Assembly: GCA_947172415.1 (NCBI GenBank)
Contig: OX359198.1
Coordinates: 3,131,401 to 3,195,400, forward strand
DNA from: Chondrosia reniformis
Taxonomy: Eukaryota; Porifera; Demospongiae; Chondrillida; Chondrillidae
Length of the DNA: 64,000 nucleotides
Direction: 5' to 3'
The notes under the pieces were generated by a model. The model saw only the letters and a program-made list of their open reading frames with translations. It ran no database searches and was not told the origin of the DNA. The position numbers and the translations under genes are program-made. Shown here one piece after another: positions 1 to 64,000 of the stretch. Position 1 is the stretch's first letter. Every line of letters starts with the position of its first letter.

Positions 1-1157
1 GATCTTATATATGTATTATATATCTTATATGTAATATATATTGTATACATTTTATATGCATATTATATATCTTATATATTGCATATATATGTAGAGTCAA
101 AAGTGAGTGGTATATAAATAGAACTGCATTTACAACATATATTGTGGAACCCACGTACCGATGGTGTTATGGATTACATCGTCTGGATACAAGTTACGAG
201 GATGCCTTGGTTCAATACCTAGTTGGGTCCTGAAAAGAGAAAAAAAGCATACATCTTATATATGTATTATATATCTTATATGTATTATATATTGTATATA
301 TCTTATATGCAAATAATATATCTTATATATTGCATATATATGTAGAGTCAAAAGTGAGTGGTATATAAATAGGACTTCATTTACGACAAATATTGTGGAA
401 CCCACGTGACCTATGGTGTTACGGATGACATCGTCTGGATACAGGGTACGAGGATGCCCTGGTTCAATACCAGGTTGGGTCCTGAAAAAAGAAAAAAAGC
501 ATACATCTTATATATGTATAACATATCTTATATGTAATATATATTGTATATATCTTATATGCATATAATATATCTTATATATTGCATATATATGTAGAGT
601 CAAAAGTGAGTGGTATATAAATAGGACTTCATTTACAACATATATTGTGGAACCCCCGTGACCGATGGTGTTACGGATGACATCGTCTGGAGACAAGGTA
701 CGAGGATGCCCTGGTTCAATACAAGGTTGGGCCCTGAAAATTGAAAAAAGCATACATCTTATATATGTATTATATAACTTATAGGTATTTTATATTGTAT
801 ATATCTTATATGCATATAATATATCTTATATATTGCATATATATGTAGAGTCAAAAGTGAGTGGTATATAAATAGGACTTCATTTACAACATATATTGTG
901 GAACCCACATGACCGATGGTGTTACGGATGACATCGTCTGGATACAAGGTACGAGGATGCCCTGGTTCAATACAAGGTTGGGTCCTGAAAATTGAAAAAA
1001 AGCATACATCTTATATATGTATTTTATATCTTATAGGTATTATATATTGTATATATCTTATATGCATGTAATATATATTATATATTGCATATATATGTAG
1101 AGTCAAAAGTGAGTGGTATATAAATAGGACTTCATTTACGACATATATTGTGGAACC

Positions 1158-1163
1158 CACGTG
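1158..1163 (+). promoter_or_regulatory. CACGTG E-box in satellite A monomer (representative)
   Basis: The palindrome CACGTG lies in the context CCCACGTGACC. It is present in many satellite A monomers, while others carry CACATG or CCCGTG at the same place. CACGTG is the core site of basic helix-loop-helix-zipper factors. Whether it is bound here is unknown. Confidence 0.4.
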
Positions 1164-1370
1164 ACCGATGGTGTTATGGATGACATCTTGTTGATACCAG
1201 GTACGGGGATTCCCTGGTTTAATACCTGGTTGAGTCCTGAAAAGAGGAAAAAAAGCATACATCTTATATATGTATTATATATCTTATATGTAATATATAT
1301 TGTATGTATCTTATATGCATATTATATATCTTATATATTGCATATATAAGTAGAGTCAAAATGAGTGGTA

Positions 1371-1489
1371 TATAAATAGGACTTCATTTACGACATATAT
1401 TGTGGAACCCACATGACCTATGGTGTTATGGATGACATCGTCTGGATACAAGGTACGAGGATGCCCTGGTTCAATACCAGGTTGGGTCC
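1371..1489 (+). promoter_or_regulatory. Pol III-like module in satellite A monomer (representative)
   Basis: This monomer shows a TATA box (TATAAATA, 1371-1378), then about 25 bp later a tRNA-like block. The block opens with GGAACCCA, which can pair with TGGGTCC at 1483-1489 if one A is bulged. It ends with a T-arm-like hairpin: stem CCTGG/CCAGG (1465-1469 and 1477-1481) around the 7-base loop TTCAATA. The word GGTTCAATACC (1468-1478) fits the Pol III B box GGTTCRANNCC. A weak A-box-like word (TGACC.ATGG) lies about 50 bp upstream. An A-rich tail follows and no TTTT terminator is seen. This suggests descent from a tRNA-derived SINE. Other monomer types break the T-arm (for example CCTGG against CCTGG), so activity is not implied. 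Confidence 0.45.
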
Positions 1490-2865
1490 TGAAAAAAGAA
1501 AAAAAGCATACATCTTATATATGTATTATATATCTTATATGTAATATATATTGTATATATCTTATATGGATATTATATATCTTATATATTGCATATATAA
1601 GTAGAGTCAAAAGTGAGTGGTATATAAATAGGACTTCATTTACGACATATATTGTGGAACCCACGTGACCTATGGTGTTACGGATGACATCGTCTGGATA
1701 CAAGGTACGAGGATGCCCTGGTTCAATACAAGGTTGGGTCCTGAAAATTGAAAAAAAGCATACATCTTATATATGTATTTTATATCTTATAGGTATTATA
1801 TATTGTATATATCTTATATGCATATAATATATATTATATATTGCATATATATGTAGAGTCAAAAGTGAGTGGTATATAAATAGGACTTCATTTACGACAT
1901 ATATTGTGGAACCCACGTGACCGATGGTGTTATGGATGACATCTTGTTCATACCAGGTACGGGGATTCCCTGGTTTAATACCTGGTTGAGTCCTGAAAAG
2001 AGGAAAAAAAGCATACATCTTATATATGTATTATATATCTTATATGTAATATATATTGTATGTATCTTATATGCATATTATATATCTTATATATTGCATA
2101 TATAAGTAGAGTCAAAATGAGTGGTATATAAATAGGACTTCATTTACGACATATATTGTGGAACCCACATGACCTATGGTGTTATGGATGACATCGTCAG
2201 GATACAAGCTACGAGGATGCCCTGGTTCAATACCAGGTTGGGTCCTGAAAAAAGAAAAAAAAGCATACATCTTATATATGTATTATATATCTTATATGTA
2301 ATATATATTGTATATATCTTATATGGATATTATATATCTTATATATTGCATATATAAGTAGAGTCAAAAGTGAGTGGTATATAAATAGGACTTCATTTAC
2401 GACATATATTGTGGAACCCACGTGACCTATGGTGTTACGGATGACATCGTCTGGATACAAGGTACGAGGATGCCCTGGTTCAATACAAGGTTGGGTCCTG
2501 AAAAAAGAAAAAAAGCATACATCTTATATATGTATTACATATCTTATATGTATTATATATTGTATATATCTTATGTGCATATAATATATCTTATATATTG
2601 CATATATATGTAGAGTCAAAAGTGAGTGGTATATAAATTGGACTTCATTTACGACATATATTGTGGAACCCACGTGACCGATGGTGTTATAGATGACATC
2701 TTCTCGATACCAGGTACGAGGAGTCCCTGGTTCAATACCTGGTTGGGTCCTGAAAAGAGGAAAAAAAGCATACATCTTATATATGTATTATATATATTAT
2801 ATGTAATATATATTGTATATATCTTATATGGATATTATATATCTTATATATTGCATATATAAGTA

Positions 2866-3365
2866 GAGTCAAAAGTGAGTGGTATATAAATAGGACTTCA
2901 TTTACAACATATATTGTGGAACCCCCGTGACCGATGGTGTTACGGTATCCATCGTCTGCATACAAGCTACGAGTATGCCCTGGTTCAATACCAGGTTGGG
3001 TCCTGAAAAAAGAAAAAAAGCATACATCTTATATATGTATTATATATCTTAAATGTAATATATATTGTATATATCTTATATGCATATTATATATCTTATA
3101 TATTGCATATATATGTAGTCAAAAGTGAGTGGTATATAAATAGGACTTCATTTACAACATATATTGTGGAACCCCCGTGACCGATGGTGTTACGGTATCC
3201 ATCGTCTGCATACAAGCTACGAGTATGCCCTGGTTCAATACCAGGTTGGGTCCTGAAAAAAGAAAAAAAGCATACATCTTATATATGTATTATATATCTT
3301 AAATGTAATATATATTGTATATATCTTATATGCATATTATATATCTTATATATTGCATATATATG
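2866..3365 (+). repeat. Exact 250-bp tandem duplication within satellite A
   Basis: Copies 2866-3115 and 3116-3365 look identical base for base, including the private change GTTACGGTATCCATC and the shortened TGTAGTC in place of TGTAGAGTC. This is a very recent one-monomer duplication. Confidence 0.85.
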
Positions 3366-5126
3366 TAGTCAAAAGTGAGTGGTATATAAATAGGACTTCA
3401 TTTACGACATATATTGTGGAACCCCCGTGACCGATGGTGTTACGGATGACATCGTCTGGATACAAGGTACGAGGATGCCCTGGTTCAATACAAGGTTGGG
3501 TCCTGAAAATTGAAAAAAAGCATACATCTTATATATGTATTATATATCTTATAGGTATTATATATTGTATATATCTTATATGCATATAATATATCTTATA
3601 TATTGCATATATATGTAGAGTCAAAAGTGAGTGGTATATAAATAGGACTTCATTTACGACATATATTGTGGAACCCACGTGACCGATGGTGTTATGGATG
3701 ACATATTGTTGATACCAGGTACGGGGATTCCCTGGTTTAATACCTGGTTGAGTCCTGAAAAGTGGAAAAAAAGAATACATCTTATATATGTATTATATAT
3801 CTTATATGTAATATATATTGTATGTATCTTATATGCATATTATATATCTTATATATTGCATATATAAGTAGAGTCAAAATGAGTGGTATATAAATAGGAC
3901 TTCATTTACGACATATATTGTGGAACCCACGTGACCTATGGTGTTATGGATGACATCGTCAGGATACAAGCTACGAGGATGCCCTGGTTCAATACCAGGT
4001 TGGGTCCTGAAAAAAGGAAAAAAAGCATACATCTTATATATGTATTATATATCTTACATGTGATATATATTGTATATATCTTATATGGATATTATATATC
4101 TTATATATTGCATATATAAGTAGAGTCAAAAGTGAGTGGTATATAAATAGGACTTCATTTACAACATATATTGTGGAACCCCCGTGACCGATGGTGTTAC
4201 GGTATCTATCGTCTGGATACAAGGTACGAGGATGCCCTGGTTCAATACAAGGTTGGGTCCTGAAAATTGAAAAAAAGCATACATCTTATATATGTATTAT
4301 ATATCTTATAGGTATTATATATTGTATATATCTTATATGCATATAATATATCTTATATATTGCATATATATGTAGAGTCAAAAGTGAGTGGTATATAAAT
4401 AGGACTTCATTTACGACATATATTGTGGAACCCACGTGACCGATGGTGTTATGGATGACATCTTGTTGATACCAGGTACGGGGATTCCCTGGTTTAATAC
4501 CTGGTTGAGTCCTGAAAAGAGGAAAAAAAGCATACATCTTATATATGTATTATATATCTTATATGTAATATATATTGTATGTATCTTATATGCATATTAT
4601 ATATCTTATATATTGCATATATAAGTAGAGTCAAAATGAGTGGTATATAAATAGGACTTCATTTACGACATATATTGTGGAACCCACGTGACCTATGGTG
4701 TTATGGATGACATCGTCAGGATACAAGCTACGAGGATGCCCTGGTTCAATACCAGGTTGGGTCCTGAAAAAAGAAAAAAAAGCATACATCTTATATATGT
4801 ATAATATATCTTATATGTAATATATATTGTATATATCTTATAGGCATATTATATATCTTATATATTGCATATATATGTAGAGTCAAAAGTGAGTGGTATA
4901 TAAATAGGACTTGATTTACGACATATATTGTGGAACCCACGTGACCGATGGTGTTACGGATGACATCTTCTGGATACAAGGTACTAGGATGCCCTGGTTC
5001 AATACCAGGTTGGGTCCTGAAATAAGAAAAAAAAGCAAAGATCTTATATATGTATTATATATCTTATATGTAATATATATTTTATATATCTTATATGCAT
5101 ATTATATATCTTATATATTGCATATA

Positions 5127-5675
5127 CAGTGGGCTCTCATTTATCCGGACCTGATTTATCCGGAAATCTCATATATCCGGTGTTTGAACTTAGGAACAAA
5201 AATTTTGCCATACAAAAGTATAGGAAATTATACTGAGTTATCCGAAACTGGGATATCCGTATCCGGCACTGCAGCGTGGGAACCACGCGCTGATTCTCCA
5301 TACATTTCACACTTATCCGTCCGACTTTGAAGTATTTTTAAAGAAGATTCTGTTGATATCGGGCGAACAACGATTAGTGATATCCTTCGTGATGCAGACA
5401 AGTGGGCCAGCGTTGAGGACTCCAGCTCGACCAAGCACTGTCAGGGACGTTTTGCGCAGCTAGAGGAGGCTCTTTGGATTTGGTTCGGCAATATTCGCTC
5501 TCAAAGTTTGTCCATTTCACCTATTCCTTTTGAAGAGCTTGTACTATATAGCACTGTCTTTCTGTCTTTCTTCCATGATAAAGGTAACTGTATGTCTATA
5601 TTTCTTATCCGACATCTCATTTATCCAGCACATTTTGCTGGGAACAAATGTCGTCGGATAAATGAGAGCCCACTG
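5127..5675 (+). mobile_element. Tigger/pogo-type non-autonomous DNA transposon
   Basis: A 549-bp element with perfect 21-bp terminal inverted repeats beginning CAGTGGGCTCTC and ending GAGAGCCCACTG. It is flanked by TA on both sides (5125-5126, 5676-5677), the expected target duplication of the Tc1/mariner superfamily. Removing it with one TA restores the normal satellite A sequence TTGCATATATATGTAGAG. Repeated ATCCG words follow the left end (5144, 5156, 5173, 5238, 5252, 5310), as in Tigger-like ends. Its middle keeps a piece of transposase DNA-binding domain, so it is an internally deleted descendant of an autonomous element. Confidence 0.88.
5331..5519 (+). pseudogene. Tigger/CENP-B-type transposase HTH remnant
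   Basis: After an in-frame TGA at 5328-5330, one frame reads through residues including VDIGRTTISDIL, DKWASVED and FAQLEEALWIWFGNIRS. These resemble the end of the first helix-turn-helix (the ..STVSDIL.. helix) and the following CENP-B/Tc5-type DNA-binding domain (..LEEALYEWF...R..) of Tigger and pogo transposases. The catalytic DDE domain is missing, so no function remains. The frame stays open beyond 5519 toward the right inverted repeat, but I see no further similarity. The family assignment rests on motif recognition only. Confidence 0.7.
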
Positions 5676-8600
5676 TATATGTAGAGTCAAAAGTGAGTGG
5701 CATATAAATAGAACTTCATTTACAACATATATTGTGGAACCCATTTGACCTATGCTGTTACGGATGACATCGTCTGGATACAAGGTACGAGGATACCCTG
5801 GTTAAATACCAGGTTGGGTCCTGAAAAAAGAAAAAAAGCATACATCTTATATATGTATTATACATCTTATATGTAATATATATTGTATATATCTTATATG
5901 CATATTATATATCTTATATATTGCATATATATGTACAGTCAAAAGAGAGTGGTATATAAATAGGACATCATTTACAAAATATATTGTGGAACCCACGTGA
6001 CCGATGGTGTTACGGATGACATCTTCTGGATACAAGGTACTAGGATGCCCTGGTCAATACCAGGTTGGGTACTGAAATAAGAAAAAAAAGCAAAGATCTT
6101 ATATATGTATTATATATCTTATATGTAATATATATTGTATACATTTTATATGCATATTATATATCTTATATATTGCATATATATGTAGAGTCAAAAGTGA
6201 GTGGTATATAAATAGGACTTCATTTACGACAAATATTGTGGAACCCACGTGACCTATGGTGTTACGGATGACATCGTCTGGATACAGGGTACGAGGATGC
6301 CCTGGTTCAATACCAGGTTGGGTCCTGAAAAAAGAAAAAAAGCATACATCTTATATATGTATAACATATCTTATATGTATTATATATTGTATATATCTTA
6401 TATGCATATAATATATCTTATATATTGCATATATATGTAGAGTCAAAAGTGAGTGGTATATAAATAGGACTTCATTTACAACATATATTGTGGAACCCCC
6501 GTGACCGATGGTGTTACGGATGACATCGTCTGGAGACAAGGTACGAGGATGCCCTGGTTCAATACAAGGTTGGGCCCTGAAAATTGAAAAAAGCATACAT
6601 CTTATATATGTATTATATAACTTATAGGTATTTTATATTGTATATATCTTATATGCATATAATATATCTTATATATTGCATATATATGTAGAGTCAAAAG
6701 TGAGTGGTATATAAATAGGACTTCATTTACAACATATATTGTGGAACCCACATGACCGATGGTGTTACGCATGACATCGTCTGGATACAAGGTACGAGGA
6801 TGCCCTGGTTCAATACAAGGTTGGGTCCTGAAAATTGAAAAAAAGCATACATCTTATATATGTATTTTATATCTTATAGGTATTATATATTGTATATATC
6901 TTATATGCATGTAATATATATTATATATTGCATATATATGTAGAGTCAAAAGTGAGTGGTATATAAATAGGACTTCATTTACGACATATATTGTGGAACC
7001 CACGTGACCGATGGTGTTATGGATGACATCTTGTTGATACCAGGTACGGGGATTCCCTGGTTTAATACCTGGTTGAGTCCTGAAAAGAGGAAAAAAAGCA
7101 TACATCTTATATATGTATTATATATCTTATATGTAATATATATTGTATGTATCTTATATGCATATTATATATCTTATATATTGCATATATAAGTAGAGTC
7201 AAAATGAGTGGTATATAAATAGGACTTCATTTACGACATATATTGTGGAACCCACATGACCTATGGTGTTATGGATGACATCGTCAGGATACAAGCTACG
7301 AGTATGCCCTGGTTCAATACCAGGTTGGGTCCTGAAAAAAGAAAAAAAGCATACATCTTATATATGTATTATATATCTTAAATGTAATATATATTGTATA
7401 TATCTTATATGCATATTATATATCTTATATATTGCATATATATGTAGTCAAAAGTGAGTGGTATATAAATAGGACTTCATTTACAACATATATTGTGGAA
7501 CCCCCGTGACCGATGGTGTTACGGATGACATCGTCTGGATACAAGGTACGAGGATGCCCTGGTTCAATACAAGGTTGGGTCCTGAAAATTGAAAAAAAGC
7601 ATACATCTTATATATGTATTATATATCTTATAGGTATTATATATTGTATATATCTTATATGCATATAATATATCTTATATATTGCATATATATGTAGAGT
7701 CAAAAGTGAGTGGTATATAAATAGGACTTCATTTACGACATATATTGTGGAACCCACGTGACCGATGGTGTTATGGATGACATATTGTTGATACCAGGTA
7801 CGGGGATTCCCTGGTTTAATACCTGGTTGAGTCCTGAAAAGTGGAAAAAAAGCATACATCTTATATATGTATTATATATCTTATATGTAATATATATTGT
7901 ATGTATCTTATATGCATATTATATATCTTATATATTGCATATATAAGTAGAGTCAAAATGAGTGGTATATAAATAGGACTTCATTTACGACATATATTGT
8001 GGAACCCACGTGACCTATGGTGTTATGGATGACATCGTCAGGATACAAGCTACGAGGATGCCCTGGTTCAATACCAGGTTGGGTCCTGAAAAAAGGAAAA
8101 AAAGCATACATCTTATATATGTATTATATATCTTACATGTAATATATATTGTATATATCTTATATGGATATTATATATCTTATATATTGCATATATAAGT
8201 AGAGTCAAAAGTGAGTGGTATATAAATAGGACTTCATTTACAACATATATTGTGGAACCCCCGTGACCGATGGTGTTACGGATGACATCGTCTGGATACA
8301 AGGTACGAGGATGCCCTGGTTCAATACCAGGTTGGGTCCTGAAAATTGAAAAAAAGCATACATCTTATATATGTATTATATATCTTATAGGTATTATATA
8401 TTGTATATATCTTATATGCATATAATATATCTTATATATTGCATATATATGTAGAGTCAAAAGTGAGTGGTATATAAATAGGACTTCATTTACGACATAT
8501 ATTGTGGAACCCACGTGACCGATGGTGTTATGGATGACATCTTGTTGATACCAGGTACGGGGATTCCCTGGTTTAATACCTGGTTGAGTCCTGAAAAGAG

Positions 8601-10272
8601 GAAAAAAAGCATACATCTTATATATGTATTATATATCTTATATGTAATATATATTGTATGTATCTTATATGCATATTATATATCTTATATATTGCATATA
8701 TAAGTAGAGTCAAAATGAGTGGTATATAAATAGGACTTCATTTACGACATATATTGTGGAACCCACGTGACCTATGGTGTTATGGATGACATCGTCAGGA
8801 TACAAGCTACGAGGATGCCCTGGTTCAATACCAGGTTGGGTCCTGAAAAAAGAAAAAAAAGCATACATCTTATATATGTATAATATATCTTATATGTAAT
8901 ATATATTGTATATATCTTATAGGCATATTATATATCTTATATATTGCATATATATGTAGAGTCAAAAGTGAGTGGTATATAAATAGGACTTGATTTACGA
9001 CATATATTGTGGAACCCACGTGACCGATGGTGTTATGGATGACATCTTGGTGATACCAGGTACGGGGATTCCCTGGTTTAATACCTGGTTGAGTCCTGAA
9101 AAGAGAAAAAAAGGATTCATCTTATATATGTATTATATATCTTATATGTAATATATATTGTATGTATCTTATATGCATATTATATATCTTATATATTGCA
9201 TATATAAGTAGAGTCAAAATGAGTGGTATATAAATAGGACTTCATTTACGACATATATTGTGGAACCCACGTGACCTATGGTGTTATGGATGACATCGTC
9301 AGGATACAAGCTACGAGGATGCCCTGGTTCAATACCAGGTTGGGTCCTGAAAAAAGAAAAAAAAGCATACATCTTATATATGTATAATATATCTTATATG
9401 TAATATATATTGTATATATCTTATAGGCATATTATATATCTTATATATTGCATATATATGTAGAGTCAAAAGTGAGTGGTATATAAATAGGACTTGATTT
9501 ACGACATATATTGTGGAACCCACGTGACCGATGGTGTTATGGATGACATCTTGGTGATACCAGGTACGGGGATTCCCTGGTTTAATACCTGGTTGAGTCC
9601 TGAAAAGAGAAAAAAAGGATTCATCTTATATATGTATTATATATCTTATATGTAATATATATTGTATATATCTTATATGCATATTATATATCTTATATAT
9701 TGCATATATATGTAGAGTCAAAAATTAGTGGTATATAAATAGGACTTCATTTACGACATATATTGTGGAACCCACGTGACCTATGGTGTTACGGTTGACA
9801 TCGTTAGGATACAAGGTACGAGGGTGCCCTGTTCAATACCAGGTTAAGTCCGGAAAAAAAAAAGGGTACATCTTATATATGTATTATATATTTTATATGT
9901 AATATATATTGCATATATCTTATATGCATGTTATATATCTTATATATTGCATATCTATGTAGAGTCAAAAGTGAGTGGTATATAAATAGGACTTCATTTA
10001 CAACATATATTGTGGAACCCACGTGACCGATGGTGTTATGGATGACATCTTCTGGATACCAGGTACGAAGATGCTCTGGTTCAACACCTGGTTGGGTCCT
10101 GAAAATAGAAAAAAAAGCATACATCTTATATATTTAATATATATTGTATATATCTTATATGTATATTATATATTATATATATTGCATATATATGTAGAGT
10201 CTAAAGTGAGTGGTATATAAATAGGACTTCATTTACGACATATATTGTGGAATCCACGTGACCGATGGTGTT

Positions 10273-13200
10273 ACCGAGTTCAAAATGGCCGCCGATTTCC
10301 AAAATATATGGGCTATAAAGCCGTAACCAAGATTTTCGCATAATAAAATTGGACGCCAAATGTGATTAAGGGGTTCCCGATTCTCTACGACCTATCACCG
10401 TGTTAAAATGGCCACCAATTTCGAAAATATTGGCTATGAAGCCATCCCAATGACCTTTCGTAAGATAAAAAAGGCCACCGAAATCGATTAAGGGATCCCT
10501 GAAGCTCTACGCCCTGTCACCGAGTTAAAAATGGTCGCTGGTTTCGAAAATATGGGCTAAGAAGGCGTACCGAAGATTTTCGTATAATAAAAATGGCCGC
10601 CGAATTCGATTAAGGGGTCCCCGATTCTCTACGACCTATCACCGTGTTAAAATGGCCGCCGATTTCGAAAATATGGGCTATGAAGCTATAACCAAGATTT
10701 TTGTATCATAAAAAATTACCGCCGAACTCGGTTAAGGGGTCCCGATGCTCAACGACCTATCACCGAGTTAAAAATGGCCGCCAGTTTCAAAAATATGGGC
10801 TATGAAGCCGTAACCAAGATTTTCGTATATTAAAAATGGCCGCCGAATTTGATTATGGGGTCCACGAAGCTCTGCGAACATTCACCGAGTTCAAAATGGC
10901 TGCTGATTTCGAAAATATGGGCTATGAAGCCGTAGCGAAGTCCTTTTGTAGGATAAAAATATCGGCTATGAAGCCGTACTGAAGATTTGCGTATAATAAA
11001 AATGGCCGCCGAACTCGATTAAAGGGTCCACGAAGCTCTACGACCAATCACCGAGTTAAAAATGGCCGGCGGTTTCGAAAATTTGGGCTATGAAGTCTTA
11101 ACCAAGATTTTGGTATAATAAAAATGGCAACCGAACTCGATTAAGGGGTCCCCGATTTTCTACAATCTATCACCGTGTTAAAATGGACGCCGATATCGAA
11201 AATATGAGCTATGAAGCTGTAACCAAGATTTTCGTATAATAAAAATGGCCGCCGAACTTGATTAAGGGGTCCACGACGCTCTACGACTAATCGCCGATTT
11301 CCAAATGGCCGCCGATTTCCAAAAATATGAACTATGAAGCTGTAACCAAGATTTTCGTATTATAAAAATGTCCGCCGAACTCGATTAAGGCGTCCCGGAT
11401 TCTCTACGACCCATCAACATGTTAAAATGGACTCCGATTTCGAAAATATGGGCTATGAAGCTGTAACCAAGATTTTCTTATAATAAAAATGGCCGCCGAA
11501 GTCGATTAAGGGGTCCCCGATTCTCTACGACCTTTCACCATGTTAAAATGGCCGCCGATTTCGAAAATATGGGCTATCAAGCCTTACCGAAAACCGTTCC
11601 TTGGATAAAAATGGCCACCGGACTCCATTAAAGGGTCCCCGTAGCTCTACGACATATCGCTGAGTTAAAAATGGCCGCCGATTTCGAAAATTTGGGCTAT
11701 GAAGCCATTCCGAATACCGTTCCTTGGATAAGAATGGTCGCCGGACTCGATTAAAGGGTCCCCGAAGCTCTACGACCTATCGTCGAGTTAAAAATGGCCG
11801 CCGATTTCATAAAAATGGCTATTAAGCCGTACCGAAGACCGTCCTTGGATAAAAATGGCCGCCAGACTCGATTAAAGGGTCCCCGAAGCTCTACAACCTA
11901 TCGCTAAGTTAAAAATGGCCGCCTATTTCGAAAAAATAGGCTATGAAGTCGTACCGAAGATCTTTCCTCGGATAAAAATGGCCGCCGCACTCGATTAAAG
12001 GGTCCCCGAAGCTCTCCGACCTATCTTCGACTTAAAAATGGCCGCCGATTTCGAAAATATGGGCTATGACGCCTTACCGAAGACCGTTCCTTGGATAAAA
12101 ATGGCCACCGGACTCCATTAAAGGGTCCCCGTAGCTCTACGACATATCGCTAAGTTAAAAATGGCCGCCGATATCGAAAATTTGGGCTATGAAGCCATAC
12201 CGAAGACTGTTCCTTGGATAAGAATGGCCGCTGGACTCGATTAAAGGGTCCCTGAAGCTCTACGACCTATCGTCGAGTTAAAAATGGCCGCCGATTTCAA
12301 AAAAATGGCTATGAAGCCGTACCGAAGACCATCCTTGGATAAAAATGGCCGCCGATTTCGAAAGATATAGGCTATGAAGTCGTACCGAAGATCTTTCCTC
12401 GGATAAAAATGGCCGCCGGAGTCGAATAAAGGGTCCCCAAAGCTATACGACGTATGGTCGAGTTAAAAATGGCCGCCGATATCGAAAATTTGGGCTATGA
12501 AGCCATACCGAAGACTGTTCCTTGTATAAAAATGGCCGCGGGACTCGATTAAAGGGTCCCCAAAGCTCTACGACCTATCGTCGCGTTAAAAATGGCCGCC
12601 GATTGCGAAAATATGGTCTATGAAGCCGTAACGAAGACCGTTCCTTGGATAAAAATGGACGCCACACTCGATTAAAGGGTCCCCGAAGCTCTAGGACCTA
12701 TCACTAAGTTAAAAATGGCCGCCGATTTCGAAAAAATGGGCTATGAAGCCATACCGAAGACGGTTCCTTGGATAAAAATGGCCGCCGGACTCGATGAAAG
12801 GGTCCCCGAAGCTCTACAACCTATCGCTAAGTTAAAATGGTCGCCGATTTCGAAAAAAGGGCTATGAAGCAGTACCGAAGACCGTTCCTTGGATAAAAAT
12901 GGCCGCTGGACTCGATTAAAGGGTCCCCGAAGGTCAAAGACCTATCACCGAGTTGAAAATGGCCGCCGATTTCCAAAATATATGAACTATGAAGCCGTAA
13001 CCAAGATTTTCGTATAATAAAAATGTCCGCCGAACTCAATTAAGGGGTCCCCGATTCTCTACGACCTATCAGTGTGTTAAAATGGCCGCCGATTTCGAAA
13101 ATATGGGCTATGGAGCTGTTACCAAGATTTTCGTAAAATATAAATGGCCGCCGAAGTCGATTAAGGGGTCCCCGATTCTCTACGACCAATCACCGTGTTA

Positions 13201-13388
13201 AAATGGCCGCCGATTTCGAAAATATGAGCTATAAAGCTGTAACCAAGATTTTCTTATAATACAAATGGCCGCCGAAGTCGATTAAGGGGTCCCCGATTCT
13301 CTACGCCCTTTCAACGTGTTAAAATGGCCGCCGATTTCGAAATTATGGGCTATCACTCCTTACCGAAGACAGTTCCTTGGATAAAAAT
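10273..13388 (+). repeat. Satellite B, left arm (123-bp unit)
   Basis: About 25 diverged copies of a 123-bp unit made of two related half-units, each opening with AAAATGGCCGCC. The first half continues GATTTCGAAAATATGGGC and the second GA(A/C)TCGATTAA(A)GGGTCCCC. Two subfamilies are visible. Units with ATTTTCGTATAATAAAAATG dominate 10273-11540 and 12950-13340, and units with GTTCCTTGGATAAAAATGG dominate 11560-12930. Copies here are more divergent than in the right arm. The A/B junction lies at GTGTTAC|CGAGTTC. The array stops at 13388 inside a monomer, directly after GGATAAAAATG, where satellite C begins. Confidence 0.95.
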
Positions 13389-13843
13389 GTATGTACAAGT
13401 TGTATGTACTAGTTGTATGTTCTAGTTCTATGTACTAGTTGTATGTTCTAGTTCTATGTACTAGTAGTGTGTACTCATTGCTACCTGTGTGTACTAGTTC
13501 TATGTACTAGTTTTATATACTAGTTATATGCGCATGTTCTAGTTACATATATGTCATAGTTGTATGTACAAGTTGTATGTACTAGTTGTATGTACTAGTT
13601 GTAAGTAGTATTTGTTTGATCTAGTTTTATGTAGGTATGTGTACCACTGCTATGTACTAGTTACATTTACTAAGTATAGTTACTGATTGTATGTACTACT
13701 TGTATATACTAGTGGTGAGAAATTCTGTATGTACTAGTTACATACACTAGTTGTAGTTACTGGTCGTATGTACAAGTTGTTTGTACTAGATTTATGTATT
13801 AATGTATAGATATATGTAGTAGTTATATGTACTAGATCTATGT

Positions 13844-13970
13844 ATCTTTGTAAAGATTCATTGGCAGAGAGAAGAGTCCACTAAACTTTGTTTCTAGACA
13901 CTCCCAAAGTCGCAAGATAAACCTTTACAAAGATAAGTTCGGCACATTTAGAAGATTCCATTCTAGATCT
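13844..13970 (+). repeat. 127-bp hairpin block, copy 1
   Basis: Non-minisatellite DNA bounded by a 12-bp perfect inverted repeat, ATCTTTGTAAAG (13844-13855) and CTTTACAAAGAT (13923-13934), with AGATCT close to both outer edges. It could be a tiny MITE-like insertion that was then amplified with the array. No coding content is seen. Confidence 0.6.
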
Positions 13971-16055
13971 GTGTACTAGGTTTATGTACTAGTTGTATGT
14001 ACTAGTTGTATGTACTAGTTGTATATATGTTCTAGTTAGTAGTTGTATGTGCTAGTTATATGCACTAATTGTATGTACTAGCTGTATGTACTAGTTGTAT
14101 GTATTAATTGTATGTATTAGTAACAATCTGAATTTACTAGTTGAATATACTAGTTGTATGTAGTAGTTGTGTGTAATTGTTGTATGTACTAAGTATATGT
14201 ACTAGTTTTATGTACTAATTTTATGTCCTAGTTGTATGTGTACTAGTTCTATGTACTAGCTGTATTCTCTAGTTGTATTTACTACTAGTAACAATCTGTA
14301 TTTACTGATTGTATGTACTATTTGTATGTACAAGTTGTCTTTGCAAGGTATTTGTACTGGTTATATGTACTAGTTCTAAATACTACTTATAGAACTAGTT
14401 GTATGCACTAGTTGCATTTAGTAGTTGTATGTATATACTAGTAACCAGTTGTATGTTGTTAGTTGTACGTACTCGTTGTGTGTACTAGTTGTAGGAACTA
14501 GTCGTATGTACTAGTTGTATGAACTAGTAACTAGTTGTATATAATAGTTAGATATACTAGCTGTATGTACTACTAGTAACAATCTGTATTTAAAACTTGT
14601 ATGTACTAATTGTATGTACAAGTTGTAAGAGCAAGTTATATATACTAGTTATATGTACCAGTTCTATGTACTACTTATATTTACTAGTTGTAGTTACTAG
14701 TTGTATGTACTAGTTGTATGTACTAGTAACTAGTTGTATGTATTAATTGTATGAACTAGTTATATGTACTAGTTGTAAGAGCTAGTTGTTGTATGTACTA
14801 GTTGTATGTACTAGTACCTAGTTATATGTACTAGTTAGATATACTAGTTGTATCTACTAGTTGTTTATAATAGTAACTAGTTGTATGTACTAGTTAGATA
14901 TACTAGTTTTATGTACTAGTTGTTCGTACTAGTTAGTTGCATGTCCTAGTTGTAGATAGTAGTTGCATGTACTACTAACTAGTTGAATGGACTAGTTATA
15001 TGTACTAGTGGTATTTACTAGGTGTATACACTAGTTGTATATACCATTTCTATGCACTATTTCTATGTACTAGTTGTAATAGTTGTATGTACTAGTAACT
15101 AGTTGAATGGACTAGTTATATGTACTAGTGGTATTTACTTGGTGTATGAAGTAGTTGTATGTATTAGTAACAATAAGTATTTAATACTTGAATGTACTAG
15201 TTGTATGTACTAGTTGTATGTACTATTTGTATGTACTATTAGCCATCTGTGTGTACTATTTGTATGCCCTAGTTGTATGTATTAGTTGTATGTACTAGTT
15301 GTATATACAAGTTATATGTACTGGCTATATGAACTAGTTCTATGTAATACTTATTGTACTAGTTGTTAGTACTAGTTGTATGGAGTAGTTGTATGTTCTA
15401 TTTGTGTGTAGTAGTAACTAGTTGTATGTACTAGTTATATGTACTCATTGTATGTACTAGCTGTATGTACTAGTTGTATGTACTAATTGTTTATTATACT
15501 TGTATGTAAAAGTTGAATTTACTAGTAACTAGTTGTATATACTACTTGTAAGTACTAGTTGTATGTACATGTTATATGTACTAGTTGTATGTACTAGTTA
15601 TAGTAATAGTTGTACGTACTAATTGAATGTACTATTTGTATATTCTAGTTGTATGTACTAGTTGGATGTAGTAGTAACTAGTTATATGCAGTAGTTATAT
15701 GTACTATTTGTATATAATAGCTTTATGTACTAGTTGAATGTACTAGTAACAAACTGTATTTACTACTTGTATATACTAGTTGTATGAACTAGTTTTATGT
15801 AGTTATATGTACTAAATATATATTCTAGTTATATTTACTAATTGTAGTTACTAGTTGTAGGGACTAGTTGTATGTACTAGTTCTATATATTAGTCCTATG
15901 TACTAGTTATATCTTCTAGTTGCATGTACTAGTTGTATGTACTAGTAACTAGTTGAATGTACTAGTTATATGTAGTAGTTGTATGTACTAGTTGTACAAA
16001 CTAGTTGTATGTACTAGAAACACTCTGCATTTAATACTTGTATGTCCTAGTTGTA

Positions 16056-17896
16056 TGTACTAGTTGTATTTACCAGTTGTAGTTACTAGTTGTATATACT
16101 AGTTGTATGTACTACTTGTATGTACTACTTGTATGTACTAGTTGTGTGCAATTGTTCTATGTATACTTATTTGTACTAGTTGTATATACTAACTTTTAGG
16201 TACTAATTATATGTACTAATTGTATGTACTAATTGTGTGTAATAGTTGTGTGTTCTAGTTATTTGTACTAGTTATTTGTACTAGTTATTTGTACTAGTTG
16301 TAGTTATTAGTTGTAACAATTGTATGTACTAGTTGCTTTTATTAGTAACTATCTGTATGTCCTAGTTGTATGTACTAGTTTTATGTCCTAGTTGTAGGAC
16401 TAGTTGTATGTACTAGTTGTATGTACTGGTAGTTGTTCTAGTTTATGTACTATTTATATGAACTAGTTATATGTATATGTATTGGTTAAATATAATAATT
16501 GTATGTACTAGTTATATGTACTCGTTATATGTACTAGGTCTATGGACTAGTTGTAGTTCTAGTTGTATTTACTAGTTGTATGTACTAGTCGTATGTACTA
16601 GTTGTATGTACTAGTTGTTTGTACTCATTGAATGTACTATTTAATTGTACAATGCAGTTGTATGTACTAGTTGTAAGTACACACTAATAGTTGCTTGTTC
16701 TAGTTGTATGCACTAGCATTTGTTGTATTTACTAGTTGGAGGTTCTATTTGTATTTACTCAATTGTAAGTAGTGGTTGCATGTTGTAATTATTTGTAGTA
16801 ATTTTAGGTACTACTTTTGTGCTAGTTGTATGTTCTGATCGTATGTAATAGTTTTATGTACTTGTTATATATATTAGTTGCATGTATAAACTAGTTCTAT
16901 GTACTAGTAGTATGTTCTAGTTTTATGTACTATATATAAGTACTAGTTATATGTATAAGTACTGGTTGCATACACCAGTTGGATGTATTAGTTATATGTA
17001 CTAGTTATATGTACTGGTCATATGTACTGGGTATATGTACTAGCTCTATGCCTTAGTGTTAGTACTAGTTGTATGTACAAGAAACTATCTGTATGTCTTA
17101 GTTGTATGTACTAGCAGGCTATATAGTTATATGTACTAGTTGTATGTACTAGTTATTATGTACTAGTTGTACCTACTAGTTCCATGTACTAGTTCTATGT
17201 ACTAGTTCTATGTATTAGTAACTATCTGTATGTACTAATTGTAGGCACTAGAAGTATGTACTAGTGGTATATAGGTATACGTTCTACTTGTATGTTCTAG
17301 TTGTGCGTAATTGTTGTATGTACTATTTATATTTACTAGTTGTATGTACCAGTTGAAGTCCTAGTTGTATGTACTAATAACTAGTATTTGTACTAGTTAT
17401 ATGTACTAGTTGTATGTACTATTTGTATGTACTAGTTATATGTACTAGTGGTATTTACTAATTGTATGTACTAGTTGTATGTACTAGAAACAATCTGTAC
17501 TTACTAGTTGTATGTACTAGTTGTATATACTAGTTCTAGGTAATAGATCTATGTACTAGTTGTATATACTAGTTCTAGGTGATAGATCTATGTACTAGTT
17601 GTAAATACTTGTTGTATGTACTAGTTGTATGTACTAGTTTTATATACTAGTTCTAGGTAATAGATCTATGTACTAGTTGTATATACTAGTTGTATGTACT
17701 AGTTGTATGTACTAGTAACTAGTTGTATGAGCTAGTTATATGTACTAGTTGTATGTACTACTTGTATGTACTAGTTGTATTTACTGGTTACATGGACTAG
17801 TTGTATTTACTAGTTATATGTACGGGTTATATGTACAAGTTCTATGTATTAGTTCTATGTACCAGTTGTATGGACTAGTCGCATGAACTACGAGTA
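16056..17896 (+). repeat. 1841-bp tandem duplication, copy 1
   Basis: The segment from TTGTATTTACCAG (16064) onward recurs 1841 bp downstream (17905), reading through many idiosyncratic words (GTGCAATTGTTC, AATGCAGTTG, AGCAGGCTATATAG). I saw only an isolated difference, G against C in TTAGTTGTATG/TTAGTTCTATG. Boundaries are approximate. Confidence 0.88.
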
Positions 17897-19737
17897 TGTA
17901 CTAGTTGTATTTACCAGTTGTAGTTACTAGTTGTATATACTAGTTGTATGTACTACTTGTATGTACTACTTGTATGTACTAGTTGTGTGCAATTGTTCTA
18001 TGTATACTTATTTGTACTAGTTGTATATACTAACTTTTAGGTACTAATTATATGTACTAATTGTATGTACTAATTGTGTGTAATAGTTGTGTGTTCTAGT
18101 TATTTGTACTAGTTATTTGTACTAGTTATTTGTACTAGTTGTAGTTATTAGTTGTAACAATTGTATGTACTAGTTGCTTTTATTAGTAACTATCTGTATG
18201 TCCTAGTTGTATGTACTAGTTTTATGTCCTAGTTGTAGGACTAGTTGTATGTACTAGTTGTATGTACTGGTAGTTGTTCTAGTTTATGTACTATTTATAT
18301 GAACTAGTTATATGTATATGTATTGGTTAAATATAATAATTGTATGTACTAGTTATATGTACTCGTTATATGTACTAGGTCTATGGACTAGTTGTAGTTC
18401 TAGTTGTATTTACTAGTTGTATGTACTAGTCGTATGTACTAGTTGTATGTACTAGTTGTTTGTACTCATTGAATGTACTATTTAATTGTACAATGCAGTT
18501 GTATGTACTAGTTGTAAGTACACACTAATAGTTGCTTGTTCTAGTTGTATGCACTAGCATTTGTTGTATTTACTAGTTGGAGGTTCTATTTGTATTTACT
18601 CAATTGTAAGTAGTGGTTGCATGTTGTAATTATTTGTAGTAATTTTAGGTACTACTTTTGTGCTAGTTGTATGTTCTGATCGTATGTAATAGTTTTATGT
18701 ACTTGTTATATATATTAGTTGCATGTATAAACTAGTTCTATGTACTAGTAGTATGTTCTAGTTTTATGTACTATATATAAGTACTAGTTATATGTATAAG
18801 TACTGGTTGCATACACCAGTTGGATGTATTAGTTATATGTACTAGTTATATGTACTGGTCATATGTACTGGGTATATGTACTAGCTCTATGCCTTAGTGT
18901 TAGTACTAGTTGTATGTACAAGAAACTATCTGTATGTCTTAGTTCTATGTACTAGCAGGCTATATAGTTATATGTACTAGTTGTATGTACTAGTTATTAT
19001 GTACTAGTTGTACCTACTAGTTCCATGTACTAGTTCTATGTACTAGTTCTATGTATTAGTAACTATCTGTATGTACTAATTGTAGGCACTAGAAGTATGT
19101 ACTAGTGGTATATAGGTATACGTTCTACTTGTATGTTCTAGTTGTGCGTAATTGTTGTATGTACTATTTATATTTACTAGTTGTATGTACCAGTTGAAGT
19201 CCTAGTTGTATGTACTAATAACTAGTATTTGTACTAGTTATATGTACTAGTTGTATGTACTATTTGTATGTACTAGTTATATGTACTAGTGGTATTTACT
19301 AATTGTATGTACTAGTTGTATGTACTAGAAACAATCTGTACTTACTAGTTGTATGTACTAGTTGTATATACTAGTTCTAGGTAATAGATCTATGTACTAG
19401 TTGTATATACTAGTTCTAGGTGATAGATCTATGTACTAGTTGTAAATACTTGTTGTATGTACTAGTTGTATGTACTAGTTTTATATACTAGTTCTAGGTA
19501 ATAGATCTATGTACTAGTTGTATATACTAGTTGTATGTACTAGTTGTATGTACTAGTAACTAGTTGTATGAGCTAGTTATATGTACTAGTTGTATGTACT
19601 ACTTGTATGTACTAGTTGTATTTACTGGTTACATGGACTAGTTGTATTTACTAGTTATATGTACGGGTTATATGTACAAGTTCTATGTATTAGTTCTATG
19701 TACCAGTTGTATGGACTAGTCGCATGAACTACGAGTA
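17897..19737 (+). repeat. 1841-bp tandem duplication, copy 2
   Basis: Second copy of the preceding segment, ending at CGCATGAACTACGAG as copy 1 does. Related single copies occur near 26580-28400 and, in pieces, 35820-36750, 36760-37240 and 37845-38150. Confidence 0.88.
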
Positions 19738-20452
19738 TGTACTAGTTGTATGTACTAGTTGTATGTACTACTTGTATGTACTAGTTGTATGTACTAGTAA
19801 GTCATTGTATGTACTAGATGTGCATAGCGGATGACTGTAGTAGTAACCAGTTGTATGAAATAGTTGTATGTATTAGTTCTTTGTACTAGTTATAGTAATA
19901 GTTGTTCGTATTAATTGAATGTACTATTTGTATATACTAGTTGTGTGTACTAGTTGTATGTGCTATTAACTAGTTGTATACCATAGTTATATTTACTATT
20001 TGTATATAGTAGTTTAATGTACTATTTGAATGTACTAGTAACAATCTGTATTTACTACTTGTATATACCAACTGTATGTACTAGATGTATGTAGTTATAT
20101 GTACTAAATATATATACCAGTTATATTTAGTAGTTGAAGTGACTAGGTGTATGTACTAGTTGTAGGGACTAGTTGTATGTGCTAGTAACTAGTAGTATGG
20201 ACTAGTATCTAGTTGTATATGTACTAGTTAGATATACTAGTTGTATGTACTAGTAACTATCTGTATGTACTAATTTGTTGTACTATTTGTATGTACTAGT
20301 TGTATGCAGATATATGTACTACTTTTATGTATTAGACGTGTGAAATGGTTGTATGTACTTATTATATTTACTAGTAGTAGTTATTAGTTGTATGTACTAG
20401 TTGTATTTACTAGTTGTATGTTCTAGTTGTATATAATAGTTCCATATACTAG

Positions 20453-20734
20453 ACCAGAGATCATCCACAAAATCAGCTTCAGAGAAATGCTTAAATGATT
20501 GAACATCGAGCAGGTTTAGTGACAGGAAGGGCAAGATCTAGAAGGATAGGAAGATGATTGGAGATAACACAGTCAAGTACCATTGATTTGGAGATTGGGA
20601 CATCGGGCGTGGTAAGGAAGAGGTCAATGAAAGAATTGGAAGATTCAGAGATTCTTGTAGGCTGGGAGATAGGTTGAATTAAGGAGTGGAAACTAGGAAG
20701 CCATACAAAAGTTTAGTGTTAGGTTTCGCCAAGT
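20453..20734 (-). mobile_element. LINE apurinic-endonuclease fragment, copy 1
   Basis: About 282 bp of non-satellite DNA. On the minus strand one frame (about 20720 down to a TAA at 20492-20494) contains PTRISESSNSFIDLFLTT and then ISNHLPILLDLAL. This matches the C-terminal part of the exonuclease-endonuclease-phosphatase domain of LINE elements, whose usual pattern is PTRI.....T.IDL.......SDH.PI. The catalytic SDH motif reads SNH here, so the expected aspartate is lost. Both ends are truncated directly against minisatellite. It is a dead fragment, and the LINE clade cannot be named from this piece. Confidence 0.65.
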
Positions 20735-21120
20735 ACTAGTTGTATGTACTAGTAAGTAGTTGTATTTAGTAGTTATATATACTAATTTTATGTATTAGCT
20801 GTATATACTAGTTCTATGCACTAGTTGTATGTTATAGTTGTATGTACTAGTTGTATGTACTAGTTATTTGTACTAGATGTATGTACTAGTTGGATGGAAT
20901 AGGTGTAAGTAATAGTAACAATATGTATTTACTAATTGTATGTACTACTATGTACTAGTTGTATGTAGTTATATGTACTAATTTTATGTACTAGTTGTGT
21001 GTAATTGTTGTATGTACTAGTTATATGTACTAGTTGTATGAAACAATTTTATGTACTAGTTGTATGTACTAGTAAGTAGTTGTATGAACTAGTTGTATGT
21101 ACTAGTAAGTAATTGTATGT

Positions 21121-22395
21121 ACTACGCATGTGTAACATGTCCACAAATTTCCCATTTTGTAAATCGTCTTATTAGTGCTTTCAGAGGTGTCACATTCCAG
21201 GCGGAAGTGTCTCTAGCATGTGACCTGCGCGTGAACCGAAGCACCAGCCACTGAAACGTCACGAGCCATCACTAGTCGTTACCATGTTAAATTATCAATT
21301 GTGAAAACTTATGAGCAAATTATATAGTATAGTGGAGGAAGGCCAACGACGGAGGAAGGCCAAAAAAGGCCTACGTGACCGAAACATTCTATTTTTCTTT
21401 TGATTATACTACGTTAAAAATCAAAGGAAGAATAGAACGTTTTTCTTTTGATTATACTACGTTAATAATCAAAAAAGAATAGAACATTTCTGTCACATAA
21501 GCCGTATTATAATAGCTGAGGAATTGAGGCTTACGTGACCGAAACGTTCTATTTTCTTTTGATTATACTTCATTAATTGCTCATACATTTTCGCCATTGA
21601 TAATTACGTAGATATTAGTAGACATGCATTATGCTTACGGTTTCCACTTACCTCTTACAACAACAAAAAACTCCGATCAAAGAAACTGTATCGCTACCGA
21701 GAAGCCTTACTTGACATATCAACTTCGGAAGTCTAATGTTTGTACCAAATATTTGGGTGCCTGTTAAACGTCATAAGACGTCATTTTATGATGGCTCAAC
21801 TATACTACTAATTTTGGCTGACAATCACGTGACAATACCATTACTTGAAGGAGAAGAGACAAATGGAAAACGAACCGATTATTAGACAGTGGAGAATTGT
21901 ATATCTAACCATTTTTTGACATCAATCTCTTCAGTAAGTAACAGCCTAAAAGTTGTATGTATACTCCTGGAATATTCCCTTGTTTAACTGAGATATTAAG
22001 TACTAGAGGCACCTGATAAAGGTACGAAAATACGTTTTCAATTATAATTCAAAAACTAAAGGGAATTTAAAAGGAATATACATACCATCGTTAGATATCA
22101 TTATCCTTCATAGATTGGTGTCACCATTTATTCTATATTCGTATTTTCCACTATCTAATAAAACATTTTTGGGGATTTGGCACCTATCACTTACGGCCGC
22201 TTACGTTCTCCTTTAAGACTGCAATCGTGACGCTCTTGTAGCCAAGATATTAAGAAAGAATAGCGCTTCAATTCTATATAACTTGTTTAGTGATACGATG
22301 TTTCTAAAGTAAAATAGAATAAATTAAAAAAGAGTGTTAGTTAGCGACTTTTATCGAAACTTTCTGGAAGTATGGACATGTTCCACTAGCGTAGT
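21121..22395 (+). mobile_element. Unclassified 1275-bp terminal-inverted-repeat element
   Basis: The ends are inverted copies: ACTACGCATGTGTAACATG... at the left and, read on the other strand, ACTACGCTAGTGGAACATG... at the right. They match at 20 of the first 23 positions, both continuing to CATGTCCA. No clean target-site duplication could be resolved. No convincing coding frame exists. Near the left end a roughly 38-bp motif (CTACGTGACCGAAAC, TTCTATTTT, CTTTTGATTATAC) occurs at 21371 and 21530 in plus orientation, and inverted at 21468-21502 plus a partial copy at 21418. This gives nested hairpins. A non-autonomous DNA transposon is the likeliest reading. The superfamily is unknown. Confidence 0.6.
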
Positions 22396-24303
22396 TATAT
22401 TTACTAGTTTTATGTACTAGGTGTATGTACTAATTGTATTTACTAGTTCTATGTACTAGTTGTTTGAACTAGCTGTATGTAGTTATATGTACTACATGTG
22501 TGCACTAGTTGTGCGAAATTTGTGTATGTACAAGTTATATATACTAGTTGTAGTTACTAGTTGTATGTACTAGTTGTATGTAGTAGTTGTATGTACTAGT
22601 TGTACGTGCTAGTAACTAGATAATTGCACTAGTTCTATGTACTAGTTCTGTGTACTTGTTTTATGTACTAGTTGAAAGTACTAGTTCTTTATAAGTTCTA
22701 GTTAGTAGTTGTATGTACTAGTTATATGTATAAGTTATATGTACTAGCTGTATATACTAGTTGTATTTACTAGTTGTATGTACTAGTTGTTTGAACTAGT
22801 TTTATGTAGTTTTATGTACTACTTGTTTGTACTAGTTGTGCGAAATTTGTGTATGTACTAGTTACTAGTTGTATGTACTAGTTGTTTGAACTAGCTGTAT
22901 GTAGTTATATGTACTACATGTGTGCACTAGTTGTGCGAAATTTGTGTATGTACAAGTTATATATACTAGTTGTAGTTACTAGTTGTATGTACTAGTTGTA
23001 TGTACTAGTTGTATGTACTAGTTGTAAGTGCTAGTAATTAGATAAATGAACTAGTTCTATGTACTAGTTCTGTGTACTTGTTTTATGTAGTAGTTGAAAG
23101 TACTAGTTCTTTATAAGTTTTATTTAGTAGTTGTATGTACTAGTTATATGTACTAGTTATATGTACTAGCTGTATGTACTAGTTGTGTTTACTAGTTATA
23201 TGTACTGGTTGTTTGAACTAGTTTTATGTAGTTTTATGTACTACTTGTTTGTACTAGTTGTGCGAAATTTGTGTATGTACTAATTATATTTACTAGTTGT
23301 AGTTACTAGTTGTATGCACTAATTGTATGTACTAGTTACAATCTGTATTTTCTAGTTGCATGTGTTAGTTATACGTACTAGTTGTATGAAGTAATTGTAT
23401 AAACTAAATGTATGTACTAGTAACTATCTGTATTTATTAGTTGTATATATTAGTTGTAAGCAGTTATATTTACTAGTTGTATGTACTAATTGTGTGTAAT
23501 TGTTGTATGGACTAGTTATAAGTATTAGTTCTATGTACTAGTTGTATGTACTAGTAAGTAATTGCATGTACTAGTTATATGTACTAGTTGTATGTACTAG
23601 TTGTATGTACTAGGTGTATGTACTAATTGTATGTACTAGATGAAAGTACTAGTAACAATCTGTATTTACTAACTCTTTGTATTATTGTACGTACTAATTG
23701 TATATTCTAGTATCAATCTGTATTTAGTGGTGGACATGTACTAGTTATATGTACTAGTTGTATGTACTACTTATATGTACTAGTTGAATGTACTAAATTT
23801 ATGTACTAGTTGTACGTACTAGTAAGTACTTGCATGTACTAGTTGTATTAACTAGTTATTTGTAGTTATATGTACTAGTTGTATGTGCTAATTGTGAATA
23901 TATAATTGTTGTATGTACTAGTCATATGTACTAATTGTCTATACTAATTGTATGTACTAGATGTATGTACTAGTAGGTAATTACGTGGCATAGTTGAATG
24001 TACTAGTTGTTTATACTAATTTTATGTACTAGCTCCATGTACTAGTTGTATGTACTAGTCGTAAGTGGTATTTGTTTGATCTAGTTTTATGTAGGTATGT
24101 GTACCACTGCTATGTACTAGTTACATTTACTAAGTATAGTTACTGATTGTATGTACTACTTGTATATATCAGTGGTGTGAATTTCTGTATGTACTAGTTA
24201 CATACACTAATTGTAGTTACTTGTCGTATGTACAAGTTGTTTGTACTAGATTTATGTACTAATGTATAGATATATGTAGTAGTTATATGTACTAGATCTA
24301 TGT

Positions 24304-24430
24304 ATCTTTGTAAAGATTCATTGGCAGAAAGAGGAGTCCACTAAACTTTGTTTCTAGACACTCCCAAAGTCGCAAGATAAACCTTTACAAAGATAAGTTC
24401 AGCGCATTTAGAAGATTCCATTCTAGATCT
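24304..24430 (+). repeat. 127-bp hairpin block, copy 2
   Basis: Near-identical to 13844-13970 with a few base changes (GAAAGAGGAGTCC, TTCAGCGCATT). The ATCTTTGTAAAG/CTTTACAAAGAT arms are intact. Confidence 0.6.
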
Positions 24431-27400
24431 GTGTACTAGGTTTATGTACTAGTTGTATGTACTAGTTGTATATATGTTCTAGTTAGTAGTTGTATGTGCT
24501 AGTTATATGCACTAATTGTATGTACTAGCTGTATGTACTAGTTGTATGTATTAATTGTATGTATTAGTAACAATCTGAATTTACTAGTTGAATATACTAG
24601 TTGTATGTAGTAGTTGTGTGTAATTGTTGTATGTACTAAGTATATGTACTAGTTTTATGTACTAATTTTATGTCCTAGTTGTATGTGTACTAGTTCTATG
24701 TACTAGCTGTATTCTCTAGTTGTATGTACTAGCTGTATTCTCTAGTTGTATGAACTACTAGTAACAATCTGTATTTACTGATTGTATGTACTATTTGTAT
24801 GTACAAGTTGTCTTTGCAAGGTATTTGTACTGGTTATATGTACTAGTTCTAAATACTACTTATAGAACTAGTTGTATGCACTAGTTGCATTTAGTAGTTG
24901 TATGTATATACTAGTAACCAGTTGTATGTTGTTAGTTGTACGTACTCGTTGTGTGTACTAGTTGTAGGAACTAGTCGTATGTGCTAGTTGTATGAACTAG
25001 TAACTAGTTGTATATAATAGTTAGATATACTAGCTATGTACTACTAGTAACAATCTGTATTTAATACTTGTATGTACTAATTGTATGTACAAGTTGTAAG
25101 AGCAAGTTATATATACTAGTTATATGTACCAGTTCTATGTACTACTTATATTTACTAGTTCTAGTTACTAGTTCTATGTACTAGTTGTATGTACTAGTAA
25201 CTAGTTGTATGTATTAATTGTATGTACTAGTTATATGTACTAGTTGTAAGAGCTAGTTGTTGTATGTACTAGTTGTATGTACTAGTAACTAGTTGTATGT
25301 ACTAGTTAGATATACTAGTTTTATGTACTAGTTGTATGTACTAGTTAGATATACTAGTTTTATGTACTAGTTGTATGTACTAGTTAGTTGCATGTCCTAG
25401 TTGTAGATAGTAGTTGCATGTACTACTAACTAGTTGAATGGACTAGTTATATGTACTAGTGGTATTTACTAGTTGTATACACTAGTTGTATATACCATTT
25501 CTATGCACTATTTCTATGTACTAGTTGTAATAGTTGTATGTATTAGTAACTAGTTGAATGGACTAGTTATATGTACTAGTGGTATTTACTAGGTGTATGA
25601 AGTAGTTGTACGTATTAGTAACAATAATTATTTAATACTTGAATGTACTAGTTGTATGTACTAGTTAGATGTATTAGTTGCATGTACTAGTTGTATGTAC
25701 TATTTGTATGTACTATTAGCCATCTGTGTGTACTATTTGTATGCCCTAGTTGTATGTATTAGTTGTATGTACTAGTTGTATATACAAGTTATATGTACTG
25801 GCTATATGAACTAGTTCTATGTAATACTTATTGTACTAGTTGTTAGTACTAGTTGTATGGAGTAGTTGTATGTTCTATTTGTGTGTAGTAGTAACTAGTT
25901 GTATGTACTAGTTATATGTACTCATTGTATGTACTAGCTGTATGTACTAGTTGTATGTACTAATTGTTTATTATACTTGTATGTAAAAGTTGAATTTACT
26001 AGTAACTAGTTGTATATACTACTTGTAAGTACTAGTTGTATGTACATGTTATATGTACTAGTTGTATGTACTAGTTATAGTAATAGTTGTACGTACTAAT
26101 TGAATGCACTATTTGTATATTCTAGTTGTATGTACTAGTTGGATGTAGTAGTAACTAGTTATATGCAGTAGTTATATGTACTATTTGTATATAATAGCTT
26201 TATGTACTAGTTGAATGTACTAGTAACAAACTGTATTTACTACTTGTATATACTAGTTGTATGAACTAGTTTTATGTAGTTATATGTACTAAATATATAT
26301 TCTAGTTATATTTACTAATTGTAGTTACTAGTTGTAGGGACTAGTTGTATGTACTAGTTGTATGTACTAGTTAGATATACTAGTTGTATATACTAGTTCT
26401 ATATATTAGTCCTATGTACTAGTTATATCTTCTAGTTGCATGTACTAGTTGTATGTACTAGTAACTAGTTGAATGTACTAGTTATATGTAGTAGTTGTAT
26501 GTACTAGTTGTACAAACTAGTTGTATGTACTAGTAACACTCTGCATTTAATACTTGTATGTCCTAGTTGTATGTACTAGTTGTATTTACCAGTTGTAGTT
26601 ACTAGTTGTATATACTAGTTGTATGTACTACTTGTATGTACTACTTGTATGTACTAGTTGTGTGCAATTGTTCTATGTATACTTATTTGTACTAGTTGTA
26701 TATACTAACTTTTAGGTACTAATTATATGTACTAATTGTATGTACTAATTGTGTGTAATAGTTGTGTGTTCTAGTTATTTGTACTAGTTATTTGTACTAG
26801 TTGTAGTTATTAGTTGTAACAATTGTATGTACTAGTTGCTTTTATTAGTAACTATCTGTATGTCCTAGTTGTATGTACTAGTTTTATGTCCTAGTTGTAG
26901 GACTAGTTGTATGTACTAGTTGTATGTACTGGTAGTTGTTCTAGTTTATGTACTATTTATATGAACTAGTTATATGTATATGTATTGGTTAAATATAATA
27001 ATTGTATGTACTAGTTATATGTACTCGTTATATGTACTAGGTCTATGGACTAGTTGTAGTTCTAGTTGTATTTACTAGTTGTATGTACTAGTCGTATGTA
27101 CTAGTTGTATGTACTAGTTGTTTGTACTCATTGAATGTACTATTTAAATGTACAATGCAGTTGTATGTACTAGTTGTAAGTACACACTAATATTTGCTTG
27201 TTCTAGTTGTATGCACTAGCATTTGTTGTATTTACTAGTTGGAGGTTCTATTTGTATTTACTCAATTGTAAGTAGTGGTTGCATGTTGTAATTATTTGTA
27301 GTAATTTTAGGTACTACTTTTGTGCTAGTTGTATGTTCTGATCGTATGTAATAGTTTTATGTACTTGTTATATATATTAGTTGCATGTATAAACTAGTTC

Positions 27401-29111
27401 TATGTACTAGTAGTATGTTCTAGTTTTATGTACTATATATAAGTACTAGTTATATGTATAAGTACTGATTGCATACACCAGTTGGATGTATTAGTTATAT
27501 GTACTAGTTATATGTACTGGTCATATGTACTGGGTATATGTACTAGCTCTATGCCTTAGTGTTAGTACTAGTTGTATGTACAAGAAACTATCTGTATGTC
27601 TTAGTTCTATGTACTAGCAGGCTAGTTGTATATAGTTATATGTACTAGTTGTATGTACTAGTTATTATGTACTAGTTGTACCTACTAGTTCTATGTACTA
27701 GTTCTATGTACTAGTTCTATGTATTAGTAACTATCTGTATGTACTAATTGTAGGCAGTAGAAGTATGTACTAGTGGTATATAGGTATACGTTCTACTTGT
27801 ATGTTCTAGTTGTGCGTAATTGTTGTATGTACTATTTATATTTACTAGTTGTATGTACCAGTTGAAGTCCTAGTTGTATGTACTAATAACTAGTATTTGT
27901 ACTAGTTATATGTACTAGTTGTATGTACTATTTGTATGTACTAGTTATATGTACTAGTGGTATTTACTAATTGTATATACTAGTTGTATATACTAGAAAC
28001 AATCTGTACTTACTAGTTGTATGTACTAGTTGTATATACTAGTTCTAGGTAATAGATCTATGTACTAGTTGTATATACTAGTTCTAGGTGATAGATCTAT
28101 GTACTAGTTGTAAATACTTGTTGTATGTACTAGTTGTATGTACTAGTTTTATATACTAGTTCTAGGTAATAGATCTATGTACTAGTTGTATGTACTAGTT
28201 GTATGTACTAGTTGTATGTACTAGTAACTAGTTGTATGAGCTAGTTATATGTACTAGTTGTATGTACCACTTGTATGTACTAGTTGTATTTACTGGTTAC
28301 ATGGACTAGTTGTATTTACTAGTTATATGTACGGGTTATATGTACAAGTTCTATGTATTAGTTCTATGTACCAGTTGTATGGACTAGTCGCATGAACTAG
28401 TCGTATGTACTAGTTGTATGTACTAGTTGTATGTACTACTTGTATGTACTAATTTTATGTACTAGTAAGTCATTGTATGTACTAGATGTGCATAGCGGAT
28501 GGCTGTAGTAGTAACCAGAAATAGTTGTATGTATTAGTTCTTTGTACTAGTTATAGTAATAGTTGTTCGTATTAATTGAATGTACTATTTGTATATACTA
28601 GTTGTGTGTACTAGTTGTATGTGCTATTAACTAGTTGTATGCCATAGTTATATTTACTATTTGTATATAGTAGTTTAATGTACTATTTGAATGTACTAGT
28701 AACAATCTGTATTTACTACTTGTATATACCAACTGTATGTACTAGATGTATGTAGTTATATGTACTAAATATATATACCAGTTATATTTAGTAGTTGAAG
28801 TGACTAGGTGTATGTACTAGTTGTAGGGACTAGTTGTATGTGCTAGTAACTAGTAGTATGGACTAGTATCTAGTTGTATGTACTAGTTAGATATACTAGT
28901 TGTATGTACTAGTAACTATCTGTATGTACTAATTTGTTGTACTATTTGTATGTACTAGTTGTATGTAGATATATGTACTACTTTTATGTATTAGACGTGT
29001 GAAATGGTTGTATGTACTTATTATATTTACTAGTAGTAGTTATTAGTTGTATGTACTAGTTGTATTTACTAGTTGTATGTTCTAGTTGTATATACTAGTT
29101 CCATATACTAG

Positions 29112-29393
29112 ACCAGAGATCATCCACAAAATCAGCTTCAGAGAAATGCTTAAATGATTGAACATCGAGCAGGTTTAGTGACAGGAAGGGCAAGATCTAG
29201 AAGGATAGGAAGATGATTGGAGATAACACAGTCAAGTACCATTGATTTGGAGATTGGGACATCGGGCGTGGTAAGGAAGAGGTCAATGAAAGAATTGGAA
29301 GATTCAGAGATTCTTGTAGGCTGGGAGATAGGTTGAATTAAGGAGTGGAAACTAGGAAGCCATACAAAAGTTTAGTGTTAGGTTTCGCCAAGT
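29112..29393 (-). mobile_element. LINE apurinic-endonuclease fragment, copy 2
   Basis: Essentially the same sequence as 20453-20734, flanked by the same minisatellite words (CCATATACTAGACCAGAG on the left, AAGTACTAGTTG on the right). It was therefore copied with the surrounding higher-order unit and is not an independent insertion. Confidence 0.65.
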
Positions 29394-30449
29394 ACTAGTT
29401 GTATGTACTAGTAAGTAGTTGTATTTAGTAGTTATATATACTAATTTTATGTTTTAGCTTTATATACTAGTTCTATGCACTAGTTGTATGTTATAGTTGT
29501 ATGTACTAGTTGTATGTACTAGTTATTTGTACTAGATGTATGTACTAGTTGGATGGAATAGGTGTAAGTAATAGTAACAATATGTATTTACTAATTGTAT
29601 GTACTAGTATGTACTAGTTGTATGTAGTTATATGTACTAATTTTATGTACTAGTTGTGTGTAATTGTTGTATGTACTAGTTGTATGTACTAGTTGTTTGA
29701 ACTAGTTTTATGTAGTTTTATGTACTACTTGTTTGTACTAGTTGTGCGAAATTTGTGTATGTACTAATTATATTTACTAGTTGTAGTTACTAGTTGTATG
29801 CACTAATTTTATGTACTAGTAACAATCTGTATTTTCTAGTTGCATGTGTTAGTTATACGTACTAGTTGTATGAAGTAATTGTATAAACTAAATGTATGTA
29901 CTAGTAACTATCTGTATTTATTAGTTGTATATATTAGTTGTAAGCAGTTATATTTACTAGTTGTATGTACTAGTTGTGTGTAATTGTTGTATGGACTAGT
30001 TATAAGTACTAGTTATATGTACTAGTTGTTTGTACTAGTTGTATGTACTAGGTGTATGTACTAATTGTATGTACTAGATGAAAGTACTAGTAACAATCTG
30101 TATTTACTAACTCTTTGTATTATTGTACGTACTAATTGTATATTCTAGTATCAATCTGTATTTAGTGGTGGACATGTACTAGTTATATGAACTAGTTGTA
30201 TGTACTACTTATATGTACTAGTTGAATGTACTAAATTTATGTACTAGTTGTACGTACTAGTAAGTACTTGCATGTACTAGTTGTATTAACTAGTTATTTG
30301 TAGTTATATGTACTAGTTGTATGTGCTAATTGTGAATATATAATTGTTGTATGTACTAGTCATATGTACTAATTGTATATACTAATTGTATGTACTAGAT
30401 GTATGTACTAGTAGGTAATTACATGGCATAGTTGAATGTACTAGTTTTT

Positions 30450-32836
30450 TATACTAATTTTATGTACTAGCTCCATGTACTAGTTGTATGTACTAGTCGT
30501 AAGTGGTATTTGTTTGATCTAGTTTTATGTAGGTATGTGTACCACTGCTATGTACTAGTTACATTTACTAAGTATAGTTACTGATTGTATGTACTACTTG
30601 TATATACTAGTGGTGTGAATTTCTGTATGTACTAGTTACATACACTAGTTGTAGTTACTGGTCGTATGTACAAGTTGTTTGTACTAGATTTATGTACTAA
30701 TGTATAGATATATGTAGTAGTTATATGTACTAGATCTATGTATCTTTGTAAAGATTCATTGGCAGAAAGAAGAGTCCACTAAACTTTGTTTCTAGACACT
30801 CCCAAAGTCGCAAGATAAACCTTTACAAAGATAAGTTCGGCGCATTTAGAAGATTCCATTCTAGATCTGTGTACTAGGTTTATGTACTAGTTGTATGTAC
30901 TAGTTGTATGTACTAGTTGTATATATGTTCTAGTTAGTAGTTGTATGTGCTAGTTATATGCACTAATTTTATGTACTAGCTGTATGTACTAGTTGTATGT
31001 ATTAATTGTATGTATTAGTAACAATCTGAATTTACTAGTTGAATATACTAGTTGTATGTAGTAGTTGTGTGTAATTGTTGTATGTACTAAGTATATGTAC
31101 TAGTTTTATGTACTAATTTTATGTCCTAGTTGTGTGTGTACTAGTTCTATGTACTAGCTGTATTCTCTAGTTGTATGTACTACTAGTAACAATCTGTATT
31201 TACTGATTGTATGTACTATTTGTATGTACAAGTTGTCTTTGCAAGGTATTTGTACTGGTTATATGTACTAGTTCTAAATACTACTTATAGAACTAGTTGT
31301 ATCCACTAGTTGCATTTAGTAGTTGTATGTATATACTAGTAACCAGTTGTATGTTTTTAGTTGTACGTACTCGTTGTGTGTACTAGTTGTAGGAACTAGT
31401 CGTATGTACTAGTTGTATGAACTAGTAACTAGTTGTATATAATAGTTAGATATACTAGCTGTATGTACTACTAGTAACAATCTGTATTTAATACTTGTAT
31501 GTACTAATTGTATGTACAAGTTGTAAGAGCAAGTTATATATACTAGTTATATGTACCAGTTCTATGTACTACTTATATTTACTAGTTGTAGTTACTAGTT
31601 GTATGTACTAGTTGTATGTACTAGTAACTAGTTGTATGTATTAATTGTATGTACTAGTTATATGTACTAGTTGTAAGAGCTAGTTGTTGTATGTACTAGT
31701 TGTATGTACTAGTTAGATATACTAGTTTTATGTACTAGTTGTATGTACTAGTTAGTTGCATGTCCTAGTTGTAGATAGTAGTTGCATGTACTACTAACTA
31801 GTTGAATGGACTAGTTATATGTACTAGTGGTATTTACTAGTTGTATACACTAGTTGTATATACCATTTCTATTCACTATTTCTATGTACTAGTTGTAATA
31901 GTTGTATGTACTAGTAACTAGTTGAATGGACTAGTTATATAAACTAGTGGTATTTACTAGGTGTATGAAGTAGTTGTACGTATTAGTAACAATAAGTATT
32001 TAATACTTGAATGTACTAGTTGTATGTACTAGTTAGATGTATTAGTTGCATGTACTAGTTGTATGTACTATTTGTATGTACTATTAGCCATCTGTGTGTA
32101 CTATTTGTATGCCCTAGTTGTATGTATTAGTTGTATGTACTAGTTGTATATACAAGTTATATGTACTGGCTATATGAACTAGTTCTATGTAATACTTATT
32201 GTACTAGTTGTTAGTACTAGTTGTATGGAGTAGTTGTATGTTCTATTTGTGTGTAGTAGTAACTAGTTGTATGTACTAGTTATATGTACTCATTGTATGT
32301 ACTAGCTGTATGTACTAGTTGTATGTACTAATTGTTTATTATACTTGTATGTAAAAGTTGAATTTACTAGTAACTAGTTGTATATACTACTTGTAAGTAC
32401 TAGTTGTATGTACATGTTATATGTACTAGTTGTATGTACTAGTTATAGTAATAGTTGTACGTACTAATTGAATGCACTATTTGTATATTCTAGTTGTATG
32501 TACTAGTTGGATGTAGTAGTAACTAGTTATATGCAGTAGTTATATGTACTATTTGTATATAATAGCTTTATGTACTAGTTGAATGTACTAGTAACAAACT
32601 GTATTTACTACTTGTATATACTAGTTGTATGAACTAGTTTTATGTAGTTATATGTACTAAATATATATTCTAGTTATATTTACTAATTGTAGTTACTAGT
32701 TGTAGGGACTAGTTGTATGTACTAGTTGTATGTACTAGTTAGATATACTAGTTGTATATACTAGTTCTATATATTAGTCCTACTAGTTGTTCAAAATAGT
32801 CGTATGTACTAGTAACACTCTGCATTTAATACTTGT
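30450..32836 (+). repeat. Higher-order unit H3 of satellite C (partial)
   Basis: Third copy of the long unit, starting about 6438 bp after H2 (TTTGTTTGATC at 24071 and 30509). It is cut at 32836, where sequence of the inverted-repeat element begins abruptly. Confidence 0.8.
30742..30869 (+). repeat. 127-bp hairpin block, copy 3
   Basis: Third copy with both 12-bp arms intact, at the same place in the higher-order unit as the other two. Confidence 0.6.
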
Positions 32837-33480
32837 ATTTGGGTGCCTGTTAAACGTCATAAGACGTCATTTTATGATGGCTCAACTATACTACTAATTT
32901 TGGCTGACAATCACGTGACAATACCATTACTTGAAGGAGAAGAGACAAATGGAAAACGAACCGATTATTAGACAGTGGAGAATTGTATATCTAACCATTT
33001 TTTGACATCAATCTCTTCAGTAAGTAACAGCCTAAAAGTTGTATGTATACTCCTGGAATATTCCCTTGTTTAACTGAGATATGAAGTACTAGAGGCGCCT
33101 GATAAAGGTACGAAAATACGTTTTCAATTATAATTCAAAAACTAAAGGGAATTTAAAAGGAATATACATACCATCGTTAGATATCATTATCCTTCATAGA
33201 TTGGTGTCACCATTTATTCTATATTCGTATTTTCCACTATCTAATAAAACATTTTTGGGGATTTGGCACCTATCACTTACGGCCGCTTACGTTCTCCTTT
33301 AAGACTGCAATCGTGACGCTCTTGTAGCCAAGATATTAAGAAAGAATAGCGCTTCAATTCTATATAACTTGTTTAGTGATACGATGTTTCTAAAGTAAAA
33401 TAGAATAAATTAAAAAAGAGTGTTAGTTAGCGACTTTTATCGAAACTTTCCGGAAGTATGGACATGTTCCACTAGCGTAG
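32837..33480 (+). mobile_element. 3' half of the 21121 element, carried by segmental duplication
   Basis: Sequence from TTTGGGTGCCTG onward matches 21753-22395 almost exactly. It then continues into the same minisatellite flank as 22396-22870 (to about 33954). The left edge is an abrupt join to ...CATTTAATACTTGTA. Since flank and element moved together, this is a duplicated block and not a transposition. Confidence 0.82.
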
Positions 33481-33954
33481 TTATATTTACTAGTTTTATG
33501 TACTAGGTGTATGTACTACTTGTATTTACTAGTTCTATGTACTAGTTGTTTGAACTAGCTGTATGTAGTTATATGTACTACATGTGTGCACTAGTTGTGT
33601 GTAATTGTTTATGTACTAGTTATATATACTAGTTGTAGTTACTAGTTGTATGTACTAGTTGTATGTAGTAGTTGTATGTACTAGTTGTACGTGCTAGTAA
33701 CTAGATAATTGCACTAGTTCTATGTACTAGTTCTGTGTACTTGTTTTATGTACTAGTTGAAAGTACTAGTTCTTTATAAGTTCTAGTTAGTAGTTGTATG
33801 TACTAGTTATATGTATTAGTTATATGTACTAGCTGTATATACTAGTTGTATTTACTAGTTGTATGTACTAGTTGTTTGAACTAGTTTTATGTAGTTTTAT
33901 GTACTACTTGTTTGTACTAGTTGTGCGAAATTTGTGTATGTACTAGTTACTAGT

Positions 33955-34528
33955 TGATCAGAAATAATCACTGGAACGTATTACGCCATACCAGCCAAGT
34001 GACCGAAGTCTGATCTTGGCTGGGGGACCGAAGTCCTATTAAGTTGGCAACCAGTGATCGCCTCCCAGTCATCCAAAGATGGAAAAAAATTCATCAAAGA
34101 ACCACAGACAACTGTTTCGCCCTCATTTGGGCTCATCAGTGTGGTACACTTCAGTGATGGTAAATTGGATGACTGCCCTCACTTATAAATACACCACAAG
34201 TGAAACACTTGTGGTTTCATTTTAAGTGAGGATGGAGGCTACAGTCTAAGTGAGACTGAGCACTCACAATGACAAAGGGAGTTAATTGCACTATGCCTGT
34301 GCAAAGGCTAAAATGATCAGAAATAATCACTGGAACGTATTACGCCATACCAGCCAAGTGACCGAAGTCTGATCTTGGCTGGGGGACCGAAGTCCTATTA
34401 AGTTGGCAACCAGTGATCGCCTCCCAGTCATCCAAAGATGGAAAAAAATTCATCAAAGAACCACAGACAACTATTTCTGATCATTTTAGCCTTTGCACAG
34501 GCTTAGTGCAATTAACTCCCTTTGTCAT
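33955..34528 (-). mobile_element. Penelope-like or retrozyme-like fragment with hammerhead ribozyme
   Basis: Non-satellite DNA made of one 359-bp unit (33955-34313, opening TGATCAGAAATAATCACTGG), a second partial unit (34314-34472) and a 56-bp inverted piece (34473-34528). The inverted piece is the reverse complement of 34269-34324 apart from about one base. The first unit holds a complete hammerhead ribozyme on the minus strand; the second is cut within it. Hammerhead ribozymes are known in the pseudo-LTRs of Penelope-like retroelements and in short animal retrozymes. Partial tandem units with an inverted 5' truncated piece are typical of Penelope insertions. No reverse transcriptase or GIY-YIG domain is present, so the two possibilities cannot be separated here. 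Confidence 0.7.
34092..34159 (-). ncRNA. Type I hammerhead ribozyme
   Basis: Read on the minus strand, all core elements appear in order: outer stem I arm CATCA, internal loop, inner stem I arm ACCACA, core CTGATGA, stem II GCCC/GGGC with loop AAATGA, core GAAAC, loop AGTT, cleavage triplet GTC, then TGTGGT and TGATG closing stem I. Inner stem I pairs 6 of 6 and the outer 5 of 5. Stem III is only two base pairs (A-U, C-G), as in minimal hammerheads of Penelope-like elements, which often act as dimers. Predicted cleavage is between 34107 and 34106. The role would be self-cleavage of the element's RNA. Confidence 0.87.
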
Positions 34529-34632
34529 AGTTACTAGTTGTATGTACGAGTTGTTTGAACTAGCTGTATGTAGTTATATGTAGTACATGTGGGCACTAGT
34601 TGTGCGAAATTTGTGTATGTACAAGTTATATA

Positions 34633-36750
34633 TACTGTAAGAGCTAGTTGTTGTATGTACTAGTTGTATGTACTAGTTAGATATACTAGTTTTATGTACT
34701 AGTTGTATGTACTAGTTAGTTGCATGTCCTAGTTGTAGATAGTAGTTGCATGTACTACTAACTAGTTGAATGGACTAGTTATATGTACTAGTGGTATTTA
34801 CTAGTTGTATACACTAGTTGTATATACCATTTCTATGCACTATTTCTATGTACTAGTTGTAATAGTTGTATGTACTAGTAACTAGTTGAATGGACTAGTT
34901 ATATGTACTAGTGGTATTTACTAGGTGTATGAAGTAGTTGTACGTATTAGTAACAATAATTATTTAATACTTGAATGTACTAGTTGTATGTACTAGTTAG
35001 ATGTATTAGTTGCATGTACTAGTTGTATGTACTATTTGTATGTACTATTAGCCATCTGTGTGTACTATTTGTATGCCCTAGTTGTATGTATTAGTTGTAT
35101 GTACTAGTTGTATATACAAGTTATATGTACTGGCTATATGAACTAGTTCTATGTAATACTTATTGTACTAGTTGTTAGTACTAGTTGTATGGAGTAGTTG
35201 TATGTTCTATTTGTGTGTAGTAGTAACTAGTTGTATGTACTAGTTATATGTACTCATTGTATGTACTAGCTGTATGTACTAGTTGTATGTACTAATTGTT
35301 TATTATACTTGTATGTAAAAGTTGAATTTACTAGTAACTAGTTGTATATACTACTTGTAAGTACTAGTTGTATGTACATGTTATATGTACTAGTTGTATG
35401 TACTAGTTATAGTAATAGTTGTACGTACTAATTGAATGCACTATTTGTATATTCTAGTTGTATGTACTAGTTGGATGTAGTAGTAACTAGTTATATGCAG
35501 TAGTTATATGTACTATTTGTATATAATAGCTTTATGTACTAGTTGAATGTACTAGTAACAAACTGTATTTACTACTTGTATATACTAGTTGTATGAACTA
35601 GTTTTATGTAGTTATATGTACTAAATATATATTCTAGCTATATTTACTAATTGTAGTTACTAGTTGTAGGGACTAGTTGTATGTACTAGTTGTATGTACT
35701 AGTTAGATATACTAGTTGTATATACTAGTTCTATATATTAGTCCTACTAGTTGTTCAAAATAGTCGTATGTACTAGTAACACTCTGCATTTAATACTTGT
35801 ATGTCCTAGTTGTATGTACTAGTTGTATTTACCAGTTGTAGTTACTAGTTGTATATACTAGTTGTATGTACTACTTGTATGTACTACTTGTATGTACTAG
35901 TTGTGTGCAATTGTTCTATGTATACTTATTTGTACTAGTTGTATATACTAACTTTTAGGTACTAATTATATGTACTAATTGTATGTACTAATTGTGTGTA
36001 ATAGTTGTGTGTTCTAGTTATTTGTACTAGTTATTTGTACTAGTTGTAGTTATTAGTTGTAACAATTGTATGTACTAGTTGCTTTTATTAGTAACTATCT
36101 GTATGTCCTAGTTGTATGTACTAGTTTTATGTCCTAGTTGTAGGACTAGTTGTATGTACTAGTTGTATGTACTGGTAGTTGTTCTAGTTTATGTACTATT
36201 TATATGAACTAGTTATATGTATATGTATTGGTTAAATATAATAATTGTATGTACTAGTTATATGTACTCGTTATATGTACTAGGTCTATGGACTAGTTGT
36301 AGTTCTAGTTGTATTTACTAGTTGTATGTACTAGTCGTATGTACTAGTTGTATGTACTAGTTGTTTGTACTCATTGAATGTACTATTTAAATGTACAATG
36401 CAGTTGTATGTACTATATAGTTGTAAGTACACACTAATAGTTGCTTGTTCTAGTTGTATGCACTAGCATTTGTTGTATTCACTAGTTGGAGGTTCTATTT
36501 GTATTTACTCAATTGTAAGTAGTGGTTGCATGTTGTAATTATTTGTAGTAATTTTAGGTACTACTTTTGTGCTAGTTGTATGTTCTGATCGTATGTAATA
36601 GTTTTATGTACTTGTTATATATATTAGTTGCATGTATAAACTAGTTCTATGTACTAGTAGTATGTTCTAGTTTTATGTACTATATATAAGTACTAGTTAT
36701 ATGTATAAGTACTGATTGCATACACCAGTTGGATGTATTAGTTATATGTA
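34633..36750 (+). repeat. Higher-order unit H4 of satellite C (partial)
   Basis: 34633-35800 repeats 31669-32836 at a constant offset of 2964 bp, then continues as in H2 up to a deletion near 36750. The 32837-34632 block (element piece plus hammerhead element) therefore sits between two copies of the same unit segment. Confidence 0.8.
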
Positions 36751-38342
36751 CTAGTTGTATGTACTATTTGTATGTACTAGTTATATGTACTAGTGGTATT
36801 TACTAATTGTATGTACTAGTTGTATGTACTAGAAACAATCTGTACTTACTAGTTGTATGTACTAGTTGTATATACTAGTTCTAGGTAATAGATCTATGTA
36901 CTAGTTGTATATACTAGTTCTAGGTGATAGATCTATGTACTAGTTGTAAATACTTGTTGTATGTACTAGTTGTATGTACTAGTTTTATATACTAGTTCTA
37001 GGTAATAGATCTATGTACTAGTTGTATATACTAGTTGTATGTACTAGTTGTATGTACTAGTAACTAGTTGTATGAGCTAGTTATATGTACTAGTTGTATG
37101 TACTACTTGTATGTACTAGTTGTATTTACTGGTTACATGGACTAGTTGTATTTACTAGTTATATGTACGGGTTATATGTACAAGTTCTATGTATTAGTTC
37201 TATGTACCAGTTGTATGGACTAGTCGCATAAACTAGTCGTATGTACTAGTTGTATGAACTAGTTGTATGTACTACTTATATGTACTAGTTGTATGTACTA
37301 GTAAGTCATTGTATGTACTAGATGTGCATAGCGGATGACTGTAGTAGTAACCAGTTGTATGAAATAGTTGTATGTATTAGTTCTTTGTACTAGTTATAGT
37401 AATAGTTGTTCGTATTAATTGAATGTACTATTTGTATATACTAGTTGTGTGTACTAGTTGTATGTGCTATTAACTAGTTGTATGCCATAGTTATATTTAC
37501 TATTTGTATATAGTAGTTTAATGTACTATTTGAATGTACTAGTAACAATCTGTATTTACTACTTGTATATACCAACTGTATGTACTAGATGTATGTAGTT
37601 ATATGTACTAAATATATATACCAGTTATATTTAGTAGTTGAAGTGACTAGTTGTATGTACTAGTTAGATATACTAGTTGTATGTACTAGTAACTATCTGT
37701 ATGTACTAATTTGTTGTACTATTTGTATGTACTAGTTGTATGCAGATATATATACTACTTTTATGTATTAGACGTGTGAAATGGTTGTATGTACTTATTA
37801 TATTTACTAGTAGTAGTTATTAGTTGTATGTACTAGTTGTATTTACCAGTTGTAGTTACTAGTTGTATATACTAGTTGTATGTACTACTTGTATGTACTA
37901 CTTGTATGTACTAGTTGTGTGCAATTGTTCTATGTATACTTATTTGTACTAGTTGTATATACTAACTTTTAGGTACTAATTATATGTACTAATTGTATGT
38001 ACTAATTGTGTGTAATAGTTGTGTGTTCTAGTTATTTGTACTAGTTGTAGTTATTAGTTGTAACAATTGTATGTTCTAGTTGCTTTTATTAGTAACTATC
38101 TGTATGTCCTAGTTGTATGTACTAGTTTTATGTCCTAGTTGTAGGACTAGTTGTATGTACTAGTTGTACGAACTAGTTGTTTTTACTAGTTCTATTTACC
38201 AGTTGTAGTTACTAGTTTTATGGACTAGGGTTATGTACTACTTGTATGTACTAGTTGTGTGTAATTGTTTTATGGACTACTTAAATGTACTAGTTGTAGT
38301 TAGTAATTGTTTGTACTACTTGTACTAGTTATATGTATATGT

Positions 38343-38384
38343 ACATATGCAACCAGTCCATATACATGCACTGGTTGCATATGT
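38343..38384. repeat. Perfect 15-bp inverted repeat (hairpin)
   Basis: ACATATGCAACCAGT and ACTGGTTGCATATGT flank a 12-base loop. It lies in minisatellite just upstream of the R2-like fragment. The words differ from the surrounding minisatellite, so it may be a local duplication-inversion. Confidence 0.7.
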
Positions 38385-38449
38385 GCTACTTGTATGTACT
38401 AGTTGTATGTACTGGTTGTATGGACTAGTTGTATTTACTAGTTGTATGT

Positions 38450-39433
38450 ACCAACACCAAAAGTGCCCGGAGTGCTCAAAGCAGAGGAGGACTGTCTTAA
38501 AAAAGCCAGATTGATGCTGAGAAGCCACGGAATAGAACTAGAACCGGAAATGTGGCTGAGGACAGATCCATCTCAAATTGTGTACGAGAATGGAGGAGAG
38601 TGGCATGTGAGCTCCGGGAGGCCCAGACTGAAAGGTTAAAAAGTATCCTAGCCGAAAAGTCTCACTAAGGCTCATACCACAGACAAGTCACAAATAGGGA
38701 GTCTTATGTGTAGCTTTCTGAGGGGAGACTCAGACCTCAAACTGAGGGTCTGATTCTCGCAGCCCAAGATGATGTGCTGCATACTAGGTGGAACCAAAAT
38801 AGGATTATGAAGAATTCTAGCCTCCAAATGTGCAGAGAATGTGGCAAGGCTATGGAAATTGTCAAACACATACTAAAGATGTGTGAGTCCAAGGGATTTT
38901 CTCTCTACAAAGAGAGACATGACCGGGCAATACTGATAGTGTTGTTGAGACGGTTGAAAGAATATGGATTCAAGCAGGAAGAGCCCTGGTACAAACTAGA
39001 AGCAAAACCAGTCTATGAGAATAGGTCTGTCAAAATCTTGTGGGATCCTAGTATCCCTACAGATGAAGAAATGACAGAAAGAAGGCCAGACTTAGTGGTT
39101 GAGGATTGGCTATGTAAGTCCATCTGCAGTATTGAGATGTCAGTTCCTACTGACAGCAATATTAATGGAAGATGGCAAGAGAAGTTCCAAAAGTACCAGA
39201 AGCTGGCGGCTGATATGAGGAAACAATTTAGGGGCTACCGAATTAAGGTAGTCCCAATGATAATTGGTGCTTTGGGGACAGTGGACACGCTCCTGGAAGA
39301 CCTAAGGGGAATTCCAAAGCTGTCAAGAGGTGTAGTAGAAGTGATGAGAGCGATGCAGAGAACTGTTCTCTGCTCGGCTGTAAGGATATTGAGGCAACAT
39401 CTATCTGTTGAGGGATTGGGGCCTGGACGATAA
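38450..39433 (+). pseudogene. R2-like LINE ORF, C-terminus with zinc finger and RLE domain
   Basis: The best frame contains TEGLILAAQDDVLHTRW, then the zinc knuckle CRECGKAMEIVKHILKMC (CX2CX8HX4C), an RHD motif, and a restriction-like endonuclease region with RPDLVV, IEMSVPTDSN and FQKYQKL. This order matches the C-terminus of R2-type LINEs, where the endonuclease nicks target DNA. The usual catalytic aspartate of ..DVSVP.. is glutamate here. Damage: an apparent frameshift near 38583 (38450-38581 reads in another frame), TAA at 38666-38668 and TAG at 38711-38713. From 38714 to the TAA at 39431-39433 the frame is clean. The reverse transcriptase domain is absent, so this copy cannot move itself. 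Confidence 0.8.
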
Positions 39434-39640
39434 GTAGTCCTGTCCCAGTCCTTGCCTGTCGACCTCTGGAAAGTAGTGGTGGATTTGTGTATGGAGGTAC
39501 TCCCTCCTATTATGACGGTCAACTTTGGCCCGACGTGCACCTGTCTTCTGCTGCTGGAAGGAGGCAAAGCCGAGGCTTCTGGCTAAAAACCCAAAGAAAG
39601 GAAAACATAACTGACTGAGGGTTGTCCAAGCCAGATACTC

Positions 39641-39664
39641 CTTGCCTTAGTGAACTAAGGCAAG
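39641..39664 (+). other. 3' UTR hairpin of R2-like LINE
   Basis: CTTGCCTTAG, loop TGAA, then CTAAGGCAAG: a perfect 10-bp stem about 40 bp before the 3' end of the element. LINE reverse transcriptases commonly recognise 3' structures, so it may be the RNA recognition element. That role is inferred. Confidence 0.6.
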
Positions 39665-40716
39665 AAGTAACAAGGTTCTCCATTAAGGCTTTATTTCTAA
39701 AGTATATGTACTAGTTCTATGTACTAGTTCTATGTACATGTTGTATGTACTAGTTGTATGAATCAGTCGTATGTACTAGTTGTATGTAATAGTTGTATGT
39801 ACTAGTTATGTGTACTAGTTAACTGGACTAGTTATATGTACTGGTTAAATGTACTAGATCTATGTACTAGTCGTATGAACTAGTTGTATGTACTAGTTAT
39901 TTACCAGTTATATGGACTAGTTATAAGTACGGGTTATATGTACTAGTTTTATGCCCTAGTTGTAGTACTAGTTTTATGTACTAATAGTGTTCGCTAGTTG
40001 TATGTACTAGTTGTTTATACTAGTCGTATGTATTTGTGGTATTTACTAATTTTATGTACTAATTGTATATAAAAATTGTTTGTACTAGTTGTATGTACTA
40101 ATCGAATGTACTATTTGAATGTATTACATAGTTGTATGTACTAGTTGTAAGTACACAATACTACTTGTATGTTCTAGTTGTATGTACTAGATCTTCCTAT
40201 ATTCACTAGGTGGAGGTTGTAGTTGTATGTACTCAATTGTAAGTAGTGGTTGCATGTTCTAATTGTATGTACTAATTGTATGTACTAGTTTTTCATGTAA
40301 CAATTTTATGTATATATACTAGTTTTATGTATATATCAGTTGTTTGTACTAGTAGTATGTTCTAGTTTTATGTACTATATATATGTACTAGTTATATGTG
40401 TATGTACTAGTTATATGTTATAGTTGTATGTACTAGTTATGTGTAGTAGTTATAAGGACTAGTTATACGTACTGGTTATATGTACTAATTCTATTCCCTA
40501 GTTGTTGTACCAGATGTATGTACTAGTTGTATGCTCTGGTTGTATGTACTAGTTGTATGTACTTGTTGTATTTACTAGTTGCATGTACTAGTTGTATGTA
40601 CTAGAAAGTAGTTGCATAAACTAGTTATATATACTGGTTGTATGTACTAGTTGTATGTACTAGGTGTATGTACTAGTGAGAATCTGTATTTACTAGTTGT
40701 ATATACTAGTTGTATG

Positions 40717-41826
40717 CATAATATGTGAAAAAAATATGGCGACACCTCGTGTTTTGATTGAGTGATTGATTGAGAATCGCACTGAGATTTTGAGAAGAAT
40801 ACCAATCTGCTGCCGTTGCAATGGTAGTGGCAGATGTCTAAATTGTTCCTTTCCTCGATCAAGGAATCACTGCTCTGATTGTCTCCCAATAAGAAGAGGA
40901 CATTGCTGCAACATTGACGACCATCAAGGTGCAAATGGTGATGGATCAGACAGTACGGCTGTTCAAGAAGAACACAACCCAACCGACTCTGTTCCTGTCA
41001 GTATATTGGCTGTACCAGATACCCAGGATACCCCAGGAGCAACCCTGGATGGCCAGAACCTTGAATATGTTGAGGATATCCAGGACTCGTCAAACATCCT
41101 GCCATCATTTACAGCAGTCCAGGAGCCAAACTTCAAATGGGGTGAGGTAGATGGAGCCGCATTAACAGAAGTGATAAATCATGCCTACAAAGAAACTGTC
41201 CATTGGCGTGGAAACCTTTTAAAGGTTCCCTCGGGTGAGGTGGGTAAAGCTTTCGTTTCAGAAATGGGTCACCTATACCATGCCTATGCCCAGAATTCTC
41301 CGCTGGAACAAATTGCCCTTAAGTGTGTGATGACAATGACCGCCTTACTACTTCAGAAGCCACATAGATCTGCCAAAACAAAGGAGCATTCTATATGCCT
41401 AGAGTGCAGAGTGACATCGTGGAAACATGGAGATATTGATGCCCTTCATGAAGGGTGCACTATCCAGAACCAACTCCCTCTGCAGAGAAAAGTCCGAAGC
41501 ACAGGTTCCTTTGCCAACCTCATGTTCATGAGCAATATTCGAGTGGCCATTCGACTTCTGAGAGATCACAGCAGAGGAGGGAGACTGAGCCTAGACAGTT
41601 GTGTCCCAGGTGGTGCTGGTGAAAGTAGGACTGCTCGGGAGGTATTGATGGAAAAGCATCCGGAAGCCCAATCCCTCAAGATGTCTGTAGTTATTAATGA
41701 AGAATATTCCACCAAGAGACTCCCCATCCTATCCTATATGAACAGATTAATGGCCTTCTAATACATCATATTGCCCTAAGATCAAATAGGGCTGCAGGGC
41801 CATCAGGAATGGATGCTGCGGGTGGT
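40717..41826 (+). mobile_element. LINE 5' fragment (N-terminal part)
   Basis: About 1.1 kb of unique sequence between minisatellite blocks. It begins near CATAATATGTGAAAAAAATATGG, a short leader, and is cut at 41826 within the codons just before the reverse transcriptase. Keeping the 5' end but losing the 3' end is the opposite of ordinary LINE truncation. The loss was therefore probably a later deletion or rearrangement in the array. Confidence 0.65.
40736..41826 (+). pseudogene. LINE ORF N-terminus with cysteine-rich motif
   Basis: Starting at ATG 40736, the frame has a TGA at 40763-40765 and then runs open to a TAA at 41759-41761. After a frameshift between about 41700 and 41727 the alternative frame continues into RAAGPSGMDAAG. 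Features in order are a Cys/His-rich segment (CCRCNGSGRCLNC, then C.DC and GHCC), a low-complexity acidic region, WRGNLLKVPSGEVGKAF, TALLLQKPHRSAK and a helical stretch. I recognise this layout from the region upstream of the reverse transcriptase in large LINE-like ORFs of corals and sponges, where AAGPSGMDA directly precedes the polymerase. It appears to be a different family from the 38450 fragment. The assignment is from memory of the family and unverified. Confidence 0.6.
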
Positions 41827-44333
41827 AGTTGCATGTACTAGTTATATGTACCAGTTGTATGTACTAGTTGTATGTACTAGTTGTTTGTACTAGTAACTAG
41901 ATGTATGTACTAGCTGTATGTACTAGTTATATGTGCTCATTGTATATATTAGTTGTATGTATTAGTAAGTAGTTGCATGTACTAGTTATATGTACTAGTT
42001 GTATGTACTAGTTGTGAAAAATTTGTATATGTACTAGTTATATTTACTAGTTGGAGTTACTAGTTAAATGTACTAGTCGTATGTACTAGTTGTATAGGCG
42101 TTCTAGTTTGTAGTTGCATGTACTAGTTATGTGTACTAGTTCTATGTACTAGTAACAATCTGTGTTTACTAGTTGCATGTACAAATTGTATGTCATTGTG
42201 TCATGGACTAGTTATATGTATTAGCTTTATGCAATAATGTTATGTACTAGTTGTTATGTACTAGTAAGTAGTTGCATGTACTAGTTGTATGTACTAGTTG
42301 TATGTACTAGTAACTAGATGTATGTACTAGCTGTATGTACTAGTTATATGTGCTCATTGTATATATTAGTTGTATGTACTAGTAAGTAGTTGCATGTACT
42401 AGTTATATGTACTAGTTGTATTTACTAGTGGCATGTACTAGTTGTTATGTACTAGTAAGTAGTTGCATGTACTAGTTATATGTACCAGTTGTATGTACTA
42501 GTTGTATGTACTAGTTGTATGTACCAGTAACTAGATGTATGTACTAGCTGTGTGTACTAGTTGTATGTACTAGTAACTAGATGTATGTACTAGTTATATG
42601 TGCTCATTGTATATATTAGTTGTATGTACTAGTAAGTAGTTGCATGTACTAGGTATATGTACTAGTTGTATGTACTAGTTGCATGTACTAGTTTTATGTA
42701 CTAGTAACTAGATGTATGTACTAACTGCATGTACTAGTGGTATGTACTAATTGTCTCTACTAGTTGTTTTTACTAATACGTAGTTGCCTGCACCAGTTAT
42801 ATGTACTAATTGTATGCACTAGTTGTATGTACTAGTTGTATGTACTACTTGTGTGTAATTGTTGTATGTACTAGTTATATTTAGTGGTTGTAGTTACTAG
42901 TTGTAAGTTTTAATTGTATTTACTAGTAAGTAGTTGCATGTACTAGTTGTGTGTACTATTTTTGTGTAATAGTTGTATGTATATACTAGTTGTGTGTACT
43001 AGTTGTAAGTTGAGATATGTTCTAGTTGTATGTAGTAGGTTTGTGTAATTGTTGTATGCACTTGTTATATAAACTATTTGTATGTACTAATTTTATGTAC
43101 CAGTTGTATCTACTAGTGAGTTGTTGCACGTACTTGTTATATGTCCCAGTTGTATGTACTAGGTGAATGTACTGGTTGTATATACAAGTTGTTTGTTTAT
43201 AATTATATGGACTAATTTTATATAGGTACTAGTTATGTGTAATTGTTGTATGTACTATTTATATGTACTAGTTGTATATACTAGTTGTATGTACTAGTAA
43301 CTAGATGTAAGTACTAGCTGTGTGTACTATATGTATGTACTAATTGCATGTACTCGTTGTATGTACTAGTAAGTTGTTGCATGTACTCGTTGTATGTACT
43401 AGTAAGTTGTTGCATGTACTAGTTATATGTACTATTGTTGTTTAATAGTTTTATGTACTAGTAAATAGAACTAGTTGTATTTACTAGTAACTAGATGTAA
43501 GTTCTAGCTGTATGGACTAGTTTTATGTACTAGCTTTATATACTAGTTTTATGTACTAGATACTAGTTGTATATACTTGTTTTATGCACTAGTTATATGT
43601 ATTAATTGTATTTACTAATTGTGTGCAATTGTTGTTGTTACTAGTTGTTGTAGTAGTAACTAGTTGAATGTACTACTTGTATTTACTAATTGTATGTACT
43701 AATTGTATGTACTAGTGGTATAAAGTTTTATGAACTAGATGTATATACTAGTAATATGTAATAGTTGTAAGAACTAATTGTATGGACTAGTTGTATATAC
43801 TAGTTGTATGTACTAGGTGTATGAATTAGTAACAATCTGTATTTACTAGTTTTAAGTTCTAGCTGTATGGAATATTTGTTTGTTGGTATATGGAATAGTT
43901 GTACTAGTTGTGTGAAATTTTTAGTAACATGTATTAGTTTTATGTACTAGCTGTATGTAGTAGTTATATGTACTAGTTGTATGTACTTGTTGTATATGTG
44001 TTCTACTAAGTAGTTGTATGCACTAGTTATAAGAACTCGTTGGAGGTACTAGTTGTATGTACTAGTTGTAAGAACTGATTGTTTGTGGTGTTTGTATGTA
44101 CTAGTAATTAGTTGCATGCACTAGTTATATGTGCCAGTTGTATGTACTACTTGTGTGTACTAGGTGTATGAATTAGTAACTTTCTGTATTTACTAGTTGT
44201 AAATACTAGCTGTATGGAATATTTGTTTGTAAGTATATGGACTAGTTGTGTACTAGTTGTGTGTAATTGTTGTGTCTACTAGTAAATAGTTGCATGTACT
44301 AGTTTTATGTACTATCTGAATGTACTAGTTGTT

Positions 44334-44540
44334 GGCAATACATCGATATTGCAAATTTTGGCGTTCAGGAAGCTTTAGTTAACGAAGCTTTTCCATCATT
44401 ATTTATAAAGTTCAGGACACTTAAGCGTTCTCAATCGTTAGTATTACGAATATATATATTAAATCCCAACGATACGGCCAAGTAGTTCGAGTTAATTCGG
44501 GGGGCGGCAGCCCCACGAGTTTTTAAACTCGAAATACTTG
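44334..44540. mobile_element. Small hairpin-rich insertion, possibly Helitron-like
   Basis: About 205 bp unrelated to the minisatellite. Near its right end are two adjacent hairpins: GGGGC-GGCA-GCCCC (44501-44514) and CGAGTTT-TT-AAACTCG (44516-44531). No coding content. GC-rich hairpins close to a terminus are seen in Helitron-type elements, but neither a CTRR end nor an A/T insertion site is clear, so the class is a guess. Confidence 0.35.
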
Positions 44541-46849
44541 TTGTTCTAATTATATGTACTAGTTGTATGTACTAGTAACAATCTGTGTTTACTAATTGTA
44601 TGTACTAGTTATATATACTAGTTGAATGTACTTATATGTACTTGTTGTATGTACTATTTGTATGTTATAGTTTTATGAACTAGTTGTATGTACAAGGTGT
44701 ATGTACTAGTAACAATCTGTGTTTATGTACTAGTTGTAAATACTAATTGTATGTACTTATGTTTACTAGTTCTATGTACTAGTTATGTGAAATTGTTTTA
44801 TGCACTAGTTATTAGTACTCGTATGTACTAGCTGTTTGTACTAGTTATAAGTACTAGTTGTTTGTACTAGTTGTATGTCCTAGTTGGATGTACTAGTAAC
44901 TAGTAGTATGTACTAATTGTATGTACTAGTTCTATGTATAACTTTTATGTACTCCTTGTGTGAAATAGGTGTGTGTACTAGTTATATGTACTAGCTGTAT
45001 GTCCTAGCTACTAGTTGTATGTCCTAGTTGAATGTACTAGTTGCATATTCTAGTTACTAGTTATATGTACTAGTTGTATGTACTAGTTATCTGTACTAGT
45101 TGTATGTACTAGCTGTATGTACTAGTTTTATGTACTAGTTGTATTTTCTAGTTGTATGTAATAGTTGTATGTAGAAGTAACTAGTTGTATGTAGTACTTG
45201 TACGAACAAGTTATATGTACTGGTTATATATACTAGTTCTATGTCCTAGTTGTACTAGTTGTAAGAACTATAAAGTTGTATAAACGGGTTGTATGTACTA
45301 ATTGTAGGTTCCATTTGTATGTACTTGTTGAATATACTAGTTGTAAATACTAGTTGTTTGCAATAGTTGAATGTACTAGTTATATGTACTAGTTGAATGT
45401 TCTAGTTGTATGTACTAGTAAGTAGTTGTAACTACTAGTTATATGTACTAGTTTTATGAACTAGTTATATGTACCAGTAGCTACTTGAATGTACTAGTTG
45501 TATGCCCTAATTGTTTTAACTAGCAAGTAGTTGTATCTACTAGTTATATGCATTAGTTTTATGTAGTAGTTGTATGTACTAGCAGCTAGTTGAATGTACT
45601 AGTTGTATGGATTAGTTGTATGTACTAGTTTTATGTATATACTTGTTGTATGTACTAGTTACATGCATTAGTTGTATATATGTTCTAGTTAGTAGTTGTA
45701 TGTACAAGTTATATGTACTAGTTGTATCGACTAGCTTTATGTACTAGTTGTATGTACTAATTGTATGTACTATTAACAATCTGTTTTTACTAGTTGTATG
45801 AACTAGTTGTGTGTAAGTGTTTTAGGTACAAGTTATATATACTAGTTGTATGTAATAGGTGTATGTACTAGTTGTATGTACTAGCTAGTGGTTGCATGTA
45901 CTAGTTATATGTACTAGTTGTATGTACTTATTGTATGTACTAGTTGTATGTACTAGTTTTATTCCCTAGTTGTATGTAGATGTTGTACTAGTTTTGTGTT
46001 CTAGTGACTATCAGTATATACTAGTTGTATGTTCTAGTTGTTTGAACTAGTTGCATGTAGTTATATTAAGTACTTGAATGTACTAGTTGTGTGTACTTTT
46101 CATATTTACTAGTTGTACTTAATAGTTTTATGTACTCGTGGCATGTACTAGTTGTATGTACTAGTAAGTAGATGTATGTACTAGTTGAATGTACTACTTG
46201 TAGGCACTAGTTGTATGTACTAGATGTATGTACTAGGTGTATGTAATAATTGTATGTAGTAGTTTTATGAACTAGTAATTAATTGCATGCACTAGTTATA
46301 GGAACTAGATGTATATACAAGTTGTATGTACCAGGTGTATGATTTAGTAATAATCTGTATTTACTAGTTGGAAGTACTAGCTGTATGGACTATTTGTAAG
46401 TAGTTATATGGACTAGTTGCATGTACTAGTTATATGTACAAGCCGCATGTACTAGTTATATGTTCTAGTTGTATGTACTAGTTTTACGTAGTAGTAACTA
46501 GTTGTGTGTACTAGTTGTATGTTCTAGTACAAGTTATATATATTAGTTATATTTAAAAGTTATATTTACTAGTTGTTTGAACTGGTTGTAGCACTAATTG
46601 TATGGACTAGTTGTATGTACTAGATGCATGTACTAATTGTGTGAAATAATTAATCGTCATAGTGGGAGTTCTAGTTTAATGCACTAGTTGTATGGACTAT
46701 ATATATGTACTAGGTAAATGTGTATGTTATAGTCATAGGTACTAGTTGTATGTGCTAGTTGTATGAACTAGTGGTATGTACTAGTTATATATAATGTACT
46801 AGTTGTATAAACTAGGTGTATGTACTAGTTGTATATACTATTATAATTA

Positions 46850-48740
46850 CAAGGTATATGTGTATGTACTAGTTATATGTAGTAGGTGTATGTACTAGTT
46901 ATATGTCCCAGTCGTTTGTACTAGTTGTATGCAGTAGTCATGTGCTAGTTTTATATACAAGTTGTACGTTCTAGTATTAAGTTCTCGTCCTATGAACTAG
47001 TTGTATGTACTAGTTTCTAGTTGTATGTACTAGTTGTATGTACTAGTTGTAAGTACTATGTGTATATACTATTTATAAGAACCAACTTTATGTTTGTGTA
47101 CTAGCTATATGCACTAGTTGTATTCACTAGCTGTGTGTACTAGTTGTATGTACTATTTATAATTTCTAGGTATATGTGTATGTACTAGTTATATGTAGTA
47201 GGTGTATGTACTAGCTATTTGTCCTAGTTGTTTGTACTAGTTGTATGTACTAGTTGTATGTAATAGTTGTGTGTACTATTTGGTTGTACTAGTTGTATGT
47301 ACTAGTTGCATGTACTAGTTATGTACTAGTTGCATATACAAGTTGTATGTTCTAGTATTATGTACTCGTTCTATGAACGAGTAGTATGTAGGAGTTGTAT
47401 GTACTAGTTGTATATACTAGTTGTTGATTCTTGTGCTAGTTATGTAAGGTACTAGGTAGGTTCTAGTTGTATGTACTAGTTGAATGTAAGAGTTGTATGA
47501 ATTAGTTGTATGTACTAGTACAAGTTATATTTACTAGTTGTAGGTATCAGTTGTATGTACTAGTTGTATGTAGTACTTGTATGTTCTAATTGCATGAACT
47601 AGTTTTAAGTACTAGTTGTATGTACTAGTTATATACTAGTTGTATGTACTAGTTGTGTGTACTATTTGCATGTATTAACTGTGTGTATTAGTTATGTATT
47701 AGTTGCATGTACTAGTTCTAATAACTAGTTGTATGTACTAGTACTGGTCATATTTACTAGTTTTATGTACTAGTACAAGTTAAATTTACTAATTATAGAT
47801 ATTGGTTGTATGTAGAAGTTGTATGTTCTAATTGTTTGAACTAGTTGTATGTACTAATTGTATGTACTAGTTATATGAACTAGTTTTAAGTACTTGTTGT
47901 GTGTACTATTTGTATGCACTAGTTTTATGTACTACTTGTATGTACTAGTTGTATGTACTATTTGTATGTACTAATTGTATGTACTAGGTGTATGTAATAT
48001 TTATATTTACCACTTTTATGTGTATGTACTAGTTATATGTAGTAGTTCGGTACTAGTTATAGGTACTAGTTGTAAGTTCAAATACTAGTAAAACTAGGTA
48101 CTAAGTAGATACTAGTTGTATCTACTAGTTGTATCTGCTAGTACAATTTATATTTAATAGTTACATTTACTAGTTGTATGTACTAGTACAAGTTATATAC
48201 ATTTAATAGTTGTATTTACTAGTTGTATTTAATAGTTGTTTGTACTGGTTTTATGTACTAGTTGTATGTACTATTTGTAGTACTAGTTATATGTTTGTGA
48301 AATAGTTATATGTACTATTTGTATACACTAGGTGTATGTACTAGTTGTATATACTATTATAATTACCAGGTATATGTGTATGTACTAGTTATATGTAGAA
48401 GGTATATGTACTAGTTATATCTCCTAGTCGTTTGTACTAGTTGTATGCAGTAGCTATGTACTAGTTTTATATACAAGTTGTACGTTCTAGTATTAAGTTC
48501 TTGTCCTATGAACTAGTTGTATGCACTATGTGTATGGACTATTTATAAGAACCAACTTTATGTTTGTGTACTAGCTAGATATACTTGTTGTATTCACTAG
48601 CTGTGTGTACTAGTTGTATGTACTATTTATAATTTCTAGGTATATGTGTATGTACTAGTTATATGTAGTAGGTGTATGTACTAGCTATTTGTCCTAGTTG
48701 TTTGTACTAGTTGTATGTACTAGTTGTATGTACTAGTTGT
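46850..48740 (+). repeat. Local ~1.5-kb duplication in satellite C
   Basis: Words such as AAGAACCAACTTTATG (about 47085 and 48548), ATTACCAGG/ATTACAAGG with TATATGTGTATG (about 46850 and 48360), and AATTTCTAGGTATATGTG recur at an offset near 1463-1510 bp. This indicates an imperfect tandem duplication in which the copies have diverged. Confidence 0.55.
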
Positions 48741-49085
48741 GTGAACTATTTGGTTGTACTAGTTGTATGTTCTAGTTGCATGTACAAGTTTTATGCACTA
48801 GTACTAGTTATATTTACTAATTGCAGTAGTTATGTTCGAATTGTACGTACTAGTTTTACATATAAACAAGTTGTATGTAGTAGCTATGTACTAGTTGTAT
48901 ATACAAGTTGTAATTTCTAGTATTATGTACTCGTTCTATGAACTAGTTGTATGTACTAGTTTCTAGTTTTATGTACTAGTTGTATATACTATTTATAATT
49001 ACAAGGTATATGTGTATTTACTAGTTATATATAGTAGGTGTATGTACTAGTTCTATGTCTTAGCTGTTTGTCCTAGCTGTATGTA

Positions 49086-51059
49086 CTTTGAATCCTCGAT
49101 TATCTTGATCACAAAATTACCTTGCACATGACACATGGATTATGCAATTATTACACCAACGTATGCGAATGTGACACCTTTCAGTCGTGCTAAAGTTTTT
49201 TGCTCGATCGAGGATGACGGAGTCTACTAACGCTGCGAAGCCTAAGCGAAAGAGAACAGTTTTAAGTATTGAAGACAAAGTGGCCATCATAAAGCAGCTA
49301 GAGAGCAGCTCTGCTAACGTTATTGCCGAACGCTATGGCATTGGAAAGGACACAGTCTTGGATATTAAGAAGAAGCGGGATAAGATCCTTTGCTTCAACC
49401 AGGAGATGCACAACATGGGTATTAGTAAAAAGGCAAAAGTAACGAAGGTCTGAGATGACGAACAGCATGATAAGGCCGTCTACTTATGGTTCAAACAAAA
49501 GCGGATGGAGGGTATACCTATCTCAGGCCCGATATTGTGTGAAAAAGCTGTCCAGCTGCACAAGAAGATGTGCGGTGAAGAGTCAAGTTTCTCTGGAAGT
49601 ACAGGTTGGCAATGGAGGTTCTGCAAGAGGCACGGAATATGCAACTTGTCCCTTGAAGGTGAGAAATTATCTGCTGATACAGAAGCAAGTGCAGCTTTCG
49701 TCACATCTTTCAGGGAATTCGTTGAAGAGCCCCAGCTTACTCTCAATCAAATTTTCAATTGTGATTAGACTGGACTTAACTTTCGCTTGTTTTCAGACAA
49801 GACACTAGCTGCTTCCTTTGAGCACTCTGCTGATGGAAGAAAGCTGAGCAAAGAGAGAGTCACAATCAATGCCTGTGCAAATGCTACAGGCACCATCAAG
49901 TTACCTCTCCAGGTTAACGGAAAAGCAAAACACCCTAGGTGTTTTAGGGGTTTGAGGATGGCCTTCCTGCCTGTGGAGTACTGTGGCCAGAAAAGTGCAT
50001 GGAAGAGCTCCTAGATTTTTCATGCCTGGTTTCACAACTCATTCATCCCTACAGTACGCAAAGAGCTCTCTTCTCTTGGCTTTGAGCCAAAAGCTGTTCT
50101 GGTGCTGGATAATTGCCCTGCCAACCCCAGTGAAGAAGCCCTCATTAGTGATGATGGAAAGATCACAGCCCTTTACTTGCCACCAAATTTCACTTCCTTG
50201 TTTCAACCAATGGATCAAGGGGTACATATGGCACTCAAGTGCCACTACAAGATGAAATTGTTACGAAGGCTATTGATAGAAGATGAGAATGGCGTATCTC
50301 TCATTGATTTCCTGAAGTCATTGAATATGAAAATTGTCACAGAGCTAATCGCAGAGTCATGGGGTGAAATCAAAGAATCCACACTACGCAAGTCGTGGAG
50401 AAAGATCATGCCTATTCAAGAACCAAAGGAGAGTGAAGATCAGACTGAAGGAGAGGAAGATGTGCAAGAATTTATACATGAATTTCAGGAGTTGGGATAC
50501 AGTATGGATGAAAATGAGATAAGTTCCTGGCTTAAGAGTGATTCCAATGATCCTGGCTTTCAGCTGATTACAGATGATAAAATCAGTGACCATGTTCTCT
50601 CAGAGCAAGTGCCTGACCAGGAAGATGAGCCTGAACCAGAGGAAGGAGAATCGAATGTCTGTCCTGTCTCCAACTGGCAGCTCATATGATTGAGAAGTGC
50701 CTCACATGGCTTGAATACCAGCCTGAAGTAAATCCATACAACACATGCATGTTGAGAGAACTCCATGCCCTCGCAGTCCGTAAACGAGGAGAGTCCCTAA
50801 AACAGAGGACCTTACTAGAGATGCTACAAAAGTAAATGTATGTATGAGCACATGCATATGTATTTGTACAATGTTATAGAATGTTATACAATCATTAAAC
50901 TGATCTATACGTGTTTTGTTGGCGTGCTTGATCGTCCAAAGAAATCGTTCTACGGTTCTACATATTTGATTGTATTTCACTTATCCGAACTTTTCACTTA
51001 TCTGAATAAAATTTTTGTGCCATTTGACCAATGGGGTTCGGATAACCGAGGATTCACTG
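49086..51059 (+). mobile_element. Tigger/pogo-like DNA transposon, nearly full length
   Basis: A 1974-bp element flanked by TA (49084-49085 and 51060-51061). The terminal inverted repeats agree at 16 of the first 19 positions: left CTTTGAATCCTCGATTATC, right (other strand) CAGTGAATCCTCGGTTATC. The left end has mutated from the usual CAGTG. Extra CTTATCCGAAC/CTTATCTGAA words precede the right end. The interior is a transposase pseudogene. Confidence 0.88.
49214..50835 (+). pseudogene. Tigger/jerky-like DDE transposase, inactivated
   Basis: About 540 codons, the normal size for this family. From ATG 49214 a single frame carries a psq/CENP-B type helix-turn-helix (KRTVLSIEDKVAIIK.., IGKDTVLDIKKK; about residues 12-56), then the second DNA-binding domain (KAVYLWFKQKR, WQWRFCKRHGI), then the DDE core: NCD (49763), VLDNCPANP (Asp at 50108) and QPMDQGV (Asp at 50213), with 34 residues between the last two. 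Three stops interrupt this frame (TGA 49451, TAG 49766, TAG 50012). A frameshift near 50684-50690 moves the last 48 residues (..CLTWLEYQPE.., ending TAA 50833-50835) to another frame. The protein would have cut and pasted the element at TA sites in the nucleus. Confidence 0.9.
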
Positions 51060-51149
51060 TACTAGTTGAATGTACTAGTTGTATGTGCTAATTGTATGTA
51101 ATAGTTGTGTGTACTATTTGTCATGTACTAGTTGTATGTACTAGTTGCA

Positions 51150-52790
51150 TGTACTAGTTGTATGTACTAATTGTTTGTACTAGTTGTATGCACTAGTTAT
51201 ATGTACTAGCTCTAGTTATATTTACTAATTGTAGGTCAAGTTGTATGTAGAAGTTGTATGTAGAAGTTGTATGTAGTAGTTGCATGTACAAGTTATGTAC
51301 TAGTTGCATATACAAGTTGTGTGTTCTAGTATTATGTACTCGTTCTATGAACTAGTAGTATGTACTAGTTGTATACACTAGTTGTTGATTCTTGTGCTAG
51401 TTATGTAAGGTACTAGGTAGGTTCCAGTTGTATGTACTAGTTGAATGTAATAGTTGTATGAATTAGTTGTATCTACTAGTACAAGTTATATTTACTAGTT
51501 GTAGGTATCAGTTTTATATATTAGTTGTATGTATATAGTACTTGTATGTTCTAATTGCATGAACTAGTTTTATGTACTAGTTGTATGTACTATGTATATG
51601 CTAGTTGTATGTACTAGTTGTGTGTACTATTTGTATGTATTAACTGTGTGTATTAGTTATGTACTAGTTGCATGTACTAGTTCTAATAACTAGTTGTATG
51701 TACTAGTACTGGTCATATTTACTAGTTGTATGTACTAGTACAAGTTAAATTTACTAATTATAGGTATTAGTTGAATGTTGTAGTTGTATGTACTAGTTGT
51801 ATGTACTAATTGTTTGTACTAGTTGTATGCACTAGTTATATGTACTAGCTCTAGTTATATTTACTAATTGTAGGTCAAGTTGTATGTAGAAGTTGTATGT
51901 AGAAGTTGTATGTAGTAGTTGCATGTACAAGTTATGTACTAGTTACATATACAAGTTGTGTGTTCTAGTATTATGTACTCGTTCTATGAACTAGTAGTAT
52001 GTACTAGTTGTATGTACTAGTTGTATATACTAGTTGTTGATTCTTGTGCTAGTTATGTAAGGTACTAGGTAGGTTCTAGTTGTATGTACTAGTTGAATGT
52101 AATAGTTGTATGAATTAGTTGTATCTACTAGTACAAGTTATATTTACTAGTTGTAGGTATCAGTTTTATATATTAGTTGTATGTATATAGTACTTGTATG
52201 TTCTAATTGCATGAACTAGTTTTATGTACTAGTTGTATGTACTATGTATATGCTAGTTGTATGTACTAGTTGTGTGTACTATTTGTATGTATTAACTGTG
52301 TGTATTAGTTATGTACTAGTTGCATGTACTAGTTATAATAACTAGTTGTATGTACTAGTACTGGTCATATTTACTAGTTGTATGTACTAGTACAAGTTAA
52401 ATTTACTAATTATAGGTATTAGTTGAATGTTGTAGTTGTATGTGCTAATTGTATGTACTAGTTGTGTGTACTATTTGTCATGTACTAGTTGTATGTACTA
52501 GTTGCATGTACTAGTTGTATGTACTAATTGTTTGTACTAGTTGTATGCACTAGTTATATGTACTAGCTCTAGGTATATTTACTAATTGTAGGTCAAGTTG
52601 TATGTAGAAGTTGTATGTAGTAGTTGCATGTACAAGTTATGTACTAGTTACATATACAAGTTGTGTGTTCTAGTATTATGTACTCGTTCTATGAACTAGT
52701 AGTATGTACTAGTTGTATGTACTAGTTGTATATACTAGTTGTTGATTCTTGTGCTAGTTATGTAAGGTACTAGGTAGGTTCTAGTTGTAT
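51150..52790 (+). repeat. Triplicated ~0.64-0.72-kb unit in satellite C
   Basis: The phrase CTTGTGCTAGTTATGTAAGG occurs near 51390, 52044 and 52748, and TATGCACTAGTTATATG near 51184, 51824 and 52544. This marks three successive copies of one minisatellite-built unit. A more distant relative occurs near 47430. Confidence 0.75.
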
Positions 52791-53094
52791 TGTATTGTAG
52801 TTGTGTCTACTACTTGTATGTACTAGTTTTATGTACTAGTTGTGTGTACTAGTTGTATTTACTAGTTGTATGCACTAGTTGTATGTATTAGATGTATGTA
52901 CTTTTTATGTAATAGTTATATATAGTTGTTGTTTGTACTAGTTATATGTACTATAGTTGTATGAACTATAATGTATATATGTTCTAGTTGTATGTGCTAG
53001 ATACTAGTTGTATGTACTAGTTGTATGTACTAGTTGAATTTACTATTTGTATTCACTAGTTCTATGTAGTAGTTGTATGTACTAGTTGTATGTA

Positions 53095-53366
53095 CAAACG
53101 ATTAGAAACGATTAGCACACATGATTTCAGAAAAGAAGAAGCAACCATACGCAACTACAATCTACTGGATGAGATGTATGCTCAATTTGTCACTACTGCG
53201 ATCTGCCGTGACATACCTAAGGGGATCCAGACACTAATCCAAAAAGCTAAGTGTACCAGACATCATCGAGGTAACAAATTCTGGGACATAAACTTATCCA
53301 ACTATAAATCTATTATTTATATAGAGTCATATTATTGTATAATTATTATATTATAATAAAATGGTT
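53095..53366 (+). other. Unrecognised insertion with short open frame and poly(A) signal
   Basis: About 270 bp of non-satellite sequence near the right edge of satellite C. One frame stays open for roughly 86 codons, with ordinary-looking protein composition (for example NYNLLDEMYAQFVTTAICRD) before turning AT-rich. It ends in TAA with AATAAA at 53355-53360. No domain is recognised. It could be the 3' end of a retrotransposon ORF or of a retrocopied gene. There is no poly(A) tail and no intact start beyond the satellite-derived ATG at 53090. Confidence 0.4.
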
Positions 53367-55143
53367 AACTAGTTGTATGTAATAGTTGTGTGTACTAGTA
53401 GTAGTACTATATAGTTGTGTGTACTAGTTGTATGTCCTAGTTGTAGTACTAGTTGTAGTACTAGTTGTATGTACTAGTTGTATGTAGTAGTTGTGTAGCC
53501 AAACCTGAATTTAAGGGTCCCCGAAGTTTTACAATTTATTTCCGAGTAAAAATGGCCACCAATCTCCAAACTTTGGGCTATGAAGCCGTACAGAAGACTT
53601 TACCAATGGTAAAAATGGCCGCCGTACTCGATTAAAGGGTCCCAGAAGCTCTACGACCTGTCTGTAAATAAAAATGGCCGCCAATTGTAAAAGTTTGGTC
53701 TATGCAGCTCTAACAAAGACTCTTCCGAGGGTAAAAATAAATGACATACCCAATTTAAGGGTCCCTGGAGCTCTACGACCTATCTCCGAGTTAAAAATGG
53801 CCGTCGATTTCGAAAATATGGGCATGAAGCCATACCAAAGACCGTTCCTAGGATAAAAATGGCCGCCGAACACGATTTAAGGGTCCCAATGCTCTACTAC
53901 CTATCCATATATTAAAAATGGCTGCCAATTTCGAAAATATGGGGCATGAAGTCATATCGAAGACCGTTTCTAGGATAAAAATAGCCACCAAACGTGATTT
54001 AAGGGTCTCCGAAGCTCTGCCACCTATCTATGAGTGAAAAATGGCCACCGATTTTGAAAATATGGGCTATGAAGCCGTACCGAAGACCATTTCAAGGATA
54101 AAAATGGCCGCCAAACCAGATTAAAGGGTCCCTGAGACTCTACGACCTATCTCGGAGTTAAAAATAGCTGCTGAAATTGAAAGTATGGGCTATGAAGCTG
54201 TACCAGTCCGTTCCTAGGATAAAAATGGCCACCAAAATCGATTAAAGGGTCTCCGAAGCTTTACGAACTGTCCCCAAGTTAAAAATGGCCGCCGATTTCG
54301 AACATATGGGCTCTGAAGCCGTATTGAAGACCGTTCATAGGATAAAATGGCCGCTGAATCCGTTTAAAGGGTCCCTGAAGCTCTACTACCTATCTCCATG
54401 TTAAAAATGGCCACCAATTTCTAAAATATGGGCTATGAAGCCGTACCGAAGTCCATTTCTAGGATAAAAATGGCCCCTGAATACGAATAAAGAGTCCCCA
54501 AAGATCTAAGACCTATACGTGAATTAAAAATTGCCGCCTGTTTCGAAAATATGGGCTATGAAGCCGTACTGAAGATAGTTTCTAGGATAAAAATGGCCGC
54601 CGAATACAAATAAAAGGTCCCCGAAGATCTAAGACCTATCACCGAGTTAAAAATGGCCGCCTATTTCGAAAATATGGGCAATCAAGCCGTCCCGAAGACC
54701 GTTTCTAGGATAAAAATGGCCGCAGAATACAAATAAAAGGTCCCTGAAGATCTAAGACCTATCACTGAGTTAAAAATGGCGGCCTATTTCTAAAATATGG
54801 GCTATGAAGCCGTACCGAAGATAGTTTCTAGGATAAAAATGTCCGCCGAATACGAATAAAAGGTCCGCGAATCTCTACGACCTATCACCGAGTTAAAAAT
54901 GTCCGCTGATTTCGAAAATATTGGCTATAAAGCCGTACCGAAGACCGTTTCTAGGATAAAATGGCCGCCTTAACCGATTAAAGGGTCCCCGAAGCTCTAC
55001 GACCTATCCCCGAGTTAAATATGGCCGCCGATTTCGAAAATATGGGCTATGAAGCCGTACCGAAGACCGTTTCTTGGATAAAAATGGCCGCTGAATCCGA
55101 TTAAAGGGTCCCTGAAGCTCTACGACCTATCACCGAGATAAAA

Positions 55144-55227
55144 ATGGCCGCAGATTTCGAAAATATGGGCTATGAAGCCGTACCAAAGACTGTTTCTAGG
55201 ATAAAAATGGCCGCAGAATCTGAATAA
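55144..55227 (+). other. 27-codon micro-ORF in satellite B (representative)
   Basis: ATG at 55144 sits in AAAATGG (A at -3, G at +4, a strong start context). It opens a frame beginning MAADFENMGYEAVPK, re-enters MAAES near its end and stops at TAA 55225-55227. The same frame recurs in most of the roughly 94 B copies in the window. No evidence of expression is available from sequence. Confidence 0.3.
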
Positions 55228-55240
55228 AGGTCCCCGAAGC

Positions 55241-55385
55241 AGACCTGCCAAGGCTAGGCTTAGAGCATGCGTGAGACTTTCTCAAGAAATGAATGAGACC
55301 GCCCAAAATGCGTGAGATTTCAAAAAAATTCGCTCGCTACGCTCGCGTACATTTCCCTCAATGCCCTTACTGTTAACATTAGATC
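55241..55385. other. 145-bp insertion in satellite B
   Basis: Unrelated sequence interrupts a B unit between TCCCCGAAGC and TATCCCCGAG, replacing about 8 bp. It contains GCGTGAGA twice and the self-similar GC-rich stretch TTCGCTCGCTACGCTCGCG. No coding content. A small transposon fragment is possible but not identified. Confidence 0.5.
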
Positions 55386-58300
55386 TATCCCCGAGTTAAA
55401 AAAGAAGAACGATTTCGTAAATATTGGCTGTGAAGCCGTACCGAAGACCGTTTCTAGGATAAAAATTGCCGCTGAATCCGAATAAAGGGGCCCTGAAGCT
55501 CTACGACCTATCAATAAGATAAAAATGGTTGCCGATTTCGAAAATATGGGCTATGAAGTTGTAACGAAGACCGTTTCTAGGATAAAAATGGCCGTCTAAT
55601 CCGATTAAAGGGTCCCCGAAGCTCTACGACCTATCCCCGAGTTAAATATGGCCGCTGGTTTCGAAAATATGGGCTATGAAGCTGTAACGAAGACCATTTC
55701 TAGGATAAAAATGGCCGCCGAATCCAATTAAAGGGTCCCTGAAGCTGTACGACCTATCACCGAGATAAAAATGGCCGCTGATTTCGAAAATATGGGCTAT
55801 GAAGCCGTACCAAAGACCGTTTCTAGGATAAAAATGGCCGCTGAATCCGATTAAAGGGTACCCGAAATCCTACGCCCTATCACCGAGATAAAAATGGCCG
55901 CCGATTTCGAAAATATGGGCTATGAAGCCATACCGAAGTCCATTTTTAGGATAAAAATGGCCGCTGAATCCGCTTAAAGGGTCCCCAAAGCTCTACGACC
56001 TATCCCCGACTTAAAAATGGCCGCTGATTTCGAAAATATGGGCTATGAAGTTGTAACCAAGACCGTTTCTAGGACAAAAATGGCCGCCTAATCCGATTAA
56101 AGGGTCCCCGAAGCTGTACGACCTATCCCTGAGTTAAAAATGGCCGCCAATTTCAAAAATATGGGCTATGAAGCGGTACCAAAGACCGTTTCTAGGATAA
56201 AAATGGCCGCTCAATCTGATTAAAGTGTCCCCGAAGCTCTACGACCTATCAGCGAGATAAAAATGGCCGCCGATTTCGAAAATATGGGATATGTAGCCGT
56301 ACCGAAGTCCATTTCTAGGATAAAAATGGCCGCTGAATCCGATTAAAGGGTCCCCGAAGCTCCACGACCTATCCCCGACTTAAAAATGGCAGCTGATTTC
56401 GAAAATATGGGCTATGAAGCCGTGACGAAGACCATTTCTAGGATAAAAATGGCCAACGAATCCGATTATAGGGTCCCTGAAGCTCTATGACCTATCACCG
56501 AGATAAAATGGCCGCCCATCTCGAAAATATGGGCTATGAAGCGTACCGAAGACCGTTTCTAGTATAAAATTGGCCGCTGAATCCGATTAAAAGGTCCCAG
56601 AAGGTTTACGACCTATCGCTGAAATAAAAATGGCCGCCGATTTCGAAAATATGGGCTATGAAGCTGTACCGAAGTCCATTTCTAGGATAAAAATGGCCAC
56701 TGAACCGGATTAAAGGGTCCCCTAAGCTCTACGACCTGTCACCGAGATAAAATAGCCGCCCATTTCGAAAATATGGGCTATGAAGCGTACCGAAGACCGT
56801 TTCTAGGATAACAATGGCAGCTAAATCCGATTAAAGGGTACCCGAAGCTCTACGATCTATCCCAGAGTTAAAAATGGCCGCCGATTTCGAAAATATGGGC
56901 TATGAAGCCGTACCGAAGACCGTTTCTAGGATGAAAATGGCCGCAGAATCTGAATAAAAGGTCCCCGAAGCTCTACGACCTATCAACAAGATAAAAATGG
57001 CCGCTGATTTCGAAAATATGGGCTATGACGCCCTAACGAAGACCATTTCTAGGACAAAAATGGCCGCCGAATCCGATTAAAGGGTCCCCGAAGCTCTACG
57101 ACCTATCCCCGAGTTATATATGGCCGCCGATTTCGAAAATATGTGCTATGAAGCCGTAATCAAGACCGTTTCTAGGATAAAAATGGCCGCCATATCCGAT
57201 TAAAGGGTCCCCTAAGCTCTACGACCTATCCCCGACTTAAAAATGGCCGATGATTTCGAAAATATGGACTATGAAGTTGTAGCGAAGACCGTTTATAGGA
57301 GAAAAATGGCCGCCGAATCCGAATTAAGGGTCCCCGAAGCTCTGCGATCTATCCCCGAGTTAAAAATGGCCGCCGAATTTGAAAATATGGGCTATGAAGC
57401 CGTACCGAAGACCGTTTCTAGGATGAAAATGACCGCAGAATCCGAATAAAGGGTCCCCGAAGCTCTACGACCAATCAACAAGATAAAATGGCCGCCGAAG
57501 TCGAAAATATGGGCTATGAAGTGTTAACGAAAACCATTTCTAGGATAAAAATGGCCGCCAAATCCGATTAAAGGGGCCCTAAAGGTGTACGACCTATCGC
57601 CGAAATAAAAATGGCCGCCGATTTCGAAAATATGGGCTATGAAGCTGTACCGAAGTCCATTTCTAGGATAAAAATGGCCACTGAACCGGATTAAAGGGTC
57701 CCCTAGGCTCTACGACCTGTCACCGAGATAAAATAGCCGCCCATTTCGAAAATATGGGCTATGAAGTTTCAACGAAAACTATTTCTAGGATAAAAATGGC
57801 CGCCAAATCCGATTAAAGGGGCCCTGAAGCTCTACGACCTATGACAAAAATAAAAATGGCCGTCGATTTCGAAAATATGGGCTATGAAGTCGTACCGAAG
57901 ACCGTTTCTAGGATGAAAATGGCCGCCGAATCCGATTAAAGGGTCCCCCAAGTTCTATGACCTATCAGCGAGATAAAAATGGCCGCCGATTTCGAAAATA
58001 TGGGCTATGAAGCGTACCGAAGACCGTTTCTAGGATAAAAATGGTCGCTGAATCCGATTAAAAGGTCCCAAAAGGTTTACGACCTATCGCCGAAATAAAA
58101 ATGGCCGCCGATTTCGAAAATATGGGCTATGAAGCTGTACTGAAGTCCATTTCTAGGATAAAAATGGCCACTGAACCGGATTAAAGGGTCCCCTAAGCTC
58201 TACGACCTGTCAACGAGATAAAATAGCCGCCCATTTCGAAAATATGGGCTATGAAGCGTACCGAAGACCGTTTCTAGGATAACAATGGCAGCTAAATCCG

Positions 58301-61300
58301 ATTAAAGGGTACCAGAAGCTCTACGAACTATCCCAGAGTTAAAAATGGCCGCCGATTTCGAAAATATGGGCTATGAAGCCGTACTGAAGACCGTTTCTAG
58401 GATGAAAATGGCCGCAGAATCCGAATAAAGGGTCCCCGAAGCTCTACGACCAATCAACAAGATAAAAATGTCCGCCGAAGTCGAAAATATGGGCTATGAA
58501 GTGTTAACGAAAACCATTTCTAGGATAAAAATGGCCGCCAAGTCCGATTAAAGGGGCCCTAAAGCTCTACGATCTATCACGGAGCTAAAAATGGCTGCCG
58601 ATTTCCAAAATATGGGCTATGAAGCCGTAACGAAGACCGTTTCTAGGATAAAAATGGCCGCCTAATCCGATTAAAGGGTCCCCGAAGCTCTACGAACTAT
58701 CCCCGAGCTTAAAATGGCCGCCGATTTCCAAAATATGGGCTATGAAGCCGTAACGAAGACCGTTTCTAGGATAAAAATGGCCGCTGAATCCGATTAAAGG
58801 GTCCCCGAAGCTCTACGACCTATCACCGAGATAAAAATGGCCGTCGAGTACGAAAATGTGGGCTAGGAAGCCGTAACGAAGACCGTTTCTAGGATTAAAA
58901 GGCTGCTGAATCCGATTAAAGGGTCCCCGAAGCTCTACGACCTATCACCGAGATAAAAATAGCCGTCGATTTCGAAAATATGGGATATGAAGCCGTAACG
59001 AAGACCGTTTCTAGGATTAAAATGGCCGCTGAATCCGATTAAAGGGTCCCCGAAGCTCTACGACCTATCACCGAGATAAAAATAGCCGTCGATTTCGAAA
59101 ATGTGGGCTATGAAGCCGTAACGAAGACCATTTCTAGGATAAAAATGGCCGCCTAAAATGATTAAAGGGTCCCCGAAGCTCTACAAACTATTCCCGAGCT
59201 AAAAATGGCCGCCGATTTCGAAAATATGGGCTATGAAGCCGTAACGAAGACCGTTTCTAGGATAAAAATGGCCGCTGAATCCGATTAAAGGGTCCCCGAA
59301 GCTCTACGATCTATCACGGAGCTAAAAATGGCTGCCGATTTCCAAAATATGGGCTATGAAGCCGTAACGAAGACCGTTTCTAGGATAAAAATGGCCGCCT
59401 AAACCGATTAAAGGGTCCCCAAAGCTCTACGAACTATCCCCGAGCTTAAAATGGCCGCCGATTTCCAAAATATGGGCTATGAAGCCGTAACGAAGACCGT
59501 TTCTAGGATAAAAATGGCCGCTGAATCCGATTAAAGGGTCCCCGAAGCTCTACGACCTATCACCGAGATAAAAATGGCCGTCGATTTCGAAAATGTGGGC
59601 TAGGAAGCCGTAACGAAGACCGTTTCTAGGATTAAAAGGCCGCTGAATCCGATTAAAGGGTCCCCGAAGCTCTACGACCTATCACCGAGATAAAAATAGC
59701 CGTCGATTTCGAAAATGTGGGATATGAAGCCGTAACGAAGACCGTTTCTAGGATAAAAATGGCCGCTGAATCCGATTAAAGGGTCCCCGAAGCTCTACGA
59801 TCTATCACGGAGCTAAAAATGGCTGCCGATTTCCAAAATATGGGCTATGAAGCCGTAACGAAGACCGTTTCTAGGATAAAAATGGCCGCCTAATCCGATT
59901 AAAGGGTCCCCGAAGCTCTACGAACTATCCCCGAGCTAAAAATGGCCGCCGATTTCGAAAATATGGACTATGAAGCCGTAACGAAGACCGTTTCTAGGAT
60001 AAAAATGGCCGCTGAATCCGATTAAAGGGTCCCCGAAACTCTACGATCTATCACGGAGCTAAAAATGGCTGCCGATTTCCAAAATATGGACTATGAAGCC
60101 GTAACGAAGACCGTTTCTAGGATGAAAATGGCCGCAGAATCCGAATAAAGGGTCTCCGAAGCTCTACGACCAATCAACAAGATAAAAATGGCCGCCGATT
60201 TCGAAAATATGGACTATGAAGCCGTAACAAAGACCGTTTCTAGGATAAAAATTGCCGCTGAATCCGATTTAAGGGTCCCCGAAGCTCTACGATCTATCAC
60301 GGAGCTAAAAATGGCTGCCGATTTCCAAAATATGGGCTATGAAGCCGTAACGAAGACCGTTTCTAGGATAAAAATGGCCGCCTAATCCGATTAAAGGGTC
60401 CCCGAAGCTCTACGACCTATCACCAAGATAAAAATGGCCGGCGATTTCGAAAATGTGGGCTAGGAAGCCGTAACGAAGACCGTTTCTAGGATAAAAATGG
60501 CCGCTGAATCCGATTAAAGGGTCCCCGAAGCTCTACGAACTATCCCCGAGCTTAAAATGGCCGCCGATTTCCAAAATATGGGCTATGAAGCCGTAACGAA
60601 GACTGTTTCTCGGATAAAAATGGCCACTGAATCCGATTAAAGGGTCCCCGAAGCTCTACGATCTATCACGGAGCTAAAAATGGCTGCCGATTTCCAAAAT
60701 ATGGGCTATGAAGCCGTAACGAAGACCGTTTCTAGGATAAAAATGGCCGCCTAATCCGATTAAAGGGTCCCCGAAGCTCTACGAACTATCCCCGAGCTTA
60801 AAATGGCCGCCGATTTCCAAAATATGGGCTATGAAGCCGTAACGAAGACCGTTTCTAGGATAAAAATGGCCGCTGAATCCGATTAAAGGGTCCCCGAAGC
60901 TCTACGACCTATCACTGAGATAAAAATGGCCGTCGATTTAGAAAATGTGGGCTAGGAAGCCGTAACGAAGACCGTTTCTAGGATTAAAATGGCCGCCTAA
61001 ACTGATTAAAGGGTCCCCGAAGCTCTACGAACTATTCCCGTGCTAAAAAAAGCCGCCGATTTCGAAAATATGGACTATGAAGCCGTAACGAAGACCGTTT
61101 CTAGGATAAAAATGGCCGCTGAATCCGATTAAAGGGTCCCCGAAGCTCTACGATCTATGACGGAGCTAAAAATGGCTGCCGATTTCCAAGATATGGGCTA
61201 TGAAGGCGTAACGAAGACCGTTTCTAGGATAAAAATGGCCGCCTAATCCGATTAAAGGGTCCCCGAAGCTCTACGAACTATCCCCGAGCTTAAAATGGCC

Positions 61301-62050
61301 GCCGATTTCCAAAATATGGGCTATGATGCCGTACGAAGACCGTTTCTATGATAAAAATGCCCGCTGAATCCGATAAAAGGGTCCCCGAAGCTCTACGACC
61401 TATCACCGAGATAAAAATATCCGTCGATTTCGAAAATGTGGGCTAGGAAGCCGTAACGAAGACCGTTTCTAGGATTAAAATGGCCGCTGAATCCGATTAA
61501 AGGGTCCCCGAAGCTCTACGACCTATCACCGAGATAAAAATAGCCGTCGATTTCGAAAATGTGGGCTATGAAGCCGTAACGAAGACCGTTTCTAGGATAA
61601 AAATGGCCGCCTAAACTGATTAAAGGGTCCCCGAAGCTCTACGATCTATCACGGAGCTAAAAATGGCTGCCGATTTCCAAAATATTGGCTTTGAAGCCGT
61701 AACCAAGACCGTTTCTAGGATAAAAATGGCCGCCTAATCCGATTAAAGGGTCTCCGAAGCTCTACGAACTATCCCCGAGCTTAAAATGGCCGCCAATTTG
61801 CAAAATATGGGCTATGAAGCCGCAACGAAGACCGTTTCTAGGATAAAAATGGCCGCTGAATCCGATTAAAGGGTCCCCGAAGCTCTACGACCTATCACGG
61901 AGCTAAAAATGTCTTCCGATTTCCAAAATATGGGCTATGAAGCCGTAACGAGGACTGTTTCTAGGATAAAAATGGCCGCCTAAACCGATTAAAGGGTCCC
62001 CGAAGCTCTACGAACTATCCCGGACATAAAAAAATTCCACAGATTTCGAA

Positions 62051-64000
62051 AAATGGCCGTTTTTGCCCTCATAGACCGATGAGGCCATTAAGACCTTCAG
62101 CCAAAAATGGGCGTTGAGGGCCAAAACGGCCTTTTTGGAGATGAGGCCCTTAACGGCCTTACTGGCTAGTGGGAGTCAAAAAGGCATTTTTCTGAAAACG
62201 CCGATATTGACCTCACAGGCCAGTAAGACGTTAAGGTCTTCATTTCCACAAAGGCTGTTTTCGACCCCATCGACCCTTTTGGCGATGAGGGTCTTAACGG
62301 CCTAACTGGCCTGTAATGGCAAAAACGGCGGTTTTTGAAAAATGCCATTTTGTCTGTCGCCGGCCAGTGAGGCCGTTAAGGGCTTTATTTCCAAAATGGC
62401 AGTTTTGGACCCCATCGGCCCTTTTGACGATAAGGGTCTTAACGGCCTGACTGGCCTCTTAGGGCAAAAACGGCGTTTTTTGAAAAAGCCATTTTGACTC
62501 CCGCCGCCCAGTAAGGCTGTTTAGGGCTTTATTTCCAAAAAGTACGTTTTCGACCCAATCGACCCTTTTGGCCATGAGGGTTTAACGGCCTTTCTGGCCT
62601 GTGAGGGCAAAATCGGCGTTTTTTGTAAAAAGCCATTTTGACTCCCGCCGGCCAGTAAGGCCGTTAATGGCTTCATTTCAAAAATGGCCTTTTTGGACCC
62701 CATCGGCACTTTTGGCGATAATGCTCTTAACGGCCTGACTGGCCTGTGGGAGCAAAAACGGCGTTTGTTGAAAAATGCCATTTTGACTCCCGCCGGCTAG
62801 TAAGGCCGTTAAGGGCTTCATTTCCACAAAGGCTGTTTTCGACCCCATCGGCCCTTTTGGCGATGAAGGTCTTAACGGCCCTACTGGCCTCTTAGGGCAA
62901 AAACGGCGTTTTTTGAAAAATGCCATTTTGTCTCTCGCCGGCCAGTAAGGCCGTTAAGGGCTTCATTTCCAAAATGGCCTTTTTGGACCCCATCGGCCCT
63001 TTTGACGATGAGGGCCTTAACGGCCTGACTGGCCTCTAAGGGCAAAAACGGCGTTTTTTGAAAAAGCCATTTTGACTCCCGCCGGCCAGTAAAGCTGTTT
63101 AGGGCTTTATTTCCAAAAAGTCCGTTTTCGAACCAATCGACCCTTTTGGCCATGAGGGTCTTAACGGCCTTTCTGGCCTGTGAGGGCAAGATCGGCGTTT
63201 TTTGGAAATGGCCATTTTGACTCCCGCCGGCCAGTAAGGTCGTTAAGGGCTTCATTTCAAGAATGGCGTTTTGGACCCCATCGGCACTTTTGGCGATAAT
63301 GCTCTTAACGGCCTGACTGGCCTGTGGGAGCAAAAACGGCGTTTGTTGAAAAATGCCATTTTGACTCCCGCCTGCTAGTAAGGCCGTTAAGGGCTTCATT
63401 TCAAGAATGGCCGTTTTCGACCCCATCGGCACTTTTGGCGATAATGCTCTTAACGGCCTGACTGGCCTGTGGGAGCAAAAACGGCGTTTGTTGAAAAATG
63501 CCATTTTGACTCCCGCCGGCTAGTGAGGCCGTTAAGGGCATCATTTCCAAAATGGCCGTTTTGGACCCCATCGGCCCTATTGACGATGAGGGTCTTAACG
63601 GCCTTTCTGGCCTATGAGGGCAAAAACTGAGTTTTTTGAAAATGCCATTTTGACTCCCGCCGGCCAGTAAGGCCGTTAAGGGCTTCATTTCAAAAATGGC
63701 CGTTTTGGACCCCATCGGCACTTTTGGCGATAATGCTCTTAACGGCCTGACTGGCCTGTGGGAGCAAAAACGCCGTTTGTTGAAAAATGTCATTTTGACA
63801 CCCGCCGGCTAGTAAGGCCGTTAAGGGCTTCATTTCCAAAATGGCCGCTTTAGACCCCATCGGCCCTTTTGGCGATAAGGCTCTTAACGGCATGACTGGC
63901 CTATGGGAGCAAAAACGGCGTTTGTTGAAAAATGCCATTTTGACTCCAGCCGGCCAGTGAGGCCGTTAAGGGCTTCATTTCAAAAATGGCCGTTTTGGAC
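62051..64000 (+). repeat. Satellite D, 144-145-bp tandem array
   Basis: About 13 copies to the window edge. GACTCCCGCC recurs near 62641, 62786, 63075, 63220, 63364, 63509 and 63653 at alternating 144 and 145 bp. The unit holds AAAATGGCCGTTTTGGACCC, GGCGATAAGGCTCTTAACGG and AAAACGGCGTTTTTTG. The first unit is divergent. The junction with B falls within a shared word (GATTTCGAAAA of B, CATTTCAAAAATGGCCG of D). Long open frames occur on the minus strand, up to 207 codons at 62881-63504. They simply run through the repeat and overlap each other in different frames, so they are not called as genes. Confidence 0.95.
63662..63756. repeat. 19-bp inverted repeat within satellite D unit (representative)
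   Basis: GGCCAGTAAGGCCGTTAAG (63662-63680) and CTTAACGGCCTGACTGGCC (63738-63756) are inverted copies with one mismatch, separated by 57 bp. The same pair recurs in nearly every D monomer, with small changes. Confidence 0.85.

What the first reader, a model, noticed from the sequence alone, without database searches (positions are those of the whole stretch)
34092..34159. Complete type I hammerhead ribozyme on the minus strand
CTGATGA, GAAAC, the GTC cleavage triplet, a GCCC/GGGC stem II and both parts of stem I (ACCACA/TGTGGT and CATCA/TGATG) occur in the right order. Eleven of eleven stem I pairs form around an internal loop, the layout needed for tertiary contact. Chance occurrence is very unlikely. 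The host element is not otherwise identifiable and may be a new retrozyme or Penelope-like lineage.
Basis: partly seen in the sequence, partly recalled or inferred. Interest (0 to 1): 0.85.

Follow-up and report, generated by a model that had tools for sequence, protein, structure and literature searches.

The report
Sponge hammerhead retrozyme with Penelope-type ends
The window holds a small jumping element, apparently from a sponge, with a self-cutting RNA motif in its repeat unit, and the scars it leaves in the genome suggest that a Penelope-type retrotransposon moves it.

Summary
The hammerhead is real. RF00163 matches 34145-34101(-) with 31.9 bits, just under its cut-off of 34; some sister copies reach 34.6, and a 33-nt core pattern of the family occurs 186 times in the genome, its reversed control 0 times. 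Stems are conserved with compensated pairs. Contig sizes point to Chondrosia reniformis chromosome 10. The 359-bp unit is a non-LTR retrozyme found at 40 or more places. The window copy is a 571-bp fold-back insertion (33957-34527) with a 13-bp target duplication and one complete ribozyme. The new result lies in the junctions: in two families alike in little but the ribozyme, insertions end at two fixed internal sites about 46-55 nt apart, one per side, head to head: 29 of 30 insertions with two canonical ends, of 49 examined. That is the published Penelope-like element (PLE) signature. Divergent relatives of the family share an end motif, CAATAAACT-N7-TCAT, with a GIY-YIG PLE lineage of the same genome. 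In the papers seen here, PLE mobilisation of animal retrozymes is only proposed. Cleavage, circles and the enzyme reaction are inferred.

The parts
33944..33956 (.). left copy of the 13-bp target-site duplication TAGTTACTAGTTG
   Evidence: exact match to 34528-34540; it lies in ACTAGT-type satellite, so it is weak evidence for this copy alone
33957..34527 (.). whole retrozyme insertion, 571 bp, fold-back: antisense arm of about 1.45 units, then a short sense arm
   Evidence: (164-nt direct repeat, 60-nt inverted repeat)
33957..34315 (-). one complete 359-nt retrozyme unit (sense on minus)
   Evidence: 129 related pieces in the genome from 40 scored of 1,096 candidates; folds far better than shuffles, z -7.0
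34092..34159 (-). type I hammerhead ribozyme with extended stem I; cleavage expected between 34107 and 34106
34101..34145 (-). stretch matched by Rfam RF00163, 31.9 bits
34177..34231 (-). long hairpin beside the ribozyme (26-nt arms, 85% complementary)
34316..34477 (-). second, 5'-truncated unit; it holds only the 3' side of the ribozyme, no core
34472..34527 (+). sense arm after the inversion, ending at site B; short stretch shared by both arms at 34472-34477
34482..34527 (+). 46-nt 'tail' between the two inferred RT start sites, ending ..GCAATTAACTCCCTTTGTCA
   Evidence: site B is 19 of 49 outward 3' ends of the family
33957..33976 (-). left terminus = site A, sense 3' end ..TTTCTGAT
   Evidence: site A is 26 of 49 outward 3' ends of the family
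34528..34540 (.). right copy of the 13-bp target-site duplication

Best explanation
Inferred cycle: arrays of the 359-bp unit are transcribed; the hammerhead, probably as a pair of ribozymes joined through the palindromic stem III, cuts the RNA into units, which are ligated to circles. A PLE protein (RT plus GIY-YIG endonuclease) cuts both target strands about 8-15 bp apart and starts cDNA synthesis inside the RNA at two sites 46 nt apart, site A from one cut strand and site B from the other. The two cDNAs meet head to head and are joined, often at short shared sequences, giving a fold-back with one tailed and one tail-less end and a target duplication. Shown here: the unit, ribozyme conservation, copy number, the two fixed ends, their pairing, the target duplications, and an end motif shared by relatives of the family and a PLE lineage. 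Inferred: cleavage, circles, the enzyme, and whether one RNA serves both arms.
For: Ends: 45 of 49 outward 3' ends at 28 sites of the 359-bp family fall at site A (26) or B (19); in a second, 354-bp family 33 of 38 at 21 sites (A 17, B 16); insertions with two canonical ends are A+B in 17 of 18 and 12 of 12 (the position ranges were set). Target duplications: an exact stretch of 8 nt or more shared near both ends in 17 of 28 and 12 of 21, against 5.4% and 2.9% with flanks shuffled between sites. Published PLE anatomy matches: two internal RT start sites bounding the tail, both strands cut and extended (PMC11167929, parts 1-2 of 4 read); inverted pLTRs, 8-10 bp duplications, 31-bp tail on one side (PMC3846280, passages). 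Partner lead: divergent relatives L010, L013, L085 end ..CAATAAACTCCCC(C)TTTTCAT, while a PLE lineage with GIY-YIG, and with an RT match upstream at one compared place, ends ..CAATAAACTTCATATATCAT; pattern CAATAAACTN7TCAT has 192 hits against 7 reversed. PLE copy L082 shows A on one side and B on the other, about 33 nt apart (by eye).
Against: No RNA data here, so neither cleavage nor circles are shown. The window family itself has CAATTAACT at its end; the 354-bp family and two other PLE families lack the motif, so the precise partner is open, and the motif was noticed by eye before it was counted. It contains AATAAA and could partly reflect a polyadenylation signal, though none of the ends printed shows poly(A), by eye. 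Of the 100 listed of 192 motif hits, 21 are an unrelated chromosome-2 repeat. Two copies of the 997-aa PLE family showed no inverted pieces among the matches listed. Deviating insertions: 1 A+A, 8 with one non-canonical outward end, 11 without a second outward 3' end, of 49. The two arms of L044, L046 and L052 differ from each other (14.9, 5.8, 6.4%) more than from the nearest other insertion, and variant sharing between units is mixed, which speaks against one RNA for both arms there.
Confidence: 0.72

Rival explanations
1. The 359-bp unit is the solo pseudo-LTR of an autonomous PLE, not an independent retrozyme.
For: Same insertion anatomy as PLEs, and hammerhead motifs in both.
Against: Head-to-tail arrays of up to four complete 359-bp units plus parts in one arm, with no room for an ORF (L051, L062); PLE hammerheads read in the same genome are of other sequence types; the unit folds as a compact RNA. 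The flanks of 27 of 39 other sites were fetched but not searched for PLE genes one by one, and L052 lies about 1.3 kb from a GIY-YIG match.
Confidence: 0.12
2. A LINE-type enzyme moves it; the inversions are ordinary twin priming.
For: Target duplications of this size and 5' inversions are recalled for LINEs; large (15 bp) LINE-like duplications were noted for Nematostella repeats (PMC4918200, passage).
Against: Both outward ends sit at fixed RNA positions and are paired one A, one B; twin priming is recalled to start the second strand at scattered sites. No poly(A) seen at the ends printed. The published PLE enzyme shows the two-site behaviour. LINE insertions of this genome were not examined.
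Confidence: 0.08
3. A DNA-level fold-back or MITE-like transposon that happens to carry a hammerhead.
For: Terminal inverted repeats and target duplications.
Against: The two termini are different unit positions, not inverted copies of one end; arm lengths and inversion points vary; simple 5'-truncated copies exist.
Confidence: 0.03
4. Inactive satellite debris: the ribozyme is a relic without present function.
For: The window copy scores below the Rfam cut-off and the window has a single complete ribozyme.
Against: 186 core matches against 0 in the control; compensated pairs; some insertions look young, e.g. the two arms of L045 show no substitution over 362 columns.
Confidence: 0.05

Closest known systems
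Metazoan non-LTR retrozymes (Cervera and de la Pena 2020, PMC7229834; abstract, section 13, Discussion and passages seen)
   Same: Type I hammerhead in a tandem unit of 150-450 bp, compact predicted fold, no ORF, no LTR, target duplications larger than 4 bp
   Different: The parts read do not describe two fixed insertion ends, fold-back insertions or a tail ('inverted' has 0 occurrences); PLEs are named there only as a strong candidate mover
Penelope-like elements: PAc of Anolis (PMC11167929, parts 1-2 of 4 read) and Adineta Pen2a (PMC3846280, passages seen)
   Same: Two internal RT start sites with a tail between, inverted terminal copies, target duplications of similar size, type I hammerhead upstream of the start sites
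   Different: PLEs encode RT and GIY-YIG; the 359-bp unit encodes no such protein
Rfam RF00163 Hammerhead_1
   Same: Full-length match, conserved core and stems
   Different: Window copy 31.9 bits, below the cut-off of 34; very short stem III
Plant LTR retrozymes (PMC4918200 and PMC7761336, passages seen)
   Same: Hammerhead-bearing non-autonomous retroelement
   Different: Plant elements have LTRs, PBS, PPT and 4-bp duplications, and other hammerhead types

Membership tests
Type I hammerhead ribozyme (RF00163) | conserved core CUGANGA / GAAA / NUH and three stems, stem I open | tested here: met
Type I hammerhead ribozyme (RF00163) | score at or above the Rfam cut-off | tested here: inconclusive
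   window copy 31.9 of 34 bits, not met; some sister copies 34.6, met
Type I hammerhead ribozyme (RF00163) | self-cleavage | not testable with these tools
   needs in vitro transcription
Metazoan non-LTR retrozyme | type I hammerhead in short tandem units of 150-450 bp, dispersed | tested here: met
   359-bp units, up to four complete ones in one arm, at 40 places
Metazoan non-LTR retrozyme | no coding capacity, no LTR | tested here: met
   no ORF of 110 aa or more over 33957-34527; repeats found are the unit itself and its fold-back
Metazoan non-LTR retrozyme | no primer binding site or polypurine tract | not tested
   -
Metazoan non-LTR retrozyme | expressed as circular RNA | not testable with these tools
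   no transcript data held
Penelope-like element | ORF with RT and GIY-YIG | tested here: not met
   no ORF of 110 aa or more in the insertion
Penelope-like element | fixed ends at two internal sites with a tail between, inverted copy at the other end | tested here: met
   compared with PMC11167929 and PMC3846280

The most novel reading that the evidence does not exclude
Animal retrozymes are integrated by PLE proteins through an obligatory pair of different start sites on one circular RNA: the two halves of a PLE dimer prime from the two cut target strands, one at site A and one at site B, which makes head-to-head fold-backs the normal product. Retrozymes and PLEs of one genome would share these start sites.
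Probability: 0.4. Interest if true: 0.72.

Novelty: new member of a known kind. Interest (0 to 1): 0.55.

Why it matters
Which enzyme moves animal retrozymes is open in the papers seen here, which call PLEs (or LINEs) candidates (PMC7229834, PMC7761336, PMC8969392, PMC11722881). The two-site end signature gives genomic evidence for PLEs, points to a PLE lineage to test, and predicts exact start sites. The one-A-one-B rule would also constrain how PLEs themselves integrate; their inverted copies were earlier explained by self-priming on an antisense template (PMC3846280, passage).

Tried and rejected
Host first guessed as Ciona from the chromosome number (searched for it): dropped, since contig sizes match the Chondrosia reniformis assembly. 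Search for a PLE with the retrozyme's own terminal 65 nt: 43 matches, by place and identity all taken as retrozyme copies (sites not among the fetched ones were not read). Test of one template RNA by variants shared within an insertion: mixed. Variants seen in one insertion only are shared by all its units in L043, L047, L052, L058 and L065, but 8 of 24 multi-unit insertions, L062 and L051 among them, share none, and three have arms that differ more than neighbours do. Arm 5' ends at the ribozyme cleavage point, expected for linear cleaved templates: scattered in the 359-bp family, recurring at 154-157 in the 354-bp family (by eye), so no support. AATAAA as a polyadenylation signal that sets the ends: not excluded, but the ends printed lack poly(A) and other families lack the signal. 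Other weak Rfam matches (snoRNA, viral stem-loops, microRNA precursors) are below their cut-offs and were set aside. The pattern needs a nearly intact core, so decayed ribozymes are under-sampled.

Full report
Observation. Rfam Hammerhead_1 matches 34145-34101(-) end to end with 31.9 bits, E 5.7e-6 for 701 bases, under its cut-off of 34; the whole-window scan at the cut-off lists nothing. Sister copies in L045 and L062 score 34.6, other L062 copies 31.2 and 28, and relatives L010, L013 and L022 41.6, 40.3 and 37.1. Genome-wide, 73 of 11,921 first-look candidates were scored with RF00163 and 51 pass the cut-off; in 14 control genomes matches occur in 11, none over the cut-off. A degenerate 33-nt core pattern, no mismatch allowed, is found 99+87=186 times, its reversed control 0 times; the window copy differs from it at one base.

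Where it comes from. The window is G000:C10:3131401-3195400 of an assembly of 117,379,552 bases in 15 contigs. Of 13 contig lengths seen, 12 equal the printed chromosome lengths of Chondrosia reniformis odChoReni1.1 and C4 is off by 0.01 Mb; the printed total, 117,390,217 bp, differs by 11 kb (PMC12181767, abstract and passages; HiFi reads, 14 chromosomes plus mitochondrion). I take it as chromosome 10 of that sponge; no tool named the species.

The ribozyme. From 91 ribozyme-like stretches in fetched loci, some of them the same place held in overlapping loci, 39 distinct sequences were aligned, the window standing for one. Inner stem I, stem II and stem III form in 95.7, 98.7 and 98.7% of cells, outer stem I in 55.9%. 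Columns 15-59, 19-55 and 29-40 show a changed but standard pair in 17, 14 and 16 sequences. Overall 85.1% of cells pair, against 78.2% in shuffles and 29-41% when slid; the covariation score is 0.209 against 0.116 shuffled (0 of 500 reach it). Two measures do not exceed the shuffles: pairs with a change on both sides (6 against 5.9) and further pair types (14 against 16.2). The double changes follow the division into two families, so they are few events. Stem III is ACAGCUGU in most rows: two pairs in cis, a self-complementary octamer in trans. A co-fold of two identical family ribozymes gives the double hammerhead at -49.7 kcal/mol against 2 x -22.1 alone; the window variant, with ACAGUUGU, does not give that structure as its best fold. 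The 359-nt unit folds with z -7.0, 0 of 100 shuffles as good; the ribozyme alone with z -2.0, 6 of 200 as good.

The element. The unit gave 129 matched pieces from 40 scored of 1,096 candidates, at 40 places by my count, a lower bound. I examined 28 of these 40: the window and 27 fetched. The window insertion spans 33957-34527, bounded by TAGTTACTAGTTG on both sides. Read along the plus strand, it is an antisense arm of 1.45 units followed by a short sense arm ending ..TTTGTCA. The second unit lacks the ribozyme core, so the window has one complete ribozyme and this copy cannot release a unit by two cuts. Other sites hold up to four complete units plus parts in one arm (L051, L062; three in L059).

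Two fixed ends. An outward 3' end is an insertion edge at which the RNA-sense strand runs out into the flank. In the 359-bp family 49 such ends were found at 28 sites: 26 at site A (unit position 354-359), 19 at site B (40-50), 4 elsewhere. In the 354-bp family, which aligns to the first well over the ribozyme and weakly elsewhere, 38 ends at 21 sites: 17 A (346-354), 16 B (47-66), 5 elsewhere. The ranges were set after seeing the ends. Insertions with two canonical ends are A+B in 17 of 18 and 12 of 12; with independent choice about half would be, P 4.9e-5 and 2.4e-4. The other 19 of 49 insertions are 8 with one non-canonical outward end and 11 with fewer than two outward 3' ends; one two-ended case is A+A. 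L040 and L042 have nearly the same flanks and may be one event; without one the count is 28 of 29. The 354-bp sites come from the 30 top-scoring loci (L009-L038): loci of one insertion were counted once, and L010, L012, L013 and L014 were left out as other subfamilies. An exact stretch of 8 nt or more shared near both ends occurs at 17 of 28 and 12 of 21 sites, 8-15 nt long, against 5.4% and 2.9% with shuffled flanks.

Match to Penelope-like elements. Frangieh et al. 2024 (PMC11167929, parts 1 and 2 of 4 read) report that the purified Anolis protein cuts and extends both target strands and starts reverse transcription at two internal RNA sites, and that the sequence between them is the genomic 'tail'; they saw no difference in start site between the strands, which does not by itself predict my A+B rule. 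Arkhipova et al. 2013 (PMC3846280, passages) describe inverted pLTRs, 8-10 bp duplications in some copies and none in others, and a 31-bp tail on one side. The sponge retrozymes have this anatomy with tails of 46 and about 50-55 nt. In both, the start sites lie downstream of the hammerhead: about 150 and 196 nt from the cleavage point here (counted on the unit printed), 85-92 nt in the Anolis element (from numbers).

A partner lead in the same genome. The genome gave 150 scored GIY-YIG matches (of 382 candidates) and 150 scored matches to a PLE RT query (of 270). Divergent relatives of the 359-bp family (L010, L013, L085) end ..GTGCAATAAACTCCCC(C)TTTTCAT. A PLE lineage with a GIY-YIG domain (L068; Pfam E 2.8e-6) and a minimal hammerhead ends ..CAATAAACTTCATATATCAT. 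The pattern CAATAAACTN7TCAT has 192 hits against 7 reversed; of the 100 places listed, counted by eye, 68 are PLE-type, 8 retrozyme-type, 21 an unrelated chromosome-2 repeat (L083, no hammerhead) and 3 other. Of 7 motif places that I picked by eye for comparison, 5 lie 307-782 bp downstream of a GIY-YIG match to L068 on the same strand (C3, three on C5, C7), one of them with an RT match further upstream. PLE copy L082 has a tail-less inverted left end at this motif and a right end about 33 nt further, with a shared flank of about 12 bp (by eye). The window family has CAATTAACT at the same place; the 354-bp family, the 997-aa PLE family and the L076-L078 family do not show the motif at their ends. 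It is a lead, not proof of one partner.

How it most likely works. Transcription of arrays, cleavage by paired hammerheads, ligation to circles, then capture by a PLE protein that primes from both cut strands at sites A and B. The last step is supported by the junctions; the earlier ones follow published work on other animal retrozymes (PMC7229834) and are not shown here. The near-exclusive A+B pairing suggests that the two sites are used together, as by two subunits. Whether one RNA serves both arms is not settled: insertion-specific variants are shared by both arms in some insertions, but in L044, L046 and L052 the arms differ by 14.9, 5.8 and 6.4%, more than from the nearest other insertion.

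Novelty. Retrozymes, type I hammerheads and PLE anatomy are known. I saw no report of retrozymes in sponges or of the PLE two-site signature in retrozymes in the listings of searches of an open-access library or in the parts of papers read; key papers such as Cervera and de la Pena 2014 are not held, so this is not proof of absence. A 2024 review (PMC11722881, passages) still lists LINEs or PLEs as possible movers. I file the element as a new member of a known kind, with junction evidence that makes an open question testable.

Noticed in passing
L079 (C2:5997000-6004000), L080 (C1:4316400-4323400): A PLE family with a 997-aa open frame, GIY-YIG near the N-terminus (126-159; 21.8 bits, just under the Pfam cut-off), two copies 99% alike, a hammerhead-like motif upstream, ends at ..TTAGATTTTTCAT; resembles the Naiad type (name recalled).
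   Followed up: partly
L081 1-1701 (C2:8763900-8765600): Four to five tandem repeats of about 267-273 bp made of the last part of the CAATAAACT-type PLE end plus about 190 bp of other sequence, as if flank was captured and copied in tandem.
   Followed up: no
354-bp family loci L009, L011, L019-L022: 5' ends of arms recur at unit positions 154-157, just before the ribozyme, not at the cleavage site.
   Followed up: no
C2, about 2.51-3.99 Mb (L083): CAATAAACTGGGA(A/G)TCTCAT recurs 21 times in this stretch among the 100 places listed; L083 shows no hammerhead.
   Followed up: no
window 1-10151, 10273-13389, 13388-13844 and 33400-35000: 252-bp satellite, a ~122-bp repeat with a recurring AAAATGGCCGCCGA motif, and a 13-bp TGTATGTACTAGT-type satellite that also flanks several retrozyme and PLE insertions.
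   Followed up: no
window 50102-50689 (+): Transposase fragment with a DDE_1 domain (Pfam PF03184, E 2.2e-14).
   Followed up: partly
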